Below, in pieces: positions 1 through 64,000 of a stretch of DNA of 64,000 bases. Source of the DNA: Thermobaculum terrenum ATCC BAA-798 (GTDB lineage: Bacteria; Chloroflexota; Chloroflexia; Thermobaculales; Thermobaculaceae); assembly GCF_000025005.1 (NCBI RefSeq), contig NC_013525.1, positions 1,700,501-1,764,500 of the forward strand, in the 5' to 3' direction. The position numbers and the translations under genes are program-made. The notes below the pieces were generated by a model. It was not told the DNA's origin. It searched no databases and saw only the letters and a program-made list of their open reading frames with translations. Within the stretch, counting starts at the first letter, position 1; every line of letters starts with the position of its first letter.

Positions 1-1223
1 ACGCTGGCAAGCAGATCTGCGGGATCCACGCCCAAAGCCAGCCCAAGCGTGAGGTTGTCCCAGCTGACCTTGTCGCGTATCCTGGCTGCTCGCACCGCCC
101 AGATGCTTTGAGGCTCTTCGCTCAGGTACAGGATCTTGTCGCCTGCCTGTGTGCGCTCAGCCACAAAGCCAAGCAGCAGCTCTGTCTTCCCCACTCTTGG
201 GTAGCCCGCCAGCAGATGAGACCAGCCCCGCACCACAAAGCCCTCCTCTCCAAGCAGGGGCAGGTACTCGATGCTACTTTGCTCTTTGGCGGCTTCAAGC
301 AGCTGCTGACCTGACAACAACCAATTCCCAAAACCAACAACAGAAGTTCCTATGTTGTTGGTTTTGGGTTTTTGCCCCGTGTCAGGAAAACCAACAACAG
401 AAGTTCCTATGTTGTTGGTTTTGGATTTTGTCTCTGCCCAGCTCTCGAGCTCCTCAGCGGGCACTGGCTTGGCTTTGGTGGCTATCAGCTGGGGGGCCGG
501 CTTGGCTCTGTCTCCAAAGTCGTGGCCACTCAGCAGCTTGATCCTAGCGGGATCCTGCCCGAGTCGCCACAGCCTCACAGCTAGATCCTCCATGTGATCC
601 TGTCCTGGCCGGTCAGCGTCAGGTATGAGCACAATATCACGCCCGAGCAGGGGCCGCAAAGCCTCATCAATGGGCCTGTAGCTTGTTCCGTAGGTGGCAA
701 GCACCAGCCAGGTTTTGGGATCCAGCTCTTGCTGCAGGCTCTCAGCCACAGCCTCGCCTTCCACGATGACAACCGTTGCCTCAGGATGCTGCGTGAGCAG
801 CTCAGCGCGATACAAAGCCAGCTCAGAGACCTTGCACGCCAGTCCACGCCAGTGCACACGCTTGGAGCCGTCCGGCAAATCCTCTCTGACGTGCACGCCA
901 GCAGGCATGCCATCCAGGGCTGAGTAGACCCGGTAGTTGGTGACCTTCTTCTTGAAGCCGTTGGATCCAGGCTCTCGTGAGTACCACAGGCCCCGCTCCC
1001 TCAGCGCGCTGATGACCTCGCCCTGTGAGCAGCCGGCGTGGCAGTGGACCAAAACCCTGTCGCCTTCAAGTTTGACCGACAGGCTCGGGGTCTCGTCAGA
1101 GTGCGCGGAGCAGTGGAGTGTTCTGCTGCTGCCGCCTTCGCGGTGGCACTGGCACCGGGGGTCGGGGCACTGCAGGTTCGTGGTGATGAGGGTATAGACA
1201 TCGTTTGCGTCTTGTAGTACCAT
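1..1223 (-). CDS. primase-helicase of a mobile element (3' end outside window)
   Basis: This frame runs open from an ATG at 1223 to the window edge, giving about 407 codons. Residues 19-65 form a CHC2-like zinc finger (CPDPRCQCH, then HCSAHSDETPSLSV and HCHAGC). A Toprim domain follows at about 150-230 (VVIVEGEAVAE, LIPDADRPGQD). After a linker comes a RecA/DnaB-like ATPase with Walker A AGYPRVGKTE near residue 340. Such proteins prime and unwind DNA during replication of phages, plasmids and integrative elements. A GAGGAG ribosome site lies 10 bases upstream of the ATG. The linker holds an in-frame duplicated palindrome (330-424). Base composition matches the neighbouring integrase rather than the chromosome to the right. 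The class of protein is well supported, the exact family is not. Confidence 0.85.
   Translation of the reverse strand, partial: MVLQDANDVYTLITTNLQCPDPRCQCHREGGSSRTLHCSAHSDETPSLSVKLEGDRVLVHCHAGCSQGEVISALRERGLWYSREPGSNGFKKKVTNYRVYSALDGMPAGVHVREDLPDGSKRVHWRGLACKVSELALYRAELLTQHPEATVVIVEGEAVAESLQQELDPKTWLVLATYGTSYRPIDEALRPLLGRDIVLIPDADRPGQDHMEDLAVRLWRLGQDPARIKLLSGHDFGDRAKPAPQLIATKAKPVPAEELESWAETKSKTNNIGTSVVGFPDTGQKPKTNNIGTSVVGFGNWLLSGQQLLEAAKEQSSIEYLPLLGEEGFVVRGWSHLLAGYPRVGKTELLLGFVAERTQAGDKILYLSEEPQSIWAVRAARIRDKVSWDNLTLGLALGVDPADLLAS
330..424. repeat. two identical 38-bp palindromic repeats inside the primase gene
   Basis: The same 38 bases occur at 330-367 and 387-424, offset by 57 bases, which is exactly 19 codons. 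Each copy is an inverted repeat with arms aaaaccaacaac and gttgttggtttt around a 12-base loop. The arms of the first copy extend to 15 bp (327-341 and 354-368). Read on the minus strand, each encodes KTNNIGTSVVGF in the linker between the Toprim and ATPase domains. The frame stays open through both copies. Confidence 0.9.
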
Positions 1224-1413
1224 TGGTTTGCAGCTCCTCAGGGCCGATTTTCCCCTCGGCCAAAACAAACAGGGGGGGTGCTTCCCGCACCAGGGGGCAG
1301 GGGCATCAGTAGCTACTGATGCCTCTTTTTGTTGCCCTCAAAGCCTCGGGCGTCAGCACTAGTGTACCATCCTCACCTCCTTGCCGTGCTGACCGAACAA
1401 AAAAGCGTCCTAG

Positions 1414-1683
1414 TCACCATATAGGGCAATGTGCGGCAGGTTGCAACCTGCCGCACAGAGCCTTGTTTTCCCTTTTTGAGGCCTCAGGAGGGCCAAATTT
1501 GAGCTCTAGAGCCAAATCCCGCTCTAGAGCCTCAAATGCGTCCTCTCCTAAGGCCTCGAAGCCCGACAGCACACAAAATCCGACAGAAAATCCGACTGTC
1601 GGATTTTTTATTCCGACATGTCGGATTTTGTGGTCTGTACGATCCCATCCAGGCCCCCGCACCCGCATGCTCCTCTCCCTCAC
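1414..1683 (-). CDS. possible small protein of the mobile element
   Basis: An 89-codon frame starts at a GTG that overlaps the TGA of the integrase gene (GTGA), which would fit translational coupling. It crosses the nested palindromes at 1572-1632, which then encode a stretch ending in NPTVGFSVGF. The following part is acidic and helix-like (EALGEDAFEALERDLALEL). I recognise no family. It may simply be a chance frame in GC-rich DNA, although excisionase-like or accessory genes do often sit in this position. Confidence 0.25.
   Translation of the reverse strand: MRERSMRVRGPGWDRTDHKIRHVGIKNPTVGFSVGFCVLSGFEALGEDAFEALERDLALELKFGPPEASKRENKALCGRLQPAAHCPIW
1431..1456. repeat. 26-bp perfect palindrome
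   Basis: The sequence gtgcggcagg, ttgcaa, cctgccgcac reads the same on both strands without mismatch. It lies in the 456-base gap between the start of the primase gene (1223) and the end of the integrase gene (1680). No T-run follows on either strand, so a simple terminator is not the best explanation. A dimeric-protein binding site or part of a replication origin for the element is possible. Confidence 0.85.
1572..1632. repeat. nested palindromes, likely bidirectional terminator or origin repeats
   Basis: An outer inverted repeat (cacaaaatccgaca at 1572-1585, tgtcggattttgtg at 1619-1632) encloses an inner one (aaaatccgac at 1587-1596, gtcggatttt at 1598-1607) and a 12-bp palindrome at 1613-1624. 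Four copies of the TCGGATTTT core therefore occur in alternating orientation. The A- and T-rich flanks of the inner hairpin suit a terminator for the integrase transcript, which ends at 1680. The repetition also resembles binding sites at a replication origin. Confidence 0.75.
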
Positions 1684-2753
1684 CCAAGGACCCGCTCCAA
1701 ACGCAGCGCGGCCTCCCTATCGGCGCCATCCAGCACGTGCTGGTAGACCTGCAGCGTGACCATAGGAGAGCTGTGTCCTAGCCTGCTCTGTGCTACCTTG
1801 GGGGGCACGCCAGCATGTGCCAAGAGCGAAGCATGCACGTGTCGTAGGTCATGTATCCGTAGCCTGGGCAGTCCCAGCTCAGCACACACGGCATGCAAGG
1901 CCCGTAGGACGTTGCGTCTGCAAGGAGTGGTTCCCGTAGAGGACAGGAAGCAGTACTTGCCTAGCTTCTTGGCTCTCTGTTGCCTGAGAGCCTCGAGGGC
2001 AAAAGCAGGTAGGGCTATCACGCGTTCCCCCGCCCGGCTCTTGGGCGGGGACTCGTGTACCTCTCCACCTACCTCTAGCAGCTGCCGAGATATCCTGACG
2101 CTACCCTCTTGCCAATCCACGTCCCCCCACTCCAGCCCCAGCGCCTCTCCTATGCGGCAACCGCTACCGAGCAGGAACAGCAGGAGTTCGCTGTACCAGC
2201 CGGCCTTGCCCGCCTCCAGGGCGGCGATGAGTAGGGCTATCTGGTCTCTTGCAGGGAGTGTGGGGCGTCTGCGTTGGTGCTTTGGAGGCTCCACCCGATC
2301 CAAGGGGTTTGTAGCCAGCAGCCCCAGCCTCACAGCATCCGCCAAGGCTTTGTGTAGTAGGGCATAGGCCTCCTGTGCTCTTCTGGGCAGGCGCTCTCCA
2401 AGTCCAGCCAGCCACCTGCTCAACTCCAGGGCAGCCAGCGCCTGCAGCCTCCTGCCTCCCAGTGCGGGACAGATGTGCTGCTCTATCAGCCTCTGGTAGT
2501 TGACGCGCGTGCTGACCCTGAGCTCCCTGCTACGTACCTCCAACCACTCAGCCAAGTACTGCTCCAAGGTCAGCTTATTGGGAGGCACAAGCCTGTGCTC
2601 TGCCGCGGCCTCTAGCAACTCCCTGAGCTGCTTCTGGGCTTCCCGTCTGGTCTTGGCGTAGCGAGAGATACGCCTGCCAGCATGCACCACGGCAGCCACC
2701 CAGCGCCCGTCCCGCCGCCTGTACACCGTGCCTTCGCCATTGGCTTGTCGCAT
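1680..2753 (-). CDS. tyrosine recombinase (phage-type integrase)
   Basis: This 357-residue protein should catalyse site-specific integration and excision of the element. An AP2-like arm-binding domain occupies about residues 5-50 (GEGTVYRRRDGRWVAA), a SAM-like core-binding domain about 60-155 and the catalytic domain 165-350. All catalytic residues are visible: R200 (GCRIGEALGL), K238, H301 and R304 (HDLRH), H327 (RLGHSS) and nucleophile Y337 (VYQHV). AGGAGG lies just before the ATG at 2753. The gene starts about 110 bases from tRNA-Val and reads away from it. That points to the tRNA region as attachment site, but an integrase on the 5' side of its tRNA is not the usual arrangement. Confidence 0.95.
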   Translation of the reverse strand: MRQANGEGTVYRRRDGRWVAAVVHAGRRISRYAKTRREAQKQLRELLEAAAEHRLVPPNKLTLEQYLAEWLEVRSRELRVSTRVNYQRLIEQHICPALGGRRLQALAALELSRWLAGLGERLPRRAQEAYALLHKALADAVRLGLLATNPLDRVEPPKHQRRRPTLPARDQIALLIAALEAGKAGWYSELLLFLLGSGCRIGEALGLEWGDVDWQEGSVRISRQLLEVGGEVHESPPKSRAGERVIALPAFALEALRQQRAKKLGKYCFLSSTGTTPCRRNVLRALHAVCAELGLPRLRIHDLRHVHASLLAHAGVPPKVAQSRLGHSSPMVTLQVYQHVLDGADREAALRLERVLG

Positions 2754-2865
2754 AGTTCCCTCCTGCTGAGGGCCCCGTTGCTGTCAGCGTTGCTGTCAAG
2801 CCTGACGGCAACTACGCTGCTACCACATGTGGAGGGTCGCTGCGAGAGAGGCTACTACATGTACG

Positions 2866-2939
2866 AGGCGAATAGCTCAGTTGGTCAGAGCGCACGGTTC
2901 ACATCCGTGAGGTCACAGGTTCGAGTCCTGTTTCGCCCA
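2866..2939 (+). tRNA. tRNA-Val (anticodon CAC)
   Basis: A full cloverleaf can be drawn. The D arm is GCTC/GAGC, the anticodon arm CACGG-TTCACAT-CCGTG with anticodon CAC, and the T arm ACAGG-TTCGAGT-CCTGT. The discriminator is A and CCA is not encoded. The acceptor stem pairs GGCGAA with TTCGCC, but position 1 is A opposite C72, a mismatch where a G would be expected. That base faces the mobile element, so the 5' end may have been altered by integration. Confidence 0.85.
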
Positions 2940-2943
2940 CTGG

Positions 2944-2983
2944 AGGGCTGGATTCCACCTCAGGTTCGAATCCAGCCCTTTCT
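2944..2983 (+). terminator. intrinsic terminator after tRNA-Val
   Basis: Arms agggctggattc (2944-2955) and gaatccagccct (2968-2979) form a perfect 12-bp stem with a 12-base loop, followed by a short pyrimidine run (ttctctt). The 3' arm contains GGTTCGAATCC, which resembles a tRNA T-loop. Confidence 0.6.
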
Positions 2984-3066
2984 CTTGCCTACTAAACCAC
3001 CTCTAATTTGACAGCAATTTGACAGCAAAGGTTGATGTCAGCAGCAGACCCTTTTCTATACAAAAT

Positions 3067-3107
3067 CCCATCTGTCTATCTGGCTTTACCAAGAGTAGAC
3101 AGATGGG
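3067..3107 (-). terminator. terminator of the hsp20 gene
   Basis: Arms cccatctgtct (3067-3077) and agacagatggg (3097-3107) pair over 11 bp. On the minus strand the hairpin is followed by ATTTTG. It lies about 45 bases past the stop codon of the small heat-shock gene. Confidence 0.6.
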
Positions 3108-3152
3108 GAGAAGGTACCAACTATGAAGTTACCGACAAGTGGTATTAAGCTC

Positions 3153-3575
3153 CTATTTGGAACTAGGCGTTATTTTTATTGTCTGACTTCTTTCTCTGCG
3201 AATCTTAGGCAAGACTATAGTGAGCTCTCCATTATGTAAATTAACTTTTATATTATCTACATCAATGTTTATTGGCAGTCTAATCCTCTTTATAAAAGAG
3301 CTCTTTTCAGGTCGCTCGCGAAGTAAGTATCGCTGTTGCACTCTATTTTGCCCGGTATGGGCTGTAACCAATATTCCCTGATTATCGGCTTTAATGCTAA
3401 TGTCTTCGGGACAAAATCCAGGTAGAGAAGCTCTAACAATATAGTTATCATTCTCCTCTAACAGATCCAATGGATAGGCAGCTTGGCCACCAAGTACAGA
3501 CCTATCATTATAAGTTCTATAAATGGATTCCCTTATAGCCTCTACATCAAGTATCGGATCCCAAATCCTCAGCAT
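3153..3575 (-). CDS. small heat-shock protein, Hsp20/alpha-crystallin family
   Basis: This ATP-independent holdase chaperone of about 140 residues binds unfolding proteins in the cytoplasm. The alpha-crystallin domain runs from about residue 35 to 130 and shows AYPLDLLEENDNYIVRASLPG, GILVTAH and, near the C-terminus, the conserved NGELTIVLPK strand. I chose the ATG at 3575 (MLRIWDP) because AAGGAGG lies 8 bases upstream. An ATG at 3581 is too close to it, and a longer frame reaches 3629. The gene is monocistronic, between its own terminator and a promoter-like element. Confidence 0.9.
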   Translation of the reverse strand: MLRIWDPILDVEAIRESIYRTYNDRSVLGGQAAYPLDLLEENDNYIVRASLPGFCPEDISIKADNQGILVTAHTGQNRVQQRYLLRERPEKSSFIKRIRLPINIDVDNIKVNLHNGELTIVLPKIRRERSQTIKITPSSK

Positions 3576-3640
3576 ACGCATCACCTCCTTTCCAGAGATG
3601 TACGCGCCTTGGATTTGAGAACCCTTCACCCGTAGAAAAT

Positions 3641-3669
3641 AATTAGCAAAATCTAATATAAATAGTCAA
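3641..3669 (-). promoter_or_regulatory. possible promoter of the hsp20 gene
   Basis: On the minus strand TTGACT is followed after 17 bases by CTAATT, about 65 bases upstream of the chosen start. The -35 is good and the -10 only fair. I see no CIRCE operator. Confidence 0.4.
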
Positions 3670-3811
3670 GTTATTTTACTAGGGTACTAAGATTAGTTCA
3701 GTGTGCATATTGCCTAGCACTTAACTATTTACTTGTCCAACTTCTAAGAATATACTATTACTATTGGCATGTGGTATGCCACACACCTATCATCCTGACG
3801 GGAGTATGATC

Positions 3812-4807
3812 ATGCGCGTACTAGTGGTTGGAGGCACAGGAAATATCAGTACAGGTGTTATTAAGTACTTGTTGGAGTTTGGACATGACGTAACTGTGTT
3901 CAATCGGGGTGTAACGAAGCGACCTCTACCAAAGGAAGTAAAAGTCATTCATGGAGACAGACACGATCTAAATACATTTGAGAAGACAATGCAAGAAAAT
4001 AAATTCGACGCAGCTATAGACATGATATGTTACACCCCAGAAGAAGCAGAAAGCGACCTTAGGGCATTCAGAGATGTAAAGCATTTCATACATGTATCCA
4101 CAGTAGCAGTGTTTGGAGGGGAGCCAGCTGAATATCCGATAAATGAAAACACACGCAGAAACCCAGTTATAGAATACTCTCGCAACAAAGTAGCTGCTGA
4201 TAATGTATTCATGAACGCATACAAAGAATATGGTTTCCCCGTAACCATATTCATGCCGGCACAGACTTGGGGTTACCAGGATGGGATAGTCCGCCAACTT
4301 GGAGGTGGGAACATATGGATAGACAGGGTAAGAAAAGGACTCCCAATACTCGTCACTCATGAGGGGAACCTTATATGGGCTCACTGTCATTCCGATGATG
4401 TCGGCTTGGGAATAGCTGCAGCAGTGGGGAGAGAAAGGTGTATAGGCGAGAGCTACATCATAACTCGATGGGACATGAAGACTTGGCGCGATTATCATGA
4501 AGAGATTGCATGGTCACTAGGGCAGAAAGCAAACCTCGTAGATGCTCCGGCGGAGCTGCTTATCAAGGTATGGCCAGAAGGTACTTGGTTACTTGCTTCT
4601 GAGTCTAGGTGGAATCGTATCTATAGTCTCGACAAGATACGTAGAGATATTCCTGAATTCAATCCGAGGATTACACTCGCAGACTGGATGCCAGACTATG
4701 TAAGGGATCTGGACGCTCGAGGGCTGATACCGGATGCACGATCGGACGATACAGAGGACCGAATTATAAGGAATCTAGAGAGAATGATCTCTAACTTCAA
4801 TTGCTAG
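3812..4807 (+). CDS. NAD-dependent epimerase/dehydratase (extended SDR)
   Basis: The protein of about 332 residues begins with a Rossmann fold whose dinucleotide motif is VVGGTGNISTG. The SDR active-site YxxxK is present as YSRNK. Such enzymes act on nucleotide sugars or sugar-like substrates, and the substrate here is unknown. The ATG at 3812 has GGGAG 7 bases upstream. An ATG at 3806 is too close to that site, and the frame opens at 3764. It is the first gene of a co-directed group with two Gfo/Idh/MocA oxidoreductases and a transporter, which suggests breakdown or conversion of an imported polyol or sugar. Confidence 0.85.
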   Translation: MRVLVVGGTGNISTGVIKYLLEFGHDVTVFNRGVTKRPLPKEVKVIHGDRHDLNTFEKTMQENKFDAAIDMICYTPEEAESDLRAFRDVKHFIHVSTVAVFGGEPAEYPINENTRRNPVIEYSRNKVAADNVFMNAYKEYGFPVTIFMPAQTWGYQDGIVRQLGGGNIWIDRVRKGLPILVTHEGNLIWAHCHSDDVGLGIAAAVGRERCIGESYIITRWDMKTWRDYHEEIAWSLGQKANLVDAPAELLIKVWPEGTWLLASESRWNRIYSLDKIRRDIPEFNPRITLADWMPDYVRDLDARGLIPDARSDDTEDRIIRNLERMISNFNC

Positions 4808-4844
4808 TAAGCACTATAGATAGGAAACACCAGGAGGAGTAATA

Positions 4845-5978
4845 ATGAGCGATATTCTTGGGGTGGGAATTGTAGGTTGTGGGGTGGTAACCGTCTTCGA
4901 TATAATCCCTAATTTGCTAGATACCGAGGTCGAACAGAGGATTAGACTCGTTGCAGTCGCTGATAACCTTCCTAATAGAGCTGAGGAGATCGCGGACAAA
5001 TTCAATATTCCAAAGCATTATGATTCAGCTGAAGATCTGTGCCAGGATAAAGACGTCGATATAGTAGTCATAGCTACCCCTGTGCCAAGCCATTTGCCCA
5101 ATGCACTATCAGCTATAAGATCTGGCAAGCATATCTATATTCAGAAAACGATGACTCTTGCAGTTGAGGAGGCTAATACCATCATAGATGCCGCACGTAA
5201 GGCTGGAGTTAAAGTGGCAGCTGCTCCAGGCAACCACTTAAGATCCCGAGCAATGCAAGAAATAAGAGACCATATACGTGAAGGTAAAATTGGAAAGATA
5301 TGCTGGGGAAGAGCACAAAGAGGTGCGAGGCACGAAGATGACATACGCCGACAACCAGGGTCAGAGCTCGAACACGCTGACCCTTCCTGGTATTACAAAC
5401 CAGGCGGAGGTCCTCTTCGAGATGCAGCCGTATATGACCTGCACGCCATCACTTGGATACTTGGCCCAGCGCGAAGAGTAGTAGCTATGTCAGGTGTATC
5501 CATACCTATCCGCTTTTGGCAGTCAAAAGAGATCAAGGTAGAAATGGATGATAACACGCACTTTATTCTAGAGTTTGATAACAGTTGCTTTTTCGTAATA
5601 AGCTCTCATTTCATAAGAGGATGCTCAAAAGTTCCATCTATGGAAATATATGGAGATGATGGAGCAATCATTTATGGAGGCTGTGCTACAGGTTCTTATG
5701 AGCTGTGGGTGAAGGGAAGTGGCAGAAACAGGTTAGGTTTCGAGGAAGTATTAGCTCATGTAGGAGCCCCAGAGATATCAGGAGCTGAGGCTAAGGGAAC
5801 CAATCATTATATAGTAGGAGATATACTGCACCTCGCTGACTGTGTGATCAAAGACAAAGCCCCTGAAATAAGTGCGGAACATGCTCGACATGTTATAGAG
5901 ATCATACAAGGTGTGTATGATTCCGCACGGTCAGGGAAGGCGGTGGAACTCAAGACTAGCTTCAATTACCAGCACTAA
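4845..5978 (+). CDS. Gfo/Idh/MocA family oxidoreductase with altered EKP motif
   Basis: This 377-residue NAD(P)-dependent dehydrogenase has a Rossmann motif GVGIVGCGVV and the C-terminal beta-sheet domain typical of the family. Members oxidise or epimerise sugars and inositols. The usual EKP motif reads QKT here (GKHIYIQKT), so the lysine is kept but both neighbours differ. A strong AGGAGG site precedes the ATG. It lies 37 bases after the epimerase gene and before a second family member that has a normal EKP. The two probably share a pathway. Family is certain, substrate unknown. Confidence 0.88.
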   Translation: MSDILGVGIVGCGVVTVFDIIPNLLDTEVEQRIRLVAVADNLPNRAEEIADKFNIPKHYDSAEDLCQDKDVDIVVIATPVPSHLPNALSAIRSGKHIYIQKTMTLAVEEANTIIDAARKAGVKVAAAPGNHLRSRAMQEIRDHIREGKIGKICWGRAQRGARHEDDIRRQPGSELEHADPSWYYKPGGGPLRDAAVYDLHAITWILGPARRVVAMSGVSIPIRFWQSKEIKVEMDDNTHFILEFDNSCFFVISSHFIRGCSKVPSMEIYGDDGAIIYGGCATGSYELWVKGSGRNRLGFEEVLAHVGAPEISGAEAKGTNHYIVGDILHLADCVIKDKAPEISAEHARHVIEIIQGVYDSARSGKAVELKTSFNYQH

Positions 5979-6054
5979 CACACTAGCGTACTTATCTTTT
6001 ATCAAGGTAAGATAGCTATTGCTTAGAAACTTCTTAAGATGGAGGCCTCCCAAG

Positions 6055-7161
6055 TTGTCAGATCCAGTTAAGGTTGGAGTTATAGGTTGCGGCACCATAA
6101 GTTCTGTCTACATGGAGAACGCTCGCAAATATGAGATGTACGAAGTCGTCGCCTGCGCGGACATGATCTTCGAGAGAGCTGAGGCTAGAGCAAAAGAGTT
6201 CGGGATACCTAAGGTCTACACAGTAGACAAACTCTTGGAAGATCCCGAAATCGAAATGGTAATAAACCTGACTATACCTGCAGCACACGCGGGTATCACT
6301 ATGGCTTGTCTGAGAGCCGGAAAGCATGTATACAGTGAGAAGCCTCTAGCTACGACACTCAACGAGGGTAAGAAGATCCTAGAGCTAGCAAGACAGAAAG
6401 GACTAAGGGTCGGCTGCGCACCGGATACATTCCTCGGCGGTGCTCAGCAAACATGTCGCAAGCTTATAGAGGATGGAATACTAGGGGACATAGTTGGCGC
6501 GTCAGCATTCATGATGGCTAGCGGCCCAGAGAGTTGGCACCCTGACCCAGCATTCTTCTATAAAGAGGGAGCAGGTCCACTGTTCGACATGGGGCCCTAC
6601 TACATAACCGCCCTAATCAATCTAATAGGACCAGTAACCAGAGTTACAGGCTCGGCAAGAATTACATCTCAAGAGAGGATCATCACTAGCAAAGCTCGTT
6701 ACGGTGAGAGAATTAGTGTGGAAACTCCTACATATGTAGCAAGTGTTTTGGACCTGGAAGGTGGCCCTATAGCAACCATGATCACTACGTTTGATGTTTG
6801 GGGCTCAAGGTTACCGAATATAGAGATCTATGGCACCTATGGCACGCTAGTAGTCCCGGATCCTAATGGTTTTGGAGGCACCCCACTACTTAAGCTCAGG
6901 AACAAACCCGAATGGCAAGAGATACCACTAGCCTATCCCAGGACGGAGAATGAGAGGGGTATTGGTGTAGCAGATATGGCTCACGCTATACGAAGTGGGC
7001 GTCCACACAGAGCAACAGCCGACATGGGGTATCACGTCCTGGAGGTCATGCATTCTATTTACCAAGCATCATCCAAAGAACGCCACGTACATATATCTTC
7101 GCATCCCCAGAGACCTTCCCCACTACCAGTTGATTTGCCAGCAAATTTACTTGATGATTGA
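6055..7161 (+). CDS. Gfo/Idh/MocA family oxidoreductase
   Basis: This protein of about 368 residues is related to the preceding gene. It shows KVGVIGCGTI near the N-terminus and a standard EKP motif (GKHVYSEKPLA). It probably oxidises a sugar or inositol-like compound with NAD(P). I chose the TTG at 6055 because GGAGG (6041-6045) lies 9 bases upstream. The frame also opens at a TTG at 6019 with a weaker site. Its place after the epimerase and before the MFS gene suggests one catabolic operon. Confidence 0.87.
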   Translation: MSDPVKVGVIGCGTISSVYMENARKYEMYEVVACADMIFERAEARAKEFGIPKVYTVDKLLEDPEIEMVINLTIPAAHAGITMACLRAGKHVYSEKPLATTLNEGKKILELARQKGLRVGCAPDTFLGGAQQTCRKLIEDGILGDIVGASAFMMASGPESWHPDPAFFYKEGAGPLFDMGPYYITALINLIGPVTRVTGSARITSQERIITSKARYGERISVETPTYVASVLDLEGGPIATMITTFDVWGSRLPNIEIYGTYGTLVVPDPNGFGGTPLLKLRNKPEWQEIPLAYPRTENERGIGVADMAHAIRSGRPHRATADMGYHVLEVMHSIYQASSKERHVHISSHPQRPSPLPVDLPANLLDD

Positions 7162-7188
7162 CAGATAAAGGTTGATATCGCAGTTGGG

Positions 7189-8430
7189 GTGCCTATATTG
7201 AGACAAGTAACGTATCATCAGATCGCTCAAGACAAATCTTGGAGTCCTACTAAGACATTCGTTATACTTTTGCTTCACTTTGTCTATTTTGGCGTCAACC
7301 TAGGTGGTTTGGGCGTCCTATGGGCTTTGATAATTGATGAGCTTGCTATAAGCAAGGGTGTGTTCGGAGGGCTACAAGCTGTACCTGCGTTTCTGGGCAT
7401 GCTCGTCCTGTTGGCTGGTGGAAGTATAACCCTTAGAGTCACGAAAAAACTTATCGGTATCTCAGGACTAGTCTGCCTATCAGCGGGCTCTCTACTTTTG
7501 TCAATAGTAGGAAACCTTCCTGAATTAGCGCTGGTGATGATGACCCTAGGAATTGGGGATGGTTTGATGGACCTCTCCATAAATGCTGCGTCAATTGATT
7601 GGGAAAAGGCTACAAGTAAGCATGCTCTTAATGTCATGCACGCTGGATTTGCTGGCGGAGCGATGTTAGGATCATTTGGGACAGGATGGGCCATAGGACT
7701 AGGTTGGAACTATAAGACTGTGCTGTTGCTAATAGGTATACTTGGTATTCTTGCCATATTAGCAACCATCACCATTAAGTACCCCCCAAGCAGTATAGAA
7801 GCCGAGGGCACAGGACTATCACAAACTGTCAAGCTACTATCAACACATAAAAGGCTAATCTTCATAGCTCTCATATGTAGCCTAGGAGTAATGGGGGAAA
7901 GCGTAGCCAACCTCTGGACCGTTATCTATCTCAGAGACCTAGGAGCTAGTGCTAGCGTTGGAGGTACGGCACTAGCAGCTTTCAATGGGGCTATGTTGTT
8001 GGGAAGGTTACTTAATGCACCCTTTGTGATGAGATTCGGAGAGAGAGTTTCTCTGGTCACATCGGGTATTATCCTGCTCTTGGCTAATGCCCTTCTATTA
8101 GTACACAGCATCCCGACAGCAATAGCCGGCTTTGCGCTCACCGGGTTAGGGTCTGCAGGAGTAATACCCACGGCTTTAGGATTGGGTCATAAGGTTGCTC
8201 CTAAGATAGATAGCGGAGCGATAGCTGGCATTTCTATGTCGGCTGTTTATGCCTGCTTTATACTATGCCCACCGATAGTAGGGTTGATAGCTGATAGCGT
8301 GTCACTAAGAGCAGCTATGATCCTCATAGGACTAGGTGGGCTATTTGTGCTTTTGCTAGTTGTGGCAGCAACAAGCAGCCCACCCGACGTGGATGTTAAC
8401 AATTACGGCGCATCTCCAAACGCCACCTAG
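7189..8430 (+). CDS. MFS transporter
   Basis: The 413-residue protein has about twelve hydrophobic helices in two halves with a soluble loop near the middle, as in the major facilitator superfamily. It probably moves the substrate of the upstream dehydrogenases across the cytoplasmic membrane. The start is GTG at 7189; a TTG at 7198 is also possible. The gene ends the sugar module, and its last 35 bases overlap a small gene on the other strand. The substrate cannot be read from the sequence. Confidence 0.85.
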   Translation: MPILRQVTYHQIAQDKSWSPTKTFVILLLHFVYFGVNLGGLGVLWALIIDELAISKGVFGGLQAVPAFLGMLVLLAGGSITLRVTKKLIGISGLVCLSAGSLLLSIVGNLPELALVMMTLGIGDGLMDLSINAASIDWEKATSKHALNVMHAGFAGGAMLGSFGTGWAIGLGWNYKTVLLLIGILGILAILATITIKYPPSSIEAEGTGLSQTVKLLSTHKRLIFIALICSLGVMGESVANLWTVIYLRDLGASASVGGTALAAFNGAMLLGRLLNAPFVMRFGERVSLVTSGIILLLANALLLVHSIPTAIAGFALTGLGSAGVIPTALGLGHKVAPKIDSGAIAGISMSAVYACFILCPPIVGLIADSVSLRAAMILIGLGGLFVLLLVVAATSSPPDVDVNNYGASPNAT

Positions 8431-8638
8431 AAGCCAGGTCACGAACCGAGTCTGGACCATGCTGTTCAATGTAGGCTACTAGCAGATTCAGATACCTTAC
8501 CGCCTGAGGGGATAGCTCAGTAGGCTCCCCTCGAGCCGCTGCCTGAGCCATCTTTATGCATCCCAGAGGATCAAGCTTGATTTTGACTGCTTCTCTCGGA
8601 GTCAGGTGTCTTAGAGCATCCCTTAGCTCCTCTTCCAT
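8396..8638 (-). CDS. small hypothetical protein
   Basis: This 80-residue, mostly helical protein starts MEEELRDALRHLTPREAVKI. A GGGGG run 8 bases upstream supports the ATG at 8638 over a longer start at 8653. It converges on and overlaps the MFS gene by 35 bases. I recognise no family. The hairpin upstream separates it from the next minus-strand gene. Confidence 0.5.
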   Translation of the reverse strand: MEEELRDALRHLTPREAVKIKLDPLGCIKMAQAAARGEPTELSPQAVRYLNLLVAYIEQHGPDSVRDLASRWRLEMRRNC

Positions 8639-8677
8639 ATCAATTACCCCCATTTAAGCATTCAAACAACACAAGCA

Positions 8678-8711
8678 ACAAAAAAGCATATGACTATTAT
8701 GTCATATGCTT
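8678..8711 (-). terminator. intrinsic terminator
   Basis: Arms aagcatatgac (8684-8694) and gtcatatgctt (8701-8711) form an 11-bp stem with a six-base loop, followed on the minus strand by six T. It ends the small gene at 8727-8984. Confidence 0.8.
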
Positions 8712-8726
8712 GGCGCATTACCATGC

Positions 8727-8984
8727 TTATTGCAGAGCAGAGTCGATACCATTCGCGCAGGTAATACCTACCCTACCTTCTCCAGGCGAAACAAGGTCTA
8801 CACTTGCTGAACCACTCGAATTCAAATGCCTATACTTGATCTGATTACGGGTGTCAACAGTAATCAAGTAATTCTCCAGGGCAGATACTACAGCTTCCAA
8901 CTGAGCAATCCTTGCCTTGTATCTTTCGCAGTTAGGGCAATTATTACCAACGAAATTTATATTGCTAATATCCTTCGGTGGCAT
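8727..8984 (-). CDS. small hypothetical protein with CxxC and coiled coil
   Basis: This 85-residue protein has a very strong ribosome site (GAAGGAGGAG) before its ATG and a clear terminator behind it, so it is likely expressed. It contains NCPNCERYKARIAQLEAVV: a CxxC pair leading into a short heptad-like helix. That could bind metal or form dimers. No family is recognised. Confidence 0.55.
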   Translation of the reverse strand: MPPKDISNINFVGNNCPNCERYKARIAQLEAVVSALENYLITVDTRNQIKYRHLNSSGSASVDLVSPGEGRVGITCANGIDSALQ

Positions 8985-9152
8985 ATGTTCTCCTCCTTCA
9001 ACTGTAAGGTAAGGCTAGATTCAAGATCATCATAATCAAAGCAAGTTACATTCCAAGTATTAGAATAACCAATAACATAATGCCTATTTCAAGCCCTGAG
9101 TGGCACAAGTTTTGCTCATAAATAAGCGCAGGCAATCCTTCCTCTCACGTAA

Positions 9153-9192
9153 GGTGTGTCCCAGAATATTAGGGCCGTCTCTGGGGCACACC
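9153..9192. repeat. 13-bp inverted repeat downstream of the CPBP gene
   Basis: ggtgtgtcccaga (9153-9165) and tctggggcacacc (9180-9192) pair with one G-T mismatch. The hairpin lies about 20 bases past the stop of the CPBP gene but lacks a T-run. It may be a weak terminator or the remains of a small palindromic element. The rest of 8985-9212 shows nothing else I can name. Confidence 0.5.
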
Positions 9193-9212
9193 CCTTGTTC
9201 CTAAGATCACTG

Positions 9213-9938
9213 TCATAGCTTCATAGCAGAGTAAAGAAGTAGCACCATGGTGGCATTGTTCAGGAAGTGTAAAAACATCGAGGGATACAGGCTATCGTAT
9301 CTCTCCGATACCCATGCAAGAAAACATCCGGCCACGAACAACAAAGGGAATATAACCGGTATAAAGTGAACGACTGCGAAGACAGATGACGTAAGTATTA
9401 TTGATATGGGAACTCCAAGCCTAGAACGCAGATAACGATAAAGCACTCCCCTGAATAAGGTTTCCTCTACAACCGGTGCCACAATCGCTATCGTAAACAG
9501 AACTCCTATCAGGTCCTGCTTAGAAATTATTAATCGCTCTATTTCTTGCGTCTGAGGATTCTCGTATGGACCCAACAGCAAGGTCATTACTAAAGTCACA
9601 AGCACATTAACAACAAGCATAAGCAAGAAAACAGGAAACATCGTGTATATCGCCCCTATAGGGACGGGATTAAATCCTAAAGCTCTTGGAGTTACACCTC
9701 TGAACTTGATTATCCAAAGCCACACACTGACAGCAAAACCCAAGTATAGCAGGGAAGTAAGTAGCACAAAATTAAAAGTACCCGAGGGTTCATGCCCCAA
9801 AATCAGTTCAAAGACTAGTAGCCCTAGGACTGCAGCGAACACGCCTAAGAATAGCCCTAGGAAAAAAACTACTATAACATCTACTAATCCCCATCTCTTA
9901 GAAGAACTATTTTCAATCCTATCCGAGGCTTGATTCAT
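9213..9938 (-). CDS. CPBP family intramembrane metalloprotease
   Basis: The 241-residue membrane protein has about seven hydrophobic segments. The Abi/CAAX protease motifs are present: EETLFRG in the first catalytic helix, then FAVVHF and HFLNNA, which supply the metal-binding glutamates and histidines. Bacterial members cleave membrane or prenylated proteins or give immunity to peptides; the target here is unknown. An AGGAGG site is present upstream of the ATG. It diverges from the Zur operon across 131 bases, so zinc could influence both, but no separate operator is seen for it. Confidence 0.88.
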   Translation of the reverse strand: MNQASDRIENSSSKRWGLVDVIVVFFLGLFLGVFAAVLGLLVFELILGHEPSGTFNFVLLTSLLYLGFAVSVWLWIIKFRGVTPRALGFNPVPIGAIYTMFPVFLLMLVVNVLVTLVMTLLLGPYENPQTQEIERLIISKQDLIGVLFTIAIVAPVVEETLFRGVLYRYLRSRLGVPISIILTSSVFAVVHFIPVIFPLLFVAGCFLAWVSERYDSLYPSMFLHFLNNATMVLLLYSAMKL

Positions 9939-10029
9939 ATGAAGAATATCCTCCTAGAAGCGCAAATTAGTCATCAATAAACTTGGACAACAAGGTACAC
10001 GCAATTATAGTTTCTCTGAGTTCCGAAGC

Positions 10030-10063
10030 TTGACACGCAACAAATGATACTGGTATCATTTGT
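10030..10063 (+). promoter_or_regulatory. promoter and Zur-type operator of the zinc uptake operon
   Basis: TTGACA at 10030-10035 is followed after 18 bases by TATCAT (10054-10059). A perfect palindrome, acaaatgatac-tg-gtatcatttgt, covers 10040-10063 and thus the spacer, the -10 and the likely start of transcription. The first gene begins 7 bases later, so the message would have almost no leader. The operator sits directly before a Fur-family gene, so autoregulation is likely. Confidence 0.8.
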
Positions 10064-10069
10064 CTCGCA

Positions 10070-10513
10070 ATGAGAAATAGAGAGTTATTCCTTAGAAGAC
10101 TACTCGTAGATGCCGGTTATAAGAATACTTCTTCTAGAATGAAGATTGTATCTCTGATAGGTAAGAGAGCGACTTTTACTACTTCCGAGATTCTAGAGGA
10201 GGTAAGCCGCGTATATCCCGAAATAGGGAGAGCAACGGTATTTAGAACTCTCGATACACTTTTGTCGCTAGGGGCGTTGGACAAAGTCAAGCTATCTGAA
10301 GGCAAAGATGGCTATATAGTATGCAGTCCTCCCCACCACCACCATATCGTATGTACCGAATGTGGGAAGATAGGCGAGGTAAATAGCGATAATCTTGAAG
10401 AAGCTCTAGAGAAGGCTGTTGAAAAACTTGGTTTTGAGCTCAGATATCACTCAATAGAGATCTCCGGGTTGTGCGAATCCTGCCGCACAGCTTCTCAAAC
10501 CCAGAAAAGATGA
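10070..10513 (+). CDS. zur: Fur-family zinc uptake repressor (Zur-like)
   Basis: The 147-residue protein has an N-terminal winged helix (about 1-85, with PEIGRATVFRTLDTL as recognition region) and a C-terminal dimer and metal domain. Metal ligands are visible: the HHHH cluster followed by CTECG, and CESC near the C-terminus, forming the structural CxxC pairs. With zinc bound it should repress the operon by binding the 24-bp palindrome just upstream. The next three genes encode a ZnuABC-type importer, hence Zur rather than Fur or PerR, though metal choice is inferred from context. No leader or ribosome site precedes the ATG. Confidence 0.85.
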   Translation: MRNRELFLRRLLVDAGYKNTSSRMKIVSLIGKRATFTTSEILEEVSRVYPEIGRATVFRTLDTLLSLGALDKVKLSEGKDGYIVCSPPHHHHIVCTECGKIGEVNSDNLEEALEKAVEKLGFELRYHSIEISGLCESCRTASQTQKR

Positions 10514-10519
10514 GGAACA

Positions 10520-11464
10520 ATGAGAAAGTTTATAGCTCTACTATTACCGATAATCTTTGCTCTAATGGTATCCTGTGGTTCTCAGGGTAATAGCCCTGTT
10601 GAACACACAGGGGTCAAAGTAGTCACGTCTGTTTATCCTCTATATGAGTTAGTTCATCAGGTAGGAGGGAACAGAGTAGAAGTTACGAATTTGGTCCCTG
10701 CTGGATCCGAACCCCATGACATGGAACTAACACCAGGAGATATAAATACCCTAATGTCCGCTAAGCTCATTGTGTATATAGGCGGGGGTTTTCAACCGGC
10801 TCTTGAGGAAGCGTTACAGAATATTGATTCTGAAGTTGTAAAGCTGGATGTAACCAAAGGACTGCAAACCATACCTGCTTCTCAATCTGAAGGCACAGAA
10901 CATGACCATAGCGAAGAGCATGCTTCAGAAGAGCTGGCATTCGACCCCCATGTTTGGCTTGATCCAGTTCTGATGAAGCAGATAACTTATGAAATAAGGG
11001 ACACACTAAGCCAAATAGATCAAAGAAATAAAGCTTACTATGAGGAAAACGCTTCTAATTATGCTAAGCAGCTTGACCAGCTAAATTCTGAGTTTGAGAG
11101 AGGGCTTAGTAATTGCAGGACAAGGTATTTTATTACGAGTCACGCTGCTTTTGGATATTTGGCTAGAAGATACAATCTAATCCAAGTGCCTATAACAGGT
11201 TTATCTCCAGAGTCGGAACCTTCTCCAAAGAGGATGCAAGAAGTAGTAGAACTGGCAAGAAAGCATCAAGCTAAAGTGATATATTTCGAGACGCTGGTAG
11301 ACCCAAGAGTGGCAGAGACTATTGCAAATGAGGTAGGGGCAAAAACTATGGTTCTCAATCCCATAGAGAGCCTTACCCCTGAGCAGGAGAAAGCAGGTAA
11401 AGACTATATTGAGCTAATGAAGGAAAACCTACAGGTCCTGAGGGAAGGTTTAGAATGCAAGTAA
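10520..11464 (+). CDS. znuA: zinc ABC transporter, substrate-binding lipoprotein
   Basis: The 314-residue protein starts with a lipoprotein signal ending in LMVSC, so it should be anchored outside the membrane. It belongs to the cluster A-1 (ZnuA/TroA) metal-binding family. A His- and Glu-rich loop (GTEHDHSEEHASEE) precedes DPHVWLDP, and SHAAFGYLARRY and YFETLVDPRVAE supply further conserved motifs and ligands. It captures Zn2+ and hands it to the permease. It lies 6 bases after zur and overlaps znuC by 10 bases. Manganese is a possible alternative substrate, but the acidic His-rich loop favours zinc. Confidence 0.9.
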   Translation: MRKFIALLLPIIFALMVSCGSQGNSPVEHTGVKVVTSVYPLYELVHQVGGNRVEVTNLVPAGSEPHDMELTPGDINTLMSAKLIVYIGGGFQPALEEALQNIDSEVVKLDVTKGLQTIPASQSEGTEHDHSEEHASEELAFDPHVWLDPVLMKQITYEIRDTLSQIDQRNKAYYEENASNYAKQLDQLNSEFERGLSNCRTRYFITSHAAFGYLARRYNLIQVPITGLSPESEPSPKRMQEVVELARKHQAKVIYFETLVDPRVAETIANEVGAKTMVLNPIESLTPEQEKAGKDYIELMKENLQVLREGLECK

Positions 11465-12222
11465 ACTTACCAAACACAGAGATAATCCTAAGGTTAGAGC
11501 ATGTTACCTTCAGCTACACGTCCTCACCTGTAGTAGAGGACGTCAGCTTCTCTGTGAGTAAGGGCGACTTCCTAGCCATTCTAGGGCCTAATGGTTCTGG
11601 TAAATCAACACTTCTAAAGCTTATAGCTGGTTTGATCAAGCCTGATAGTGGGCAGATTGAGATCTTTGGGCAAGACATAGAGAGATTCAATCAGTGGCCA
11701 AGAATAGGTTATATGCCTCAGGTGTCTTCTGTAAGGCCTGGTTTTCCTGCAACGGTTGAAGAGGTAGTCCTATCTGGAAGAGTGGGCAGGAAGGGGTTCT
11801 TCAGGCGATTAGACAAAGCCGATAAGAGCAAGGTGCAGTCAATATTAGAAGAATTGAGAATAGATCACCTAAGCAGGCATGTCGTTGGTGAACTATCCGG
11901 GGGGCAATACCAAAGAGTGATGCTGGCACGTGCATTAGCCTGTGATCCTGATCTCCTCCTGCTTGATGAACCTACCGCTAGCGTAGACCCAGAGACCCGA
12001 CGTAGCATCATGGAACTACTAAACCGGATGAGATCCGAGCGAGGACTATCAATCATCAACATCTCACATGACCTAGATACGATAAGAGGATATATAAGTA
12101 GGGTTATCATATTCAACAAAAGAATTATCTTTGAAGGTACTCCGGAAGAAATGGATGTACATTTAGCAACCCAACAGCAGATTCTGGAGGCAATAGCAGC
12201 CTCCGATCATCATCACGGTTAG
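11455..12222 (+). CDS. znuC: zinc ABC transporter, ATP-binding protein
   Basis: This 255-residue ABC ATPase has Walker A GPNGSGKST near residue 45, signature LSGGQYQRVMLARAL, Walker B LLLLDEPTASVDP and the switch histidine in NISHDL. It powers zinc import from the cytoplasmic face together with the ZnuA and ZnuB neighbours. The ATG at 11455 lies inside the end of znuA, which suggests translational coupling. The C-terminus is His-rich (SDHHHG). Confidence 0.92.
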   Translation: MQVNLPNTEIILRLEHVTFSYTSSPVVEDVSFSVSKGDFLAILGPNGSGKSTLLKLIAGLIKPDSGQIEIFGQDIERFNQWPRIGYMPQVSSVRPGFPATVEEVVLSGRVGRKGFFRRLDKADKSKVQSILEELRIDHLSRHVVGELSGGQYQRVMLARALACDPDLLLLDEPTASVDPETRRSIMELLNRMRSERGLSIINISHDLDTIRGYISRVIIFNKRIIFEGTPEEMDVHLATQQQILEAIAASDHHHG

Positions 12223-12231
12223 AGAAAAGCC

Positions 12232-13074
12232 ATGCAGGACATCATATTCGCACTAAGTCAGGACTACATGCAGAGAGCGCTTATAGCTTCGATTATCGTG
12301 GGCATAAGCTGTCCCATAGTCGGTCTTTACTTAGTGTTGCGCAGGTTATCACTAATAGGAGATGGGTTAGGACATGCTGCGTTCGCGGGTGTTGCCGCCG
12401 CCTGGTTAGCAGGCATAAACCCGCTATTGGGCGCAGCCATATTTGCCATTGCAGGTGCTCTTGGGGTTGAGAAACTAAGGTCTTGGCGAAGAGAGCATGG
12501 CGACTTGGCGCTAGCTATAGTGTTCTATTCAGGAATAGCCTTGGGTGTAGTACTGACCAGCTTAGCTAGACGTATGAACTTAAGCCTGTTCACTTACCTC
12601 TTCGGCAGCATTCTAACCATAACAAATACAGATCTTTTGATCATTGGTATTACAGGTGCTTGTGTAATAGTTCTAGTTATTATGCTTTACAAAGAGCTTT
12701 TCACACTTACATACGACGAAGATATAGCAAAAGTATCGGGACTGCCAGTAAACCTACTGAATCACCTTATCGTCCTTCTAGGAGCCATAACAGTTGTCTC
12801 AGCTCTACGGGTGGTGGGTGTGCTGTTGGTAGCCGGTATGCTAGTCATACCTGTTGCTTCCGCGTTACAAATAGCTAGAAGCTTTAAGCAAGCTTCTATA
12901 TACTCTATTTGTTTTGGTCTGGCATCCACAATTCTTGGTCTAGCTTTTTCTTATATTCTGGACCTTGCACCCGGTGGAGCCATCGTGCTTACAGCAGTAA
13001 TACTATTTACAATCTCTTCGATTCTACCATCGCGCAACATAAAAGCATCCCGCATTTTTCTAGGCACAAAATAA
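12232..13074 (+). CDS. znuB: zinc ABC transporter, permease
   Basis: The 280-residue protein has eight or nine membrane helices of the ABC-3 permease family. GDGLGHAAFAGVAAAW near residue 45 and LRVVGVLLVAGMLVIPVA near residue 190 are family hallmarks. It forms the channel of the ZnuABC importer. It starts 10 bases after znuC, completing the zur-znuACB operon. I see no clear terminator behind it. Confidence 0.92.
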   Translation: MQDIIFALSQDYMQRALIASIIVGISCPIVGLYLVLRRLSLIGDGLGHAAFAGVAAAWLAGINPLLGAAIFAIAGALGVEKLRSWRREHGDLALAIVFYSGIALGVVLTSLARRMNLSLFTYLFGSILTITNTDLLIIGITGACVIVLVIMLYKELFTLTYDEDIAKVSGLPVNLLNHLIVLLGAITVVSALRVVGVLLVAGMLVIPVASALQIARSFKQASIYSICFGLASTILGLAFSYILDLAPGGAIVLTAVILFTISSILPSRNIKASRIFLGTK

Positions 13075-13212
13075 ATTACACACCAAATATAAAAATCTCC
13101 TTCTAGCTTAATCCATCCAAATAGCGCATGCGTATATCTGTTAGAGGAAGACAGAGCCTAGGGTGGCAGGAACACGAATTACTTTATAAAGCTGGAAGGA
13201 GGGGTAACCCAA

Positions 13213-13962
13213 ATGGTAAGAAGACTCTTAGCTCTAGTAGCAGCATTTGCTCTTGCAATAGGCTTTTCAGTATCCGCGTTCGCTGGTGGCGGCCAGGCCC
13301 CCACTGGGAATATTGCGATAATGAAGCATGCCTGTCCGGAAAACATCAAAAACATTGATGATTTCAATGCCCTTGGATCATTCTTGAATCAAGTCCTTAC
13401 ATGTCCTGTCGTTACCAGGCCCGGAGACAACGGTCCAGCTGGGGCAGTCAATGGAGGACATGTAGACTTCAACTTCACAGTAATGGACAGCGCCGGCCAT
13501 ACCTATACTCTGGATGATGCCAAGTTCATGCCAGCTAAGCTGTGCGAAACCGATCTGAAGACAGATGTAAATGGAGACGGCAAGGTCTCTGCCGATACTT
13601 GTGTAGATATCTCCCATTACGTAATTAGTGGTGTTGCTAAAGGTAAGGTAACTATTACCGAGAGCCAGCCTCCTGCGGGCCATATGTTTGGTGCGTTGTT
13701 GTTCACACCGCAGGCTCTCGGAGCCAATCAGGATGCCAATACTCTAGTAAGTGCCAGCAACGGTACAATAGTTCTAGACACCACCAAGGATAATGACGAC
13801 ACTGTTATGCTCCACGTTTATAACTTCAAGACTGGTATGCCATCAACTGGTGCTGGTGGAATGGCCAACAATAGCAACCTGCCAGTGGCTGGAATGGCTC
13901 TTGGTTTGTCCATGCTGGTAGGACTAGGAGCTCTGGGTACCCTGGCTCTGCGCCGCAGGTAA
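13213..13962 (+). CDS. secreted surface protein with sortase-like MPSTG tail
   Basis: The 249-residue protein has a classic signal peptide (MVRRLLALVAAFALAIGF, cut near AFA-GG). The mature part has five cysteines and a calcium-loop-like segment, DVNGDGKVSADTC. Before the tail, VTITESQPPAGH resembles the end of a prealbumin-like surface domain. The C-terminus has MPSTGAGG, a hydrophobic helix and a final RRR, the layout of a cell wall sorting signal with M in place of L. It should be anchored to the wall by a sortase, none of which is encoded here. GGAGGGG precedes the ATG. Its place between zinc and manganese operons may be chance or may mean metal-related expression. Confidence 0.75.
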   Translation: MVRRLLALVAAFALAIGFSVSAFAGGGQAPTGNIAIMKHACPENIKNIDDFNALGSFLNQVLTCPVVTRPGDNGPAGAVNGGHVDFNFTVMDSAGHTYTLDDAKFMPAKLCETDLKTDVNGDGKVSADTCVDISHYVISGVAKGKVTITESQPPAGHMFGALLFTPQALGANQDANTLVSASNGTIVLDTTKDNDDTVMLHVYNFKTGMPSTGAGGMANNSNLPVAGMALGLSMLVGLGALGTLALRRR

Positions 13963-13995
13963 TCAATAGCTTATAGTCCACCCAGGCTCAAGTCT

Positions 13996-14034
13996 AACCC
14001 CCAAGTGATTAGATCACTTGGGGGTTTTGTTTTC
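13996..14034 (+). terminator. intrinsic terminator of the surface protein gene
   Basis: Arms aacccccaagtgat (13996-14009) and atcacttgggggtt (14013-14026) form a 14-bp stem with a three-base loop followed by a T-rich run. Confidence 0.9.
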
Positions 14035-14093
14035 TCTAATACGACCAAGAAAAATTTATTAGCTGTCCCTTGATTGTCTCTCACCTGCAATAC

Positions 14094-14137
14094 TTGCTTA
14101 TTAGAGGAAACCAAAATATAATTTAACTCAGGCTAAA
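14094..14137 (+). promoter_or_regulatory. promoter and possible MntR operator of mntR-mntH
   Basis: TTGCTT (14094-14099) and TATAAT (14117-14122) are spaced by 17 bases. An imperfect inverted repeat tttaactcaggctaaa (14122-14137) overlaps the -10 end and the likely transcription start. DtxR-family boxes have this general form, so autoregulation is plausible. The promoter is well supported, the operator only suggestive. Confidence 0.5.
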
Positions 14138-14156
14138 ATATGGAGAGGTAATAAAA

Positions 14157-14879
14157 ATGTCAAGGTTGGGAGAGGCTATAGAGGACTACTTAAAGGCTAT
14201 TTATATGATTACCCATGAAGAAGGCTCTAGCGAAGAGGTAGCTAGCACGCAAGAAATAGCTGATTATCTGGAAGTATCACCAGCATCAGCGAGCAAGATG
14301 TTAGTCAAGCTGGATCGGATGGGACTTGTTAGTCATGAGCCTTATAAGGGAGCCAAACTTACTACCCAAGGGCAAAGGGTAGCACTCGAGATCATTAGGC
14401 ATCATAGGCTTATAGAGCTTTACCTTCACAAGATGCTCGGTTACGGATGGGAAGAAGTGCATGAAGAGGCGGAAAAGCTAGAACACTACATCTCAGAGCA
14501 GATGGAAGAGAGGATGTTTGCTATTCTAGGCAAACCAGAGACAGATCCACACGGAGAAATAATACCTAGCACAGAGGGCAGTCTCACACAAAATCAGGAA
14601 AGGCATATAAGCAACCAGATTCCTATGAATGAGCTGGTTTGTCCAGCATCGGTAATCATTAGGCAAGTAAAGACTAACTCCCGTGAGAAGCTAACCTATC
14701 TAAGGGATATAGGACTAACACCTGGTCAGGAAGCAAAAGTACTAAAGAAGATACCTTTCGAAGGAGGCTTGATTGTAAGGATAGGGGATAAAGAGCACTA
14801 CCTCAGTCCCTCTCTTTCAAAAGATATATTTGTTTCTCCATCGTATGATTCTACCTGCACGGAGAGAAACAATGAGTGA
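14157..14879 (+). CDS. mntR: DtxR/MntR-family metal-dependent repressor
   Basis: The 240-residue protein has an N-terminal winged helix (EDYLKAIYMI, then SPASASKMLVKLDRMGLVSHEPYKGAKLT), a dimerisation and metal domain (RHHRLIELYL, WEEVHEEAEKLEHYIS) and a C-terminal FeoA/SH3-like domain (about 155-230). It should repress transcription when Mn2+ or Fe2+ is bound. Because the next gene, overlapping by 8 bases, is an Nramp transporter, manganese is the likelier signal. GGAGAGG precedes the ATG. The long IdeR-like form with the third domain leaves iron possible. Confidence 0.88.
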   Translation: MSRLGEAIEDYLKAIYMITHEEGSSEEVASTQEIADYLEVSPASASKMLVKLDRMGLVSHEPYKGAKLTTQGQRVALEIIRHHRLIELYLHKMLGYGWEEVHEEAEKLEHYISEQMEERMFAILGKPETDPHGEIIPSTEGSLTQNQERHISNQIPMNELVCPASVIIRQVKTNSREKLTYLRDIGLTPGQEAKVLKKIPFEGGLIVRIGDKEHYLSPSLSKDIFVSPSYDSTCTERNNE

Positions 14880-16191
14880 TGAGCACAGCAGTCCATACGA
14901 AGTTGCAAGAAAGGGACAGGGTACAGTAAGCGTCTCCGTAGAGGTATTAGAAGGCAAACGCCGCAGATTATCCTTAGCGAAATTGTTGCCTTTCCTGGGT
15001 CCAGCATTTATAGCATCAGTTGCATACGTCGATCCTGGTAACTTTGCTACTAACATCCAGGCAGGGGCCCAGTATGGATACTTACTCATATGGGTCATAG
15101 CACTCAGCAACATCATGGCTATGCTAATACAATCGCTTTCTGCCAAGCTTGGAATAGCCACTGGCAAAAACCTGCCTGAGACTATAAGAGATCATGCACC
15201 TAAGCCTGTTGTGTGGTTTATGTGGATCCAGGCTGAGGTAGTTGCTATGGCTACAGATTTAGCAGAGTTCTTAGGAGCGGCGTTGGGATTTTATCTACTG
15301 TTTGGAATAGATCTGTTCTGGGCTGGAATACTAACGGGAATAGTTACCTTTCTTATACTAGGTTTGCAGCGCTACGGATTTCGCCCATTAGAAGCTGTAA
15401 TCACTGCTTTCTTAGCTGTAATAGCTGCATGCTATGTAATTGAGCTCTTTCTTGTAAAGCCTGATGTGGGACTGATAGGACAATCCTTGCTGAGACCTAG
15501 GTTTTCTGACACCGAAAGCGTCCTACTTGCAAGCGGCATACTGGGAGCTACTGTAATGCCACACGTTATCTATCTGCATTCTTCTCTTACACAGAACCGA
15601 ATAATCCCGCGTAATGTACAACAAGCCAAAAGAATTTACAGATTCGAGATTATAGATGTTGTAGTAGCTATGGGTATAGCCGGCTTCGTAAATGCCTCGA
15701 TGCTGGTAATGGCAGCGGGAACATTCTTCCATACAGGCAGAAGTGATGTAGCAAGCATAGAGCAAGCCTATGAAACCCTTACTCCATTGTTGGGTGGAGC
15801 TGCTAGCACAATATTTGCTATCTCTCTACTCGCCTCTGGCTTGTCATCATCTGCTGTGGGAACAATGGCTGGCCAAGTAATAATGCAGGGATTTATCAGC
15901 AGAAAGATACCAATATGGCTTCGAAGACTGATAACTATGTTACCTGCGCTCGTTGTAATAGCCTTAGGCTTAGATCCTACAAGAACTTTGGTTATAAGTC
16001 AGGTAGTATTATCCTTTGGAATACCTTTTGCCTTAGTACCATTGCTAATATTCACTAGCAAGCGAAGTATAATTGGGAATCATCTTGTGAACAACAAATT
16101 TACTACTGTATTAGCTAGCATTGTGGCTGCACTTATAATAAGTCTAAATGTCTTCCTACTTTACGAAACACTCAGCCAAATCATAAGATAA
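14872..16191 (+). CDS. mntH: Nramp-family divalent metal transporter
   Basis: The protein of about 439 residues has eleven or so membrane helices. The metal-binding motif of helix 1 is DPGNFATN and that of helix 6 is ATVMPHVIYLHSSL, both as in MntH/DMT1. It imports Mn2+ (and possibly Fe2+) with protons. I chose the ATG at 14872, which overlaps the mntR stop and follows GGAGAG. A longer frame opens at 14830 but lies deeper within mntR. Coupling to the repressor gene is strong evidence for its role in manganese supply. Confidence 0.9.
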   Translation: MSDEHSSPYEVARKGQGTVSVSVEVLEGKRRRLSLAKLLPFLGPAFIASVAYVDPGNFATNIQAGAQYGYLLIWVIALSNIMAMLIQSLSAKLGIATGKNLPETIRDHAPKPVVWFMWIQAEVVAMATDLAEFLGAALGFYLLFGIDLFWAGILTGIVTFLILGLQRYGFRPLEAVITAFLAVIAACYVIELFLVKPDVGLIGQSLLRPRFSDTESVLLASGILGATVMPHVIYLHSSLTQNRIIPRNVQQAKRIYRFEIIDVVVAMGIAGFVNASMLVMAAGTFFHTGRSDVASIEQAYETLTPLLGGAASTIFAISLLASGLSSSAVGTMAGQVIMQGFISRKIPIWLRRLITMLPALVVIALGLDPTRTLVISQVVLSFGIPFALVPLLIFTSKRSIIGNHLVNNKFTTVLASIVAALIISLNVFLLYETLSQIIR

Positions 16192-16213
16192 TTTTTCCAG
16201 GAGCTTGTATCCA

Positions 16214-17101
16214 TTGTTCAAGAGGCTGCTTGTACCATTAGACGGTTCCAAGATGGCAGAATCGGCAATACCCTGGTCGCTACTAATAGCGGAAAAAGCC
16301 GGTTCGAAGGTGCTATTAACGCATATATTGGAGAAAAGCCCGCCTAGCACAATACACGGTGAACCTCATATTAAGGATCTTAAGTCAGCAGAGCATTATC
16401 TAGAGGAATTGAGGAAGAGATTCCCTCCTTATATTGAGGTAGATATCCATGTTCACGCAGTGCCAGCAGGTAACGTAGCTGCCAGTATAGCTGATCATGT
16501 AAACGAGATGGGTGCTGACCTAATTATCTTGACCTCACATGGCAGACAGGGAATAAGAGGTTTGATTCTTGGCAGCATTGGCCAGCAAGTACTGCGTGCT
16601 ACTTACGCACCAGTCTTGCTCCTGAAGGCAGATGGTGTCAAGAGGGATTTACCAAAGGTCAATTGCATACTTCTACCATTAGATGGTACGAAACAATCTG
16701 AAAAAGCTATTCCGATAGCTTCTAATATGGCTGAAATGTTGGAAGCTAGATTACTATTGTTATTAGTAGTACCAACTATCGGAACAGTTAGAGGAGATCA
16801 AGCTGCTACTGCAAGGATACTACCTCTGGCTACTTCAGCAGTACTGGAGCTAGAAAAAGATGAAGCTACTCAATACCTTGAGGACGTTAGGGCCGGCCTA
16901 CCAGAAAAAATAGACGCCAATTTTAAAGTACTAAGAGGAGATCCAGTAGAGGTAGTGTCCCAAGAAGCTATGCGGCCAGATATAGGCTTGGTGGTTATGG
17001 CTAGCCATGGACACCCTGGATTCTCAGCTATTTGGTCAGCGAGTGTTGGATCAAATGTACAGTATAGGATAGACAAACCTATGTTGTTGGTAAGGCCCTA
17101 G
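16214..17101 (+). CDS. tandem universal stress protein (UspA)
   Basis: About 295 residues form two USP domains (roughly 1-142 and 150-295). Each begins with a KRLLVPLDGS- or CILLPLDGT-like strand and ends with the nucleotide-binding pattern, as in SHGRQGIRGLILGSIGQQV and SHGHPGFSAIWSASVGSNV. The first matches the ATP-binding GxxG(9x)GS rule better than the second. I chose TTG at 16214 since AGGAG lies 10 bases upstream; TTG at 16205 is too close. It follows mntH by 22 bases and may be cotranscribed. Confidence 0.88.
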   Translation: MFKRLLVPLDGSKMAESAIPWSLLIAEKAGSKVLLTHILEKSPPSTIHGEPHIKDLKSAEHYLEELRKRFPPYIEVDIHVHAVPAGNVAASIADHVNEMGADLIILTSHGRQGIRGLILGSIGQQVLRATYAPVLLLKADGVKRDLPKVNCILLPLDGTKQSEKAIPIASNMAEMLEARLLLLLVVPTIGTVRGDQAATARILPLATSAVLELEKDEATQYLEDVRAGLPEKIDANFKVLRGDPVEVVSQEAMRPDIGLVVMASHGHPGFSAIWSASVGSNVQYRIDKPMLLVRP

Positions 17102-17154
17102 CACTGATTGTACTCTCTGCAGAAACTACCTAATTATACAAGCATACATAAATG

Positions 17155-17191
17155 AAATAGGGTGAAGACTATGTTAGTCTTCACCCTATTT
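17155..17191. terminator. bidirectional terminator
   Basis: Arms aaatagggtgaagact (17155-17170) and agtcttcaccctattt (17176-17191) form a perfect 16-bp stem with a five-base loop. It separates the convergent uspA gene and cytochrome oxidase operon. Confidence 0.88.
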
Positions 17192-17217
17192 CTCCTAAAT
17201 CTCTGGTTCTACACTAC

Positions 17218-17643
17218 CTAATGATTCGATTGCTCACTATTTACTTGCTGTACAACCGGGGCAACTCCTGGTACGTTGGGCGCAGCAGATCCTCCCTGAT
17301 CCCAATGTCTACTGGCATAATCGGACATGGTCAACACTACCATAATCATAAACCATATAAACCCAGCTAGTACGATCATTCTTAGGACAGAACCGCTCCA
17401 GCGAACGTGCATGAAGAATAGCAAAACCAAAAGCATCTTCACGACCGCAATAGATAGCGCTACCATCGTATTAAACTCGCCTAAGTGAACGGTGGCTACA
17501 AGTACGGTAACAACCGTAAAAAATACTAGAGCTATATATACAGCCAAGTACGTCTGCCAGGAGACAACATGATGCAGATGACCAACAATATTTTCTTCGT
17601 GTTCCAATACAGCCTCGCCAGAGGCATCATGTGATACCGTCAT
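17218..17643 (-). CDS. coxD: cytochrome c oxidase subunit IV
   Basis: The 141-residue protein has three membrane helices (near residues 30-55, 62-85 and 90-115) and shows the small-subunit pattern including LLFFMHVRWS. It is an accessory subunit that helps assemble or stabilise the oxidase. I chose the ATG at 17643, which overlaps the coxC stop by one base (TAATG). The frame extends to 17706 inside coxC, but that start would be internal. It is the last gene of the respiratory operon, before a strong terminator. Confidence 0.87.
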   Translation of the reverse strand: MTVSHDASGEAVLEHEENIVGHLHHVVSWQTYLAVYIALVFFTVVTVLVATVHLGEFNTMVALSIAVVKMLLVLLFFMHVRWSGSVLRMIVLAGFIWFMIMVVLTMSDYASRHWDQGGSAAPNVPGVAPVVQQVNSEQSNH

Positions 17644-18347
17644 TAGTGGCCTCCTCCAAACGACACACCGCCCATAAGATATAGCAATGGGAACAGGAAT
17701 ATCCAAACTATATCAACAAAGTGCCAGTAAAGGCCAGCTACCTCGAGGGGAGTATAGTACCCAGAGTGAAAGGTGTTTTTCCATGCCTTGTAAGCCATAT
17801 AAGATAATATAAGGATTCCTACCAGTACATGTATACCATGTAGGCCGGTCATTACAAAGTAAAACAACATGAACAACTCAGTCTGTCGACCGTACTCAGA
17901 GGTGTTAAACCACTTTCCAGGGAGTAAGCCTTCATGATAGTGAGCTGAATACTCTATGTACTTGTTCACTAAAAATACGAAGGCAAACAGAATAGTAAGC
18001 AACAAGCACCAAACAGTAAGTCTTTTCTTATTAGTTTGAGCACCATATATGGACAAGGCAACCGTGAAACTACTGGTAATCAGTACAAGGGTGTTTATTC
18101 CACCAATAATCCAGTTTTGATGTAGCGTGGCTTCATGCCAAGCCTGCGGATATAAGGCCCTATAGACTATATAGCCCAGAAATAATCCCCCAAACATCAT
18201 GATCTCGGTGGAGAGGAAAATCCACATGCCGAACATGGACGCCCCGTACTGCTGCTCGGGTGTATCAAACTGATGTTTCAGGGCTGGGTCCTCATGGTGG
18301 ACCTCAACCGCCTGGGTTGATGTTACTGCTACAGTGCTATCAGCCAA
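17643..18347 (-). CDS. coxC: cytochrome c oxidase subunit III
   Basis: The 234-residue protein has about five to seven membrane helices and family motifs such as [19 protein letters not shown] and the C-terminal [18 protein letters not shown]. Subunit III stabilises proton uptake and the catalytic core. It overlaps coxA by 8 bases and coxD by 1, so the four cox genes are translated together. Confidence 0.93.
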
Positions 18348-19986
18348 CGACTTCCTCCCTCACTTGAGAGTAGTGATGTGGACCTGTAGTAACCACTGGA
18401 GTTTCCAAGAAGTTCTGGGTTGGAGGTGGTGTCGGTGTCTGCCACTCCAGGCCAGCAGATCCCCAAGGATTTATCGGAGCCTTTTCACCCCACTTAAGGG
18501 ACCAAAGCAGGTATAGAACTGGTAATATAAAACCTACCCCAAGAATACTAGCTCCAGCAGTAGATAATACATTGAATATCTGGTACTGGGAAGCATATTC
18601 ATGATACCTTCTGGGCATTCCCTCAAATCCGGCTATAAATTGAGGGAAGAAGGTCAAGTTGAAACCTATAAACACGATCAGGGCGGAAAGCTTACCCAAC
18701 AGCTCAGGATACATTCTTCCTGTCATCTTCGGCCACCAATAGTGGAGCCCACCTAGGTAGGCGAGCATCATACCACCAACCATTATGTAATGAAAGTGAG
18801 CTACGACGAAATAAGTATCGCTCAGGTGAACATCAGTAGCCAGAGCAGCAAGATAAAGGCCAGTAAGACCACCAATAGTGAAGAGCCCTATGAAGCCAAG
18901 AGCATATAACATAGGAGTCTGGAAGGAAATGGATCCCTTATAGAGCGTTGCTGTCCAGTTGAAGACCTTTATCGCCGAAGGTATTGCAACGAGGAAGCTT
19001 AATGCAGAGAATATCATTCCTGCATATACCGATTGGCCAGCAACGAACATATGGTGTCCCCATACAAGGAAACCATACACAGCTATAGCCACGCTAGCCA
19101 AGGCTACAAACTTATATCCAAATACGTTTTTACGGCTAAAGCAGGCTACAAGCTCACTAACAACTCCCATTCCAGGAAGGATCATTATGTACACAGCTGG
19201 ATGTGAATAGAACCAGAACATATGCTGGAAAAGAATCGGGTCACCACCTAGCTGCGGGCTGAATATACCTACTCCCAAAACTCTCTCAACAGCCACAAGA
19301 AGCAGAGTTATAGCCAAAACCGGTGTAGCAAGTACTTGAATCAGGCTCGTAGCGTAGAGCGACCATACAAAGAGGGGCAACCTGAACCAGGTAAGTCCTG
19401 GCGCTCTCATTCTATGGGTAGTTACAATAAAGTTTAGTCCTGTGAGGATTGAGCTGAAACCCACTATAAAGATGCCAAGCGCAACGGGAACTATATGGCT
19501 GTTTGCATATGTAGTGCTATAAGGAGGATAGAAAGTCCATCCACCATCAGCCCCACCAAGGATCAATCCAGCAAGGATCCATAGAGCACCAAATACATAG
19601 ATATACCAGCTAAGTAAATTAAGCCTTGGAAAGGCCACATCTCTAGCCCCTAACATCATTGGGAGCACAAAGTTCCCTAGCACGGCAGGAATCGATGGTA
19701 TCAGGAACAGGAATACCATGATTATGCCGTGCATGGTAAAGGCTCTGTTATAGGCATCAGCGTTAAGCAAATCCCCTTGTGGGGTCAGAAGCTCAAGTCG
19801 GATAAGCCCGGCAGCAGCACTGCCCAGGATGAACATAAGAGATATTGAGATTAGATAAAGTATACCTATTCGCTTATGATCAAGCGTGAACAACCAAGAC
19901 TTCAAAGAATAGTCCGTGTTGAGGTAGTTTATCTCCTCCTCATATACAGGTTTCTCATAATCTATCGTTCGAGTCACAGTTGCCAT
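18340..19986 (-). CDS. coxA: cytochrome c oxidase subunit I, A2 type
   Basis: The 548-residue protein has about twelve helices and binds the low-spin heme, high-spin heme and CuB. Conserved parts are visible: [18 protein letters not shown], the HFHYIMVGG heme ligand region and the TYFVVAH loop. The proton-channel motif reads [12 protein letters not shown]: glutamate of A1-type enzymes is absent and the Tyr-Ser pair of A2-type oxidases takes its place. The enzyme reduces O2 to water and pumps protons. It follows coxB by 27 bases. Confidence 0.95.
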
Positions 19987-20013
19987 TGTTCCACCTCGCT
20001 TTCCCCAACTACG

Positions 20014-21042
20014 CTACTGCCCTGATTGCCCGGCCGGTACAGGAGATGCTGCCGGCATATTACCACCTTGATTTTGAGCCGTGCCCTGGGAACCACTATT
20101 ACCCAGGGATTTTATAAACTGAATCAATTGTAGTATATCCTGTTCTGTTACCTGCCCTTGGAAAGTGGGCATTATAGGCTGATAACCTTTTACTATCTTA
20201 GCTTGTGGATTCAGTATAGACTCACGAATATAAGCATCGTCTGCTACCACAGTTTGACCATTAGAGAGCTGCACTTTGCTGCCATAAAGACCTGCAAGTC
20301 TCGGACCAATTTGGCCTTCGCCGTTTTGACCATGACAGCTGGCACACCCCAGAGACTGATAAAGCTGCTGACCAGCTGACTGCGAAGAAGCTTGAGATCC
20401 ACCACTACCAGTCATTCCGGAAGAGCTAGCAGTAGTACTACCTCCAGACAGCCAAGCCTCATAATCCTGCTGAGATAGAGCATAGACCTTCCCAATCATT
20501 TCAGAATGGTTGGTTCCGCAGTACTCTGCACAGAATAGATCATATACCCCAGGTTTCTCAGCAGTGAACCACATAGTCGTGTATCTGCCAGGAATTACAT
20601 CTTGTTTAACTCTAAATGCCGGCACAAAGAAGTCATGTATTACATCTTGAGAAGTCATGACCAATTTCACTGGCTTGCCGACTGGCACATGTAGCTCGTT
20701 ATTCTCCCACTGTCCGGTCGGCTGTTGGGCCTTCCACATCCATTGACGCCCTACAACATAGATAGTTAAAGCATCCTTCGGAGGATTATGCATATGTACA
20801 TATACTACTGCAGCCCATGCAAACGTAGCTAGAGCTATTACCGTCGGTATCACTATCCAGGCTATCTCTAACCTATTATTGCCTTCAATAGCAGGTGGTA
20901 CATAACCTGAGTAGCGCCTACGGTATCTAGTGGCAAACACCACTATTAGAATAAACACACCAATAGCGATTAGTGCAGACAAGATAGTTATGAACCAGAA
21001 AAGCAGGTCAACCTGCCCCGCAAAGTTGGAGGCTCCTTGCAT
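20014..21042 (-). CDS. coxB: cytochrome c oxidase subunit II with fused cytochrome c (caa3 type)
   Basis: The 342-residue protein has two N-terminal helices, then a cupredoxin domain with the CuA ligands (HDFFVPAFRVKQDVIPG and CAEYCGTNHSEM). A Ser/Gly-rich linker leads to a C-terminal c-type heme domain with CASCH near residue 230 and the distal methionine region PIMPTFQG. Electrons reach CuA through this built-in cytochrome c. The two-domain layout marks a caa3-type oxidase. It lies 2 bases from the SCO gene. Confidence 0.95.
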   Translation of the reverse strand: MQGASNFAGQVDLLFWFITILSALIAIGVFILIVVFATRYRRRYSGYVPPAIEGNNRLEIAWIVIPTVIALATFAWAAVVYVHMHNPPKDALTIYVVGRQWMWKAQQPTGQWENNELHVPVGKPVKLVMTSQDVIHDFFVPAFRVKQDVIPGRYTTMWFTAEKPGVYDLFCAEYCGTNHSEMIGKVYALSQQDYEAWLSGGSTTASSSGMTGSGGSQASSQSAGQQLYQSLGCASCHGQNGEGQIGPRLAGLYGSKVQLSNGQTVVADDAYIRESILNPQAKIVKGYQPIMPTFQGQVTEQDILQLIQFIKSLGNSGSQGTAQNQGGNMPAASPVPAGQSGQ

Positions 21043-21044
21043 AC

Positions 21045-21908
21045 TCAGATCACTCCTCTCATTGACTTCTCGCCTTTATTTCTTTGGTGGTCCCTCCTCC
21101 ACCAGTAAAACACAAAACTGCCAAGGATCAAAGTTGTTAATACAAAACCGGCTCGTATTAGGTTCATGACTACAAAATCATACTTACCTGTCACTGGATT
21201 ATAGTGGTAACAGAACAAAACTGCCTGATCAACGATCGATCCGATCTTTCCACCGGAAGCTTCTATTAGCCCCAGCTTCAAATCAGTAGGCGATGAGGGT
21301 AATCCCATGAAGTACTTCGAGATTTTACCCTCCGGAGTTAGCACAATTAGGACCGCTGGATGTGCATACTGGTTCAGTTTAGAGTCATATGCGTATCGTA
21401 CTCCTACAGCATCTGCCAAGCGTTTTATATTCTGTTCAGAGCCTGTAAGGAAGTGCCACCCCTGCGCTGCTCCTGGGCGATTATACTTAGCCAGGTATTT
21501 TGCCTTTGCTTTAGCAGCGTCTTTAGGTCCTTCTCTTGGATCTATCGCGACAGTGATTATTTCGTACTCCTTACCCACAGTAAAATCCATGTTTTTTACT
21601 GTGTTCGCCAGGCTATCTAGTACCAATGGGCACAGCATTGGACAACTAAAGTAGTTTAGAGTCAGTGCTACAGGCTTGCCCTTGTTGAAGAAATCACCCA
21701 ACCTGACTGTCTTACCCGCCTCATCCTTGAAGGTAAGATCTAGGGGTATCGAATTACCTAAACGCTGATCTACGCCCACTTTATCCAAGAGTGAAGGTGG
21801 AGGACTAGCACCAGACCATTGACTTGAATCATCGGCGAGCGCTATGCCTCGAGATCCAAATAGCAGTAATATTATGGCAATGGCTATTATTCGGCCCCAG
21901 AGTTTCAT
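21045..21908 (-). CDS. SCO1/SenC copper chaperone with C-terminal membrane anchor
   Basis: The 287-residue protein has an N-terminal signal or anchor and a thioredoxin-like fold. The copper site is FSCPMLCPLVLDSL (CxxxC), completed by the histidine in YAHPAVLIVL. It delivers copper to CuA of subunit II, encoded directly downstream. A second hydrophobic helix near residues 250-270 followed by WWRRDHQR is an addition often seen in operons with alternative complex III. It overlaps the upstream gene by 4 bases. Confidence 0.92.
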   Translation of the reverse strand: MKLWGRIIAIAIILLLFGSRGIALADDSSQWSGASPPPSLLDKVGVDQRLGNSIPLDLTFKDEAGKTVRLGDFFNKGKPVALTLNYFSCPMLCPLVLDSLANTVKNMDFTVGKEYEIITVAIDPREGPKDAAKAKAKYLAKYNRPGAAQGWHFLTGSEQNIKRLADAVGVRYAYDSKLNQYAHPAVLIVLTPEGKISKYFMGLPSSPTDLKLGLIEASGGKIGSIVDQAVLFCYHYNPVTGKYDFVVMNLIRAGFVLTTLILGSFVFYWWRRDHQRNKGEKSMRGVI

Positions 21909-22393
21909 TTTCCTCCCTCAATAGGCCTCCCAGAACGCCAATCAACTGGAGCGTCTTTCCCCACATCATCATAAGTCTTACCTTGTTCATGACGCAGGTT
22001 TTCGTTAGCGATGATCTCCATAGCTCTGTCAATAGGAATCTGGACTATACCTTTGTTTCTATCTATCCATTGGTAGGTATTTAGCTTCTTGTCTTCCTCC
22101 TCTCTCAGAGCCTTGAGGTCAGCTGGTTCGTTAACCTGCAGTGGGGGATTAGCAGGCTGCAAGGTCGGCAATGGGCTTACCGAAGGCACCTGCGTAACTT
22201 GCTGGCCTCGACTAGTGAGCCAGTTGAGGAGGAAAGCAGATACTACGAATACTATAAATGCACCAAAGGCTATGGCTACACCTGCGATAACAATGCCCCG
22301 TACGTTGACATCTCTGTCTTCATGCTCAGGCTCAGGTATATCGCCTACGTTGAAGTTATTGAACCGATATTCTTCGTTGTTATTGTGCGACAT
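21905..22393 (-). CDS. uncharacterised single-span membrane protein of the ACIII-oxidase operon
   Basis: This 162-residue protein has an acidic N-terminus, one membrane helix (about 31-57) and a Pro-rich stretch, then a soluble part containing YQWIDRNKGIVQIPIDRAME. That last segment recalls small proteins found next to SCO in other respiratory operons, but I cannot name a tested function. It overlaps actF by 14 bases and SCO by 4, so it is tightly coupled to both. It probably faces the outside and could help copper delivery or tie the two complexes together. Confidence 0.7.
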   Translation of the reverse strand: MSHNNNEEYRFNNFNVGDIPEPEHEDRDVNVRGIVIAGVAIAFGAFIVFVVSAFLLNWLTSRGQQVTQVPSVSPLPTLQPANPPLQVNEPADLKALREEEDKKLNTYQWIDRNKGIVQIPIDRAMEIIANENLRHEQGKTYDDVGKDAPVDWRSGRPIEGGK

Positions 22394-23621
22394 TCTGCTC
22401 CAACTCCGGATGCCATCTTGGATGTGTTACTGGAACAACATACAAAGGTATTAAGGACTTAGAAGCTAGTCTCCAAAAGTAAATGGCAAACCATACTCCG
22501 CCTATTGCTACCAGGAGAGTTATATCTAGCCAATGGATTCGGAAATGACCTTCATTAGGAGCTATTGAAGGGATAGTAATCCAGACTACATGTATGAACT
22601 GGGCTATGAATAGGAAAGCAGCTACCATAGAAAGAGATTTAGGGCTTCTCTTAAGAGGTACTGACAGGAGCAATAGAAATGGGATAAAGAACATCGAAAG
22701 TGCAACTATCAATGCAACCCATTGCCATCCACCAGTCATGCGATGCTGATACCAAACAACCTCAAACGGCAAATTTGCAGACCAAATAATCAAGTACTGA
22801 GCAAAAGACAAGTATGCCCAGAGGATGACAAAGGCATGCAACAGCTTCCCATAATCATGAAAATGAGCAGGAGTCATGACTCTAGAGAGGGGGCCCCTAG
22901 AGGTAAGAATAGAAACCAATATAATCACTAGAGAAAAGGCCCCTAAGACTCCACTTATTCCGAAGATAGCTCCGAATATAGAAGAGAACCATTCAGGGTC
23001 AAGTGACATCACTAAATCAATGCTCGCAAAGAATGTAGTTAGGGCAAATAATATAAGACCTAGAGCACTAATCCTAACAAGCTTACGAGAGACCTCTATA
23101 GAAGGATTGCGGTCTAGCTCGGAAGACCATCTATTTAGGAAGATAGCTAGTAGTGACCATATTAAGAAGTAAGCAATAATTCGGATAATAAAGAAGGGTA
23201 CATTCAAGTATAGCTCCTTAGCTTGGAGCATATGGTTCTCTTCCATTACGTGTGGATCAACCCAGGGCCATACGATACCGTTATGGCTGAGGACTATAAA
23301 CAGGAGAGGGATGAAGAGGATACCCATAATTGGGATCGTACTTGCCCCAGCCTCCAAGAATCTTCGAATTGATGCACCCCAAACTCCTTGGGTCATGTAC
23401 TGGATCATTAGAAGCCCTAGACAACCTAGGGCTATAAGAGTCCAGTAGGTGTATGCAAAGAGATAGGACCTAAAGAACTGGTCAAAATCGAGGAAAAGGC
23501 CAATTAGTGACAGCACTATACCCGCAATGCCTACAATAAGAGCTATTCTCTGAGCTCTCCTAACACCATCTGGTGCGGGTATAGGAGTCTCAATTACGGG
23601 CAAGACTTCATGATGACTCAC
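22380..23621 (-). CDS. actF: alternative complex III subunit ActF
   Basis: The 413-residue protein has ten membrane helices, as the quinol:cytochrome c oxidoreductase integral subunit ActF. Recognisable stretches include YWTLIALGCLGLLMIQYMTQGVWG and LLHAFVILWAYLSFAQYLIIW. It is a relative of ActC/NrfD and may take part in proton movement. It follows actE with a 4-base overlap. Confidence 0.88.
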   Translation of the reverse strand: MSHHEVLPVIETPIPAPDGVRRAQRIALIVGIAGIVLSLIGLFLDFDQFFRSYLFAYTYWTLIALGCLGLLMIQYMTQGVWGASIRRFLEAGASTIPIMGILFIPLLFIVLSHNGIVWPWVDPHVMEENHMLQAKELYLNVPFFIIRIIAYFLIWSLLAIFLNRWSSELDRNPSIEVSRKLVRISALGLILFALTTFFASIDLVMSLDPEWFSSIFGAIFGISGVLGAFSLVIILVSILTSRGPLSRVMTPAHFHDYGKLLHAFVILWAYLSFAQYLIIWSANLPFEVVWYQHRMTGGWQWVALIVALSMFFIPFLLLLSVPLKRSPKSLSMVAAFLFIAQFIHVVWITIPSIAPNEGHFRIHWLDITLLVAIGGVWFAIYFWRLASKSLIPLYVVPVTHPRWHPELEQNVAQ

Positions 23622-24235
23622 TTCTCCAACTCTCCCCTCTTATCTGCAGGTACATCTTGGATAGTAGCGTTATGGCTCAGCTGGAGAGCCCTAATATAAG
23701 CTATGATCGCCCACCTATCCTGAGGAGCTACTTGAGCTTTGTAATCAGGCATGGAACCGAATCCATTTGTAATCACATCAAAGAAATGTGAGGCAGGAGC
23801 ATTGATTAATCTCTGCTCATAGAAGGATGGTGGGTGCTTATAGCCCCTCTTCACTATCATACCATTACCATCCCCAGCACGCCCATGGCAAGGAGAACAG
23901 TAAATGTTAAACCTCTCCTGCCCTCTCTCAAGGACCTCTTTGGTTATCGCAAAAGGATAAACATCCTGACTCGCCGAAGCACTGCCCTGACTGGGAGTTG
24001 GTGTTCCCATAGGCCCATAGAGTATAGGATCATCATCCAGCTGTCCCCTAGCTATAGTATGCGCTGGTGGCTGGCGAGCTGATAGTTTATCAGGAAAGAA
24101 ATCACTCTCCTCGTAGGGCACTATATGAGGTTGTTCGCGCATGTTGCCTGCACAGGCCACAAGCATGCTGCTAGATAAAAGTAGCAACAAAAGTATAGAA
24201 CCTGCCTTATATCTCAAAATTTTATGGAGCAACAT
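23618..24235 (-). CDS. actE: alternative complex III subunit ActE, monoheme cytochrome c
   Basis: The 205-residue protein has a lipoprotein-type signal (LLLLLLSSSMLVACAG). One heme motif, CSPCHGRAGDGNGM, sits near residue 112, and a methionine in GFGSMPDYKAQV is the likely distal ligand. It should carry electrons from the ActB/ActA side towards the oxidase on the outer face. It overlaps actD by 14 bases and actF by 4. Confidence 0.9.
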   Translation of the reverse strand: MLLHKILRYKAGSILLLLLLSSSMLVACAGNMREQPHIVPYEESDFFPDKLSARQPPAHTIARGQLDDDPILYGPMGTPTPSQGSASASQDVYPFAITKEVLERGQERFNIYCSPCHGRAGDGNGMIVKRGYKHPPSFYEQRLINAPASHFFDVITNGFGSMPDYKAQVAPQDRWAIIAYIRALQLSHNATIQDVPADKRGELEK

Positions 24236-24767
24236 CAGAAACCTCTACAGCACCAAGACTTTTCAGAAATTCTCGAGTATAGAACCTATCAAATTTAGGA
24301 TCCTTAGCCTCAATGCATAGGAAAAACCTATCTTGAGAAGCCCTTTCGAACCCAGGCACATTGAAAACTGGATGATATGGTTCGGGGAGCCTATTTAGGG
24401 CTAGCATTCCAAAAAAGGCTGAGAGAGCACCAAATAGAATCATCAATTCAAATATAATAGGCACCCACATCGGCCAGCTTACAAGCGGCTTTCCAGCTAT
24501 ATTCAGTGGATAAGCTATAACAGTGACCCAATACTGTAACAACCACCCAGTTACTGCACCTGTCAAACCAAATATAAGAACTATTAATGGAACCTTGCTT
24601 TTGGGAGCACCTATAGCTTCAGGTAATCCCAACACCGGAATCGGACTGTAGGCATCCATATTCCTGTAGCCTTCTTTATAGGCTTCACGAGCGGCATGCA
24701 ATAAAGAGTGCTCATCTTCGAATTCAGCCATAACACCATATACGGGTCCAGTTATAATCGTGCTCAT
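24222..24767 (-). CDS. actD: alternative complex III subunit ActD (DUF3341)
   Basis: This 181-residue protein has a soluble ferredoxin-like N-terminal part (YGVMAEFEDEHSLLHAAREA) and two membrane helices (about 55-80 and 95-120), with DRFFLCIEAKDPKFD in the C-terminal part. This is the layout of ActD, a structural subunit without cofactors. It overlaps both neighbours. Confidence 0.88.
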   Translation of the reverse strand: MSTIITGPVYGVMAEFEDEHSLLHAAREAYKEGYRNMDAYSPIPVLGLPEAIGAPKSKVPLIVLIFGLTGAVTGWLLQYWVTVIAYPLNIAGKPLVSWPMWVPIIFELMILFGALSAFFGMLALNRLPEPYHPVFNVPGFERASQDRFFLCIEAKDPKFDRFYTREFLKSLGAVEVSDVAP

Positions 24768-26155
24768 GCTGTCATCTCCGTAGTCTCTTTCTCCTCAGCG
24801 ATTAACTCCTTAACTTCGGACATAGGTATAGCTGGAAGCACTCGGATAAACAGGAACATTAGAGTCATAAAGAAGCCAATTGTTCCGATAAAGGTTAGCC
24901 AATCCCAAACTGTGCCTGCATACATAGCCCAAGACGACGGTAGAAAGTCACGATGTAGGCTTGTGACTACTATGACAAACCTCTCTAGCCACATTCCTAC
25001 ATTAACAAACATCATAACTACGAACAGCGCCGGTAGATTGTATCTTATCTTACGGAACCACAAAGCCTGAGGTGCCAAGACATTACAAAGCATTAGAGAA
25101 GCAAAGGCCCACCAATATGGTCCAACTATCCTGTTATAGATAAAGAATTGCTCATAGGTCTCACCTGAATACCATGCTGTAAATGCTTCTGTTAGATAAC
25201 CATAGTTAACGACCAGGCCAGTAAGCAGAGTAAACTTGGCCATAGCATCTATATGACGCATAGTGATCACGTCTTCAAGGTGGTAGAAGCTCCGTAGAGG
25301 AATGGCTATGGTAAGTACCATAGCAAATCCGGCAAATATAGCTCCTGCCACGAAGTATGGAGGGAATATAGTAGTGTGCCACCCCGGTAGTAGGGATTGA
25401 GCAAAGTCCAAGCTAACTACACTGTGGACCGAGACAACTAGCGGGGTGGATAGACCAGCTAGCAATAGATATGCCTTCTGGTAATTATTCCAATGCCGAG
25501 CAGAACCCCTCCAACCAAGTGCGAATATTCCATACAAAACCTTAGATATCCTATGCTTGGCTCTATCCCTCATCGTAGCTAGATCAGGAATAAGTCCTGT
25601 GTACCAGAAAATTAGGGATACAGTTCCATATGTGGAAACTGCAAACACATCCCACATGAGAGCACTACGAAATTGAGGCCACATCCCCATTGTATTAGGA
25701 TAAGGGAACAGCCAGTAGAATAACCACGGCCTGCCTAGGTGCAGTATAGGAAACATTCCCGCTTGCACCACAGCAAAGAGTGTCATGGCCTCTGCTAATC
25801 GGTTTATTGCATTACGCCACTCTTGATTCAGCAACAACAGGATAGCGGAAATCAGAGTTCCCGCGTGACCTATACCAATCCACCAAACAAAGTTTATAAT
25901 TGCAAATCCCCAACCAACTGTAGTGTTAATTCCCCATATTCCCACTCCCTTTATAAAGAGCCAAGTTACTGATACTAGCAGAATCATCGTTATTGCAAAG
26001 AAAAAGACAAATCCACCTATCCATCCCTTAGGAGTGCGTGTAAATACTATGGAACTAATTCTCTCAGTGACACTAGTTAAGTCATGTTTTGGCGAAACCA
26101 GCGGTTCCTTCGGTGGAGTTACTACATATTGGTTCTGTGTTACTTGATCCGCCAT
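24764..26155 (-). CDS. actC: alternative complex III subunit ActC (NrfD-like)
   Basis: The 463-residue membrane protein of the NrfD/PsrC family has about ten helices. It supplies the quinol site, and helix stretches such as NFVWWIGIGHAGTLISAI and GLVVNYGYLTEAF match family motifs. Electrons from quinol go on to the iron-sulfur clusters of ActB. It lies 3 bases after actB. Confidence 0.92.
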   Translation of the reverse strand: MADQVTQNQYVVTPPKEPLVSPKHDLTSVTERISSIVFTRTPKGWIGGFVFFFAITMILLVSVTWLFIKGVGIWGINTTVGWGFAIINFVWWIGIGHAGTLISAILLLLNQEWRNAINRLAEAMTLFAVVQAGMFPILHLGRPWLFYWLFPYPNTMGMWPQFRSALMWDVFAVSTYGTVSLIFWYTGLIPDLATMRDRAKHRISKVLYGIFALGWRGSARHWNNYQKAYLLLAGLSTPLVVSVHSVVSLDFAQSLLPGWHTTIFPPYFVAGAIFAGFAMVLTIAIPLRSFYHLEDVITMRHIDAMAKFTLLTGLVVNYGYLTEAFTAWYSGETYEQFFIYNRIVGPYWWAFASLMLCNVLAPQALWFRKIRYNLPALFVVMMFVNVGMWLERFVIVVTSLHRDFLPSSWAMYAGTVWDWLTFIGTIGFFMTLMFLFIRVLPAIPMSEVKELIAEEKETTEMTA

Positions 26156-26158
26156 GGC

Positions 26159-29113
26159 TTACTCCTGTTCCAACTGCGGGTTGGGATTCCGTAAAGGTGC
26201 AAGATAGCTGATTCTAGGATTGGTATTCAGCTCCCCTAGCACCTTATATGCCCTTGGATCTTTTTGCATCCTAGCCGCCTGACTATCCTGATTGAGATCT
26301 CCAAAGACAATGGCATTGGTCGGACACACAGCCTGACAGGCTGTAAGGACCTCATCTGGGCCAATTCTTCGGTTATGCACCTCCGCATTTATTCTTGCTG
26401 CGTTGACCCTCTGCACACAGAATGTACACTTCTCCATTACACCGCGCTCACGCACGGTTACATCTGGATTGTACATCAACTTCAAGCTAGGCACATTCTT
26501 ATTTATGTACTGCAAGAAGTTGAACCGCCTGACCTTCCAGGCGCAGTTGTTAGCACAGTATCTTGTACCCACACACCTGTTATAAGTCATTTCATTTATA
26601 CCTTCAGGGCTGTGGGTTGTGGCAGCTACTGGGCATACATACTCACATGGAGCTCGCTCGCAGTGCTGACACATCATTGGCTGATAGAAGGTATGCGGGT
26701 TGGAAGCTTCACCTGAGAAATAGGTATCTATGCGCAGCCAATGCATCTCACGAGAGTTACGTACGTTCTTCTTACCAACTACAGCTATATTGTTCTCTGA
26801 CTGGCAGGCTATCACACATGCATTACAGCCTATACAGGCATTCATATCGATAGCCATACCCCACTTATAGCTGTTATACACATAATCAGGGTAGAACGAA
26901 GGAGGAGTTCCGTGTTCCTCTTCATACTCTTCCACAAAATGCGGGTTCTTCTTGAATTCCTCCAAGGTGGCAGTACGCATTATGTTTCTGCCTTCTATGC
27001 TAAAGTGCCCCTGAGTAATAGCTAGAAGATACCTACCACCCGTCCTCCGCACCTGGAGGCCGGAAGCTTGCCACTGAGATTCCGAAGAACGTAAAGCATA
27101 AGCGTTGAATCCGTAACCATTACCTACACTACCTGCCTGAGTTCTTCCATAACCCAAGTACACTGTCACTGTATCGTCAGGATGGCCAGGTAGTATAAGA
27201 GCAGCTATCTCGAGTTTCTTGCCATCAAGTGTTAACTCGACGACATCCTCGTTTTTAATACCCAGTCTATTGGCAGTACCGGGACTAAATAGTGCGGCAT
27301 TGTCCCAGGTAAGCTTCGTGAGGGGCTTTGGAAGCTCCTGCAACCAACCATTATTAGCAAACCGACCATCATAGATATTAGGATCAGGCCTGAAAACAAT
27401 CTCCATGCCTTCGCTGGATTCCTGATTTAGAGAGGATAATGATTGCTCCCATCCAGACCGAAGGCTGACCTGCTGTGCTTCTCTGGCAGAACCCCTAATA
27501 AAACCATCATGTACCGATCTACGCCAGCTTTCTTCGAAAGACTGACTCATCTGAGGTTGTTTCTGCCAATACTGCCTAACCAAATCATAAGGTTCAGCAC
27601 TACCATTACCAGCTAATAGAGCTATTACTTCGTGTGCTGTTTTGCCTCCGTACAGAGGATCTATCATTGGTTGAATTATGGAGGCAGTACCATCAAAAGC
27701 CAGAGCATCGCTCCAGGACTCTAAATAGTGAGCCTCGGGAATCATCCACTTGCTTAGTGCAGCAGTCTCATCATTATGTAGACCTACATATACCGACAGG
27801 TCTACTTGACGAAGAGCATCCGCAAAACCAAGGGAAGGCGGAGTAGTATATACAGGATTACCCCCTAACATCACTAGCAGGTTGACATTACCACCCCTGA
27901 TGTCATTAACAAGATCGGAGGCAGTCCTCTTTTGATCAGGTAGGAAAACAGTTGGCTGGATAAAGCGTAGGGTCTGTCCTATGTTGCCAAGAGATTGGTT
28001 GATAGCATACGCCAAGGCATGCAACTCAGGGGGCTGATAAGGGCCAACTATAACTACACTGCTCCCCCTATGGTTCTGGAGATCAGCAACAATAGCATCA
28101 ACCCAACGGGATTCCTCGCCTTCAATGTTCCCCTGGACATTTACTCCAAGTCTTGCAGCGATAGCTTGTGCAATCTGTGGTATCCTGCTTGGGCGTACAG
28201 GAAGTCTATGATCAGCCTTGGCACCAGTTACAGAGAAGGTACTCTCTATGGAGTACAAGCGGTTCATCTCACCCGATTCGCCAGAGACTCTTCTCTTCTG
28301 AGCAAAGTCGTGAGCATATCGTACGTTACCTGGCAGATCAAGCAAGAAGTCAGAATCCAAAGCAACTATTACATCAGCCTTAGTGAAATCATACACAGGC
28401 TGCAGAGGCTGCCCGAAGGCTATTCTTGCTCCCTCAATAGCATGATCTGTATCGGCAGGTTCATGGACGTACCACCTAGCCTGAGGGAGATCCTGCAATA
28501 GAGACTGAATCTGATTTGCTAGAGTGGGAGAGGTTACCATGCCGGTCATTATTGCCAGACCAGCCCCATTTCGGTTCTTGATGCCATCCATAGCTTGGCT
28601 GATCTGCCCGACGAAGTTCCCCCAGGAAGCTATGTTGTTGCCATAGGTGATTGTCTTTGCTCTGTCGGGATCATATAGGTTCAAGATAGAAGCTTGAGCA
28701 AAATGATCGGTAGCCCCCAAGCTTGCAGGATGATCAGGATTACCCTCTATCTTAGTTGGGCGCCCTTCATGAGTCTCCACCAAGAGCCCAATTACACTTG
28801 AAGCTAAAGGCATCGCAGTAGCATAGAACAAGGGCACGCCGGGGACTATGTTTTCCGGTTGCACTACGTAGGGAACTATTTTCTCGGCTGGCCTTGGGCC
28901 GCACGCGGTTATACCGGCCAATGCTAGTGAAGCGCCCATGAGCTTAATAAAATCCCTCCTGCTCATGGAGCTAAGCCACTCGGAAGCTCTTTCGGGGAAC
29001 TCCCTGTGAAGATACTGCTTGAACTCTTCAGAGTCAGCTAGCTCGTCCAGGCTCCTCCAGAACTGTTTACCTCTAGAATTGCCCAGCTTAGATTTTAGAG
29101 TTTCCAGATCCAT
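26159..29113 (-). CDS. actB: alternative complex III subunit ActB (molybdopterin-like domain fused to iron-sulfur domain)
   Basis: The 984-residue protein has a twin-arginine signal (MSRRDFIKLMGASLALAG) around residues 50-70 ending at a cysteine (ITACG). A molybdopterin oxidoreductase-like domain covers about 75-715, but ACIII members carry no molybdenum. The C-terminal ferredoxin-like domain has four cysteine groups: CIGCNACVIAC, CQHCERAPCEYVCP, CVGTRYCANNC, and CTFC with CQAVCP. These hold one [3Fe-4S] and three [4Fe-4S] clusters in the known structures. The third group has a spaced pattern (CxxxxxCxxxC). It follows actA by 24 bases. Confidence 0.94.
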   Translation of the reverse strand: MDLETLKSKLGNSRGKQFWRSLDELADSEEFKQYLHREFPERASEWLSSMSRRDFIKLMGASLALAGITACGPRPAEKIVPYVVQPENIVPGVPLFYATAMPLASSVIGLLVETHEGRPTKIEGNPDHPASLGATDHFAQASILNLYDPDRAKTITYGNNIASWGNFVGQISQAMDGIKNRNGAGLAIMTGMVTSPTLANQIQSLLQDLPQARWYVHEPADTDHAIEGARIAFGQPLQPVYDFTKADVIVALDSDFLLDLPGNVRYAHDFAQKRRVSGESGEMNRLYSIESTFSVTGAKADHRLPVRPSRIPQIAQAIAARLGVNVQGNIEGEESRWVDAIVADLQNHRGSSVVIVGPYQPPELHALAYAINQSLGNIGQTLRFIQPTVFLPDQKRTASDLVNDIRGGNVNLLVMLGGNPVYTTPPSLGFADALRQVDLSVYVGLHNDETAALSKWMIPEAHYLESWSDALAFDGTASIIQPMIDPLYGGKTAHEVIALLAGNGSAEPYDLVRQYWQKQPQMSQSFEESWRRSVHDGFIRGSAREAQQVSLRSGWEQSLSSLNQESSEGMEIVFRPDPNIYDGRFANNGWLQELPKPLTKLTWDNAALFSPGTANRLGIKNEDVVELTLDGKKLEIAALILPGHPDDTVTVYLGYGRTQAGSVGNGYGFNAYALRSSESQWQASGLQVRRTGGRYLLAITQGHFSIEGRNIMRTATLEEFKKNPHFVEEYEEEHGTPPSFYPDYVYNSYKWGMAIDMNACIGCNACVIACQSENNIAVVGKKNVRNSREMHWLRIDTYFSGEASNPHTFYQPMMCQHCERAPCEYVCPVAATTHSPEGINEMTYNRCVGTRYCANNCAWKVRRFNFLQYINKNVPSLKLMYNPDVTVRERGVMEKCTFCVQRVNAARINAEVHNRRIGPDEVLTACQAVCPTNAIVFGDLNQDSQAARMQKDPRAYKVLGELNTNPRISYLAPLRNPNPQLEQE

Positions 29114-29137
29114 ACCAACCTTCCCACAACTTTTTCT

Positions 29138-29788
29138 TTAGCGATGACAGACAGAACAGCTAGTCTTGCTCTGGATACCATATCTCTTCACCAGCTCATG
29201 ACCAAGCTCTAGCTGGTTAGCTGGCGGAGTCCATTCCATGTTGAACACCTCGCTCTTGGGACGTACATACTTGGCGGGGTTAGCATGGCAATCCAAGCAC
29301 CAACCCATGTTGAGGGGAGTAACCTTGTAGGTGAGCTGCATCTTATCCACACGGCCGTGGCAGGTGGAGCAACCTATGCCTTTGGCTATGTGTATGCTGT
29401 GGTTGAAATACACAAACTCTGGAAGATCGTATACCCTCTTCCACTCTATTGGTTTGCCAGTCTCGTAGCTTTCTCTAACCGGAGCTAGAAGTGGGCTGTT
29501 AGTCCATATCTGGGAGTGACAGTTCATACAGGTCTTGGTGGGGGGGATACCAGCAAAGGAAGATGTTTCTACAGAAGTATGACAGTACCTACAGTCTATA
29601 CCATCTCCACCCACATGGTGGGCATGGCTGAAGGGTACTGGTTGAGCAGGGGTAAAGTCAATACGGGTGGCATAGTTAGACCTAACCATCACATATGCCA
29701 CACCTGCAATAACAGCAAGAGCAAACACTACACCAAAGATACTAGCTCGTGCAAAGGCATTAGCGCTGCGATGAAATACCTGTGCCAT
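29138..29788 (-). CDS. actA: alternative complex III subunit ActA, pentaheme cytochrome c
   Basis: The 216-residue protein has one N-terminal helix (about 16-34) and five CxxCH motifs: CRYCH, CMNCH, CSTCH, CLDCH and CSVCH. Further histidines (FSHAHH, FNHSIH) can serve as distal ligands. It carries electrons on the outer face to the cytochrome c acceptor. It is the first gene of the operon that runs to coxD. Confidence 0.94.
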   Translation of the reverse strand: MAQVFHRSANAFARASIFGVVFALAVIAGVAYVMVRSNYATRIDFTPAQPVPFSHAHHVGGDGIDCRYCHTSVETSSFAGIPPTKTCMNCHSQIWTNSPLLAPVRESYETGKPIEWKRVYDLPEFVYFNHSIHIAKGIGCSTCHGRVDKMQLTYKVTPLNMGWCLDCHANPAKYVRPKSEVFNMEWTPPANQLELGHELVKRYGIQSKTSCSVCHR

Positions 29789-29923
29789 ATCCGCTCTCTT
29801 TCCAGATATATTTTCAACTACTTTGGCTTTTACTTAGTAAAAGGCCCCTCACATGACCTTTACAAGAGAACCCTAGATCCCGAAACTTGTGTAGGTTTTG
29901 CAAGCTCAATCAGACTCCGCCGC

Positions 29924-29953
29924 ATTATAGAACCCAGCTGCTATAAGATGCAA
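29924..29953 (-). promoter_or_regulatory. candidate promoter of the respiratory operon
   Basis: On the minus strand TTGCAT and TATAAT are spaced by 18 bases, about 135 bases upstream of actA. The -10 is perfect. A leader of roughly 130 bases would result, in which I see no known riboswitch. Nothing else is evident in 29789-30051 apart from the tRNA promoter. Confidence 0.5.
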
Positions 29954-30051
29954 GTCAAACTACAGAATTTGTGAAAAATATCACTAATACATAGTACTAA
30001 GCTATCCACTAGGGATTAAACAATTGCTTTCTTTTCTGTTATACTCTTTTT

Positions 30052-30124
30052 GGGCCGCTAGCTCAACTGGCAGAGCAACTGACTTTTAATCAGTGGGTTC
30101 AGGGTTCGAGTCCCTGGCGGCTCA
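30052..30124 (+). tRNA. tRNA-Lys (anticodon TTT)
   Basis: A full cloverleaf forms: acceptor GGGCCGC/GCGGCTC (one G-T pair), D arm GCTC/GAGC, anticodon arm ACTGA-CTTTTAA-TCAGT, T arm CAGGG-TTCGAGT-CCCTG, discriminator A. CCA is not encoded. A TATACT box lies just upstream (30040-30045). Confidence 0.97.
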
Positions 30125-30561
30125 CCCAGGAGTATCTTGAGTTCATACATTTGAGATAGCAAAACATTACACTACCACTGCTTTCTTTCTAGTTAGATAA
30201 TGCAAAAAGCTGATCTTTATCTAGCTCACCCCCGTTACTCCATAGGTTTTGCGTAACATAGCCGTAAAGATAAAATAGAACTAACTGATTGTATTGACTT
30301 AAGAGTCATTACCTACACCTACGTTCCCCAGGAGCCGGGTTAACCCCCATAAAGCCTAAACTTAGCATAGCTACTAGAACTACAATGCAATAAAACTATC
30401 TGCATAGTTTTTATAAGCAAAGCTGCTAGATAGGCGAAATAGAGTTACAAAGATCTATATGGCAGCTCAACAGCCATGGGAATCAATAAATTCGGGAAGA
30501 CCCAACATACTCTTGTAATAATGATTATCTGCAACTAAGGTTGCACATACAGTGCCATAAT
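30125..30561. other. intergenic stretch without a recognisable gene
   Basis: No open frame with a ribosome site and no RNA family is recognised here. A small palindrome gggttaaccc lies at 30337-30346. Confidence 0.5.
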
Positions 30562-30589
30562 CTGCAAGTACAGCTTCTGTTGCTATACT
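30562..30589 (+). promoter_or_regulatory. candidate promoter giving a leaderless message
   Basis: CTGCAA (30562-30567) and TATACT (30584-30589) are 16 bases apart. The ATG of the next gene starts 8 bases after the -10 box and no ribosome site precedes it, so transcription would begin at or near the start codon. Confidence 0.45.
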
Positions 30590-30596
30590 TATTGAG

Positions 30597-32030
30597 ATGA
30601 CAGCAAGAGTTACCAATCAAGACTCAAAGACAAACAGAGCCACGGCTATTCCCGGTGCAATCACTAGGGCAGAGTATATTTATCTCATCATCCTAGTGAT
30701 AGTGTGCTCAATAGCTCTTGGAGTCCGACTCTACCGACTAGGATCATTTCCAGCTAACCTGATGGCCGATGAGGCGGACAATCTTGGTGTTATATACACC
30801 ATCTTAGCCCACAGTGGACCTGGACCGTTCGGGTTAGATTGGAAGCCATCTCCAGCCTTCTCCATGTGGGTTGCCTCAATATTTGTCTATTTCGCTAAGA
30901 ACGACCTTCTAGGTTTAAGGCTGCCAAGCGCCCTATTTAGCATGCTGGCTTTACCAATTACTTATCTTCTATACAGGCGATACATTCATCCAGTAGCAGC
31001 CATATTAGCCCTCACTCTAATGAGCTTTAGTGTCTGGTATCTCAATTTCTCCCGCTCCGGATGGGAAAACATCAATGTAGTTCTAATTACCTCCCTAGCC
31101 TTGCTCCTATTGCACAAGGCCTTGGAAAAGAAACAGTGGAAATGGTGGATCTTAACAGGTTTCACCGCATCCTTGGGGCTATATTCTTACTTCTCTGGCA
31201 GGGCAATCCTACTGTCTCTTATAGCCTACACCCCAATAGCTATCTTACTGCATAGAAAACAGGTGACCAGGATTGTTGCAGGGTATGGACTGCTTATAAT
31301 CACTGCCATAGCACTATTTATCCCTCAACTCCCCTCGATAGCAGCAGACCCCGCTAGATTCAATATAAGAGCCGAAAGGGTAAGTGTGCTCAATGCAGCT
31401 GACGATGGGTATTTTGGTCACTATGGTATTGGGAGCATATTGCTTTATCAAATCCAACGCAATGCAAGGTTCTTCTTTGATGGAAGTGTTATGGGAGGTC
31501 CTGCATATAGCCCCCCTGAGCAACCCCTGAAAGATACAAGACCTAGATACTCTCCATTTGGTAAACCCCTGCTGGATCCAGCAGCAGCATTACTATTTGC
31601 TCTTGGCATGATACTATCACTCTTCTGTCTCCGAAATTCAGCTCTCTGGTGGGTAGCGTTACTCGTGCCGTGGTTCTTCACCCAAGTGCTATCTATCAAT
31701 ACCCCGGATGCAGCACGGGGTATAGGCATGATCCCTTCCATATACTTTTTCGTCGGATTAGCTCTAGACAAAATAATTGCAGTTTTTAAGAACAAAAAGG
31801 CTAGAAGTGTAGCAATAGTAATATCGACCTTCATCGTTGCATCTGTCTCAATATGGAACACTATAGAATACTTCAACTGGGCCTCTAGTCCTGAATTTCT
31901 TGAAGCCAGAGAACCGGCAGTTCCTCTAAGTCAATTCGAGCAATGGAGCAAAGTACAGCAGCAGAGAGCCCAAGAACATTTACCACCACTAACCGTAACC
32001 GAATGGAAGGAAATTCATGGAGACAACTGA
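30597..32030 (+). CDS. GT39/ArnT-type membrane glycosyltransferase
   Basis: The 477-residue protein has about twelve membrane helices. The first outer loop carries ADEADN (D58, E59), the acidic catalytic pair of protein O-mannosyltransferase and ArnT-type GT-C enzymes. These transfer a sugar from a lipid-linked donor to a protein or lipid outside the membrane. LRLPSALFSMLALPITYLLYRR is a common family stretch. The acceptor is unknown. It overlaps the next gene by 14 bases. No Shine-Dalgarno site is visible. Confidence 0.8.
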   Translation: MTARVTNQDSKTNRATAIPGAITRAEYIYLIILVIVCSIALGVRLYRLGSFPANLMADEADNLGVIYTILAHSGPGPFGLDWKPSPAFSMWVASIFVYFAKNDLLGLRLPSALFSMLALPITYLLYRRYIHPVAAILALTLMSFSVWYLNFSRSGWENINVVLITSLALLLLHKALEKKQWKWWILTGFTASLGLYSYFSGRAILLSLIAYTPIAILLHRKQVTRIVAGYGLLIITAIALFIPQLPSIAADPARFNIRAERVSVLNAADDGYFGHYGIGSILLYQIQRNARFFFDGSVMGGPAYSPPEQPLKDTRPRYSPFGKPLLDPAAALLFALGMILSLFCLRNSALWWVALLVPWFFTQVLSINTPDAARGIGMIPSIYFFVGLALDKIIAVFKNKKARSVAIVISTFIVASVSIWNTIEYFNWASSPEFLEAREPAVPLSQFEQWSKVQQQRAQEHLPPLTVTEWKEIHGDN

Positions 32031-32781
32031 AATCACCATAGCACTCAAATCTGATCATATTCATATGCCTCTGCTTTGGTTGCTTGAGTCCGGATGGTTG
32101 ACCAATGATATGCATTCCTTAGTGGTAAAAGATGATTTGCAAGCGATTGAAGCAATAAAATCAGGCGAGGCCACAGTAGGACTCATTGACCCTTTCGCCC
32201 TGGAGAAAGAGAATATTGACAACTTGAGAGCCATGATGCTCTGTACGGATGCTCAAGCGCCAGATATCCTGGCCGTAAGTGCAAAGAGGCTTGACGAGAT
32301 CGACTATTACCAATTATCCCCTGATTTTTATAACACTCTCTATGAGCACCTAGTAGACCATCTGATGAGGGAGTACTACGGTATACAAAACAGATACGAG
32401 CAGGACTCAACAACCTTGGAATCGGTAGAGCTGGCAAGGATACTTATAGGCAAAGAAGCTCTGGAAATTACCGAAGAATATGAGTACACGGAAAACCTTT
32501 GCCTAGCTTGGTGGATAATGCACGGCACGCCGCTGGTCAGGTCTGTATTATACGTTCCAGAACAACACTTGGGAGTGCAACACATAATAAATAGTAAGCT
32601 AAATATATTGTCAGACTTTTTGGATCAACAAGGACCAACGATAGCTCGTGAGGTATCAAATACCACAGGCATCACATTAGATAAATGGGAAGTACTAATC
32701 AATTCCTTAACACTAACCACCAACGAGCAAGCTAGGAAAGGACTAAGACAGCTTTTGTCCTTGAGTAAGAGCAAGAGATAA
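32017..32781 (+). CDS. MqnA-like (chorismate dehydratase superfamily) protein
   Basis: The 254-residue protein looks like a periplasmic-binding-fold enzyme of the MqnA/MqnD group without a signal peptide. SGEATVGLIDPFAL matches the family's substrate-site region, and ARILIGKEALEI followed by LAWWIMHGTPL matches the later IGD-A-L and GLPFVFAVW region, with differences. MqnA makes the first compound of the futalosine menaquinone route. The match is partial, so it may be a divergent relative with another small acid as substrate. Its start codon lies within the glycosyltransferase gene. No clear terminator follows. Confidence 0.5.
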   Translation: METTEITIALKSDHIHMPLLWLLESGWLTNDMHSLVVKDDLQAIEAIKSGEATVGLIDPFALEKENIDNLRAMMLCTDAQAPDILAVSAKRLDEIDYYQLSPDFYNTLYEHLVDHLMREYYGIQNRYEQDSTTLESVELARILIGKEALEITEEYEYTENLCLAWWIMHGTPLVRSVLYVPEQHLGVQHIINSKLNILSDFLDQQGPTIAREVSNTTGITLDKWEVLINSLTLTTNEQARKGLRQLLSLSKSKR

Positions 32782-32879
32782 GTTGCCAGTACCCTCAAGG
32801 ACTATTTAGCTTAGTAGTTTATTTATAGTTCAATCTTGATTAGAAGATAGATGCCAACTTTTACAGGAATGGCTAAAGA

Positions 32880-34568
32880 CTAATCTCTACCCATGTTCGT
32901 TATCTTGACTACTGATGACTTCCCTATCACGTTTCCATTTTCATCTAGAGCTCTAACCGCAAAGTATTGTTTATTAGTCTTGAGGAGGATGGCTGTTTCA
33001 AATCCCATCTTTGGAGATACGCCTAAAGACATCAAGCTACCTGGAGTATTACCCGCCAGTACCTCCCAGTTGTGGACACTCGTAGCACCATTCCAACTAA
33101 CGTATATAGTTACCTTATCTTGACTTCGATTACGCTGTGCGGCAATTCTAGGAGCACTTTCCGGCTCACCAGACCACTCAAATCTATATGATCGATAGTT
33201 ATCATAACTTGTCGGTAGCTGAGCATCAAACAAAAGGTTCCCCTCCTGGTCAAATTCAGAGAAGAAAGGCTCCGATCCCCAACCTATAAACACATGACCG
33301 TTCGATAAAATTTGCATATTACCTTGGGTCATAGAAAGGATTCTATCCGGATGTATATACTCCTTCACAAGTTCAACCCTTTTGGATTGCTCATCAACCC
33401 TAAGGACAAGCCCACGAGATTTCCCATTCTTCCTTGAATCTGCAACATTATCAAACAAGGTAATAGTACCATCAGGTTGGCGACGCACATCATGTTGATA
33501 AGCAAACTTGGCTTTGGATTCGAAAGTAAAGTCGCTCTTCTTACCTCCCAGCCTCCAAATGATGTTGCCAGTATCTCGATCGATCTTATAAGCAGCCCAT
33601 GTATGCCTTGCAGAGACTAACAAGTTACCATCTTTATCTAGAGCTATAGAGTTAGCATGGAAGTAATCGTAACGCTGGCCCGAATTCTTAGGCACAGGAA
33701 TATAAGATTCATCTAGCCCTACATGATCCAAGCTATGCCACTCAAAAAGCACTCTACCGGATTCTATATCCACCTCCTGTACAATACCATCTATTACATG
33801 GGTGTTCTTCACTCCTCCTAAGTCCGACAGATCCTTAGTAACAGGATGATAAATTAAGAACAAGGCTGTTCCTTCTGGAGTAATCAGAAATTCATGGAGA
33901 TCCCCATAATAACCATTTCCTGCCTTGACTCTAGCTATCTCCTTATAGTGCATATTCATTATCACGAAATCACCCTTTCCACTCCCCAATTTCATATCCA
34001 ACGCTCCCTCCCACCAAGTAAGTACAGGGTTACCCTTATAATTCTGTACCTTGAAATCTAGAACACGCTTACCAGCTCTCATGGGGAGAAACCACACCAC
34101 CTCACCCTGGTTATCAACAATCATGGGGCCGGACTGACCAGGGCCCTTCTTAGGTGCTATAAAGATATAACCATACGCCATGGATTTAGAAGAGGCTCGA
34201 ACAGTGACGTTAGGTGGTTTTATATCTGGTCGAGAGAAAAAGTATCTAACCTTACCACGTCCTATAATCCTGTTTACTTTCCTTACATCTACTATATAAC
34301 GTGAATTGACCTGCTCTATCGGGGTCGGTTCAGAGATAGCAGTAGGGCTAGGTTGCATAAGCTGCTGTTTGGGAGTTGGTACCACCTCAGGAGTAGGTGA
34401 TGACAAGGTGACCAAAGCTGTAGGTGATGGCAGTAGTCTAGATGCATTAGTGGTAACTGAGATTGGTGGGGTTTGCGAATTATTTCTTCCACCCGAGCCG
34501 CAACTACTAACCAGTAGGGTCACAGCTAGGATAAGAACATACAACCTGATCGCTAGAAATGACCTCAT
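32880..34568 (-). CDS. arylsulfotransferase-family lipoprotein
   Basis: The 562-residue protein starts with a lipoprotein signal (LILAVTLLVSSCGSGG), then a Thr/Pro/Ser-rich tether (about 25-90). The main part is a beta-propeller of the bacterial arylsulfotransferase type: HANSIALDKDGNLLVSAR, GNIIWRLGGKKSDF and FAYQHDVRRQPDG are typical strands. Known enzymes move sulfate between phenols; others are of unknown use. A Fn3-like C-terminus (about 480-555) follows. GGAGAG precedes the ATG. It lies downstream of ftsZ but is separated by a strong terminator. Confidence 0.75.
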   Translation of the reverse strand: MRSFLAIRLYVLILAVTLLVSSCGSGGRNNSQTPPISVTTNASRLLPSPTALVTLSSPTPEVVPTPKQQLMQPSPTAISEPTPIEQVNSRYIVDVRKVNRIIGRGKVRYFFSRPDIKPPNVTVRASSKSMAYGYIFIAPKKGPGQSGPMIVDNQGEVVWFLPMRAGKRVLDFKVQNYKGNPVLTWWEGALDMKLGSGKGDFVIMNMHYKEIARVKAGNGYYGDLHEFLITPEGTALFLIYHPVTKDLSDLGGVKNTHVIDGIVQEVDIESGRVLFEWHSLDHVGLDESYIPVPKNSGQRYDYFHANSIALDKDGNLLVSARHTWAAYKIDRDTGNIIWRLGGKKSDFTFESKAKFAYQHDVRRQPDGTITLFDNVADSRKNGKSRGLVLRVDEQSKRVELVKEYIHPDRILSMTQGNMQILSNGHVFIGWGSEPFFSEFDQEGNLLFDAQLPTSYDNYRSYRFEWSGEPESAPRIAAQRNRSQDKVTIYVSWNGATSVHNWEVLAGNTPGSLMSLGVSPKMGFETAILLKTNKQYFAVRALDENGNVIGKSSVVKITNMGRD

Positions 34569-34652
34569 AACCCTACTCTCCTTCCAAATATGACAATTAC
34601 TCTAAGATGATACTTAAAAATCACTTTTTATACTTTTATGAAGGTATAAAAA

Positions 34653-34684
34653 TTAGGGGGTGGTGCAGTTGCACCACCCCCTAA
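34653..34684 (-). terminator. terminator of the division cluster
   Basis: Perfect arms ttagggggtggtgca (34653-34667) and tgcaccaccccctaa (34670-34684) are followed on the minus strand by TTTTTATAC. It ends the transcript after ftsZ. Confidence 0.88.
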
Positions 34685-34703
34685 TCAAAATTTTTCTTTT
34701 GCT

Positions 34704-35828
34704 CTACCTCTGTCTGAGGCGGAGAAATGCCGGTATATCATAGTCCTCCTGTGCTGGAGGCTTTTGGGTTTGTGGCTCCTTCTGGATAGAAACCGGTTTG
34801 TTGCTTGGAACTCGCTTGACGTTATCGAACCCTGTGGCTATAAGCGTGATCTTGACCTCATCCTGCAGCCTATTGTCTATAACGTGACCGAATATGATGT
34901 TTGCCTCCGGATCTGCCGCTTCTTGTATAAGTTGGGCGGCTTCATGTAGTTCGAGCATTCCCAGGTCTTCGCTGCCCGTTATGTTGAAGAGGACACCTTT
35001 AGCGCCCTCTATAGATAGCTCCAGAAGCGGGCTTTCTATAGCAGCTCGCGCTGCCTCTACTGCTCTATTTTCTCCGGTTCCCCTGCCAATCGCCATCAAT
35101 GCAGATCCAGCATTGCTCATGATGGCCTTTACATCAGCGAAGTCACAGTTGATATTGCCATGTTCTGTAATAAGTTCGCTTATACCTTGGATAGCCTGCC
35201 TGAGTACGTCGTCCGCCATGTGGAATGCTTCCTTGACGGTAGTCCGCTTCTCGACCAGCTGAAGAATCCTGTCGTTAGGTATAACTATCAGGGTATCCAC
35301 ATGCTCCTTCAGACGCTGTATACCTTCCTCTGCAACAGCTCGCCTCTTGGAACCCTCAAAGGAGAACGGCCGCGTTACTACCCCTACGGTAAGCGCTCCT
35401 ACATCACGCGCTATCTGAGCCACAATGGGGGAAGCCCCGGTGCCAGTACCGCCACCCATACCAGCCGTTATGAAAACCATATCAGCACCTTTAAGGGCAT
35501 CATAGATCTCATCCTGGCTCTCCTCTGCTGCCTTAGCCCCTACTGATGGATCTCCGCCAGCGCCCAGCCCCTTAGTCAACTTATCTCCTATAGATATCCT
35601 GACGTCGGCTTCAGAGTGAAGAATATCCTGTGCGTCTGTATTCATAACAATGAATTCGACATCCTTAACTTCCGCATCTATCATGCGGCTAACGGCGTTT
35701 CCCCCGGCTCCGCCTACACCAATGACTTTTATAACGGCTAGACGATTGCTATCAGCAAAGGATGAGTAGGATGACTGGCTATCGCTTCTAACGAGTTTAT
35801 GGATGTTCTCTTCCGGACCCACTGGCAT
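34704..35828 (-). CDS. ftsZ: cell division GTPase FtsZ
   Basis: This tubulin relative forms the division ring. The GTP signature GGGTGTG is present in [22 protein letters not shown] is near the N-terminus, and the last residues, DYDIPAFLR, are the tail that binds FtsA. The start is uncertain. The frame opens at a TTG at 35858 with a weak site. ATG at 35828 follows AGGAG by 2 bases, and GTG at 35822 follows it by 8 bases. I give the ATG; total length is about 374 residues. It is the last gene of the dcw cluster. Confidence 0.95.
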
Positions 35829-35864
35829 TTCTCCTCTAACAAAATACTGTTTATCCAAAATTTC

Positions 35865-37115
35865 TTATGGTAAAAATTCTCTGAACCAGCCTACCAGTTT
35901 TGCGGCCCCAGAGCGACGCTCAGGTAGTTTACTTAACCTAGAAGCGGCAGCCTCTGACCTAAAGCGCCACAATGGGAGCCCTACCGATGTGGAAAAAGCC
36001 GGATTGTGTACGGCTTCTGATAACCCCGACAACCCCTCGGGGGCTCCTAGTCTCACAGGCATATCAAGTACCTTCTCAGCCTTATCAACTATGCCCTTGA
36101 GTTGGGCCGTGCCTCCTGTTAGAACGGCACCAGCCGGCACCATATCATCATATCCGCTACGTCTTAGCTCACTCAAGACCAAGGCAAAAATCTCACTGAT
36201 TCGAGAGTCAACTATCTCATTCACGAGGTTTCGGGATACGGTCTTATATTCTCCATCAGATAATCCCTCCACCCTCAACGTAGAACCCAAACCAGGTAGA
36301 GAACTCGAATTCAACTCCTCCTCGCCAGATACATCCGCTGATTCTACCTTAATTTTCTCTGCTACGTCTGTCTTTATCCCCAAAACTATTGAGAGGTCAT
36401 TAGTTATGTTATTACCTCCCAGAGGTATTACAGCGGTGTGCCATATAGCATCTTCAACAAAGATAGCCACGTCGGTGGTACCACCACCAATATCTATAAG
36501 CATAACTCCCAGATCACGTTCAGGCTCTGTGAGCACAGAACAACTGCTTGCCAAAGGCTGTAATACAAGATCGTCAACTTCCAATCCAACTCTATGGATC
36601 ACCTTCAACAGGTTCTGTACAGCCCCTACATGAGCAGCAATCACATGAGCATCAACTTCCAGCTTAAAGCCGCTAAGCCCAACTGGATCTTTGATGCCAC
36701 CATTACCATCCACCTCATATTGGCGAGGTATGACATGAAGCACTTCTTTCTGAGGTGGCAGATCTATATGGCGAGCAGACTGTAGTACTTTCTCTACATC
36801 AGCGGCATCTATGTACCCACCGTCCGGGAGTAGGAGCTCTCCATGACTCTGTAAACAACTAACATGAGCCCCAGATATACCAACTATGGCTGAGCCTATC
36901 TTATAACCTGATAGTCGCTCTGCCTTATCTACTGAGCTTGCCAAAGCCTCGGTAGCAGCATCAATATCTGTAATTACACCCTTGGATATGCCCTGGCTTG
37001 AGGAGAGTCCTACGCCAAGCACCTTCATTGGGGCATCTTCGGCAACCTCTACCACCAAAGTACATACCTTGGTGGTGCCTATATCGATGCCAACCATTAC
37101 CTTAGGCTTCGGCAT
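35865..37115 (-). CDS. ftsA: cell division protein FtsA
   Basis: The 416-residue protein of the actin fold has phosphate-binding motifs GIDIGTTKVCTLV and DIGGGTTDVAIF, plus the inserted SHS2/1C region. It binds FtsZ and ties the ring to the membrane through an amphipathic C-terminus (KLVGWFREFLP). GGGAG lies 6 bases before the ATG. A 110-base gap with an extended -10 promoter separates it from ftsQ. Confidence 0.95.
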   Translation of the reverse strand: MPKPKVMVGIDIGTTKVCTLVVEVAEDAPMKVLGVGLSSSQGISKGVITDIDAATEALASSVDKAERLSGYKIGSAIVGISGAHVSCLQSHGELLLPDGGYIDAADVEKVLQSARHIDLPPQKEVLHVIPRQYEVDGNGGIKDPVGLSGFKLEVDAHVIAAHVGAVQNLLKVIHRVGLEVDDLVLQPLASSCSVLTEPERDLGVMLIDIGGGTTDVAIFVEDAIWHTAVIPLGGNNITNDLSIVLGIKTDVAEKIKVESADVSGEEELNSSSLPGLGSTLRVEGLSDGEYKTVSRNLVNEIVDSRISEIFALVLSELRRSGYDDMVPAGAVLTGGTAQLKGIVDKAEKVLDMPVRLGAPEGLSGLSEAVHNPAFSTSVGLPLWRFRSEAAASRLSKLPERRSGAAKLVGWFREFLP

Positions 37116-37178
37116 AACCCACTCCCATAAAGGCTAAAGGGCTGTTGTCGAATGGAAGTTATTATCGTGGATGCCGAC

Positions 37179-37187
37179 AGTATAGCA
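37179..37187 (-). promoter_or_regulatory. candidate internal promoter for ftsA-ftsZ
   Basis: On the minus strand TGCTATACT forms an extended -10 element in the 110-base gap upstream of ftsA. No good -35 is seen. Extra promoters near ftsZ are common in dcw clusters. Confidence 0.4.
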
Positions 37188-37226
37188 TGTATTCCAATGC
37201 ATGTGTGATAAGAAATTTACTCAATT

Positions 37227-37997
37227 TTAACTTTTTCGCAGCCTATAATAGGGAGTTGCAGGTGTACTCACGTCAATAAATGACACGTCACCCAAAGTTA
37301 GTATCTTAGACAATATAGCCACCTTGGCTTCAAGCCTGTCGTCATCGCCTACTACAGCGGTCCATCCGGCAGAAGATATTACCTCGTATCCCACACCTGG
37401 TGTGTATTTGACCTTCTCCACACTGGCCCTTATATCCTCAGGGAGACCTGAAAACAAAGTGAGAGTGGAAGCAACTAGCTTAGGATCCAAGGTGCTTCCT
37501 GGATGTACATCACCCTTGGTGTTAGCCTCCAGGAGAGGCATCCTTGGTGTAGCAGACACCTCTTCCAGGACTTTACCAGAACTGTCCACAAGGAATTTAC
37601 TCCCACCAGACATCCAAACTATGGCAGGTTGCCTCTCAACTATATCGATGTAAACCCTATTAGATAACCCTCTGCTAACCTTAGCAGTATCTACATAGGG
37701 AATATCCCTTAGTCTGGCTTCTACCTCACCGGTATTCAAGGTGAGAATATTTGCACCTAATATTCCAGATCTTTGAATCACATAGCTCTCTGTTAGATGG
37801 CTTACCCCCCTAACCTTAACCTCCTGAACCCGCAATAGGTCAGAGTTATAAGCCTGCCAAAGGAGAATCAAAGCACCAATAAATCCCAGCACAAGGGAAA
37901 GTCTCAGAAGCTTTTGCTTCCAACTCAGCTTCGGCTTTACATGAGACCTATCCTTAGCAAGCAAACTCGCCAACACAGACCATATGAAAGTGGTCAT
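37227..37997 (-). CDS. ftsQ: cell division protein FtsQ/DivIB
   Basis: The protein of about 256 residues has a basic cytoplasmic head, one membrane helix (about 33-50) and an outer POTRA domain (LRVQEVKVRGVSHLTESYVI), then the beta domain. It links early and late divisome parts. I chose ATG at 37997, since GGGAGG lies 9 bases upstream and the ddl stop is 2 bases away; a longer frame overlaps ddl. Confidence 0.9.
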   Translation of the reverse strand: MTTFIWSVLASLLAKDRSHVKPKLSWKQKLLRLSLVLGFIGALILLWQAYNSDLLRVQEVKVRGVSHLTESYVIQRSGILGANILTLNTGEVEARLRDIPYVDTAKVSRGLSNRVYIDIVERQPAIVWMSGGSKFLVDSSGKVLEEVSATPRMPLLEANTKGDVHPGSTLDPKLVASTLTLFSGLPEDIRASVEKVKYTPGVGYEVISSAGWTAVVGDDDRLEAKVAILSKILTLGDVSFIDVSTPATPYYRLRKS

Positions 37998-37998
37998 C

Positions 37999-39087
37999 CT
38001 ATGAAGCCTCCCAGAGGGGGATAACCCTATGCTGCTTATCAGCATGCCTCTCCATAGCTAGATCCAACAGTTTCCTCACAAGATCAGGATAGGATAGCCC
38101 GGAAGCTTCCCATAGCTTAGGATACATACTAATAGGGGTGAATCCTGGTATCGTATTTATCTCGTTTACGAGGACTTTATTTTCGCTAGTTAGGAAAAAA
38201 TCTACTCTTGCCAGACCTGCAGCATCCACTGCCTTGAAGGCTCTGACTGCGTAATCTCTAATTTCATCAGAAACACTTGGTGGTATATCTGCTGGAATGA
38301 TAGTCTTGGAGGATTCGCTTATATATTTGGCTTCGAATGTATAAAATTCGTCTCCTGGTAGTATCTCTCCAACAACAGATGCCCTGGGGTAATCGTTTCC
38401 GAGAACCGCACATTCGAGCTCTCTAGCCTCAACTCCCTGTTCGACTATCAGCCTGCGATCATACTTTGAGGCTAATTCTAGTGCCTGCAGTAAGGAGCTT
38501 CTATCTTTAGCTTTTGTAATTCCTATGCTTGACCCAAGATTTGCAGGTTTGACGAAAACTGGATACTCAAGCTCTGATTCAATCTTAGAAATAATGCCTT
38601 CAGGGTCGGAGAGCCAATCACTTCTCAGTATCCCCAGGTATCTTGTGATCGGTAGCCCCTCAGACTCAAACATCTTCTTCATAGCTATCTTGTCCATGCT
38701 CAGGGAGGAGCCCAACACCCCAGAACCAACATATGGTACGTTAACTAACTCAAGAAAGCCCTGAACAGTGCCATCTTCCCCATAAGGGCCATGCAGCAGG
38801 GGAAAGACTACATCAACAGCGCTCAAGGCTTCAGGAACACTCCTAGGCTGTGAATCTACAGGGACTATATCCCTAACATCCGAATCGCCGGCAAAGAGAG
38901 CAGAGGAAGCGAGCATCTTGACCGCCTCCTCACCAACCTTCCAAGTCCCCTCTCTAGTGATACCACAAGGGAGAATGTCTATATCGCTATCTTTGAGCGC
39001 CTTCATCATAGATATAGCGCTAGCTACCGACACATCGTGTTCTGCTGATCTCCCACCGAACAACAGAAGTAACCTGTACCTCTTCAC
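37999..39087 (-). CDS. ddl: D-alanine-D-alanine ligase
   Basis: The 362-residue ATP-grasp enzyme makes D-Ala-D-Ala for MurF. LLFGGRSAEHDVS, HGPYGEDGTVQG, VKPANLGSSIGI and VNEINTIPGFTPISMYPKLW are all typical motifs with the ATP and metal ligands. I chose GTG at 39087, overlapping the murB stop (TAGTG), since GGGAG lies 7 bases upstream; TTG at 39093 is the longer option. Confidence 0.95.
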   Translation of the reverse strand: MKRYRLLLLFGGRSAEHDVSVASAISMMKALKDSDIDILPCGITREGTWKVGEEAVKMLASSALFAGDSDVRDIVPVDSQPRSVPEALSAVDVVFPLLHGPYGEDGTVQGFLELVNVPYVGSGVLGSSLSMDKIAMKKMFESEGLPITRYLGILRSDWLSDPEGIISKIESELEYPVFVKPANLGSSIGITKAKDRSSLLQALELASKYDRRLIVEQGVEARELECAVLGNDYPRASVVGEILPGDEFYTFEAKYISESSKTIIPADIPPSVSDEIRDYAVRAFKAVDAAGLARVDFFLTSENKVLVNEINTIPGFTPISMYPKLWEASGLSYPDLVRKLLDLAMERHADKQHRVIPLWEAS

Positions 39088-39992
39088 TACCAATCTCCCT
39101 TGAACTCTATCTCTGTCTCAAGCCTTATACCTTTTCTTTCCAATACCAAATCTCGAATCGTTTCCACCAGGTCTCTAATATCAGAGGCAGTGGCATTACC
39201 AGTATTTATGATATAGTTAGCGTGCTTTGGAGATACCATTGCACCACCAACTCGAAGTCCCTTCAGACCCGCTGATTCTATAATGGCTCCAGCGTAATTA
39301 CCTGGTGGGTTTTTGAAAGTCGATCCTATACTCGGCTCTACTGGTTCTTTGCGCTTTCTCTCCATAAGAAAGTGCCTAATCTTGATGTTGATAAGGTTCG
39401 GGTCAGATCTAAACACCCTGTAGCGGGCTCTTATCACCGCCGCAATCTCGATCTCCCCTCGCTTGATCGCACTGCTCCTATATTGAAAAGCAAGCTCTTC
39501 ATTAGTAAGAGTTATAAACTCTCCTCTGAGATCTATTGCATCAATATCTACCAGGCGCTCCGCCGTGTCACCACCGTAAGCACCTGCATTACCTACAACA
39601 GCACCCCCCACTGTCCCAGGAATACCCACTCCCCACTCCAGGCCCGCTAGCCCAAGCGAAGCAAGCTTCTTAGCGGCAGTTGGAAGAAAAGTACCGGCAT
39701 CAAGCTCGACTATGACCTGATCATCCTCTTCCCGGACGACTCTTACATCTCTACTTATGGAATTTATGACAAGTCCGTTAAAGCCTGCGTCAGCAACTAC
39801 GATATTGCTACCAGACCCAATTACCATAAAAGGCATATTCTCTGCTATAGCCCAACGGACAGCATTGAGTAGTTCCTCACTCCCCCTGACACGAGTAAAC
39901 AACCTTGCAGGACCACCGACCTTGACTGAGGTATGTTTCCAAAGGGGTTCATTATACTCTATTTTCGGGGTAACCATTTGACTAGGACTCAA
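39087..39992 (-). CDS. murB: UDP-N-acetylenolpyruvoylglucosamine reductase MurB
   Basis: The FAD-dependent enzyme of about 301 residues reduces the enolpyruvyl group to give UDP-MurNAc. FAD motif VIGSGSNIVVAD, GLEWGVGIPGTVGGAVVGNA and the catalytic serine region PSIGSTFKNP are present. The GSTFKNP form and length suggest the type II fold. Starts at TTG 39992 and ATG 39977 are both possible. Confidence 0.95.
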   Translation of the reverse strand: MSPSQMVTPKIEYNEPLWKHTSVKVGGPARLFTRVRGSEELLNAVRWAIAENMPFMVIGSGSNIVVADAGFNGLVINSISRDVRVVREEDDQVIVELDAGTFLPTAAKKLASLGLAGLEWGVGIPGTVGGAVVGNAGAYGGDTAERLVDIDAIDLRGEFITLTNEELAFQYRSSAIKRGEIEIAAVIRARYRVFRSDPNLINIKIRHFLMERKRKEPVEPSIGSTFKNPPGNYAGAIIESAGLKGLRVGGAMVSPKHANYIINTGNATASDIRDLVETIRDLVLERKGIRLETEIEFKGDW

Positions 39993-39994
39993 AG

Positions 39995-41353
39995 CTACAT
40001 TTCTCCGAACTCTTCCAAGATCTTAGGGCCAAGATTAGTTACATCCCCAGCCCCCATAGTAATCAGTACAGAGTTGTCAACTAAGAACCTAGGTATAATT
40101 TGGGAAGCCTCCTCTACATTCCCAACGCGCTCAGAGTTATTACCTATCATCTTTAGCAATGTATCTAGATCAAGGTCCGGATCCGGTTGCTCGCGAGCAG
40201 CATATACATCCAGCAAGAATACTTTATCTGCTAACTTGAGAGCTTCAGCAAAGTGAGCTAGGAATGTCTTGGTACGACTGTATGTATGTGGCTGAAATGC
40301 TACAAATATCTGGCGACCTGGATAATATTCGCGGGCCGCACTAATGGTTGCTGCTATCTCCGTAGGATGATGGGCATAGTCGTCCAGCACAATTACGCCC
40401 TTAGACTCGCCTTTATACTCAAACCTTCTCTTTACACCACGAAACTCTTGTATAGCTGATTTTACGCCCTCAGGCGAAGCACTTGCATTTATGCCCACTG
40501 CCACAGCACCAACTATATTTATCAAGTTATGCCTGCCAGGCAAGCTGGTTTTGAGCCCCTCAAGCATGAAGTCCGGGCCAATTATGTCAAAACATGTAAC
40601 GCCGCCAACTTTCCTGGTTACTCGAGCCGACCAGTCACAACCGCCTTCAACACCATAAGTCTGATAATACAAGCGACTTGCGGATGCTATACCCTTTACA
40701 ACCTCCATAGCTAGCCTGCTCTCTTTACAAACGAAGACTTTCCCGTCAGGCTTCATACCCCTGAGAAAACTGGAGAAAGCATCAACAAGCTCGCATTCCG
40801 TAGGGAAAATGTCTGGGTGATCGTGCTCTATATTAGTTATCACAGCTAGCTCCGGATGCAGCCATAAAAAAGATCGAGCATACTCATCTGCTTCGGCAAC
40901 CATCCATTCATCCTTGCCGTAGCGTCCACCGATCTCCCACCCCACTGGCACACCACCCACTAATACAGTGGGATCAACACCACTCCTAATCAATATCTCA
41001 GCGACGAGGGCTGTTGTAGTGGTCTTACCATGGGTGCCGGCAATAGCAATGCCTTTTTTGCCATTCATCAGCTGACCGAGTAGCTCTGCCCTATCAACTA
41101 CCTTGAGACCCTTTTCGACAGCTGATAGCACCTCGGAAGTATTCATCACAGGCTTAGTCACTACCACACAATCCACGCCGTCAAGGTGACTTTCATCATG
41201 ACCTTGCCAGATTGTTACTCCCTTACGCTCCAACTCAGCAGTCTGGGCGTTCAACACACGATCACAACCAGTAACCACCTCACCTGCGCCGACTAATATG
41301 CCGGCAAGAGAGCTCATACCACTACCACCAATACCTACGAAGTGGACTTTCAC
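39995..41353 (-). CDS. murC: UDP-N-acetylmuramate-L-alanine ligase MurC
   Basis: The 452-residue Mur ligase adds L-alanine to UDP-MurNAc. It begins VHFVGIGGSGMSSLAG, has the ATP loop AGTHGKTTTTAL and the conserved DDYAHHPTEI and FQPHTYSRT. Start is GTG at 41353 after GGGGA. It lies 5 bases from the unknown membrane gene that occupies the usual place of murG. Confidence 0.96.
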   Translation of the reverse strand: MKVHFVGIGGSGMSSLAGILVGAGEVVTGCDRVLNAQTAELERKGVTIWQGHDESHLDGVDCVVVTKPVMNTSEVLSAVEKGLKVVDRAELLGQLMNGKKGIAIAGTHGKTTTTALVAEILIRSGVDPTVLVGGVPVGWEIGGRYGKDEWMVAEADEYARSFLWLHPELAVITNIEHDHPDIFPTECELVDAFSSFLRGMKPDGKVFVCKESRLAMEVVKGIASASRLYYQTYGVEGGCDWSARVTRKVGGVTCFDIIGPDFMLEGLKTSLPGRHNLINIVGAVAVGINASASPEGVKSAIQEFRGVKRRFEYKGESKGVIVLDDYAHHPTEIAATISAAREYYPGRQIFVAFQPHTYSRTKTFLAHFAEALKLADKVFLLDVYAAREQPDPDLDLDTLLKMIGNNSERVGNVEEASQIIPRFLVDNSVLITMGAGDVTNLGPKILEEFGEM

Positions 41354-41358
41354 TTCGA

Positions 41359-41970
41359 CTATCCCCTAAACCTCGACAATCTGGACAAACCCCACACGAA
41401 TAGTAGCACTATTACGGCGAGTGCCACATAATAGCTCCACTGCGAAAGCATGGAGGGCTCAGGCAAAGGTGGTACTTTGATACTTAATCCCCTTTCTGAA
41501 CCAGGAAACAATAGGAGGTTATGTACCCTCCTTGGGCCCAGTATATCTACAGCCCTTTGACCAACGATAGCCAGCACAAACAGTATGTTTCCTGCACCTA
41601 TAAGGGCTCCCAGAAATCTAGAAAGCCTCTCCTCTGAGGGTGAACGTAAATAACCTCCCATCCAATAAGCAGCATAGAGGGAAATTATTAGGAATGCTAT
41701 TCGTAAAAGGGTTTGAGGCATCCCATCGATCATGTCCCTCAAATTAGCACCATGTATACCTAATGCCACTAGAAGCTTTGTCAAAAATCCGGATACTAGC
41801 CTTATTAAGTGCAAGAAGAGCTCATTTAGTTTATCAAAAGCCACCAGAAGGAATATGAGGGCGCAAGCGGTTACAAGCTCACACATGAAAGTCCTTCGGT
41901 AACCATAATAGGCGCCAATTCCTAGTATTGGGGCTAACAGAGCTACTGCAGGTAGTGTCCACTCCATCAT
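41359..41970 (-). CDS. uncharacterised membrane protein in the murG position
   Basis: This 203-residue protein has about five hydrophobic segments (near 5-20, 30-50, 85-105, 120-145 and 178-196). RLSRFLGALIGAGNILFVLAIV and the early GYRRTFMCELVTACAL pattern resemble CvpA-type proteins, but only weakly. It overlaps ftsW by 4 bases (ATGA) and is 5 bases from murC. In most dcw clusters murG lies here. No glycosyltransferase motif is present, so it is not MurG. A role in lipid II handling or division is a guess from position. Confidence 0.7.
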   Translation of the reverse strand: MMEWTLPAVALLAPILGIGAYYGYRRTFMCELVTACALIFLLVAFDKLNELFLHLIRLVSGFLTKLLVALGIHGANLRDMIDGMPQTLLRIAFLIISLYAAYWMGGYLRSPSEERLSRFLGALIGAGNILFVLAIVGQRAVDILGPRRVHNLLLFPGSERGLSIKVPPLPEPSMLSQWSYYVALAVIVLLFVWGLSRLSRFRG

Positions 41971-43157
41971 GACATTCCTCTGCGCAACAGCAACTTGCGT
42001 CTACGTAGTTCCTTTCTGTCCTCAACAACAGGCTGAGCGTACTTACTAAGGTTTAACAAGATGCCTACTGCGGACATTAATACAACTAGTGAGGACCCAC
42101 CAAAAGATATAAATGGCATTGGAACACCTGTGAAAGGTACTGTAAGAGTGACCACTCCAATATTCAGAAAGGACTGGAAAACTATCCAAGTAGTTATGCC
42201 AGTGGCCATGAGTGATCCGAAAGCATCAGGAGATCTAAGAGCAGTCCTAAAGCCATGGACTGCCACTACTATAATGAGAATTAATACAAACACTGCCCCC
42301 ACAAATCCCAACTCATCACCAATTACCGCCATAATGGAGTCCGTGTGGGCCTCGGGTAACCAGCCAAACTTCTGCCTGCTGGCTCCAAGTCCCTCACCTA
42401 TTAGACCTCCTGAGCCCAAGGTAAACAGAGACTGTATTGGATGAAATCCCAAGCCATTGGGGTCCTTCCACGGATCGAGGAAAATAGTTAACCTGTTCAA
42501 TCTGTAGCTTTCCTCTATGATCAAAACCAAAAAGGCAGCAAAGGCCAAAGCTGCTCCCGCAAGTAGCTGCATTATCTTGGCTCCTGCACAGAACAGCATT
42601 ACCCCACCTATCATGGCGAATACAATAGAAGTCCCCATGTCAGGTTCAAGCATTATTAGCCCTATTATGAACCCCAGAATAATACCGAATGGTATGAGCC
42701 CATACCAAAGATTACGTACTTTCTCCCCTTTTTGAGATAGCCAATCAGCTGCATATGTAATGAAAACTATCTTTGCGAACTCACTGGGCTGCGCGCTCAA
42801 TGGACCCAGGCGTATCCACCTATGTGCACCGTTTATCTCCGGAGCTATGGAGTCGGGAGCAAACACGACAAAGGCTAAAGCCAATAGAGCCACAATCATA
42901 AGGGGCACACTGTATCTACGCCAACACTGATAGTTAATCTTGCTGGTAATAAACAAAGCTAAGCTACCAATACAAAGCCAGATGAGGTGCCTGATCAAAA
43001 AATAATTGGGAGACAACCCATTCATATAGGCACCAACGAAACTTGAGCTGTAAATCATTACGGTTCCAAGAGCTACTAAGCCTACGACAGGCGCCAAGAT
43101 CCACTTATCAATAGGTCCTGCATCTATGAACTTGGGCCTGACGGTAGTGTTAGCCAT
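41967..43157 (-). CDS. ftsW: SEDS peptidoglycan polymerase FtsW
   Basis: The 396-residue protein has ten membrane helices. It polymerises lipid II at the septum with its partner FtsI. Family motifs are visible: QPSEFAKI, EPDMGTSIVF, GLGASRQKFGWLPEAHTDSI and PFISFGGSSL. The KFGWLPEAHTD loop carries the conserved catalytic aspartate region. It overlaps murD by 8 bases. Confidence 0.95.
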   Translation of the reverse strand: MANTTVRPKFIDAGPIDKWILAPVVGLVALGTVMIYSSSFVGAYMNGLSPNYFLIRHLIWLCIGSLALFITSKINYQCWRRYSVPLMIVALLALAFVVFAPDSIAPEINGAHRWIRLGPLSAQPSEFAKIVFITYAADWLSQKGEKVRNLWYGLIPFGIILGFIIGLIMLEPDMGTSIVFAMIGGVMLFCAGAKIMQLLAGAALAFAAFLVLIIEESYRLNRLTIFLDPWKDPNGLGFHPIQSLFTLGSGGLIGEGLGASRQKFGWLPEAHTDSIMAVIGDELGFVGAVFVLILIIVVAVHGFRTALRSPDAFGSLMATGITTWIVFQSFLNIGVVTLTVPFTGVPMPFISFGGSSLVVLMSAVGILLNLSKYAQPVVEDRKELRRRKLLLRRGMS

Positions 43158-44574
43158 GCTGAGTCCCTTTCCCTTCCATCTTGTGCACTAGATCTTTAAA
43201 TAACTGCCCCCTGTGGAACTCGTTTCTGAACATTCCAAAGCTCGCACAGGCAGGAGACAGCAAAACCGTGTGACCAGGTCTAGCTACGCTTCTTGCTGCC
43301 TCTAGTGCAGATTCTAAGCTAGAAAAGGTCCCAACTATTAGCTCAGGGCACCTTTTGTTAATTGCTGTTTGCAAATCCGCAGTAGCAGAGCCTTCCAAGA
43401 GAACGACACGAACCTTCTTCTGGCATATAAAATCAGCTAGTTCGTCAAAGGGCACATTTTTGGAGGCTCCCCCAGCCAGTAACACTACTTCACCTTCTAC
43501 AGCCTTAAGGGCCGCGATCGTAGATGCCGGCACAGTGCTTGTGGTATCGTTGATGTACTTTACTCCATCAATGACCGATACTAGCTCCAACCTATCAGGA
43601 AGCCCCTTGAAAGTCCTAAGACCTTCTACAATAAATTCATCTGGTATGTTCATGGCTGAGGCTAATACGGCAGCAGCAAGAGCATTCATCCTGTTGTGCT
43701 CTCCTGGTAGCTGGAGCTCGTGCACTTGGAGGAGTTTCCTAGTACTACCCGTCTCATCAACTAGATAGATGTAATCGTTATCTATATAACCACCTGGCTT
43801 AACATGGCTTGAACGACTAAACCATCTAACCTGAGCCAGGCAATCTTCCACGAAACGTGACACAATAGGGTCATCGTAGTTGAACACAGCATAGTCAGTA
43901 GTCTTCTGGTTGCGATATATCCACCTCTTGCTGTTGTAGTAAGCCTCGAAGCTGGGATATCTGTTGAGGTGATCGTAAGATATATTCGTGATACAGCTTA
44001 CATGTGGAGCTTCGCCACCAACTTCGAAAGCCTCTAGCTGCCAACTAGATAGTTCGAGGATGACAGGGGTATCTTCACTGATCTGAGGCAGCATACTCAG
44101 GGCAGAAACTCTGAGATTTCCGGCCACTACTGTGTCGGGACGCCAAAGCTTACTGATATGTCCTAACCAGGAGGTAGTTGTGCTCTTGCCCTTAGAGCCA
44201 GTAATGGCGGTAATCGGAGCTGGACAATAACGCCAGAATAGGTTCATCTCCATCAGCACAGGAATCCCATTCTCCCGCGCTAGTTCGAGCCATTTGGACT
44301 CTCTGGGCACAGCAGGATTGCGTACTATGAAATCTGCTGAGAGGATATCCTCAGGTCTATGCTCCCCCAGCACATATCTAATATCCAAATCCTTCAAGGC
44401 TTCTAAGCTCTCAGCCAACTCACTTTCTGGTCTCAAATCCGTTACAGTGACTTCTGCGCCATGCTCAGCAAGGAACCTAGCTACTCCAAGTGCTCCTCCG
44501 TGTACGCCTAATCCAAGCACCAGAGCTTTTTTCCCCTCAAGATCCTTATAAGCCTCTTCGATCCTAGTACCCAT
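43150..44574 (-). CDS. murD: UDP-N-acetylmuramoylalanine-D-glutamate ligase MurD
   Basis: The 474-residue Mur ligase adds D-glutamate. LVLGLGVHGGALGVARFL begins the UDP-binding domain, ITGSKGKSTTTSW is the ATP loop, ITNISYDHLNRY the central motif, and LLAGGASKNVPFDELA lies in the C-terminal domain. It is the gene after ftsW's upstream femX. Confidence 0.95.
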   Translation of the reverse strand: MGTRIEEAYKDLEGKKALVLGLGVHGGALGVARFLAEHGAEVTVTDLRPESELAESLEALKDLDIRYVLGEHRPEDILSADFIVRNPAVPRESKWLELARENGIPVLMEMNLFWRYCPAPITAITGSKGKSTTTSWLGHISKLWRPDTVVAGNLRVSALSMLPQISEDTPVILELSSWQLEAFEVGGEAPHVSCITNISYDHLNRYPSFEAYYNSKRWIYRNQKTTDYAVFNYDDPIVSRFVEDCLAQVRWFSRSSHVKPGGYIDNDYIYLVDETGSTRKLLQVHELQLPGEHNRMNALAAAVLASAMNIPDEFIVEGLRTFKGLPDRLELVSVIDGVKYINDTTSTVPASTIAALKAVEGEVVLLAGGASKNVPFDELADFICQKKVRVVLLEGSATADLQTAINKRCPELIVGTFSSLESALEAARSVARPGHTVLLSPACASFGMFRNEFHRGQLFKDLVHKMEGKGTQHG

Positions 44575-44608
44575 ATACAGCTCCCTCGAAAGAGTATTTA
44601 GCTATAAA

Positions 44609-45652
44609 CTACTCACTCTCTGCTCCTCTTAGCCTAAACCAAGCAAGATACAAGGGTCGAATATAAGGGTAGTCTAGAGCAGGGGGATATATAACTGCTT
44701 CCCTGCCAAAATGTCGCTTGAAGCCATAGACACCCCATAGACCCTCGTTTTGCCCACTAATATCCGGAGAACCACTTGTAGGATTCTTAAATTCCCGAGC
44801 AGCTTTTAAAGGAACTCCCCAGAGATCGTACGTTTTACAGCCTTTCATGGCACACCATTGCATGGCCTTCCACTGCAGCAGGTAGTTAGGATATTTATCC
44901 CTATGATCAGTTTTTGAAGCAGCATACAGATACACGCCATAATTACCGAAGGCTATCGTGAACACTCCGGCTATGACTTCTCCCTGCCACTCTGCCAGGA
45001 TGAGCTTACCGAGGTCTTTTCCTACAAACTGCTGGTATACATCCTTGTAATAGTCATAAGCGTGTATCCCGAATCTTGCTCTGCTGGAAGTCTCCTCCAA
45101 TAGATCATAGAAGACCTTGACATCCTCCAAAGAACCTTCCCTGGTGGTAACACCCAATTTCTCAGACTGCCTTACGTAGTATCGGGTCTTAGATCTCATG
45201 GACTTAAGAATTGCCTCTTCACCAACAGAAAGATCAACCGTTAGGGTTGCTCGAGGTTGTATAGTGTTCTCGCTGATAACAGCGCCCTCTAGCAGTCGAG
45301 CCCAAGGCACTTCCCTTGGAGGTTCAATACGAATAAAGATCGCGTGATTAGCCCTGGCCACCTTATGTAGACCGTAGATAAATTTATCTAATTCATCGCC
45401 TTCAGCCTTTCCGACCGGTCCTCTGGGTACGTAAGCTACAGTGAGGCCGAAAAGCTTTCTGAATAGCACCTGTGCAGCTAACACAGGGGTGTCATCTTTA
45501 ATAAGCGCTAGCCGAAGGGGAAACCAGCCGTGCCCGCGCTTGACTTCTCCCCACTCCCAGCTCTGCAAGAAATTACCCCCATATGACGAGACAAATCTAT
45601 CCCAGAGATCTCTATCTGCTATAAAGCTAATATCCATTAGTTCTTTAGACAC
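44609..45652 (-). CDS. FemAB/FemX-type peptidyltransferase
   Basis: The 347-residue protein has twin GNAT-like domains of the FemABX family. SYGGNFLQSWEWGEVKRGHGW at the start, SKTRYYVRQSEKLGVT in the middle and YLLQWKAMQWCAMKGCKTYDLWG are typical. Such enzymes add an amino acid from aminoacyl-tRNA to the stem peptide of lipid II to begin the interpeptide bridge. Start is GTG at 45652 with GGGAG 7 bases upstream. A paralogue lies on the far side of murJ. The amino acid is not readable. Confidence 0.85.
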   Translation of the reverse strand: MSKELMDISFIADRDLWDRFVSSYGGNFLQSWEWGEVKRGHGWFPLRLALIKDDTPVLAAQVLFRKLFGLTVAYVPRGPVGKAEGDELDKFIYGLHKVARANHAIFIRIEPPREVPWARLLEGAVISENTIQPRATLTVDLSVGEEAILKSMRSKTRYYVRQSEKLGVTTREGSLEDVKVFYDLLEETSSRARFGIHAYDYYKDVYQQFVGKDLGKLILAEWQGEVIAGVFTIAFGNYGVYLYAASKTDHRDKYPNYLLQWKAMQWCAMKGCKTYDLWGVPLKAAREFKNPTSGSPDISGQNEGLWGVYGFKRHFGREAVIYPPALDYPYIRPLYLAWFRLRGAESE

Positions 45653-45680
45653 CTATCATCTCCCAACTATAAGCAAGTGT

Positions 45681-47225
45681 TCACTTTCTTAGAACCATAT
45701 TGAGTACTACTCTCACCTCACTTTGCCCTAGCGCAGTGCTGACACCTAGATACCCTCCTGCAGCAACCGCAATAACAATAAGTAGCCTAACAAGGAAGTC
45801 AGGGAAAGAAAGTAAATGATAATTCACTACCCATGGTCTAAGGAGAATAAGTAGTCCACCCATAAGAACAGTAGCAATACAGCACTTGAGCAAGAAGTTT
45901 ATCATCTCCGAATCGATCCATTCACCTACACGTGATCTAAGCAGGTAGGAGAGGGCCAGGACCTGAACTATCGTCGCAAGTGAAAAGGCAAATGCCAGTC
46001 CACGTAGCCCAAGCGGCCCAACAAGTATGAACGAGACAAATATGTCCAGCAACACCGTTACCAAGGCTACCTTCAGAGGGGTAAGCGTATCTTGCAAAGC
46101 ATAAAATGCCCGAGGAAGCATGTCTACAAGAGCATATGCCCACATCCCGACAGCGAAGAAGAAGAATGGTTGTGCAGTTAGTAAAGTATCCTCTCTGGTG
46201 AACTTACCACGCTCGAATAAAAGCGCAATAATAGGCTCTCTTAGAAGCATCATACCTACACTAGCGGGCAATATAAAGAATATAACACCCTTGACAGCAC
46301 GCTTGAGAACGCTCTTGTATGCGGCTATATCCATAGCACCTGCTTCTCTTGACAAGGCTGGAAACGCTGCCGTAGCCACACTAGTACCAAATAAGCTGAC
46401 TGGCAGAGCAAACAGAAGCGAAGCCACTCTAAATGCTGTTACTCTACCGGTACCCAAACCCGCAGCTAGGTATAATGCCACCATGGTATTGACTTGCACT
46501 GCAGCTTGGCCAACTATTCGAGGGGCAAGCAGGATAAATGTACGTCTAACATGTTGGTTTGCGAACGGTGGCTGCCATCTTGTAGATAATCCCATTTGCA
46601 GGAGAAAAGGGAGTTGAATAAGAAAGAACAAAACAGCTCCCACCACCACGCCAATGGCAACTGCGTCAATTCCCAGCCATCTTGAGAAAAGCAACGTAGA
46701 AACAATTATGCTGATGTTGTAGATAATAGGACCAATTGCGGGTACAAGGAACCGATCAAACGACTGGAGCACTGCAGTGGCTACGCTAGCTAGCAGTAGA
46801 AAGAGCGGTTGGAATACTACCAGACGCAATAGCTCTGTAGTCTTCTGAACTACATAAGGGTCGTGCGATCTTCTGGCAATTCCATAGGCAACTATCTGAG
46901 GTGCGAATATCCACACTAAAAGTATGAGGACTACGGCTATAGATACAGTAGTCCACATTACCCCACTAGCCATATCCCAGGCTTCATCATCCCCATGACT
47001 CTGAATCAATCGGGTAAAAACAGGGATAAAAGCTGCACTAAACGCGCCACCTGACATTAGTATGAAGAGCAGATCCGGCACTTGAAGGGCTAGCAGATAG
47101 GCATCGTAGTCCCTTCCAGGGCCAATCAAGGCTAGGATAACCTGATCTCGTACCAGTCCAAGCACACGACTAAGTACGAAAGCCACAGCCATTATGAAAG
47201 CAAACCTAGCAAGACGAGCAGTCAA
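45681..47225 (-). CDS. murJ: lipid II flippase MurJ
   Basis: The 514-residue protein of the MOP superfamily has about fourteen helices. It flips lipid II to the outer face. ARFAFIMAVAFVLSRVLGLVRD at the start and GGAFSAAFIPVFTRL are typical MviN motifs. The start is TTG at 47225. It lies between two FemX genes, so modification and flipping of lipid II are encoded together. Confidence 0.93.
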   Translation of the reverse strand: MTARLARFAFIMAVAFVLSRVLGLVRDQVILALIGPGRDYDAYLLALQVPDLLFILMSGGAFSAAFIPVFTRLIQSHGDDEAWDMASGVMWTTVSIAVVLILLVWIFAPQIVAYGIARRSHDPYVVQKTTELLRLVVFQPLFLLLASVATAVLQSFDRFLVPAIGPIIYNISIIVSTLLFSRWLGIDAVAIGVVVGAVLFFLIQLPFLLQMGLSTRWQPPFANQHVRRTFILLAPRIVGQAAVQVNTMVALYLAAGLGTGRVTAFRVASLLFALPVSLFGTSVATAAFPALSREAGAMDIAAYKSVLKRAVKGVIFFILPASVGMMLLREPIIALLFERGKFTREDTLLTAQPFFFFAVGMWAYALVDMLPRAFYALQDTLTPLKVALVTVLLDIFVSFILVGPLGLRGLAFAFSLATIVQVLALSYLLRSRVGEWIDSEMINFLLKCCIATVLMGGLLILLRPWVVNYHLLSFPDFLVRLLIVIAVAAGGYLGVSTALGQSEVRVVLNMVLRK

Positions 47226-47245
47226 GTCTATAAACAGCTCCAGTA

Positions 47246-48358
47246 TTAGTAGAAGTTATCGTTCTTGAGGCGCATATACAGCCTGTAATAGAGTGGCTCA
47301 AAGTTATACCAGGCCCAAGCGCGGAGCTTATTGACGTGTAGATCGTATATGCCGAGGAACTCAACTATCTCTCCACCAAAACCACTCTTGAATCGGTAGA
47401 GCCCCCACATCGGATCACTTTCATTTAGGTTATCTGGGTTAGGTATGGCCACCATGTCGTAGTAGGTAAGTCCCTGGGACTTAGCCCAACGCATAACTTC
47501 CCACTGCAATAAGTAAGTGGGCATTAGGTTCCGCTTCTCATTACTTGAAGCACCTATCATATACCAATACTTGTGCCCGAAGGTATAAACTACCATTCCT
47601 GCCAATCTTTCACCCTCGTGTTCGGCGAAGAAGAAATGTGCTCTGCCTGCTTCCTTCATCTTCGTCCAGGCAGCCATGTAGTAACTCTTGGGCCTAAGCA
47701 CAAAGCCGTCCCTTTCAGCAGTGATCCTGTGAAGGTTATATAGGTCCTCTAATGCCTGTGGAGTATCATCCTCAACAATACGCACGCCCTTCTTCTGAGC
47801 CAACCTTATGTTGTAGCGTGTCTTGCCCTTCATACGAGCCAACATCTCATCTTCCGATGGGGTAAGATCCACCACCATCGTGGTCTTAAACTGCAAGTCA
47901 TATCGAGCCTTTCTAAATCCCAGGTCCTTGAGGATACCTTTGACTTGCTCATTCTTTTCTAGAACCTCTGGCTCAATTTTTACCGTATGTGCATTCTCAC
48001 GCTTGGCAACTGTGACTACACCTTTGAAGAAAGTGCGCACCGCATCCTCATCATCCCAAGGTATCCATGGACCCTTAGGACAGTACATAACATGTCCCCC
48101 AACGAATGGTGTCTTGCGCACTAGAAACTGCCCAACCCCTACTACCTTGCCGCTATCACTCAAGGTCAAGCGCACTGGTTTCCAACCATACCTGCTTTTG
48201 TGCTCGCCCCATTCGTAGCTCTGAAGAATGTGTCCACCTCCGGGGCTGTCCTCAAGCCACTTGTCCCATTGTTCCCGGGTAGCACTTCTGGTCTCGGTGA
48301 CCTCATATTTTCTCGTGCGAGTTGAGCGTAGTCTCTCCACAGTATTGATATCCGCCAT
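47246..48358 (-). CDS. FemAB/FemX-type peptidyltransferase, second copy
   Basis: The 370-residue protein shares the FemABX pattern with the gene after murJ: GGGHILQSYEWGEHKSRYGW, KGKTRYNIRLAQKKGVRIVE and YLLQWEVMRWAKSQGLTYYDM. It has a longer N-terminal tail (residues 1-30). Two members suggest that the bridge has two residues added in turn, or that the copies differ in target. It follows mraY by 28 bases. Confidence 0.85.
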   Translation of the reverse strand: MADINTVERLRSTRTRKYEVTETRSATREQWDKWLEDSPGGGHILQSYEWGEHKSRYGWKPVRLTLSDSGKVVGVGQFLVRKTPFVGGHVMYCPKGPWIPWDDEDAVRTFFKGVVTVAKRENAHTVKIEPEVLEKNEQVKGILKDLGFRKARYDLQFKTTMVVDLTPSEDEMLARMKGKTRYNIRLAQKKGVRIVEDDTPQALEDLYNLHRITAERDGFVLRPKSYYMAAWTKMKEAGRAHFFFAEHEGERLAGMVVYTFGHKYWYMIGASSNEKRNLMPTYLLQWEVMRWAKSQGLTYYDMVAIPNPDNLNESDPMWGLYRFKSGFGGEIVEFLGIYDLHVNKLRAWAWYNFEPLYYRLYMRLKNDNFY

Positions 48359-48386
48359 CGATCTCCTTCCAGAAAATTCAAACTTG

Positions 48387-49421
48387 CTATGAGAGTGCTA
48401 GAGCAACACCTACTAAAGCTGCTGCTACACCCACGATCCAAAACCGCATAGCTATCTGAGTCTCTGCCCAACCCTTGAGTTCGAAATGGTTATGCAAGGG
48501 AGCCATCCTGAACAGCCTCTTACCTCCTGTCAGCTTGAAATAACCAACCTGCAGGATCACGCTCAGGGTAATAGCGACAAACATAAGGCCAATAATAGGC
48601 AGCAGGAGCCACTGGCCAGTCATGAGCGCTACAACGGCTAATAGAGCTCCTAAGGAAAGCGCCCCTGTATCTCCCATTATCACCTCGGCAGGATGAGCGT
48701 TATACCACAGAAAAGCTAGAAGAGCTCCTATCGTCGTAAAGCATAGAGTGACTATGTACCTTTGTCCCTGTAGGAAAGCGATTATGCCGTAAGCAGCAAA
48801 GCTCAAAGCTAATAACCCGCCTGCTAAAGTATCTAATCCATCACTTAGATTCACAGCGTTGCTGGTAGCCACAATAACAAATATAGCTATGGGTATATAG
48901 AAAACACCAATAGGCACCTTTCCATAAAATGGTATATACATGCTATCTAGCTCAAACCAATAGTGAAGAACTATGCCAGCGCCAGTTGCTATGACCGTTA
49001 GCCAGAGAAACTTGAATCTAGCCGTAAGTCCGCTGCTCTTTCCACCGCTCAAATTGAGTAAGTCATCAATAGCGCCCAGAGTACCACAGGCAAGAACAAC
49101 TAGCAGTGGCAGTATCAGGGATCGCCTCTCGTAGATCCACCAGTATCTTACGTTGAAGATCGCGTTGACGAGGAACACGCCTAACCAAATCATGATCCCA
49201 CCCATTGTCGGTGTTCCTTCCTTTACAAGGTGGGTCTGTGGCCCCTCAATCCTGATCTTCTTACCTATACCACGCCTTCTGAGTTCATTGATAATAGGTC
49301 TGCCAATAATTAAGGTGACCAGGAACGTCAGGGCCGACAACAGCAAAGCCTCACGCATCACCTCGATGCGTGCCAGCTTTACCTCGGTCTGAAACATGCT
49401 GAGGAGGGCTAGGGGTATCAT
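48387..49421 (-). CDS. mraY: phospho-MurNAc-pentapeptide transferase MraY
   Basis: The 344-residue protein has ten helices and makes lipid I. The motifs are all present: GTPTMGGIMIW, the Mg-binding DDLLNLSGGKSSGLT, NLSDGLDTLAGG, GDTGALSLG and the histidine loop PLHNHFELKGW. The ATG at 49421 overlaps the murF stop (ATGA), so coupling is expected. Confidence 0.96.
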   Translation of the reverse strand: MIPLALLSMFQTEVKLARIEVMREALLLSALTFLVTLIIGRPIINELRRRGIGKKIRIEGPQTHLVKEGTPTMGGIMIWLGVFLVNAIFNVRYWWIYERRSLILPLLVVLACGTLGAIDDLLNLSGGKSSGLTARFKFLWLTVIATGAGIVLHYWFELDSMYIPFYGKVPIGVFYIPIAIFVIVATSNAVNLSDGLDTLAGGLLALSFAAYGIIAFLQGQRYIVTLCFTTIGALLAFLWYNAHPAEVIMGDTGALSLGALLAVVALMTGQWLLLPIIGLMFVAITLSVILQVGYFKLTGGKRLFRMAPLHNHFELKGWAETQIAMRFWIVGVAAALVGVALALS

Positions 49422-50809
49422 TGGACCACCTCATTCTGAACGGTAAGAGCGGCAACAAGCTTATCCAGAGAAACTATCCTTGAAGCCTTTACGAGTACTA
49501 CATCGCCCTCATGTAAGTCTCTCTTCAGCACATCTATCGCTTCCTGGTAATCCTTCAAGGTCACCACATCACCCGGATTCATCCCCGCCTGCAAAGCGCC
49601 TCTAGCTATTATCTGTGCAAGTTCGCCAACCGTATAGAGCTTGTCGCAGACCTCAGCAGCTCTAGCGCCTACTTTCAAGTGCCCCTCTTCCGTAAAGTGC
49701 CCAAGCTCCGCCATATCTCCTAAGACAGCTATCCTATGCCCCTCGATATCATTCAGCAAATTAAGAGCTGCGAGCATAGATGTTGGGTTAGCGTTGTAAG
49801 TATCGTCTAAGATGGTGCTACCATTGATGCCCTTGTTAACTATCAACCTAAGACCAGGTGGTAACTCCTTGATTGCATGTACTATCTCCTGGTCTTCCAT
49901 TCCCATCACGTGCGCTACCGCAACGCTAGCCAATATCGTATGCACGCTATGCCTACCAAGTAGGGGTGCCTTAACCTGATAAGACCTATCGCCTATGTGT
50001 AGGACGAACCTTATTCCGTTCAGACCCTCACTTACGACATCAGTTGCTCGTATATAGGACTCTTCATCGAGTCCATACCAAACCACGTGTGCTTTAGTTA
50101 CATCAGCCATGGCCTTGACGCGGTGGTCGTCTCTATTCAAGATTGCAAAACCTTCGGAGGGAAGAGATCTAACAAGCTCAGACTTGTTCTCAGCAATCCT
50201 CTCCAGGCTTCCCATGCGGCCTATGTGAGCATAACCCACTACTATGACCACCCCTATAAAAGGCTTGGCTATAGAACATAGATACTCTATCTCTCCCATC
50301 CTATAGGCACCACCCATTTCAAGAACAGCAACCTCCACCTCGGGTGTTAGCCCAAGTAGAGTAAGAGGTAGTCCTATCTCGTTGTTATAGCTCTTTTGGC
50401 TACGAAGAGTTACGAACTTTCTGCTGAGGATCGAAGCAGTCACCTCTTTAGTGCTTGTTTTACCAACACTTCCGGTAATGCCTATAGTTTTAGCAGGCAT
50501 TTTATTGCGCCAATAGGCAGCTAGCTTGCCAAGTGCTAAGACAGTGTCATCGACTTCAAGTGCTAAGACGCTCTCTGGGATTTGGATGGATGGGGTTCTA
50601 CTCAGCACTAACGCCTGAGCACCCCTTGATACTGCATCCTGAATATAATCATGACCATCGACCCGCTCGCCTTTAATAGCGATAAAGACATCGCCCTTCT
50701 TAACAAGACGAGAGTCGGTGGTTATATCACCGACTTCTCTTTCAAGATCGAGTGTAGAACCAGAAAGTATTTTCCCGTTCGTCCCCTCTTTTATGTCACG
50801 CAACTTCAT
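49418..50809 (-). CDS. murF: UDP-MurNAc-tripeptide-D-Ala-D-Ala ligase MurF
   Basis: The protein of about 463 residues adds D-Ala-D-Ala to the stem peptide. DSRLVKKGDVFIAIKGERVDGHDY is the N-terminal domain, ITGSVGKTSTKE the ATP loop, LDDTYNANPTSM the central part. I chose ATG at 50809 since GGGGT lies 10 bases upstream; GTG at 50833 would overlap ftsI. No murE precedes it, although MurF needs MurE's product. Confidence 0.95.
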   Translation of the reverse strand: MKLRDIKEGTNGKILSGSTLDLEREVGDITTDSRLVKKGDVFIAIKGERVDGHDYIQDAVSRGAQALVLSRTPSIQIPESVLALEVDDTVLALGKLAAYWRNKMPAKTIGITGSVGKTSTKEVTASILSRKFVTLRSQKSYNNEIGLPLTLLGLTPEVEVAVLEMGGAYRMGEIEYLCSIAKPFIGVVIVVGYAHIGRMGSLERIAENKSELVRSLPSEGFAILNRDDHRVKAMADVTKAHVVWYGLDEESYIRATDVVSEGLNGIRFVLHIGDRSYQVKAPLLGRHSVHTILASVAVAHVMGMEDQEIVHAIKELPPGLRLIVNKGINGSTILDDTYNANPTSMLAALNLLNDIEGHRIAVLGDMAELGHFTEEGHLKVGARAAEVCDKLYTVGELAQIIARGALQAGMNPGDVVTLKDYQEAIDVLKRDLHEGDVVLVKASRIVSLDKLVAALTVQNEVVQ

Positions 50810-50816
50810 ACAAACG

Positions 50817-52565
50817 CTACCCCTGTTCACCACTACTAGTCTCTATTTGTTCTGGCTGATCCGGAGGAATATTGTAGTACGTGTACAGTTTGCGAGCTAG
50901 TTCCTTGAAAGCCGGAGCTGCAACTTCAGAGCCCCAGCGTGAGCCTTTAGGCTGATCTATTTTGATTAGTGCAATGAATTTAGGATGCTTGACAGGTGAA
51001 TAACCTATGAAAGACGCTATAGTCACATTTGGATCGTATTGGCCATTTACTGGTACAGAAGCAGTACCCGTCTTACCTCCGACAGAGTATCCAGGTATTC
51101 TAGCAACCTGATACTCCCCTTCTTCGACGACGGTCTTCATCATACTCTTTAGAGTCTCGGCAACCTGTCTAGATAACACCCTTCTGACTACAGTCGGTCG
51201 GTTCTCCTTTATTACCTTACCATTCCTTTCTATCTTGGAGACCACATAAGGTCTCATCAACAACCCACCATTGGCCACCGCTGCCTGAGCAGTTATCAGC
51301 TGTATTGGTGTTACAGCTATACCCTGGCCATAAGCATTAGTGTACAAGTTGATCGGTGACCAGTTTTTGCTAGATGGCAATACAAGGATACCAGTTGCTT
51401 CTCCCTGCAGGTCAATACCAGTCTTCGCACCAAAGCCAAAGTCCTGAACCTTTCTATAGAATCGATCCTCACCAAGCTTGGTGCTTACGTAGGCTGCTCC
51501 CACATTGGCAGAGTTCATGAGGACCTCTGTCATGCTTTCATTAGGATGTGGTCTGCCATCCCAGTTGTGTATGGTGTACCCGTACACATTCAGGTAACCC
51601 TTGTCATCGATTCGGGTATCGGGAGTGATAACTCCAGCTGCTAGCCCCGCAGCCATAGTTATGATCTTGAAAGTGGACCCAGGTTCATAGGCTGAACTAA
51701 TGGCAGGGTTAGCAAACACCGAGGTATTCCTGACGTTGTAGAACTCCTGTGGGTTGAAGGTAGGGTAGGAAGCCATAGCTAATATCTCACCAGTATACGG
51801 ATCCATAACTATGATGCTTCCACCCTTAGCTTTCTGCTCCTTCACAGTCTTCTGGAGCACTTCTTCTGCATAGTATTGCACCGTAGCATCTATAGTCAGC
51901 TGCACATCTGCACCAGGCTTTGGAGGTATGACCTGGCGTTGAGCCACAGGAATCCAGTTACCAGCCGGATCCTGTTCGGCTATCATCTTTCCAGGTTCGC
52001 CTGATAGGTAGTTATTGTATTCTCCTTCTACGCCATAAGAGCCCACGTTTTCAAAATTGGTAAAACCTAGAACTTGGGCAGCCAGAGAACCATTGGGATA
52101 AGCACGAGCGGTTTGAGGTTCAAAACCTATTCCTGGTATATGTAGTGCCTCTATCTTCTCTTTCTGTTCCGTGGTGAGTCTGGTTGCTATAGATACCCAG
52201 GGTACACCTTGTTTAAGCTTGTCAGCTATCTCCTTTGCTGGGACACCGATAAGAGGGGATAGCTGTTGGGCAGCACTCTCTGGATCTTCGACATACTGCG
52301 GAGTCGCATATAGCCTATAGACCGTTATATTAGAGGCCAGTATCTTACCATTGCGATCGTAAATCCTACCCCTTGGGGGATCTATTTCTCTGACAAGTTG
52401 ATGTGCTTGCTCTGCCTTGCTAGCCAAAAAAGACCCTTGTATAACCTGTAGGTAGAACAACCTACCTACAAGTACAAGAGCGAACCCTAGAAGAACCCAC
52501 AAAACGAATTTGAGTCTCCAACCAGGTAGACCGTGATTGTCAGAATAGGTCCTAATCGTGGACAT
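50817..52565 (-). CDS. ftsI: division transpeptidase FtsI/PBP3-type
   Basis: The 582-residue class B penicillin-binding protein cross-links septal peptidoglycan with FtsW. One membrane helix lies near residues 20-40 and a pedestal domain starts with EIDPPRGRIYDRNG. The active-site motifs are complete: SxxK in EPGSTFKII, SxN in NSANVGAAYV and KTG in GGKTGTAS. It has no PASTA domains. The start overlaps the end of ftsL by 14 bases. Confidence 0.95.
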   Translation of the reverse strand: MSTIRTYSDNHGLPGWRLKFVLWVLLGFALVLVGRLFYLQVIQGSFLASKAEQAHQLVREIDPPRGRIYDRNGKILASNITVYRLYATPQYVEDPESAAQQLSPLIGVPAKEIADKLKQGVPWVSIATRLTTEQKEKIEALHIPGIGFEPQTARAYPNGSLAAQVLGFTNFENVGSYGVEGEYNNYLSGEPGKMIAEQDPAGNWIPVAQRQVIPPKPGADVQLTIDATVQYYAEEVLQKTVKEQKAKGGSIIVMDPYTGEILAMASYPTFNPQEFYNVRNTSVFANPAISSAYEPGSTFKIITMAAGLAAGVITPDTRIDDKGYLNVYGYTIHNWDGRPHPNESMTEVLMNSANVGAAYVSTKLGEDRFYRKVQDFGFGAKTGIDLQGEATGILVLPSSKNWSPINLYTNAYGQGIAVTPIQLITAQAAVANGGLLMRPYVVSKIERNGKVIKENRPTVVRRVLSRQVAETLKSMMKTVVEEGEYQVARIPGYSVGGKTGTASVPVNGQYDPNVTIASFIGYSPVKHPKFIALIKIDQPKGSRWGSEVAAPAFKELARKLYTYYNIPPDQPEQIETSSGEQG

Positions 52566-52983
52566 CTAAGCCTCCTGGTAGTTGCTGCTCCTCAACATGG
52601 TCGCCGGATTTGAGGTCTTCTGGGCGGACGTTAACCGGGAGGTACTTATATTCGCGTATCGGACGCATCTTCAACTTCTCTCGAGCGTATCTTTCTATCT
52701 CTGGAAGGCTTTGCTTGAGACTGATCTGATAGATCAGGTTATCGGTCTCCCTTTGGGCTTCAGCCTGCTGAGCCTGGACCTGCTGTATCTGGTACCCCAA
52801 CACTGATACCCTAGTTGTTTGTACTAGATAAAGCAGACATGTGAGCGCAAGTAGAGTAACGCCCCCTATAAACATCGAAGCAGAGTCCATCTCAAAGTAC
52901 ATTGGGAAACGGCGCCTCTTTACCTTGGCAGCTGTAATTGGCCTAGGATTGAAGGTCCTCGACCTAGAAGATATAACAGCCAT
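52552..52983 (-). CDS. ftsL: FtsL/DivIC-like division protein
   Basis: The 143-residue protein has a basic head (KVKRRRFPM), one helix (about 36-56) and a coiled coil (GYQIQQVQAQQAEAQRETDN) ending in the typical EIERYAREKLKM. It forms the FtsQLB-type complex. It lies between rsmH and ftsI, the usual place of ftsL. Confidence 0.88.
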   Translation of the reverse strand: MAVISSRSRTFNPRPITAAKVKRRRFPMYFEMDSASMFIGGVTLLALTCLLYLVQTTRVSVLGYQIQQVQAQQAEAQRETDNLIYQISLKQSLPEIERYAREKLKMRPIREYKYLPVNVRPEDLKSGDHVEEQQLPGGLDVHD

Positions 52984-53010
52984 AACAACACCTCCCAGAG
53001 TAATCTTGAC

Positions 53011-53925
53011 CTACAACTTCTCCGCGGCTCTCAGCTTAGCGCTACGACTTCTAGGATTTACCTTTACCTCTTCCTCAGAAGGAACTATGGGCTTTCGAGT
53101 CAGCACTTTGATCTCAGGACGATGATTACAAGTGCACACCAGCTGCTCCGGCGGACATATACAACCTTTCGAACGCTCACGCATGAAATGCTTTACAATA
53201 CGATCCTCGAGCGAATGGAAGCTTATTACCACAAGCCTACCACCGACCCTCAGAACACGAAGAGCACCAGCCAGCCCTTCCTGTAGAGCATCCAATTCAT
53301 CATTTACGGCTATCCTTAGAGCTTGGAAGGTTCTCGTTGCTGGGTGTATCCTGCTTCTTTTGCCTTTATAAACAGATTCCACTGCTTGCACTAATTGCAC
53401 GGTAGTAATAATAGGCTCACGACTGGACTTTATAGCTCTGGCAATCTGCCTACTCTTGGGTTCTTCTCCGTACTCCCATATAATGCGTGCTAATTCCTGT
53501 TCAGAAGACTCCCTAATAATGTCCGCCGCAGTCTTTCCACTAGTAGGATCAAAGCGCATATCTAGCGGCTCGTCCCTTCTGAAGGAGAAACCAGCAGCCC
53601 ACGCATCTACCTGCATGGAAGATATACCCAGATCAAACAGCACACCGTCGCATGGGTTAAAATCGTGCTCGGTAGCAGCCTGCTCAATGTACCTGAAGTT
53701 CGTATGCACCAGCACATATCTGCCAACAAATCTACCTAGCCTCTGCTGAGCTAACTCAATAGCCCTGGGATCCGCATCCAGCCCTAGCACCCTTCCAGAT
53801 GGTGAGCTTCGCTCCAGCATCTTCTCTGCATGCCCACCAGCACCTAATGTGGCATCGATATACTTGCCATTAGGATGAATATCTAGTAGAGCTATAGACT
53901 CATCAAGAAGCACGCTAGTGTGCAT
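53011..53925 (-). CDS. rsmH: 16S rRNA (cytosine-1402-N4) methyltransferase RsmH
   Basis: The protein of about 304 residues methylates C1402 in the ribosomal P site with SAM. HTSVLLDESIALLDIHPNG, DATLGAGGHAEKML, LFDLGISSMQVD and VVISFHSLEDRIVK are standard. I chose ATG at 53925 because GAGG lies upstream at suitable distance; a GTG at 53934 is the longer option. Confidence 0.95.
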   Translation of the reverse strand: MHTSVLLDESIALLDIHPNGKYIDATLGAGGHAEKMLERSSPSGRVLGLDADPRAIELAQQRLGRFVGRYVLVHTNFRYIEQAATEHDFNPCDGVLFDLGISSMQVDAWAAGFSFRRDEPLDMRFDPTSGKTAADIIRESSEQELARIIWEYGEEPKSRQIARAIKSSREPIITTVQLVQAVESVYKGKRSRIHPATRTFQALRIAVNDELDALQEGLAGALRVLRVGGRLVVISFHSLEDRIVKHFMRERSKGCICPPEQLVCTCNHRPEIKVLTRKPIVPSEEEVKVNPRSRSAKLRAAEKL

Positions 53926-53935
53926 ACCAAACACC

Positions 53936-54370
53936 TCACATCATCCCCAGATCTGCTAGGGTCTGGGCTATATCTGCAGCATTTTCTTCGCTCTGACGCT
54001 CCATCTCCTCCCATCGAGCTTTGTCCCATATCTCTATGTATGTATCCATGCCGGCAACCACCACCTCGGAAGTAAGGCCGGCAGCCTCACGAAGGTATTC
54101 AGGAATAAGTATTCTCCCCTGCTTATCAAGCTCAGTATCGCACGCCTGGGCAAACAGCACTCTTCGAATTATCCGCGCCTTCTGGTCAGTGACTGGGAAT
54201 CTATTGAGGGCCTCAGTTAGCTTCTTCCACTCTGACATGGGATAAACCGTCAGGCATGGCTCGAAACCTCTGGTGACAACAAAGCCTTCAGCCAGCCTAG
54301 CTCTGAACTTAGCCGGCATGGCCAGTCGACCCTTATCATCCAGCTTGTTGTCAAATCTTCCAAGAAACAC
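53936..54370 (-). CDS. mraZ: transcriptional regulator MraZ
   Basis: The 144-residue protein has two SpoVT-AbrB-like halves: KLDDKGRLAMPAKFRARL and ELDKQGRILIPEYLREAAG. MraZ forms a ring that binds tandem repeats before its own gene and controls the dcw cluster. Start is GTG at 54370 with GGAG 8 bases upstream. Five such repeats lie in its leader (54394-54445). Confidence 0.96.
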   Translation of the reverse strand: MFLGRFDNKLDDKGRLAMPAKFRARLAEGFVVTRGFEPCLTVYPMSEWKKLTEALNRFPVTDQKARIIRRVLFAQACDTELDKQGRILIPEYLREAAGLTSEVVVAGMDTYIEIWDKARWEEMERQSEENAADIAQTLADLGMM

Positions 54371-54383
54371 TTCTTAGCTCCAC

Positions 54384-54481
54384 TGGGTGGAAAGTTATCC
54401 ACATTTCCACCCACTTATCCCCACTTTCAACCACATTTATCCACAGGTCACCATTATGGGGACAAAAAGTACAAGTTACAA
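54384..54481 (-). promoter_or_regulatory. promoter and MraZ operator of the dcw cluster, with DnaA boxes
   Basis: On the minus strand TTGTAA (54476-54481) and CATAAT (54453-54458) are 17 bases apart. Right after lie five contiguous TGTGG/TGGGN units, each 10 bases but one of 12, from 54445 down to 54394. They match the MraZ-box rule of TGGGN every 10 bases. Two units contain perfect DnaA boxes TTATCCACA (54395-54403 and 54437-54445), a third has one mismatch (54415-54423). A 10-bp inverted repeat (54384-54393 with 54404-54413) surrounds one box. Confidence 0.75.
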
Positions 54482-54505
54482 GGCTCAAAAGCATTGTGTT
54501 ATAAT
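54476..54505 (+). promoter_or_regulatory. promoter of the small divergent gene
   Basis: TTACAA (54476-54481) and TATAAT (54500-54505) are 18 bases apart. The -35 occupies the same six bases as the -35 of the mraZ promoter on the other strand, so the two promoters probably exclude each other. Confidence 0.55.
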
Positions 54506-54534
54506 AGAACTTAGGTTCACAAAGGAGGCTGATA

Positions 54535-54762
54535 ATGTTTCTTGTATGGTTCGATGATTCAAAAAGGGTTACTACTGAAGAGAAGATAAAAAATGCGATC
54601 GAAAGATATGTGGATAGAATGGGACAGCATCCTAATGTTTGTCTGGTAAACAAGGAGGATGCCAACGTCAAGGTAGAGGGCATATCGATTCATGCGGTGG
54701 ATTACGTGCGGCCCGGCTACTATTGGGTAGGGATAGAAGATGAGACTCAACAAGCAGCATAA
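54535..54762 (+). CDS. small conserved-looking hypothetical protein, divergent from mraZ
   Basis: This 75-residue acidic protein starts MFLVWFDDSKRVTTEEKI and ends near YVRPGYYWVGIED. AAAGGAGG lies 6 bases before the ATG and a TATAAT promoter is present, so expression is likely. No domain is recognised. A helix (about 15-30) is followed by strand-like segments. It shares its control region with mraZ and ends 3 bases from the converging biotin carboxylase gene. Confidence 0.7.
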   Translation: MFLVWFDDSKRVTTEEKIKNAIERYVDRMGQHPNVCLVNKEDANVKVEGISIHAVDYVRPGYYWVGIEDETQQAA

Positions 54763-54765
54763 GCG

Positions 54766-56511
54766 TTAAGAGGATATTTCCATTAGCGGCTGACCAACAA
54801 CTACTGGGTTTCCAGGTTCAATAAGCAACTTGGAAACCTTACCATTTTTATGAGCTGCTATCTCGTTCTCCATCTTCATCGACTCTATGATGCAAACTGG
54901 CTGACCAGCGGACACCATCTCACCCTCTGATACTAGCACTCGCAATAAATTACCTTGAATAGGGCTAACAAGAGTATCCTCGCCAGTTCTTCTGGTAAGA
55001 CCCGCACTCGTAGCGGCTCGTACTTTGGAAGAGGATGTGTTTGTCTTCTGGCTCTTGTTCTCTCCACTATTGTAAACAATTACTTCGAATCTCCTGCCAT
55101 CCACCTCCACTATTAGGTTCTCTTCGTTGTAAGAGTGAGACCCTATAGATGGCGCAGATAGGGTAGCCCCAACGAGACGGATTTCATCCATGTGGTCCTG
55201 AACGAAGTGAGTACTTACTGGCCCTTCAATGAATTCCTTCCTGTTTACCATCCAACGATGAAAGTCCAATGTAGAGGGAACACCTTCAATTACGTACTCC
55301 ATTAGCGCTCGACGGAGCCTATCAATAGCTTCTCGTCTATCCTTGCCCCAAACTATTAGCTTTGCAAGAAGAGAATCATAATCGGAAGCAAGTTCACAAC
55401 CAGAGGCAATTCCACTATCCACTCTAACCCATGGCCCAGCAGGCTCACGCAACCTACTTATTCGACCGCTTACTGGCATAAAGTCATTGGCAACATCTTC
55501 AGCATTGATTCGACACTGTATAGCATGACCTAAAGGTGAGCTAGGGACATCAACAAGATATCCAGCTGCGGTTAGTATCTGCATAGCAACCAGGTCACAA
55601 CCATAGACCACTTCGGTCACTGTATGCTCTACTTGCAAGCGGGTATTCATCTCCAGAAAGTAAAAATCACCGGATGGTGATAAAAGCATCTCTACCGTAC
55701 CTGCGCTCTTATACCCAACAGCCTTAGCAAGGTTGACAGCAGCTAATTCCATTGCTGCCCTAGTGGAGTCATCTATCAAAGGGGCTGGAGCCTCTTCTAT
55801 AAGCTTCTGCCTTCTTCTCTGAGTGGAGCAGTCTCTCGTACCTATTGCGAAGACATCTCCATCACACCTACCAAATATCTGTACTTCCACATGTCTTGGG
55901 TGAGGGAGATACTTCTCTATATAGACATCAGAGCTACCGAAATAGCTTAGGCCCTCACGCTGTGCAGTCTCTATGGCAGTAGCTAACTCACTCAGAGCAT
56001 TTACTGTCCTTAATCCCTTGCCACCACCTCCTCCGGCAGCTTTAATCACCACGGGGAGACCGTGCTCAGTCACGAAACTTTCAGCTTCACTAAGCTTTTC
56101 TAATGGGCCATATCCAGGCAATATCGGCACTCCCGCCTCGGCAGCTAAAGATCTAGCTCGTAGCTTATCGCCCATCTTGAAAATGGCCTCATGAGAAGGC
56201 CCAATAAAGGTGATTCCAGCCTCCTGGCAGGCCAAAGCGAAATCAGCGTTCTCAGAAAGGAAGCCATAGCCTGGATGTATAGCATCGCAGCTAGATCTCT
56301 TTGCTATCTCGATAATCTTTTGAATATTCGTGTAAGTTTCCGAGGATGATCGCCCGCGCAAAGCGTAGGACTCATCCATCCAGTCTAAGAAGGGAGCCTC
56401 ACGGTCCGAATCTGAATAAATACCTACCGTCTTGACACCCAGATCACGACAGGTGCGAGCTATCCTAATAGCTATCTCACCCCTATTAGCTATCAGAATC
56501 TTTTTGAACAT
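54766..56511 (-). CDS. acyl-CoA carboxylase alpha subunit (biotin carboxylase plus biotin carrier)
   Basis: The 581-residue protein has an ATP-grasp biotin carboxylase part (1-450: [43 protein letters not shown]) and a C-terminal biotinyl domain with the target lysine in IESMKMENE. It carboxylates biotin for the carboxyltransferase encoded upstream. With mutase and epimerase next door, propionyl-CoA is the likely substrate, though acetyl-CoA is also possible. It overlaps the small epsilon-like gene by 26 bases. Confidence 0.93.
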   Translation of the reverse strand: MFKKILIANRGEIAIRIARTCRDLGVKTVGIYSDSDREAPFLDWMDESYALRGRSSSETYTNIQKIIEIAKRSSCDAIHPGYGFLSENADFALACQEAGITFIGPSHEAIFKMGDKLRARSLAAEAGVPILPGYGPLEKLSEAESFVTEHGLPVVIKAAGGGGGKGLRTVNALSELATAIETAQREGLSYFGSSDVYIEKYLPHPRHVEVQIFGRCDGDVFAIGTRDCSTQRRRQKLIEEAPAPLIDDSTRAAMELAAVNLAKAVGYKSAGTVEMLLSPSGDFYFLEMNTRLQVEHTVTEVVYGCDLVAMQILTAAGYLVDVPSSPLGHAIQCRINAEDVANDFMPVSGRISRLREPAGPWVRVDSGIASGCELASDYDSLLAKLIVWGKDRREAIDRLRRALMEYVIEGVPSTLDFHRWMVNRKEFIEGPVSTHFVQDHMDEIRLVGATLSAPSIGSHSYNEENLIVEVDGRRFEVIVYNSGENKSQKTNTSSSKVRAATSAGLTRRTGEDTLVSPIQGNLLRVLVSEGEMVSAGQPVCIIESMKMENEIAAHKNGKVSKLLIEPGNPVVVGQPLMEISS

Positions 56512-56710
56512 AACGTCTCGCTAACCTCTCAAAATAGTAGGTTCCCATTCTAAGCCCAGTCGCTTCTAACCTAGAAAAAACTTGCCACGCGCTTGTAGCT
56601 ACACTCTCCTGGCTCTGTAGATCAGCGTTCTCCATAGTCATCAGCGCAGCAAGAATTGCAACCATGTATTCTTGTGGAACATCTTTTGTCTTAAAGCGGA
56701 ATGTTACCAT
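56486..56710 (-). CDS. epsilon-like small subunit of acyl-CoA carboxylase
   Basis: The 74-residue protein overlaps the beta gene by 20 bases and the alpha gene by 26. It has the pattern of actinobacterial carboxylase epsilon subunits: an early strand ([11 protein letters not shown]), a helix with [13 protein letters not shown], then [13 protein letters not shown] with the conserved SAW. Such subunits stabilise the alpha-beta complex. The match is by pattern only. Confidence 0.6.
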
Positions 56711-58232
56711 GTTTTTTGCTAGGAGGTATCTCTCTCTTAGTTCTAAGCAGCCTCAAAGCATTGATCAGCATCTTTCTTGTGTCTTTCGGATCTATTACAT
56801 CATCCACATAGCCACGAGAGGCAGCGTGGTAGGGATCGGCAAACTGAGCCCTGTATTCGTCAATAAGCTGTTGGGCAAGAGCTTCAGGATCTTTGGCCTC
56901 TGCTAGGCGGCGTCTATGCAGGATCCTTATAGCACCCTCGGGTCCCATGACTGCTATCTCCGCTGTAGGCCATGCTAGATTGATATCTGCCCTTATGTGC
57001 TTGGAACACATAACATCGTAAGCTCCACCATAAGCTTTACGAGTTATAACCGTTAGCTTAGGAACGGTGGCTTCAGCGTAGGCATACAACAGCTTCGCAC
57101 CGTGGCGAATTATACCCCCGTACTCCTGATTAGTGCCTGGAAGAAATCCGGGTACATCCACGAACGTGACCAAGGGTATATTGAACGCATCACAGAACCT
57201 TACAAACCTTGCAGCCTTTTCAGAAGCATCTATATCTAACGTGCCGGCCAACACCTTAGGTTGATTACCAACTACCCCTACAGCAAATCCTCCAAGACGA
57301 GCGAAAGCTGTAACGATGTTCTGCGCCCACTCGGCTTGAACCTCAAGCATATAACCTTCGTCGACAACATCCCTTATAACATCTCGCATATCATAGGGTT
57401 TATTAGGACTATCTGGTAATACTGATATTGCCGTCAAGCATTCTCGATCAGGAGAATCCTCAGTTTCATAGAATGGCGGATCTTCAAGGTTGTTTTGTGG
57501 CAGGAAGGTTAGCAATTCCTTAACCTGCTCAAATACTGCGGGCTCATCTGGTGCTACAAAATGAGCCACACCGCTCTTTGTACTATGGGTTATTGCGCCC
57601 CCTAGCTCCTCAAAAGTCACTTCCTCGCCAGTAACTGCTTTTATAACCTCTGGCCCGGTAATAAACATGTAGCTGGTGTTTTCAACCATAAATATAAAAT
57701 CTGTCAGTGCGGGAGAATATACAGCACCCCCTGCACATGGTCCGGCTATCACACTCAGTTGTGGGATAACACCACTCGCCTGCACATTACGCCAGAAGAT
57801 CTCAGCATATCCCCCAAGAGCCACAACTCCTTCTTGGATCCTGGCTCCCCCAGAATCGTTGATGCCTATCACGGGAGCTCCGACCTTCATTGCCAGATCC
57901 ATGACCTTACAGATCTTTTCGGCAACCACTTCTCCAAGTGATCCACCGAAGATCGTAAAATCTTGGGAATAGACAAATACCTGTCTTCCTTCTATGGTAC
58001 CGTAGCCCGTTATCACTGCATCTCCTAGTGGCTTCCTATCGCGAATCTCTTCAGTCCGGTGAGTTACAAAAGCATCGATTTCATGAAAGCTTCCATCGTC
58101 AAGCAGCAGATCAAGCCTTTCCCAAGCTGTAAGCTTGCCTTTATCGTGCTGCCTAGAGGCGTTCGATTCTCGTTGCTCCTGCAGCTGGGCTCTCATATCC
58201 TGCAGTTGTTTTATCCTGGAATCCAAACTCAC
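56691..58232 (-). CDS. pccB: acyl-CoA carboxyltransferase beta subunit (propionyl-CoA type)
   Basis: The 513-residue crotonase-fold protein moves CO2 from biotin to propionyl-CoA to give methylmalonyl-CoA. [50 protein letters not shown] and [11 protein letters not shown] are hallmark motifs of the PccB/AccD5 group. Start is GTG at 58232 with GGAG 10 bases upstream. It lies 18 bases after the mutase gene. Confidence 0.94.
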
Positions 58233-58250
58233 GATATACTATCTCCACAT

Positions 58251-59816
58251 CTAATAAGGCGGATTATATTCGCCGAAGACAGACCTCAGAGCATCACATA
58301 TCTCACCAACAGTTGCATAGGAAGCTACAGCCTTCTTAATGACTGGAAGAAGATTATCCTGAGATGCAGCGACTTGCTTGACTGCCAACAGAGCTTCTTG
58401 CACTTGAGAGGTATCTCTCCTATTCCTCAAATCTTTCAGTCGCTGCTTTTGCTTATACTCAAGCTCTTCATTTACCCTGAGAGTTTCCACTCTCTCCTCT
58501 TCATCGGTCTGAAATTTATTTACACCAACTACAACACGTTCCTGGGATTCCATTGCCAGCTGTTTAGCGTAGGCAGATTCATGTATCTGAGCCTGCATCC
58601 ATCCTGTCTCTATAGCACGGACCGCACCGCCTCGATTCTCAACTTCATAGAGCAGAGACCAAACTCGATTTTCTATCTCCTCCGTTAGGTGTTCCACGAA
58701 GTATGAGCCCCCTAAGGGATCAACTACCGATGCGACCCCTGTCTCGTAAGCGAGTATCTGCTGTGTTCTAAGGGCCAACCTTGCAGATTCAGCTGTGGGT
58801 AGCGCTAATGCCTCATCATAGGCATTAGTGTGCAAGCTCTGGGCGCCTCCCAGAATAGCAGACATCGCCTGATAAGCTACTCTTACTATGTTGTTAAGTG
58901 GTTGCTGAGCCGTAAGAGATGCACCACTTGTCTGGCAATGAAACCTCAGCTGCATAGATCTGGGGTTCTTTGCACCAAATCTTTCCTTGACTATCTTCGC
59001 CCAGACACGCCTAGCAGCCCTGAACTTGGCCACTTCTTCAAAAAAGTCGCTGTCAGCAACAAAGAAGAAAGACAACCTCGGAGCAAAATCATCTATCTTG
59101 AGCCCCGCCTCCAAGGCGCGTTCACAGTATGCAATGGCATTAGCCAAGGTAAAGGCAACTTCTTGTACTGCAGTGGCTCCAGCCTCACGAATGTGATAGC
59201 CGCTTATACTAATAGGATTCCACTTGGGTAAGTGCTGGCGACAATAGGCAAAAGTGTCCGTTATAAGCCTCATAGATGGCTCTGGTGGGAATATATATGT
59301 CCCACGTGCCACGTATTCCTTCAAAATATCGTTCTGAATAGTTCCGGAGAGTTGCTCAGGAGATACCCCTTGCTTCTCAGCCACTATTTCATACATAAGC
59401 AATAGTATGGCAGCTGGTGCATTTATGGTCATAGACGTACTGACTTTATCCAACGGTATACCTTCAAATAGAGTCTCCATATCCTCTAGCGAGGATATAG
59501 CTACTCCAACCTTACCGACCTCACCAGCAGCCAGGGGGTGGTCAGAATCGTATCCCATCTGGGTGGGAAGGTCAAAAGCCACAGATAATCCTGTCTGACC
59601 ATTGGACAGCAAATACTTGAAACGGGCGTTGGTTTCTTCAGCGCTACCATACCCAGCATATTGCCTCATAGTCCATAATCTAGTTCTATACATCTCTGGA
59701 TATATGCCACGAGTATAGGGATACTCTCCCGGCTTGGAATCAGGCGTATATACCTGCTCATAAAAGCTTCTAAGCTCTATACCGGACGCCGTCCTAAATT
59801 CCTTCTGGTCAGACAA
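58251..59816 (-). CDS. methylmalonyl-CoA mutase, large catalytic part without B12 domain
   Basis: The protein of about 521 residues is the TIM-barrel part of the mutase, which turns methylmalonyl-CoA into succinyl-CoA. [36 protein letters not shown] and [18 protein letters not shown] are typical substrate-site stretches. The B12-binding domain (DxHxxG) is absent, so a separate small subunit must be encoded outside the window. I chose TTG at 59816 because GGAGG lies 7 bases upstream; the frame opens at a TTG at 59837. Confidence 0.93.
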
Positions 59817-59845
59817 GTCCTCACCTCCACTCTTCAATTGGACAC

Positions 59846-60256
59846 TTAGTCCACATGCTGTACCAGCTCAATCAATACCCCATGAGTGGATTCAGGATGA
59901 ATAAAGGCCACTAAATGACCTCCTATACCCTTTCTGGGTTTGCTATCTATTAGCCTATAGCCTTCTGATTCCAGCCTCGCGAGTTCTAATTCTATGTCCT
60001 CTACTGCATAAGCTACGTGGTGAAATCCTTCTCCTCTTTTGTCGAGGAATCTAGCCACACCACTGTCATCTACAGTTGGGGTAATTATCTCGAGCTTGCT
60101 ATCTCCAACCTGCAAGAGAATCACGAACACCCCCTGTTCTGGGATATCATCTCTCGTGATCTCAGTTGCAGCTAGCATATTTTTGTAATGCTGGGCTACT
60201 GCTTCGGCATCTCTGGCGACAAGAGCCACATGGTCTATGGAATACTTATGGATCAC
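59846..60256 (-). CDS. mce: methylmalonyl-CoA epimerase
   Basis: The 136-residue vicinal-oxygen-chelate protein interconverts the S and R forms of methylmalonyl-CoA. [22 protein letters not shown] and the C-terminal VLIELVQ carry the metal-binding His, His and Glu. It lies next to mutase and carboxylase genes, which completes the route to succinyl-CoA. Its start codon touches the stop of the PBP gene. Confidence 0.93.
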
Positions 60257-62472
60257 TACTTGTTCCTTTCAAGGTAGTAATTGATTATCTTGGCTCCTAC
60301 TTCAGGCGCAGGATCCGAGCCTGATTTTACACCATCAATGACTACAGCTATAGATACTTTTGAATTCGTATAGGGAGCAAAAGCGGTGAACCAGGAGATA
60401 GGCTTCATACCGTGCTTAGCTAATACCGCTGGTGGTGTCCCTACCATCACCCCAGCATCGATATCCCTAGACAGCAATCCACGTGTCCGTAAATAGGACG
60501 CAGCGCCGCTTTGCAGAGACTGAAGCATGGCTTGACGTATTATATCTAGATACTTGGACGAAACAACGCTCTTGCTGCGGACCTCAGGGACAAACTCCTT
60601 TACAGTTTTTCCTCGGGGATCCACAATCCTGATGACTAGCCTTGGCTTGTACAGGGTACCACCGTTAGCCACAGAGGCCGTAGCAGCAGCCACCTGGATC
60701 GGCGTCACGAGAGTGTATCCTCTCCCCACCCCTGTATTTAGGGTGTCGAATACGGTCCAAGGAGTGTCCGGATAATTCTTCTCCTTCCACTGAGCATCTG
60801 CCAGCAACCCGGAAGACTCTCCATTTAGATCTATTCCCGTTCTCTGCCCAAAACCGAAAGCTCTAAGATACTTATTGACAGCCTCTATACCTATCCCCTG
60901 GAAATTTACTGGCAGTTCCGCACCAGGAGGATAATACCTCAACGGCCTGCCCATAATGTCAATTTGGCCCGAAGGCGCAGATACCAGGTAGAAGAAGACA
61001 TCACAAGACTTGGAGAGAGCACCAATCACATTCTCGTTTGTCACCTTGGAGGTGCTCCAGTCATAAACTCTCTGGCGTACTATCCCGCTAGCACTAGTTA
61101 CCACTGGGACATCTATGTAGCCACCACACTGTAGCTTAGTGTCTGCTCTTATAGCCCCCTCTGCCAAGCCAGCTGCAGCGATATATGGCTTGAGTACCGA
61201 GCCAGGCATGTACATGCCACTGATTGCTTTATCTAGTAATGGGGCTCCTGGGTCCTGTTGTAACTTGTTGTATTCCCCATAGGATATACCACCTATAAAG
61301 GCATTGTTATCATAGCTTGGAAAGCTAACCATGGACAGAACATCGCCGTTTTGAGGGTCAATAACGACCGCAGCCCCGGATCTAGCACCACTTTGCCTGA
61401 CAGCCGAGCTAATCTGCTCATATATAAACTTCTGAAGATCAGAATCTATCGACAGTACTATATTGTCACCTGGAACAGGATTTGTTATATCTCCCTCCCT
61501 AACTACCCTGTTAGTGCTGGTTACCTCGACTTCTTTGTGTCCCTCTACCCCTCTAAGATAAGGCTCCATGAGAAATTCGAGCGCAGCTCTACCTACAGTA
61601 GCATCCAGTCTGTAAGGATCCTGCCCAAACCGTTTTGCCAGGGATTGTAAATAGTCAAGCTGCTCGGCCAAAATCTTGCCTGTATAACCTATCAGGTTCG
61701 AAAACACCGGCCCCTGAGGATAGTCTCTTGATGAGGAGTACTCTATAGACACCCCAGGTAACAATACCCTTTGCGATTCTATAGATAGGGCTACATCACG
61801 AGGAACACCTTCTGCGACTTCCACAGGTTGAAATGGCGGTACACCGCTATGCTCGACTAGCCACTGTAATCTCAAGACTGCATTGAAGCCTTGTATGCCT
61901 TCCAGGGACTTCCTAATAGATGCTAACCTGTCGGATGGTATATCCTCCAGTAGGACTTTAGGAGATTCATCTCTCTTTGAAGCCTTGATAACATCAGCAA
62001 CTTCTTCTGGTGCCAACCCTAGCCTCTGAGCTACTACTCTAGACACAGCATCTATATTGTCATTTGAGATCATGCTGCCGTTTACATAGACTACTGCACC
62101 AAGATGCAGCCAACTCTCAAGTCTATTTAGTACCTCTTGGTAATGTGACTCATCCTCAGGCATATCAGAAAGTGTTAGATAAACCTTCCATTTGGGAACG
62201 TTATATACCAGTTGCTTACCGTTTCGGTCATAGAAGAGCCCTCTCGGAGGTTCTATTGGGATCAATCTTATAGAATTATTTCTAGCCATCTCCCTATACT
62301 GGGGACCATCGACTATCTGTAGATACCAAAGCCTGATAGCCAGGATAGTGAATGCTAAGACGATAAGCAGTTTGAATATCGTCCACCTTCTACCGGTATC
62401 TGGCGGAGGACCATCTGGATCTTGATCTGTGTGTAACCATCCTTTGTAGAACAGCTTAGGATTGAGGCTCAT
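60256..62472 (-). CDS. class B penicillin-binding protein (PBP2/MrdA-like) lacking the KTG motif
   Basis: The 738-residue protein has one helix (about 32-50), a pedestal starting with IEPPRGLFYDRNGKQL and a transpeptidase domain. The serine motif SxxK is present (MPGSVLKPYIA), and the second is SCD (KSCDVFFY), normal for PBP2. The third motif should be KTG, but the sequence reads AGVMVGTPPAV, so the lysine is replaced. The reading frame is otherwise intact. It may be inactive and structural, or have lost its usual drug binding. It overlaps mreD by 4 bases, which supports a role in elongation. Confidence 0.9.
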   Translation of the reverse strand: MSLNPKLFYKGWLHTDQDPDGPPPDTGRRWTIFKLLIVLAFTILAIRLWYLQIVDGPQYREMARNNSIRLIPIEPPRGLFYDRNGKQLVYNVPKWKVYLTLSDMPEDESHYQEVLNRLESWLHLGAVVYVNGSMISNDNIDAVSRVVAQRLGLAPEEVADVIKASKRDESPKVLLEDIPSDRLASIRKSLEGIQGFNAVLRLQWLVEHSGVPPFQPVEVAEGVPRDVALSIESQRVLLPGVSIEYSSSRDYPQGPVFSNLIGYTGKILAEQLDYLQSLAKRFGQDPYRLDATVGRAALEFLMEPYLRGVEGHKEVEVTSTNRVVREGDITNPVPGDNIVLSIDSDLQKFIYEQISSAVRQSGARSGAAVVIDPQNGDVLSMVSFPSYDNNAFIGGISYGEYNKLQQDPGAPLLDKAISGMYMPGSVLKPYIAAAGLAEGAIRADTKLQCGGYIDVPVVTSASGIVRQRVYDWSTSKVTNENVIGALSKSCDVFFYLVSAPSGQIDIMGRPLRYYPPGAELPVNFQGIGIEAVNKYLRAFGFGQRTGIDLNGESSGLLADAQWKEKNYPDTPWTVFDTLNTGVGRGYTLVTPIQVAAATASVANGGTLYKPRLVIRIVDPRGKTVKEFVPEVRSKSVVSSKYLDIIRQAMLQSLQSGAASYLRTRGLLSRDIDAGVMVGTPPAVLAKHGMKPISWFTAFAPYTNSKVSIAVVIDGVKSGSDPAPEVGAKIINYYLERNK

Positions 62473-62972
62473 ATCGAAGATATCCTCTTCCTATAACCAC
62501 CAACGCTTAACTTCTTTACTAGCAAGTACACCGGCACAGATAGTAAAGCATTTATTACTACGGAAGGTAATAACCACCTAAACAAGAAATCAAACCAAAG
62601 ATTACTCCATCCCGATATATAGCTCACGAACACATTAGCGAAGCCATAAACTATCGTAGCTAGCGCGACACCCACCGGTGCGGCAAAAGGAGATCTGAGT
62701 AAGAGCATGTGATAAACCACATACATCACCATGGCAGCCAAGCTCAAAGATACGAAACCAGTTCCTACAGAAAATCCAGTGGACAAGTCACTTACAAGGC
62801 TTACCAACGCAATCGTAATAACCGCTAGATATGGGTTCTGCATTACCACTATCAGTAGCGTAAGAACCAGCCAAAGGTTGTTGAGCAAAAAAACAGGAAA
62901 GATGGGAATAAGTACAAAGTGTATGACTATAAACGACAACAAGGCTAGTATGAGCAGTCCTAATGATCTCAT
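62469..62972 (-). CDS. mreD: MreD-like rod-shape membrane protein
   Basis: The protein of about 167 residues has five or six helices and the MreD look (LVSDLSTGFSVGTGFVSLSL, then YGFANVFVSYISGW). It should link MreC and the elongation PBP. mreB and mreC are not in the window. ATG at 62972 is chosen; GTG at 62981 directly after the gatD stop is possible. Confidence 0.75.
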   Translation of the reverse strand: MRSLGLLILALLSFIVIHFVLIPIFPVFLLNNLWLVLTLLIVVMQNPYLAVITIALVSLVSDLSTGFSVGTGFVSLSLAAMVMYVVYHMLLLRSPFAAPVGVALATIVYGFANVFVSYISGWSNLWFDFLFRWLLPSVVINALLSVPVYLLVKKLSVGGYRKRISSI

Positions 62973-62981
62973 AAGAAGCAC

Positions 62982-63698
62982 TTACCTGGGCCTGGCAGCA
63001 GCAATATCGTGAGCAAGAAACTCAAAGGTATCATCCAGTTTACTTAGCTCTATTTTGCCATACCTCCTGCTCAGAGCCAGGCCGAGGATGTGGTCTGTAA
63101 GCAGGTGGTTCTTAGGGAGTATAGGGCCATGCATATAGGTGCCGAATACAGTTCCGGATATTACCCCTTCCGTTCCATCCGTGCCATTATTACCCTTACC
63201 CTTTAAAACCTCACCAAGAGGTTCTACCCCTTCACCCAGATAGGTCAATCCACTGTGGTTCTCAAACCCCACAAGTTTTCCATAGGGGGAATCGACGATA
63301 ACGTTGCCTATAAACCTCTCGTTACCAGCAATTGTGTAAGAGTTTATTAGCCCAACGCCCTCGATACGAGGGGCATTCCAAGGCTGGTAATATAATCCCA
63401 GCAGTTGATATCCTCCACAAACTGCTAGCACAACTGCGCCGTAATCTACCGCCACCCTTAGTCTCTCGCCGTTCAACTTTTGAAGATCGCGAGCTGCTAC
63501 ATATTGTTCCTTGTCCTGCCCGCCGCCAAACACGAATACATCAAAATAATCAGGATCTATAGGATCACCTGGATTTATAATCTTGACAATGGGGGCTATC
63601 CCCCTCCACTGAGCGCGTTTTGCCAACGCAATAACATTACCTCTATCCCCATAGATATTCATTAGGCCACCATAAAGAAAGCAGATCCTTAGCTCCAT
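62982..63698 (-). CDS. gatD: lipid II isoglutaminyl synthase, glutaminase subunit GatD
   Basis: The protein of about 239 residues is a class I-like amidotransferase (GATase_3 fold). C94 in LAVCGGYQLLG and H190 in GTYMHGP are the catalytic pair, and R128 (NERF) matches the residue reported for the staphylococcal enzyme. It supplies ammonia to MurT for turning D-Glu of lipid II into D-isoglutamine. I chose ATG at 63698: GGAGG lies 7 bases upstream and the murT stop is 2 bases away. Confidence 0.92.
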   Translation of the reverse strand: MELRICFLYGGLMNIYGDRGNVIALAKRAQWRGIAPIVKIINPGDPIDPDYFDVFVFGGGQDKEQYVAARDLQKLNGERLRVAVDYGAVVLAVCGGYQLLGLYYQPWNAPRIEGVGLINSYTIAGNERFIGNVIVDSPYGKLVGFENHSGLTYLGEGVEPLGEVLKGKGNNGTDGTEGVISGTVFGTYMHGPILPKNHLLTDHILGLALSRRYGKIELSKLDDTFEFLAHDIAAARPR

Positions 63699-63700
63699 AT

Positions 63701-64000
63701 TCAGTCCTCCCAATATGGATCAACCCATCCTCGGGAGGACATTATCCTCCTAAGGTCCAACATGGCAGTGTAGGTAGGCATTACTCTAAGCTCACCCCCG
63801 GAGGAGGTCAGGCTGAGCGACCTATCCAGAGCATCTTCTAGGCGCTCTACCAAGTGGATATTGGAGGGATCTACACCAGCGTACTTTAGGCGCAAGGCCA
63901 TATCTGCGCCACGAATCCCGCTGACTACAAAAGGACTATTTCTGGAAGCTAGCATCTCAAAATCAGCATCCCATAACCAAGATACATCTCTACCATCTGC
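63701..64000 (-). CDS. murT: lipid II isoglutaminyl synthase, ligase subunit MurT (3' end only)
   Basis: The frame is open from the stop at 63701 to the window edge (100 codons), so only the C-terminal domain (DUF1727-type) is seen. It starts near RDVSWLWDADFEML, a hallmark of MurT, and continues SGIRGADMALRLKYAGV. MurT is a Mur-ligase relative that amidates lipid II together with GatD, encoded 2 bases on. Confidence 0.9.
   Translation of the reverse strand, partial: ADGRDVSWLWDADFEMLASRNSPFVVSGIRGADMALRLKYAGVDPSNIHLVERLEDALDRSLSLTSSGGELRVMPTYTAMLDLRRIMSSRGWVDPYWED

Follow-up and report, generated by a model that had tools for sequence, protein, structure and literature searches.

A candidate composite MraZ–DnaA operator ahead of the dcw cluster of Thermobaculum terrenum

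The coordination of replication initiation with division-gene expression in bacteria is a long-standing question, and the tandem repeats upstream of mraZ in Thermobaculum terrenum raise it at a single locus: do they serve MraZ alone, or DnaA as well? The genome totals 3,101,581 bases on two contigs, of which the first has 2,026,947. The window, the 64-kb stretch of DNA analysed here, carries the dcw cluster on the minus strand with mraZ as its first gene, whose product is 76-77% identical to the MraZ proteins of four family members. Coordinates are given on the plus strand; mraZ, the dcw genes and the boxes run on the minus strand (Table 1).

Table 1. Features of the mraZ control region in the window
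Feature	Position	Strand	Remarks
mraZ	53936..54370	-	GTG start, 144 aa; matches solved MraZ structures at 7.5e-26
10-bp perfect inverted repeat round the terminal box	54384..54413	.	predicted leader-RNA hairpin
Terminal box, perfect TTATCCACA	54395..54403	+	~+43 to +51; 12 bp past last MraZ box, out of register
Internal MraZ boxes TGTGGTTGAA, AGTGGGGATA, AGTGGGTGGA	54411..54434	-	GTGG in 10-bp steps
First box, perfect TTATCCACA (TGTGGATAAA on the minus strand)	54437..54445	+	~+1; in 10-bp register with MraZ array
dcw/mraZ promoter TTGTAA-17-CATAAT	54453..54481	-	promoter scan

The region has the layout of an MraZ operator: GTGG-type boxes repeat every 10 bp immediately ahead of mraZ. Because the promoter scan places the -35 and -10 elements at 54481-54453, with a spacing alike in family members, the box array begins at about the transcription start. 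Read from the promoter on the minus strand, a weaker candidate, ATGG at 54451, comes first, followed by TGTGGATAAA, TGTGGTTGAA, AGTGGGGATA, AGTGGGTGGAAA and TGTGGATAAC, and the steps from TGTGGATAAA to TGTGGATAAC measure 10, 10, 10 and then 12 bp. An initial annotation had described five tandem 10-base units; the 10-bp steps hold for GTGG (CCAC on the plus strand) at 54441, 54431, 54421 and 54411, but the box nearest mraZ (54399) lies 12 bp away, and this 12-bp step is the informative detail. A divergent 75-aa ORF (54535-54762, plus strand) is kept near mraZ in relatives of families f1, f9, f12 and f13, and its possible -35 (TTACAA, 54476) falls on the -35 of the mraZ promoter.

The DnaA box consensus TTWTNCACA is matched in the operator by two perfect TTATCCACA copies, the first and terminal boxes, which lie 42 bp apart, or four helical turns at 10.5 bp. 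These copies, together with the near match TTATCCCCA (about 54416-54424, within the internal MraZ boxes), were located just after the dcw promoter, as the initial annotation had it, and the DnaA of T. terrenum carries the canonical box-reading motif GGRDHTTVLHG. The genome contains 27 perfect TTATCCACA matches, all on replicon 1 and none on the second replicon (contig 2), and two of them within 60 bp are expected in ~2% of random placements; the comparative sequence evidence for the boxes is far stronger than this chance estimate.

For this comparison, 127 of 158 Chloroflexia genomes yielded an mraZ gene, upstream DNA was read at ~90 loci, and 44 operators were picked by the position of mraZ, without conditioning on box sequence. 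Genomes without mraZ were considered as a test for an independent DnaA site; in the one checked (L112), rsmH comes straight after an accC-like gene, leaving no promoter region to compare. The last element, GTGGANAA(C/G), stands exactly 12 bp past the last in-phase box in 40 of the 44 operators, and a variable-gap pattern search that did not impose the register recovered the same 12-bp register in Chloroflexia. Families f1, f2, f7, f9, f12 and f13 have the array followed by this element at 12 bp; families f3, f6, f8, f10 and f11 have two to four boxes, and the terminal GTGGANAA element is absent. The proposal that the boxes could serve both DnaA and MraZ is partly supported: the outer boxes retain a DnaA-box profile across five to six families of Chloroflexia as well as in Patescibacteria, but the ninth DnaA position is often lost in f9 and f13, which retain GTGGATAA. 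The first box is not a perfect match in the closest relatives of T. terrenum (GTGGATAAAG, GTGGAAAAAG). Plain TGGG repeats without DnaA character, an outcome that would have refuted the proposal, are not what the relatives show.

A scan of 84,980 genomes with a pattern of three boxes plus the 12-bp step returned 63 stretches. Of these, 54 sit immediately ahead of mraZ, chiefly in Chloroflexota and Patescibacteria. Several of the remaining matches, from Bifidobacterium, Clostridiales and Bacillota, consist of DnaA-like boxes in tandem and are presumed to be origins. Among 63 distinct Patescibacteria tails, chosen on two internal boxes only, the element occurs at 11-14 bp in 35 (21 at 12 bp and 12 at 13 bp), and it stands upstream of mraZ at all 16 Patescibacteria loci fetched, four of which carry variants (three TTATACACA, one TTATGCACA). 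The A at DnaA position 9 is missing in about half of the Patescibacteria terminal elements. A correlation of the terminal box with R or E at residue 5 of MraZ, read by eye from the start residues, was dropped because some box-bearing Patescibacteria appear to have E.

Box profiles were compared with two references, on one side the 97 boxes of oriC-like clusters and on the other 132 MraZ boxes from inside the arrays. Every one of the 44 terminal and 41 first boxes in Chloroflexia scores as oriC-type rather than internal, a resemblance that is partly automatic since the GTGG core is common to both box types, and the oriC set was itself chosen at ≤1 mismatch from TTATCCACA. Boxes of the oriC-like clusters follow T-GTGGA-[T>C>A,G]-AA-[C>G], as do the terminal and first boxes, whereas internal boxes follow A/G-GTGG-GG; unlike DnaA boxes, internal boxes 2-4 of relatives have G at both positions after GTGG. 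The T preceding the first box often doubles as the final base of the -10 hexamer. Per-position constraint of the outer boxes matches that of the clade's oriC boxes except at a relaxed position 9, which is non-A in 12 of 43 terminal versus 3 of 97 oriC boxes (p = 4e-5), mainly in f9 and f13.

Paired boxes were searched for in 53 genomes of the terminal-box families, and a cluster was found in 21, with a geometry alike in many (0, 21, 41, then ~170 and ~231). The T. terrenum cluster sits near 323.4 kb of replicon 1 (~323396-323456; L228, G000:C1:320500-326500), within an intergenic region of 38% GC, with boxes of the TTATCCACA/TTTTCCACA type and an orthologous cluster geometry in relatives, and is the putative oriC of replicon 1. 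An oriC beside dnaA was rejected, as there is no box cluster there; dnaA is at position 58, ~323 kb away. The 42 bp from first to last box in the mraZ operator resembles the 21/41-bp box phasing at the putative oriC. Elsewhere on this replicon (G000:C1 ~431.5 kb; L042 1957-2104), an opposite-facing pair of perfect TTATCCACA boxes with near matches lies between convergent genes and is possibly a terminator or DnaA site. In addition, a TGTACGTACA-like palindrome occurs both near mraZ promoters of f7, f9 and f12 and, in one f9 genome (L197 3250-3680), within the oriC-like cluster.

In sister families, a site resembling GAACN4GTTC, the LexA motif of Bacillus subtilis (PMC3323433), follows the last box in f11 (6/6), most of f6 and part of f8 and f10 (L091-L095, L014, L016-L019, L096, L099, L107 and L108). 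Its offset after the mraZ box array is fixed or near-fixed, and it occupies the terminal-box slot in families without the terminal box, as would suit a site for a second regulator. The LexA-like box suggests SOS control of dcw in these families.

These observations are best explained by a composite operator, and on balance the dcw control region of T. terrenum is probably controlled by both MraZ and DnaA. In such an operator, three internal boxes and a first box shared with DnaA would make up the array, just past the promoter, through which MraZ regulates its own expression, and the two outer boxes would be DnaA boxes, of which one overlaps the array and the other adjoins it. The operon would be repressed when MraZ occupies the array. 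The comparison shows the layout of the operator, its conservation and the likeness of the outer boxes to oriC boxes; we infer that DnaA would bind at the outer boxes and either compete with MraZ and RNA polymerase or modulate them, whereby transcription of dcw may track free DnaA-ATP and hence replication initiation. In favour of this reading stands, besides the element at 12 bp in Chloroflexia operators fetched by mraZ position and in the Patescibacteria tails, the fact that the Patescibacteria variants show degeneracy tolerated by DnaA (TTATNCACA); the outer-box profiles, the oriC-like phasing, the LexA-like slot, the DnaA motif and the mioC precedent discussed below also count. Against it, the 12-bp spacing varies unusually little for a site that acts independently, and the loss of A at position 9, the shared GTGG core, the -10 overlap and the selection of the oriC set weigh on the same side.

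The strongest rival, which we consider possible if rather doubtful, is that MraZ owns all the boxes: end subunits of its ring would read a variant half-site GTGGANAAC, the last half-site would be displaced by 2 bp through ring or DNA geometry, and the likeness to DnaA boxes would be a by-product of the GTGG/CCAC core. The rigid spacing across phyla, the restriction of the terminal element to mraZ arrays and the looser position 9 than at oriC are all consistent with it, as is the identical GTGGAYAAC of the first box, which stands in the MraZ register. Mollicute MraZ reportedly accepts AAAGTG[T/G] (PMC8475190), so GTGT need not exclude MraZ; however, the GTGCATAAG variant suits neither TGGG nor AAAGTG[T/G]. 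The strong difference of the internal boxes after GTGG, with A/G before it, also argues against MraZ as sole owner, as do the Patescibacteria spacings of 12 and 13 bp, which are out of phase with a 10-bp array, and the LexA-like site that fills the slot in sister families.

A far less probable account is that AT-rich MraZ units drift to TTATCCACA by coincidence, without selection. In T. terrenum TTATCCACA is only mildly commoner than a reversed control (27 vs 16), and the imperfect first box of the closest relatives fits drift; however, the near-invariant GTGGA-AA and fixed spacing across many families and a second phylum, including GC-rich genomes, largely refute it. It is also very unlikely that a leader hairpin by the ribosome-binding site controls mraZ translation: the inverted repeat noted initially is perfect in T. 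terrenum (arms TGGGTGGAAA/TTTCCACCCA at 54384-54393 and 54404-54413), where folding predicts the hairpin (z -2.3), but pairing across the box in relatives does not exceed shuffled controls (3/42 nominally significant), which rules the repeat out as a conserved element and makes it probably species-specific, and the box-to-mraZ distance ranges from <40 to >100 nt among relatives.

Returning to the composite operator, it is quite possible, if short of probable, that an ancient MraZ-DnaA operator couples dcw to replication initiation in Chloroflexota and Patescibacteria, the adjoining slot being a modular checkpoint site for DnaA or LexA according to family. A conserved operator with sites for the dcw regulator and the replication initiator would make a direct link between the two processes testable, including in small-genome Patescibacteria. 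Since sister families appear to have a LexA-like site in its place, the checkpoint input at the mraZ operator may be exchangeable. A limited search of literature naming both MraZ and DnaA found no description of DnaA boxes in an mraZ operator.

Among known systems, the Escherichia coli mraZ operator likewise has GTGG boxes, three in number, that run in 10-bp steps immediately ahead of the gene, and Mollicutes carry AAAGTG[T/G] repeats, which are related MraZ boxes, upstream of mraZ/dcw. However, the E. coli operator is without the terminal GTGGATAAC, whereas in T. terrenum the two outer boxes obey the oriC-box rule, the last standing out of register at 12 bp. At the E. coli mioC promoter, MraZ has a binding site that overlaps the DnaA box (Eraso 2014, as described in PMC4446571). 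In the E. coli mioC sequence, one GTGG belongs both to an MraZ box and to part of the DnaA box TTTTCCACA, and the next MraZ box lies at a distance of 10 bp. This sharing of a single GTGG by both box types resembles the arrangement in T. terrenum, but mioC offers a single site beside oriC and not a dcw operator. DnaA-regulated promoters such as those of mioC, dnaA and nrdAB likewise have DnaA-type boxes in the promoter region; the candidate DnaA boxes of T. terrenum differ in being interleaved with the array of a second regulator.
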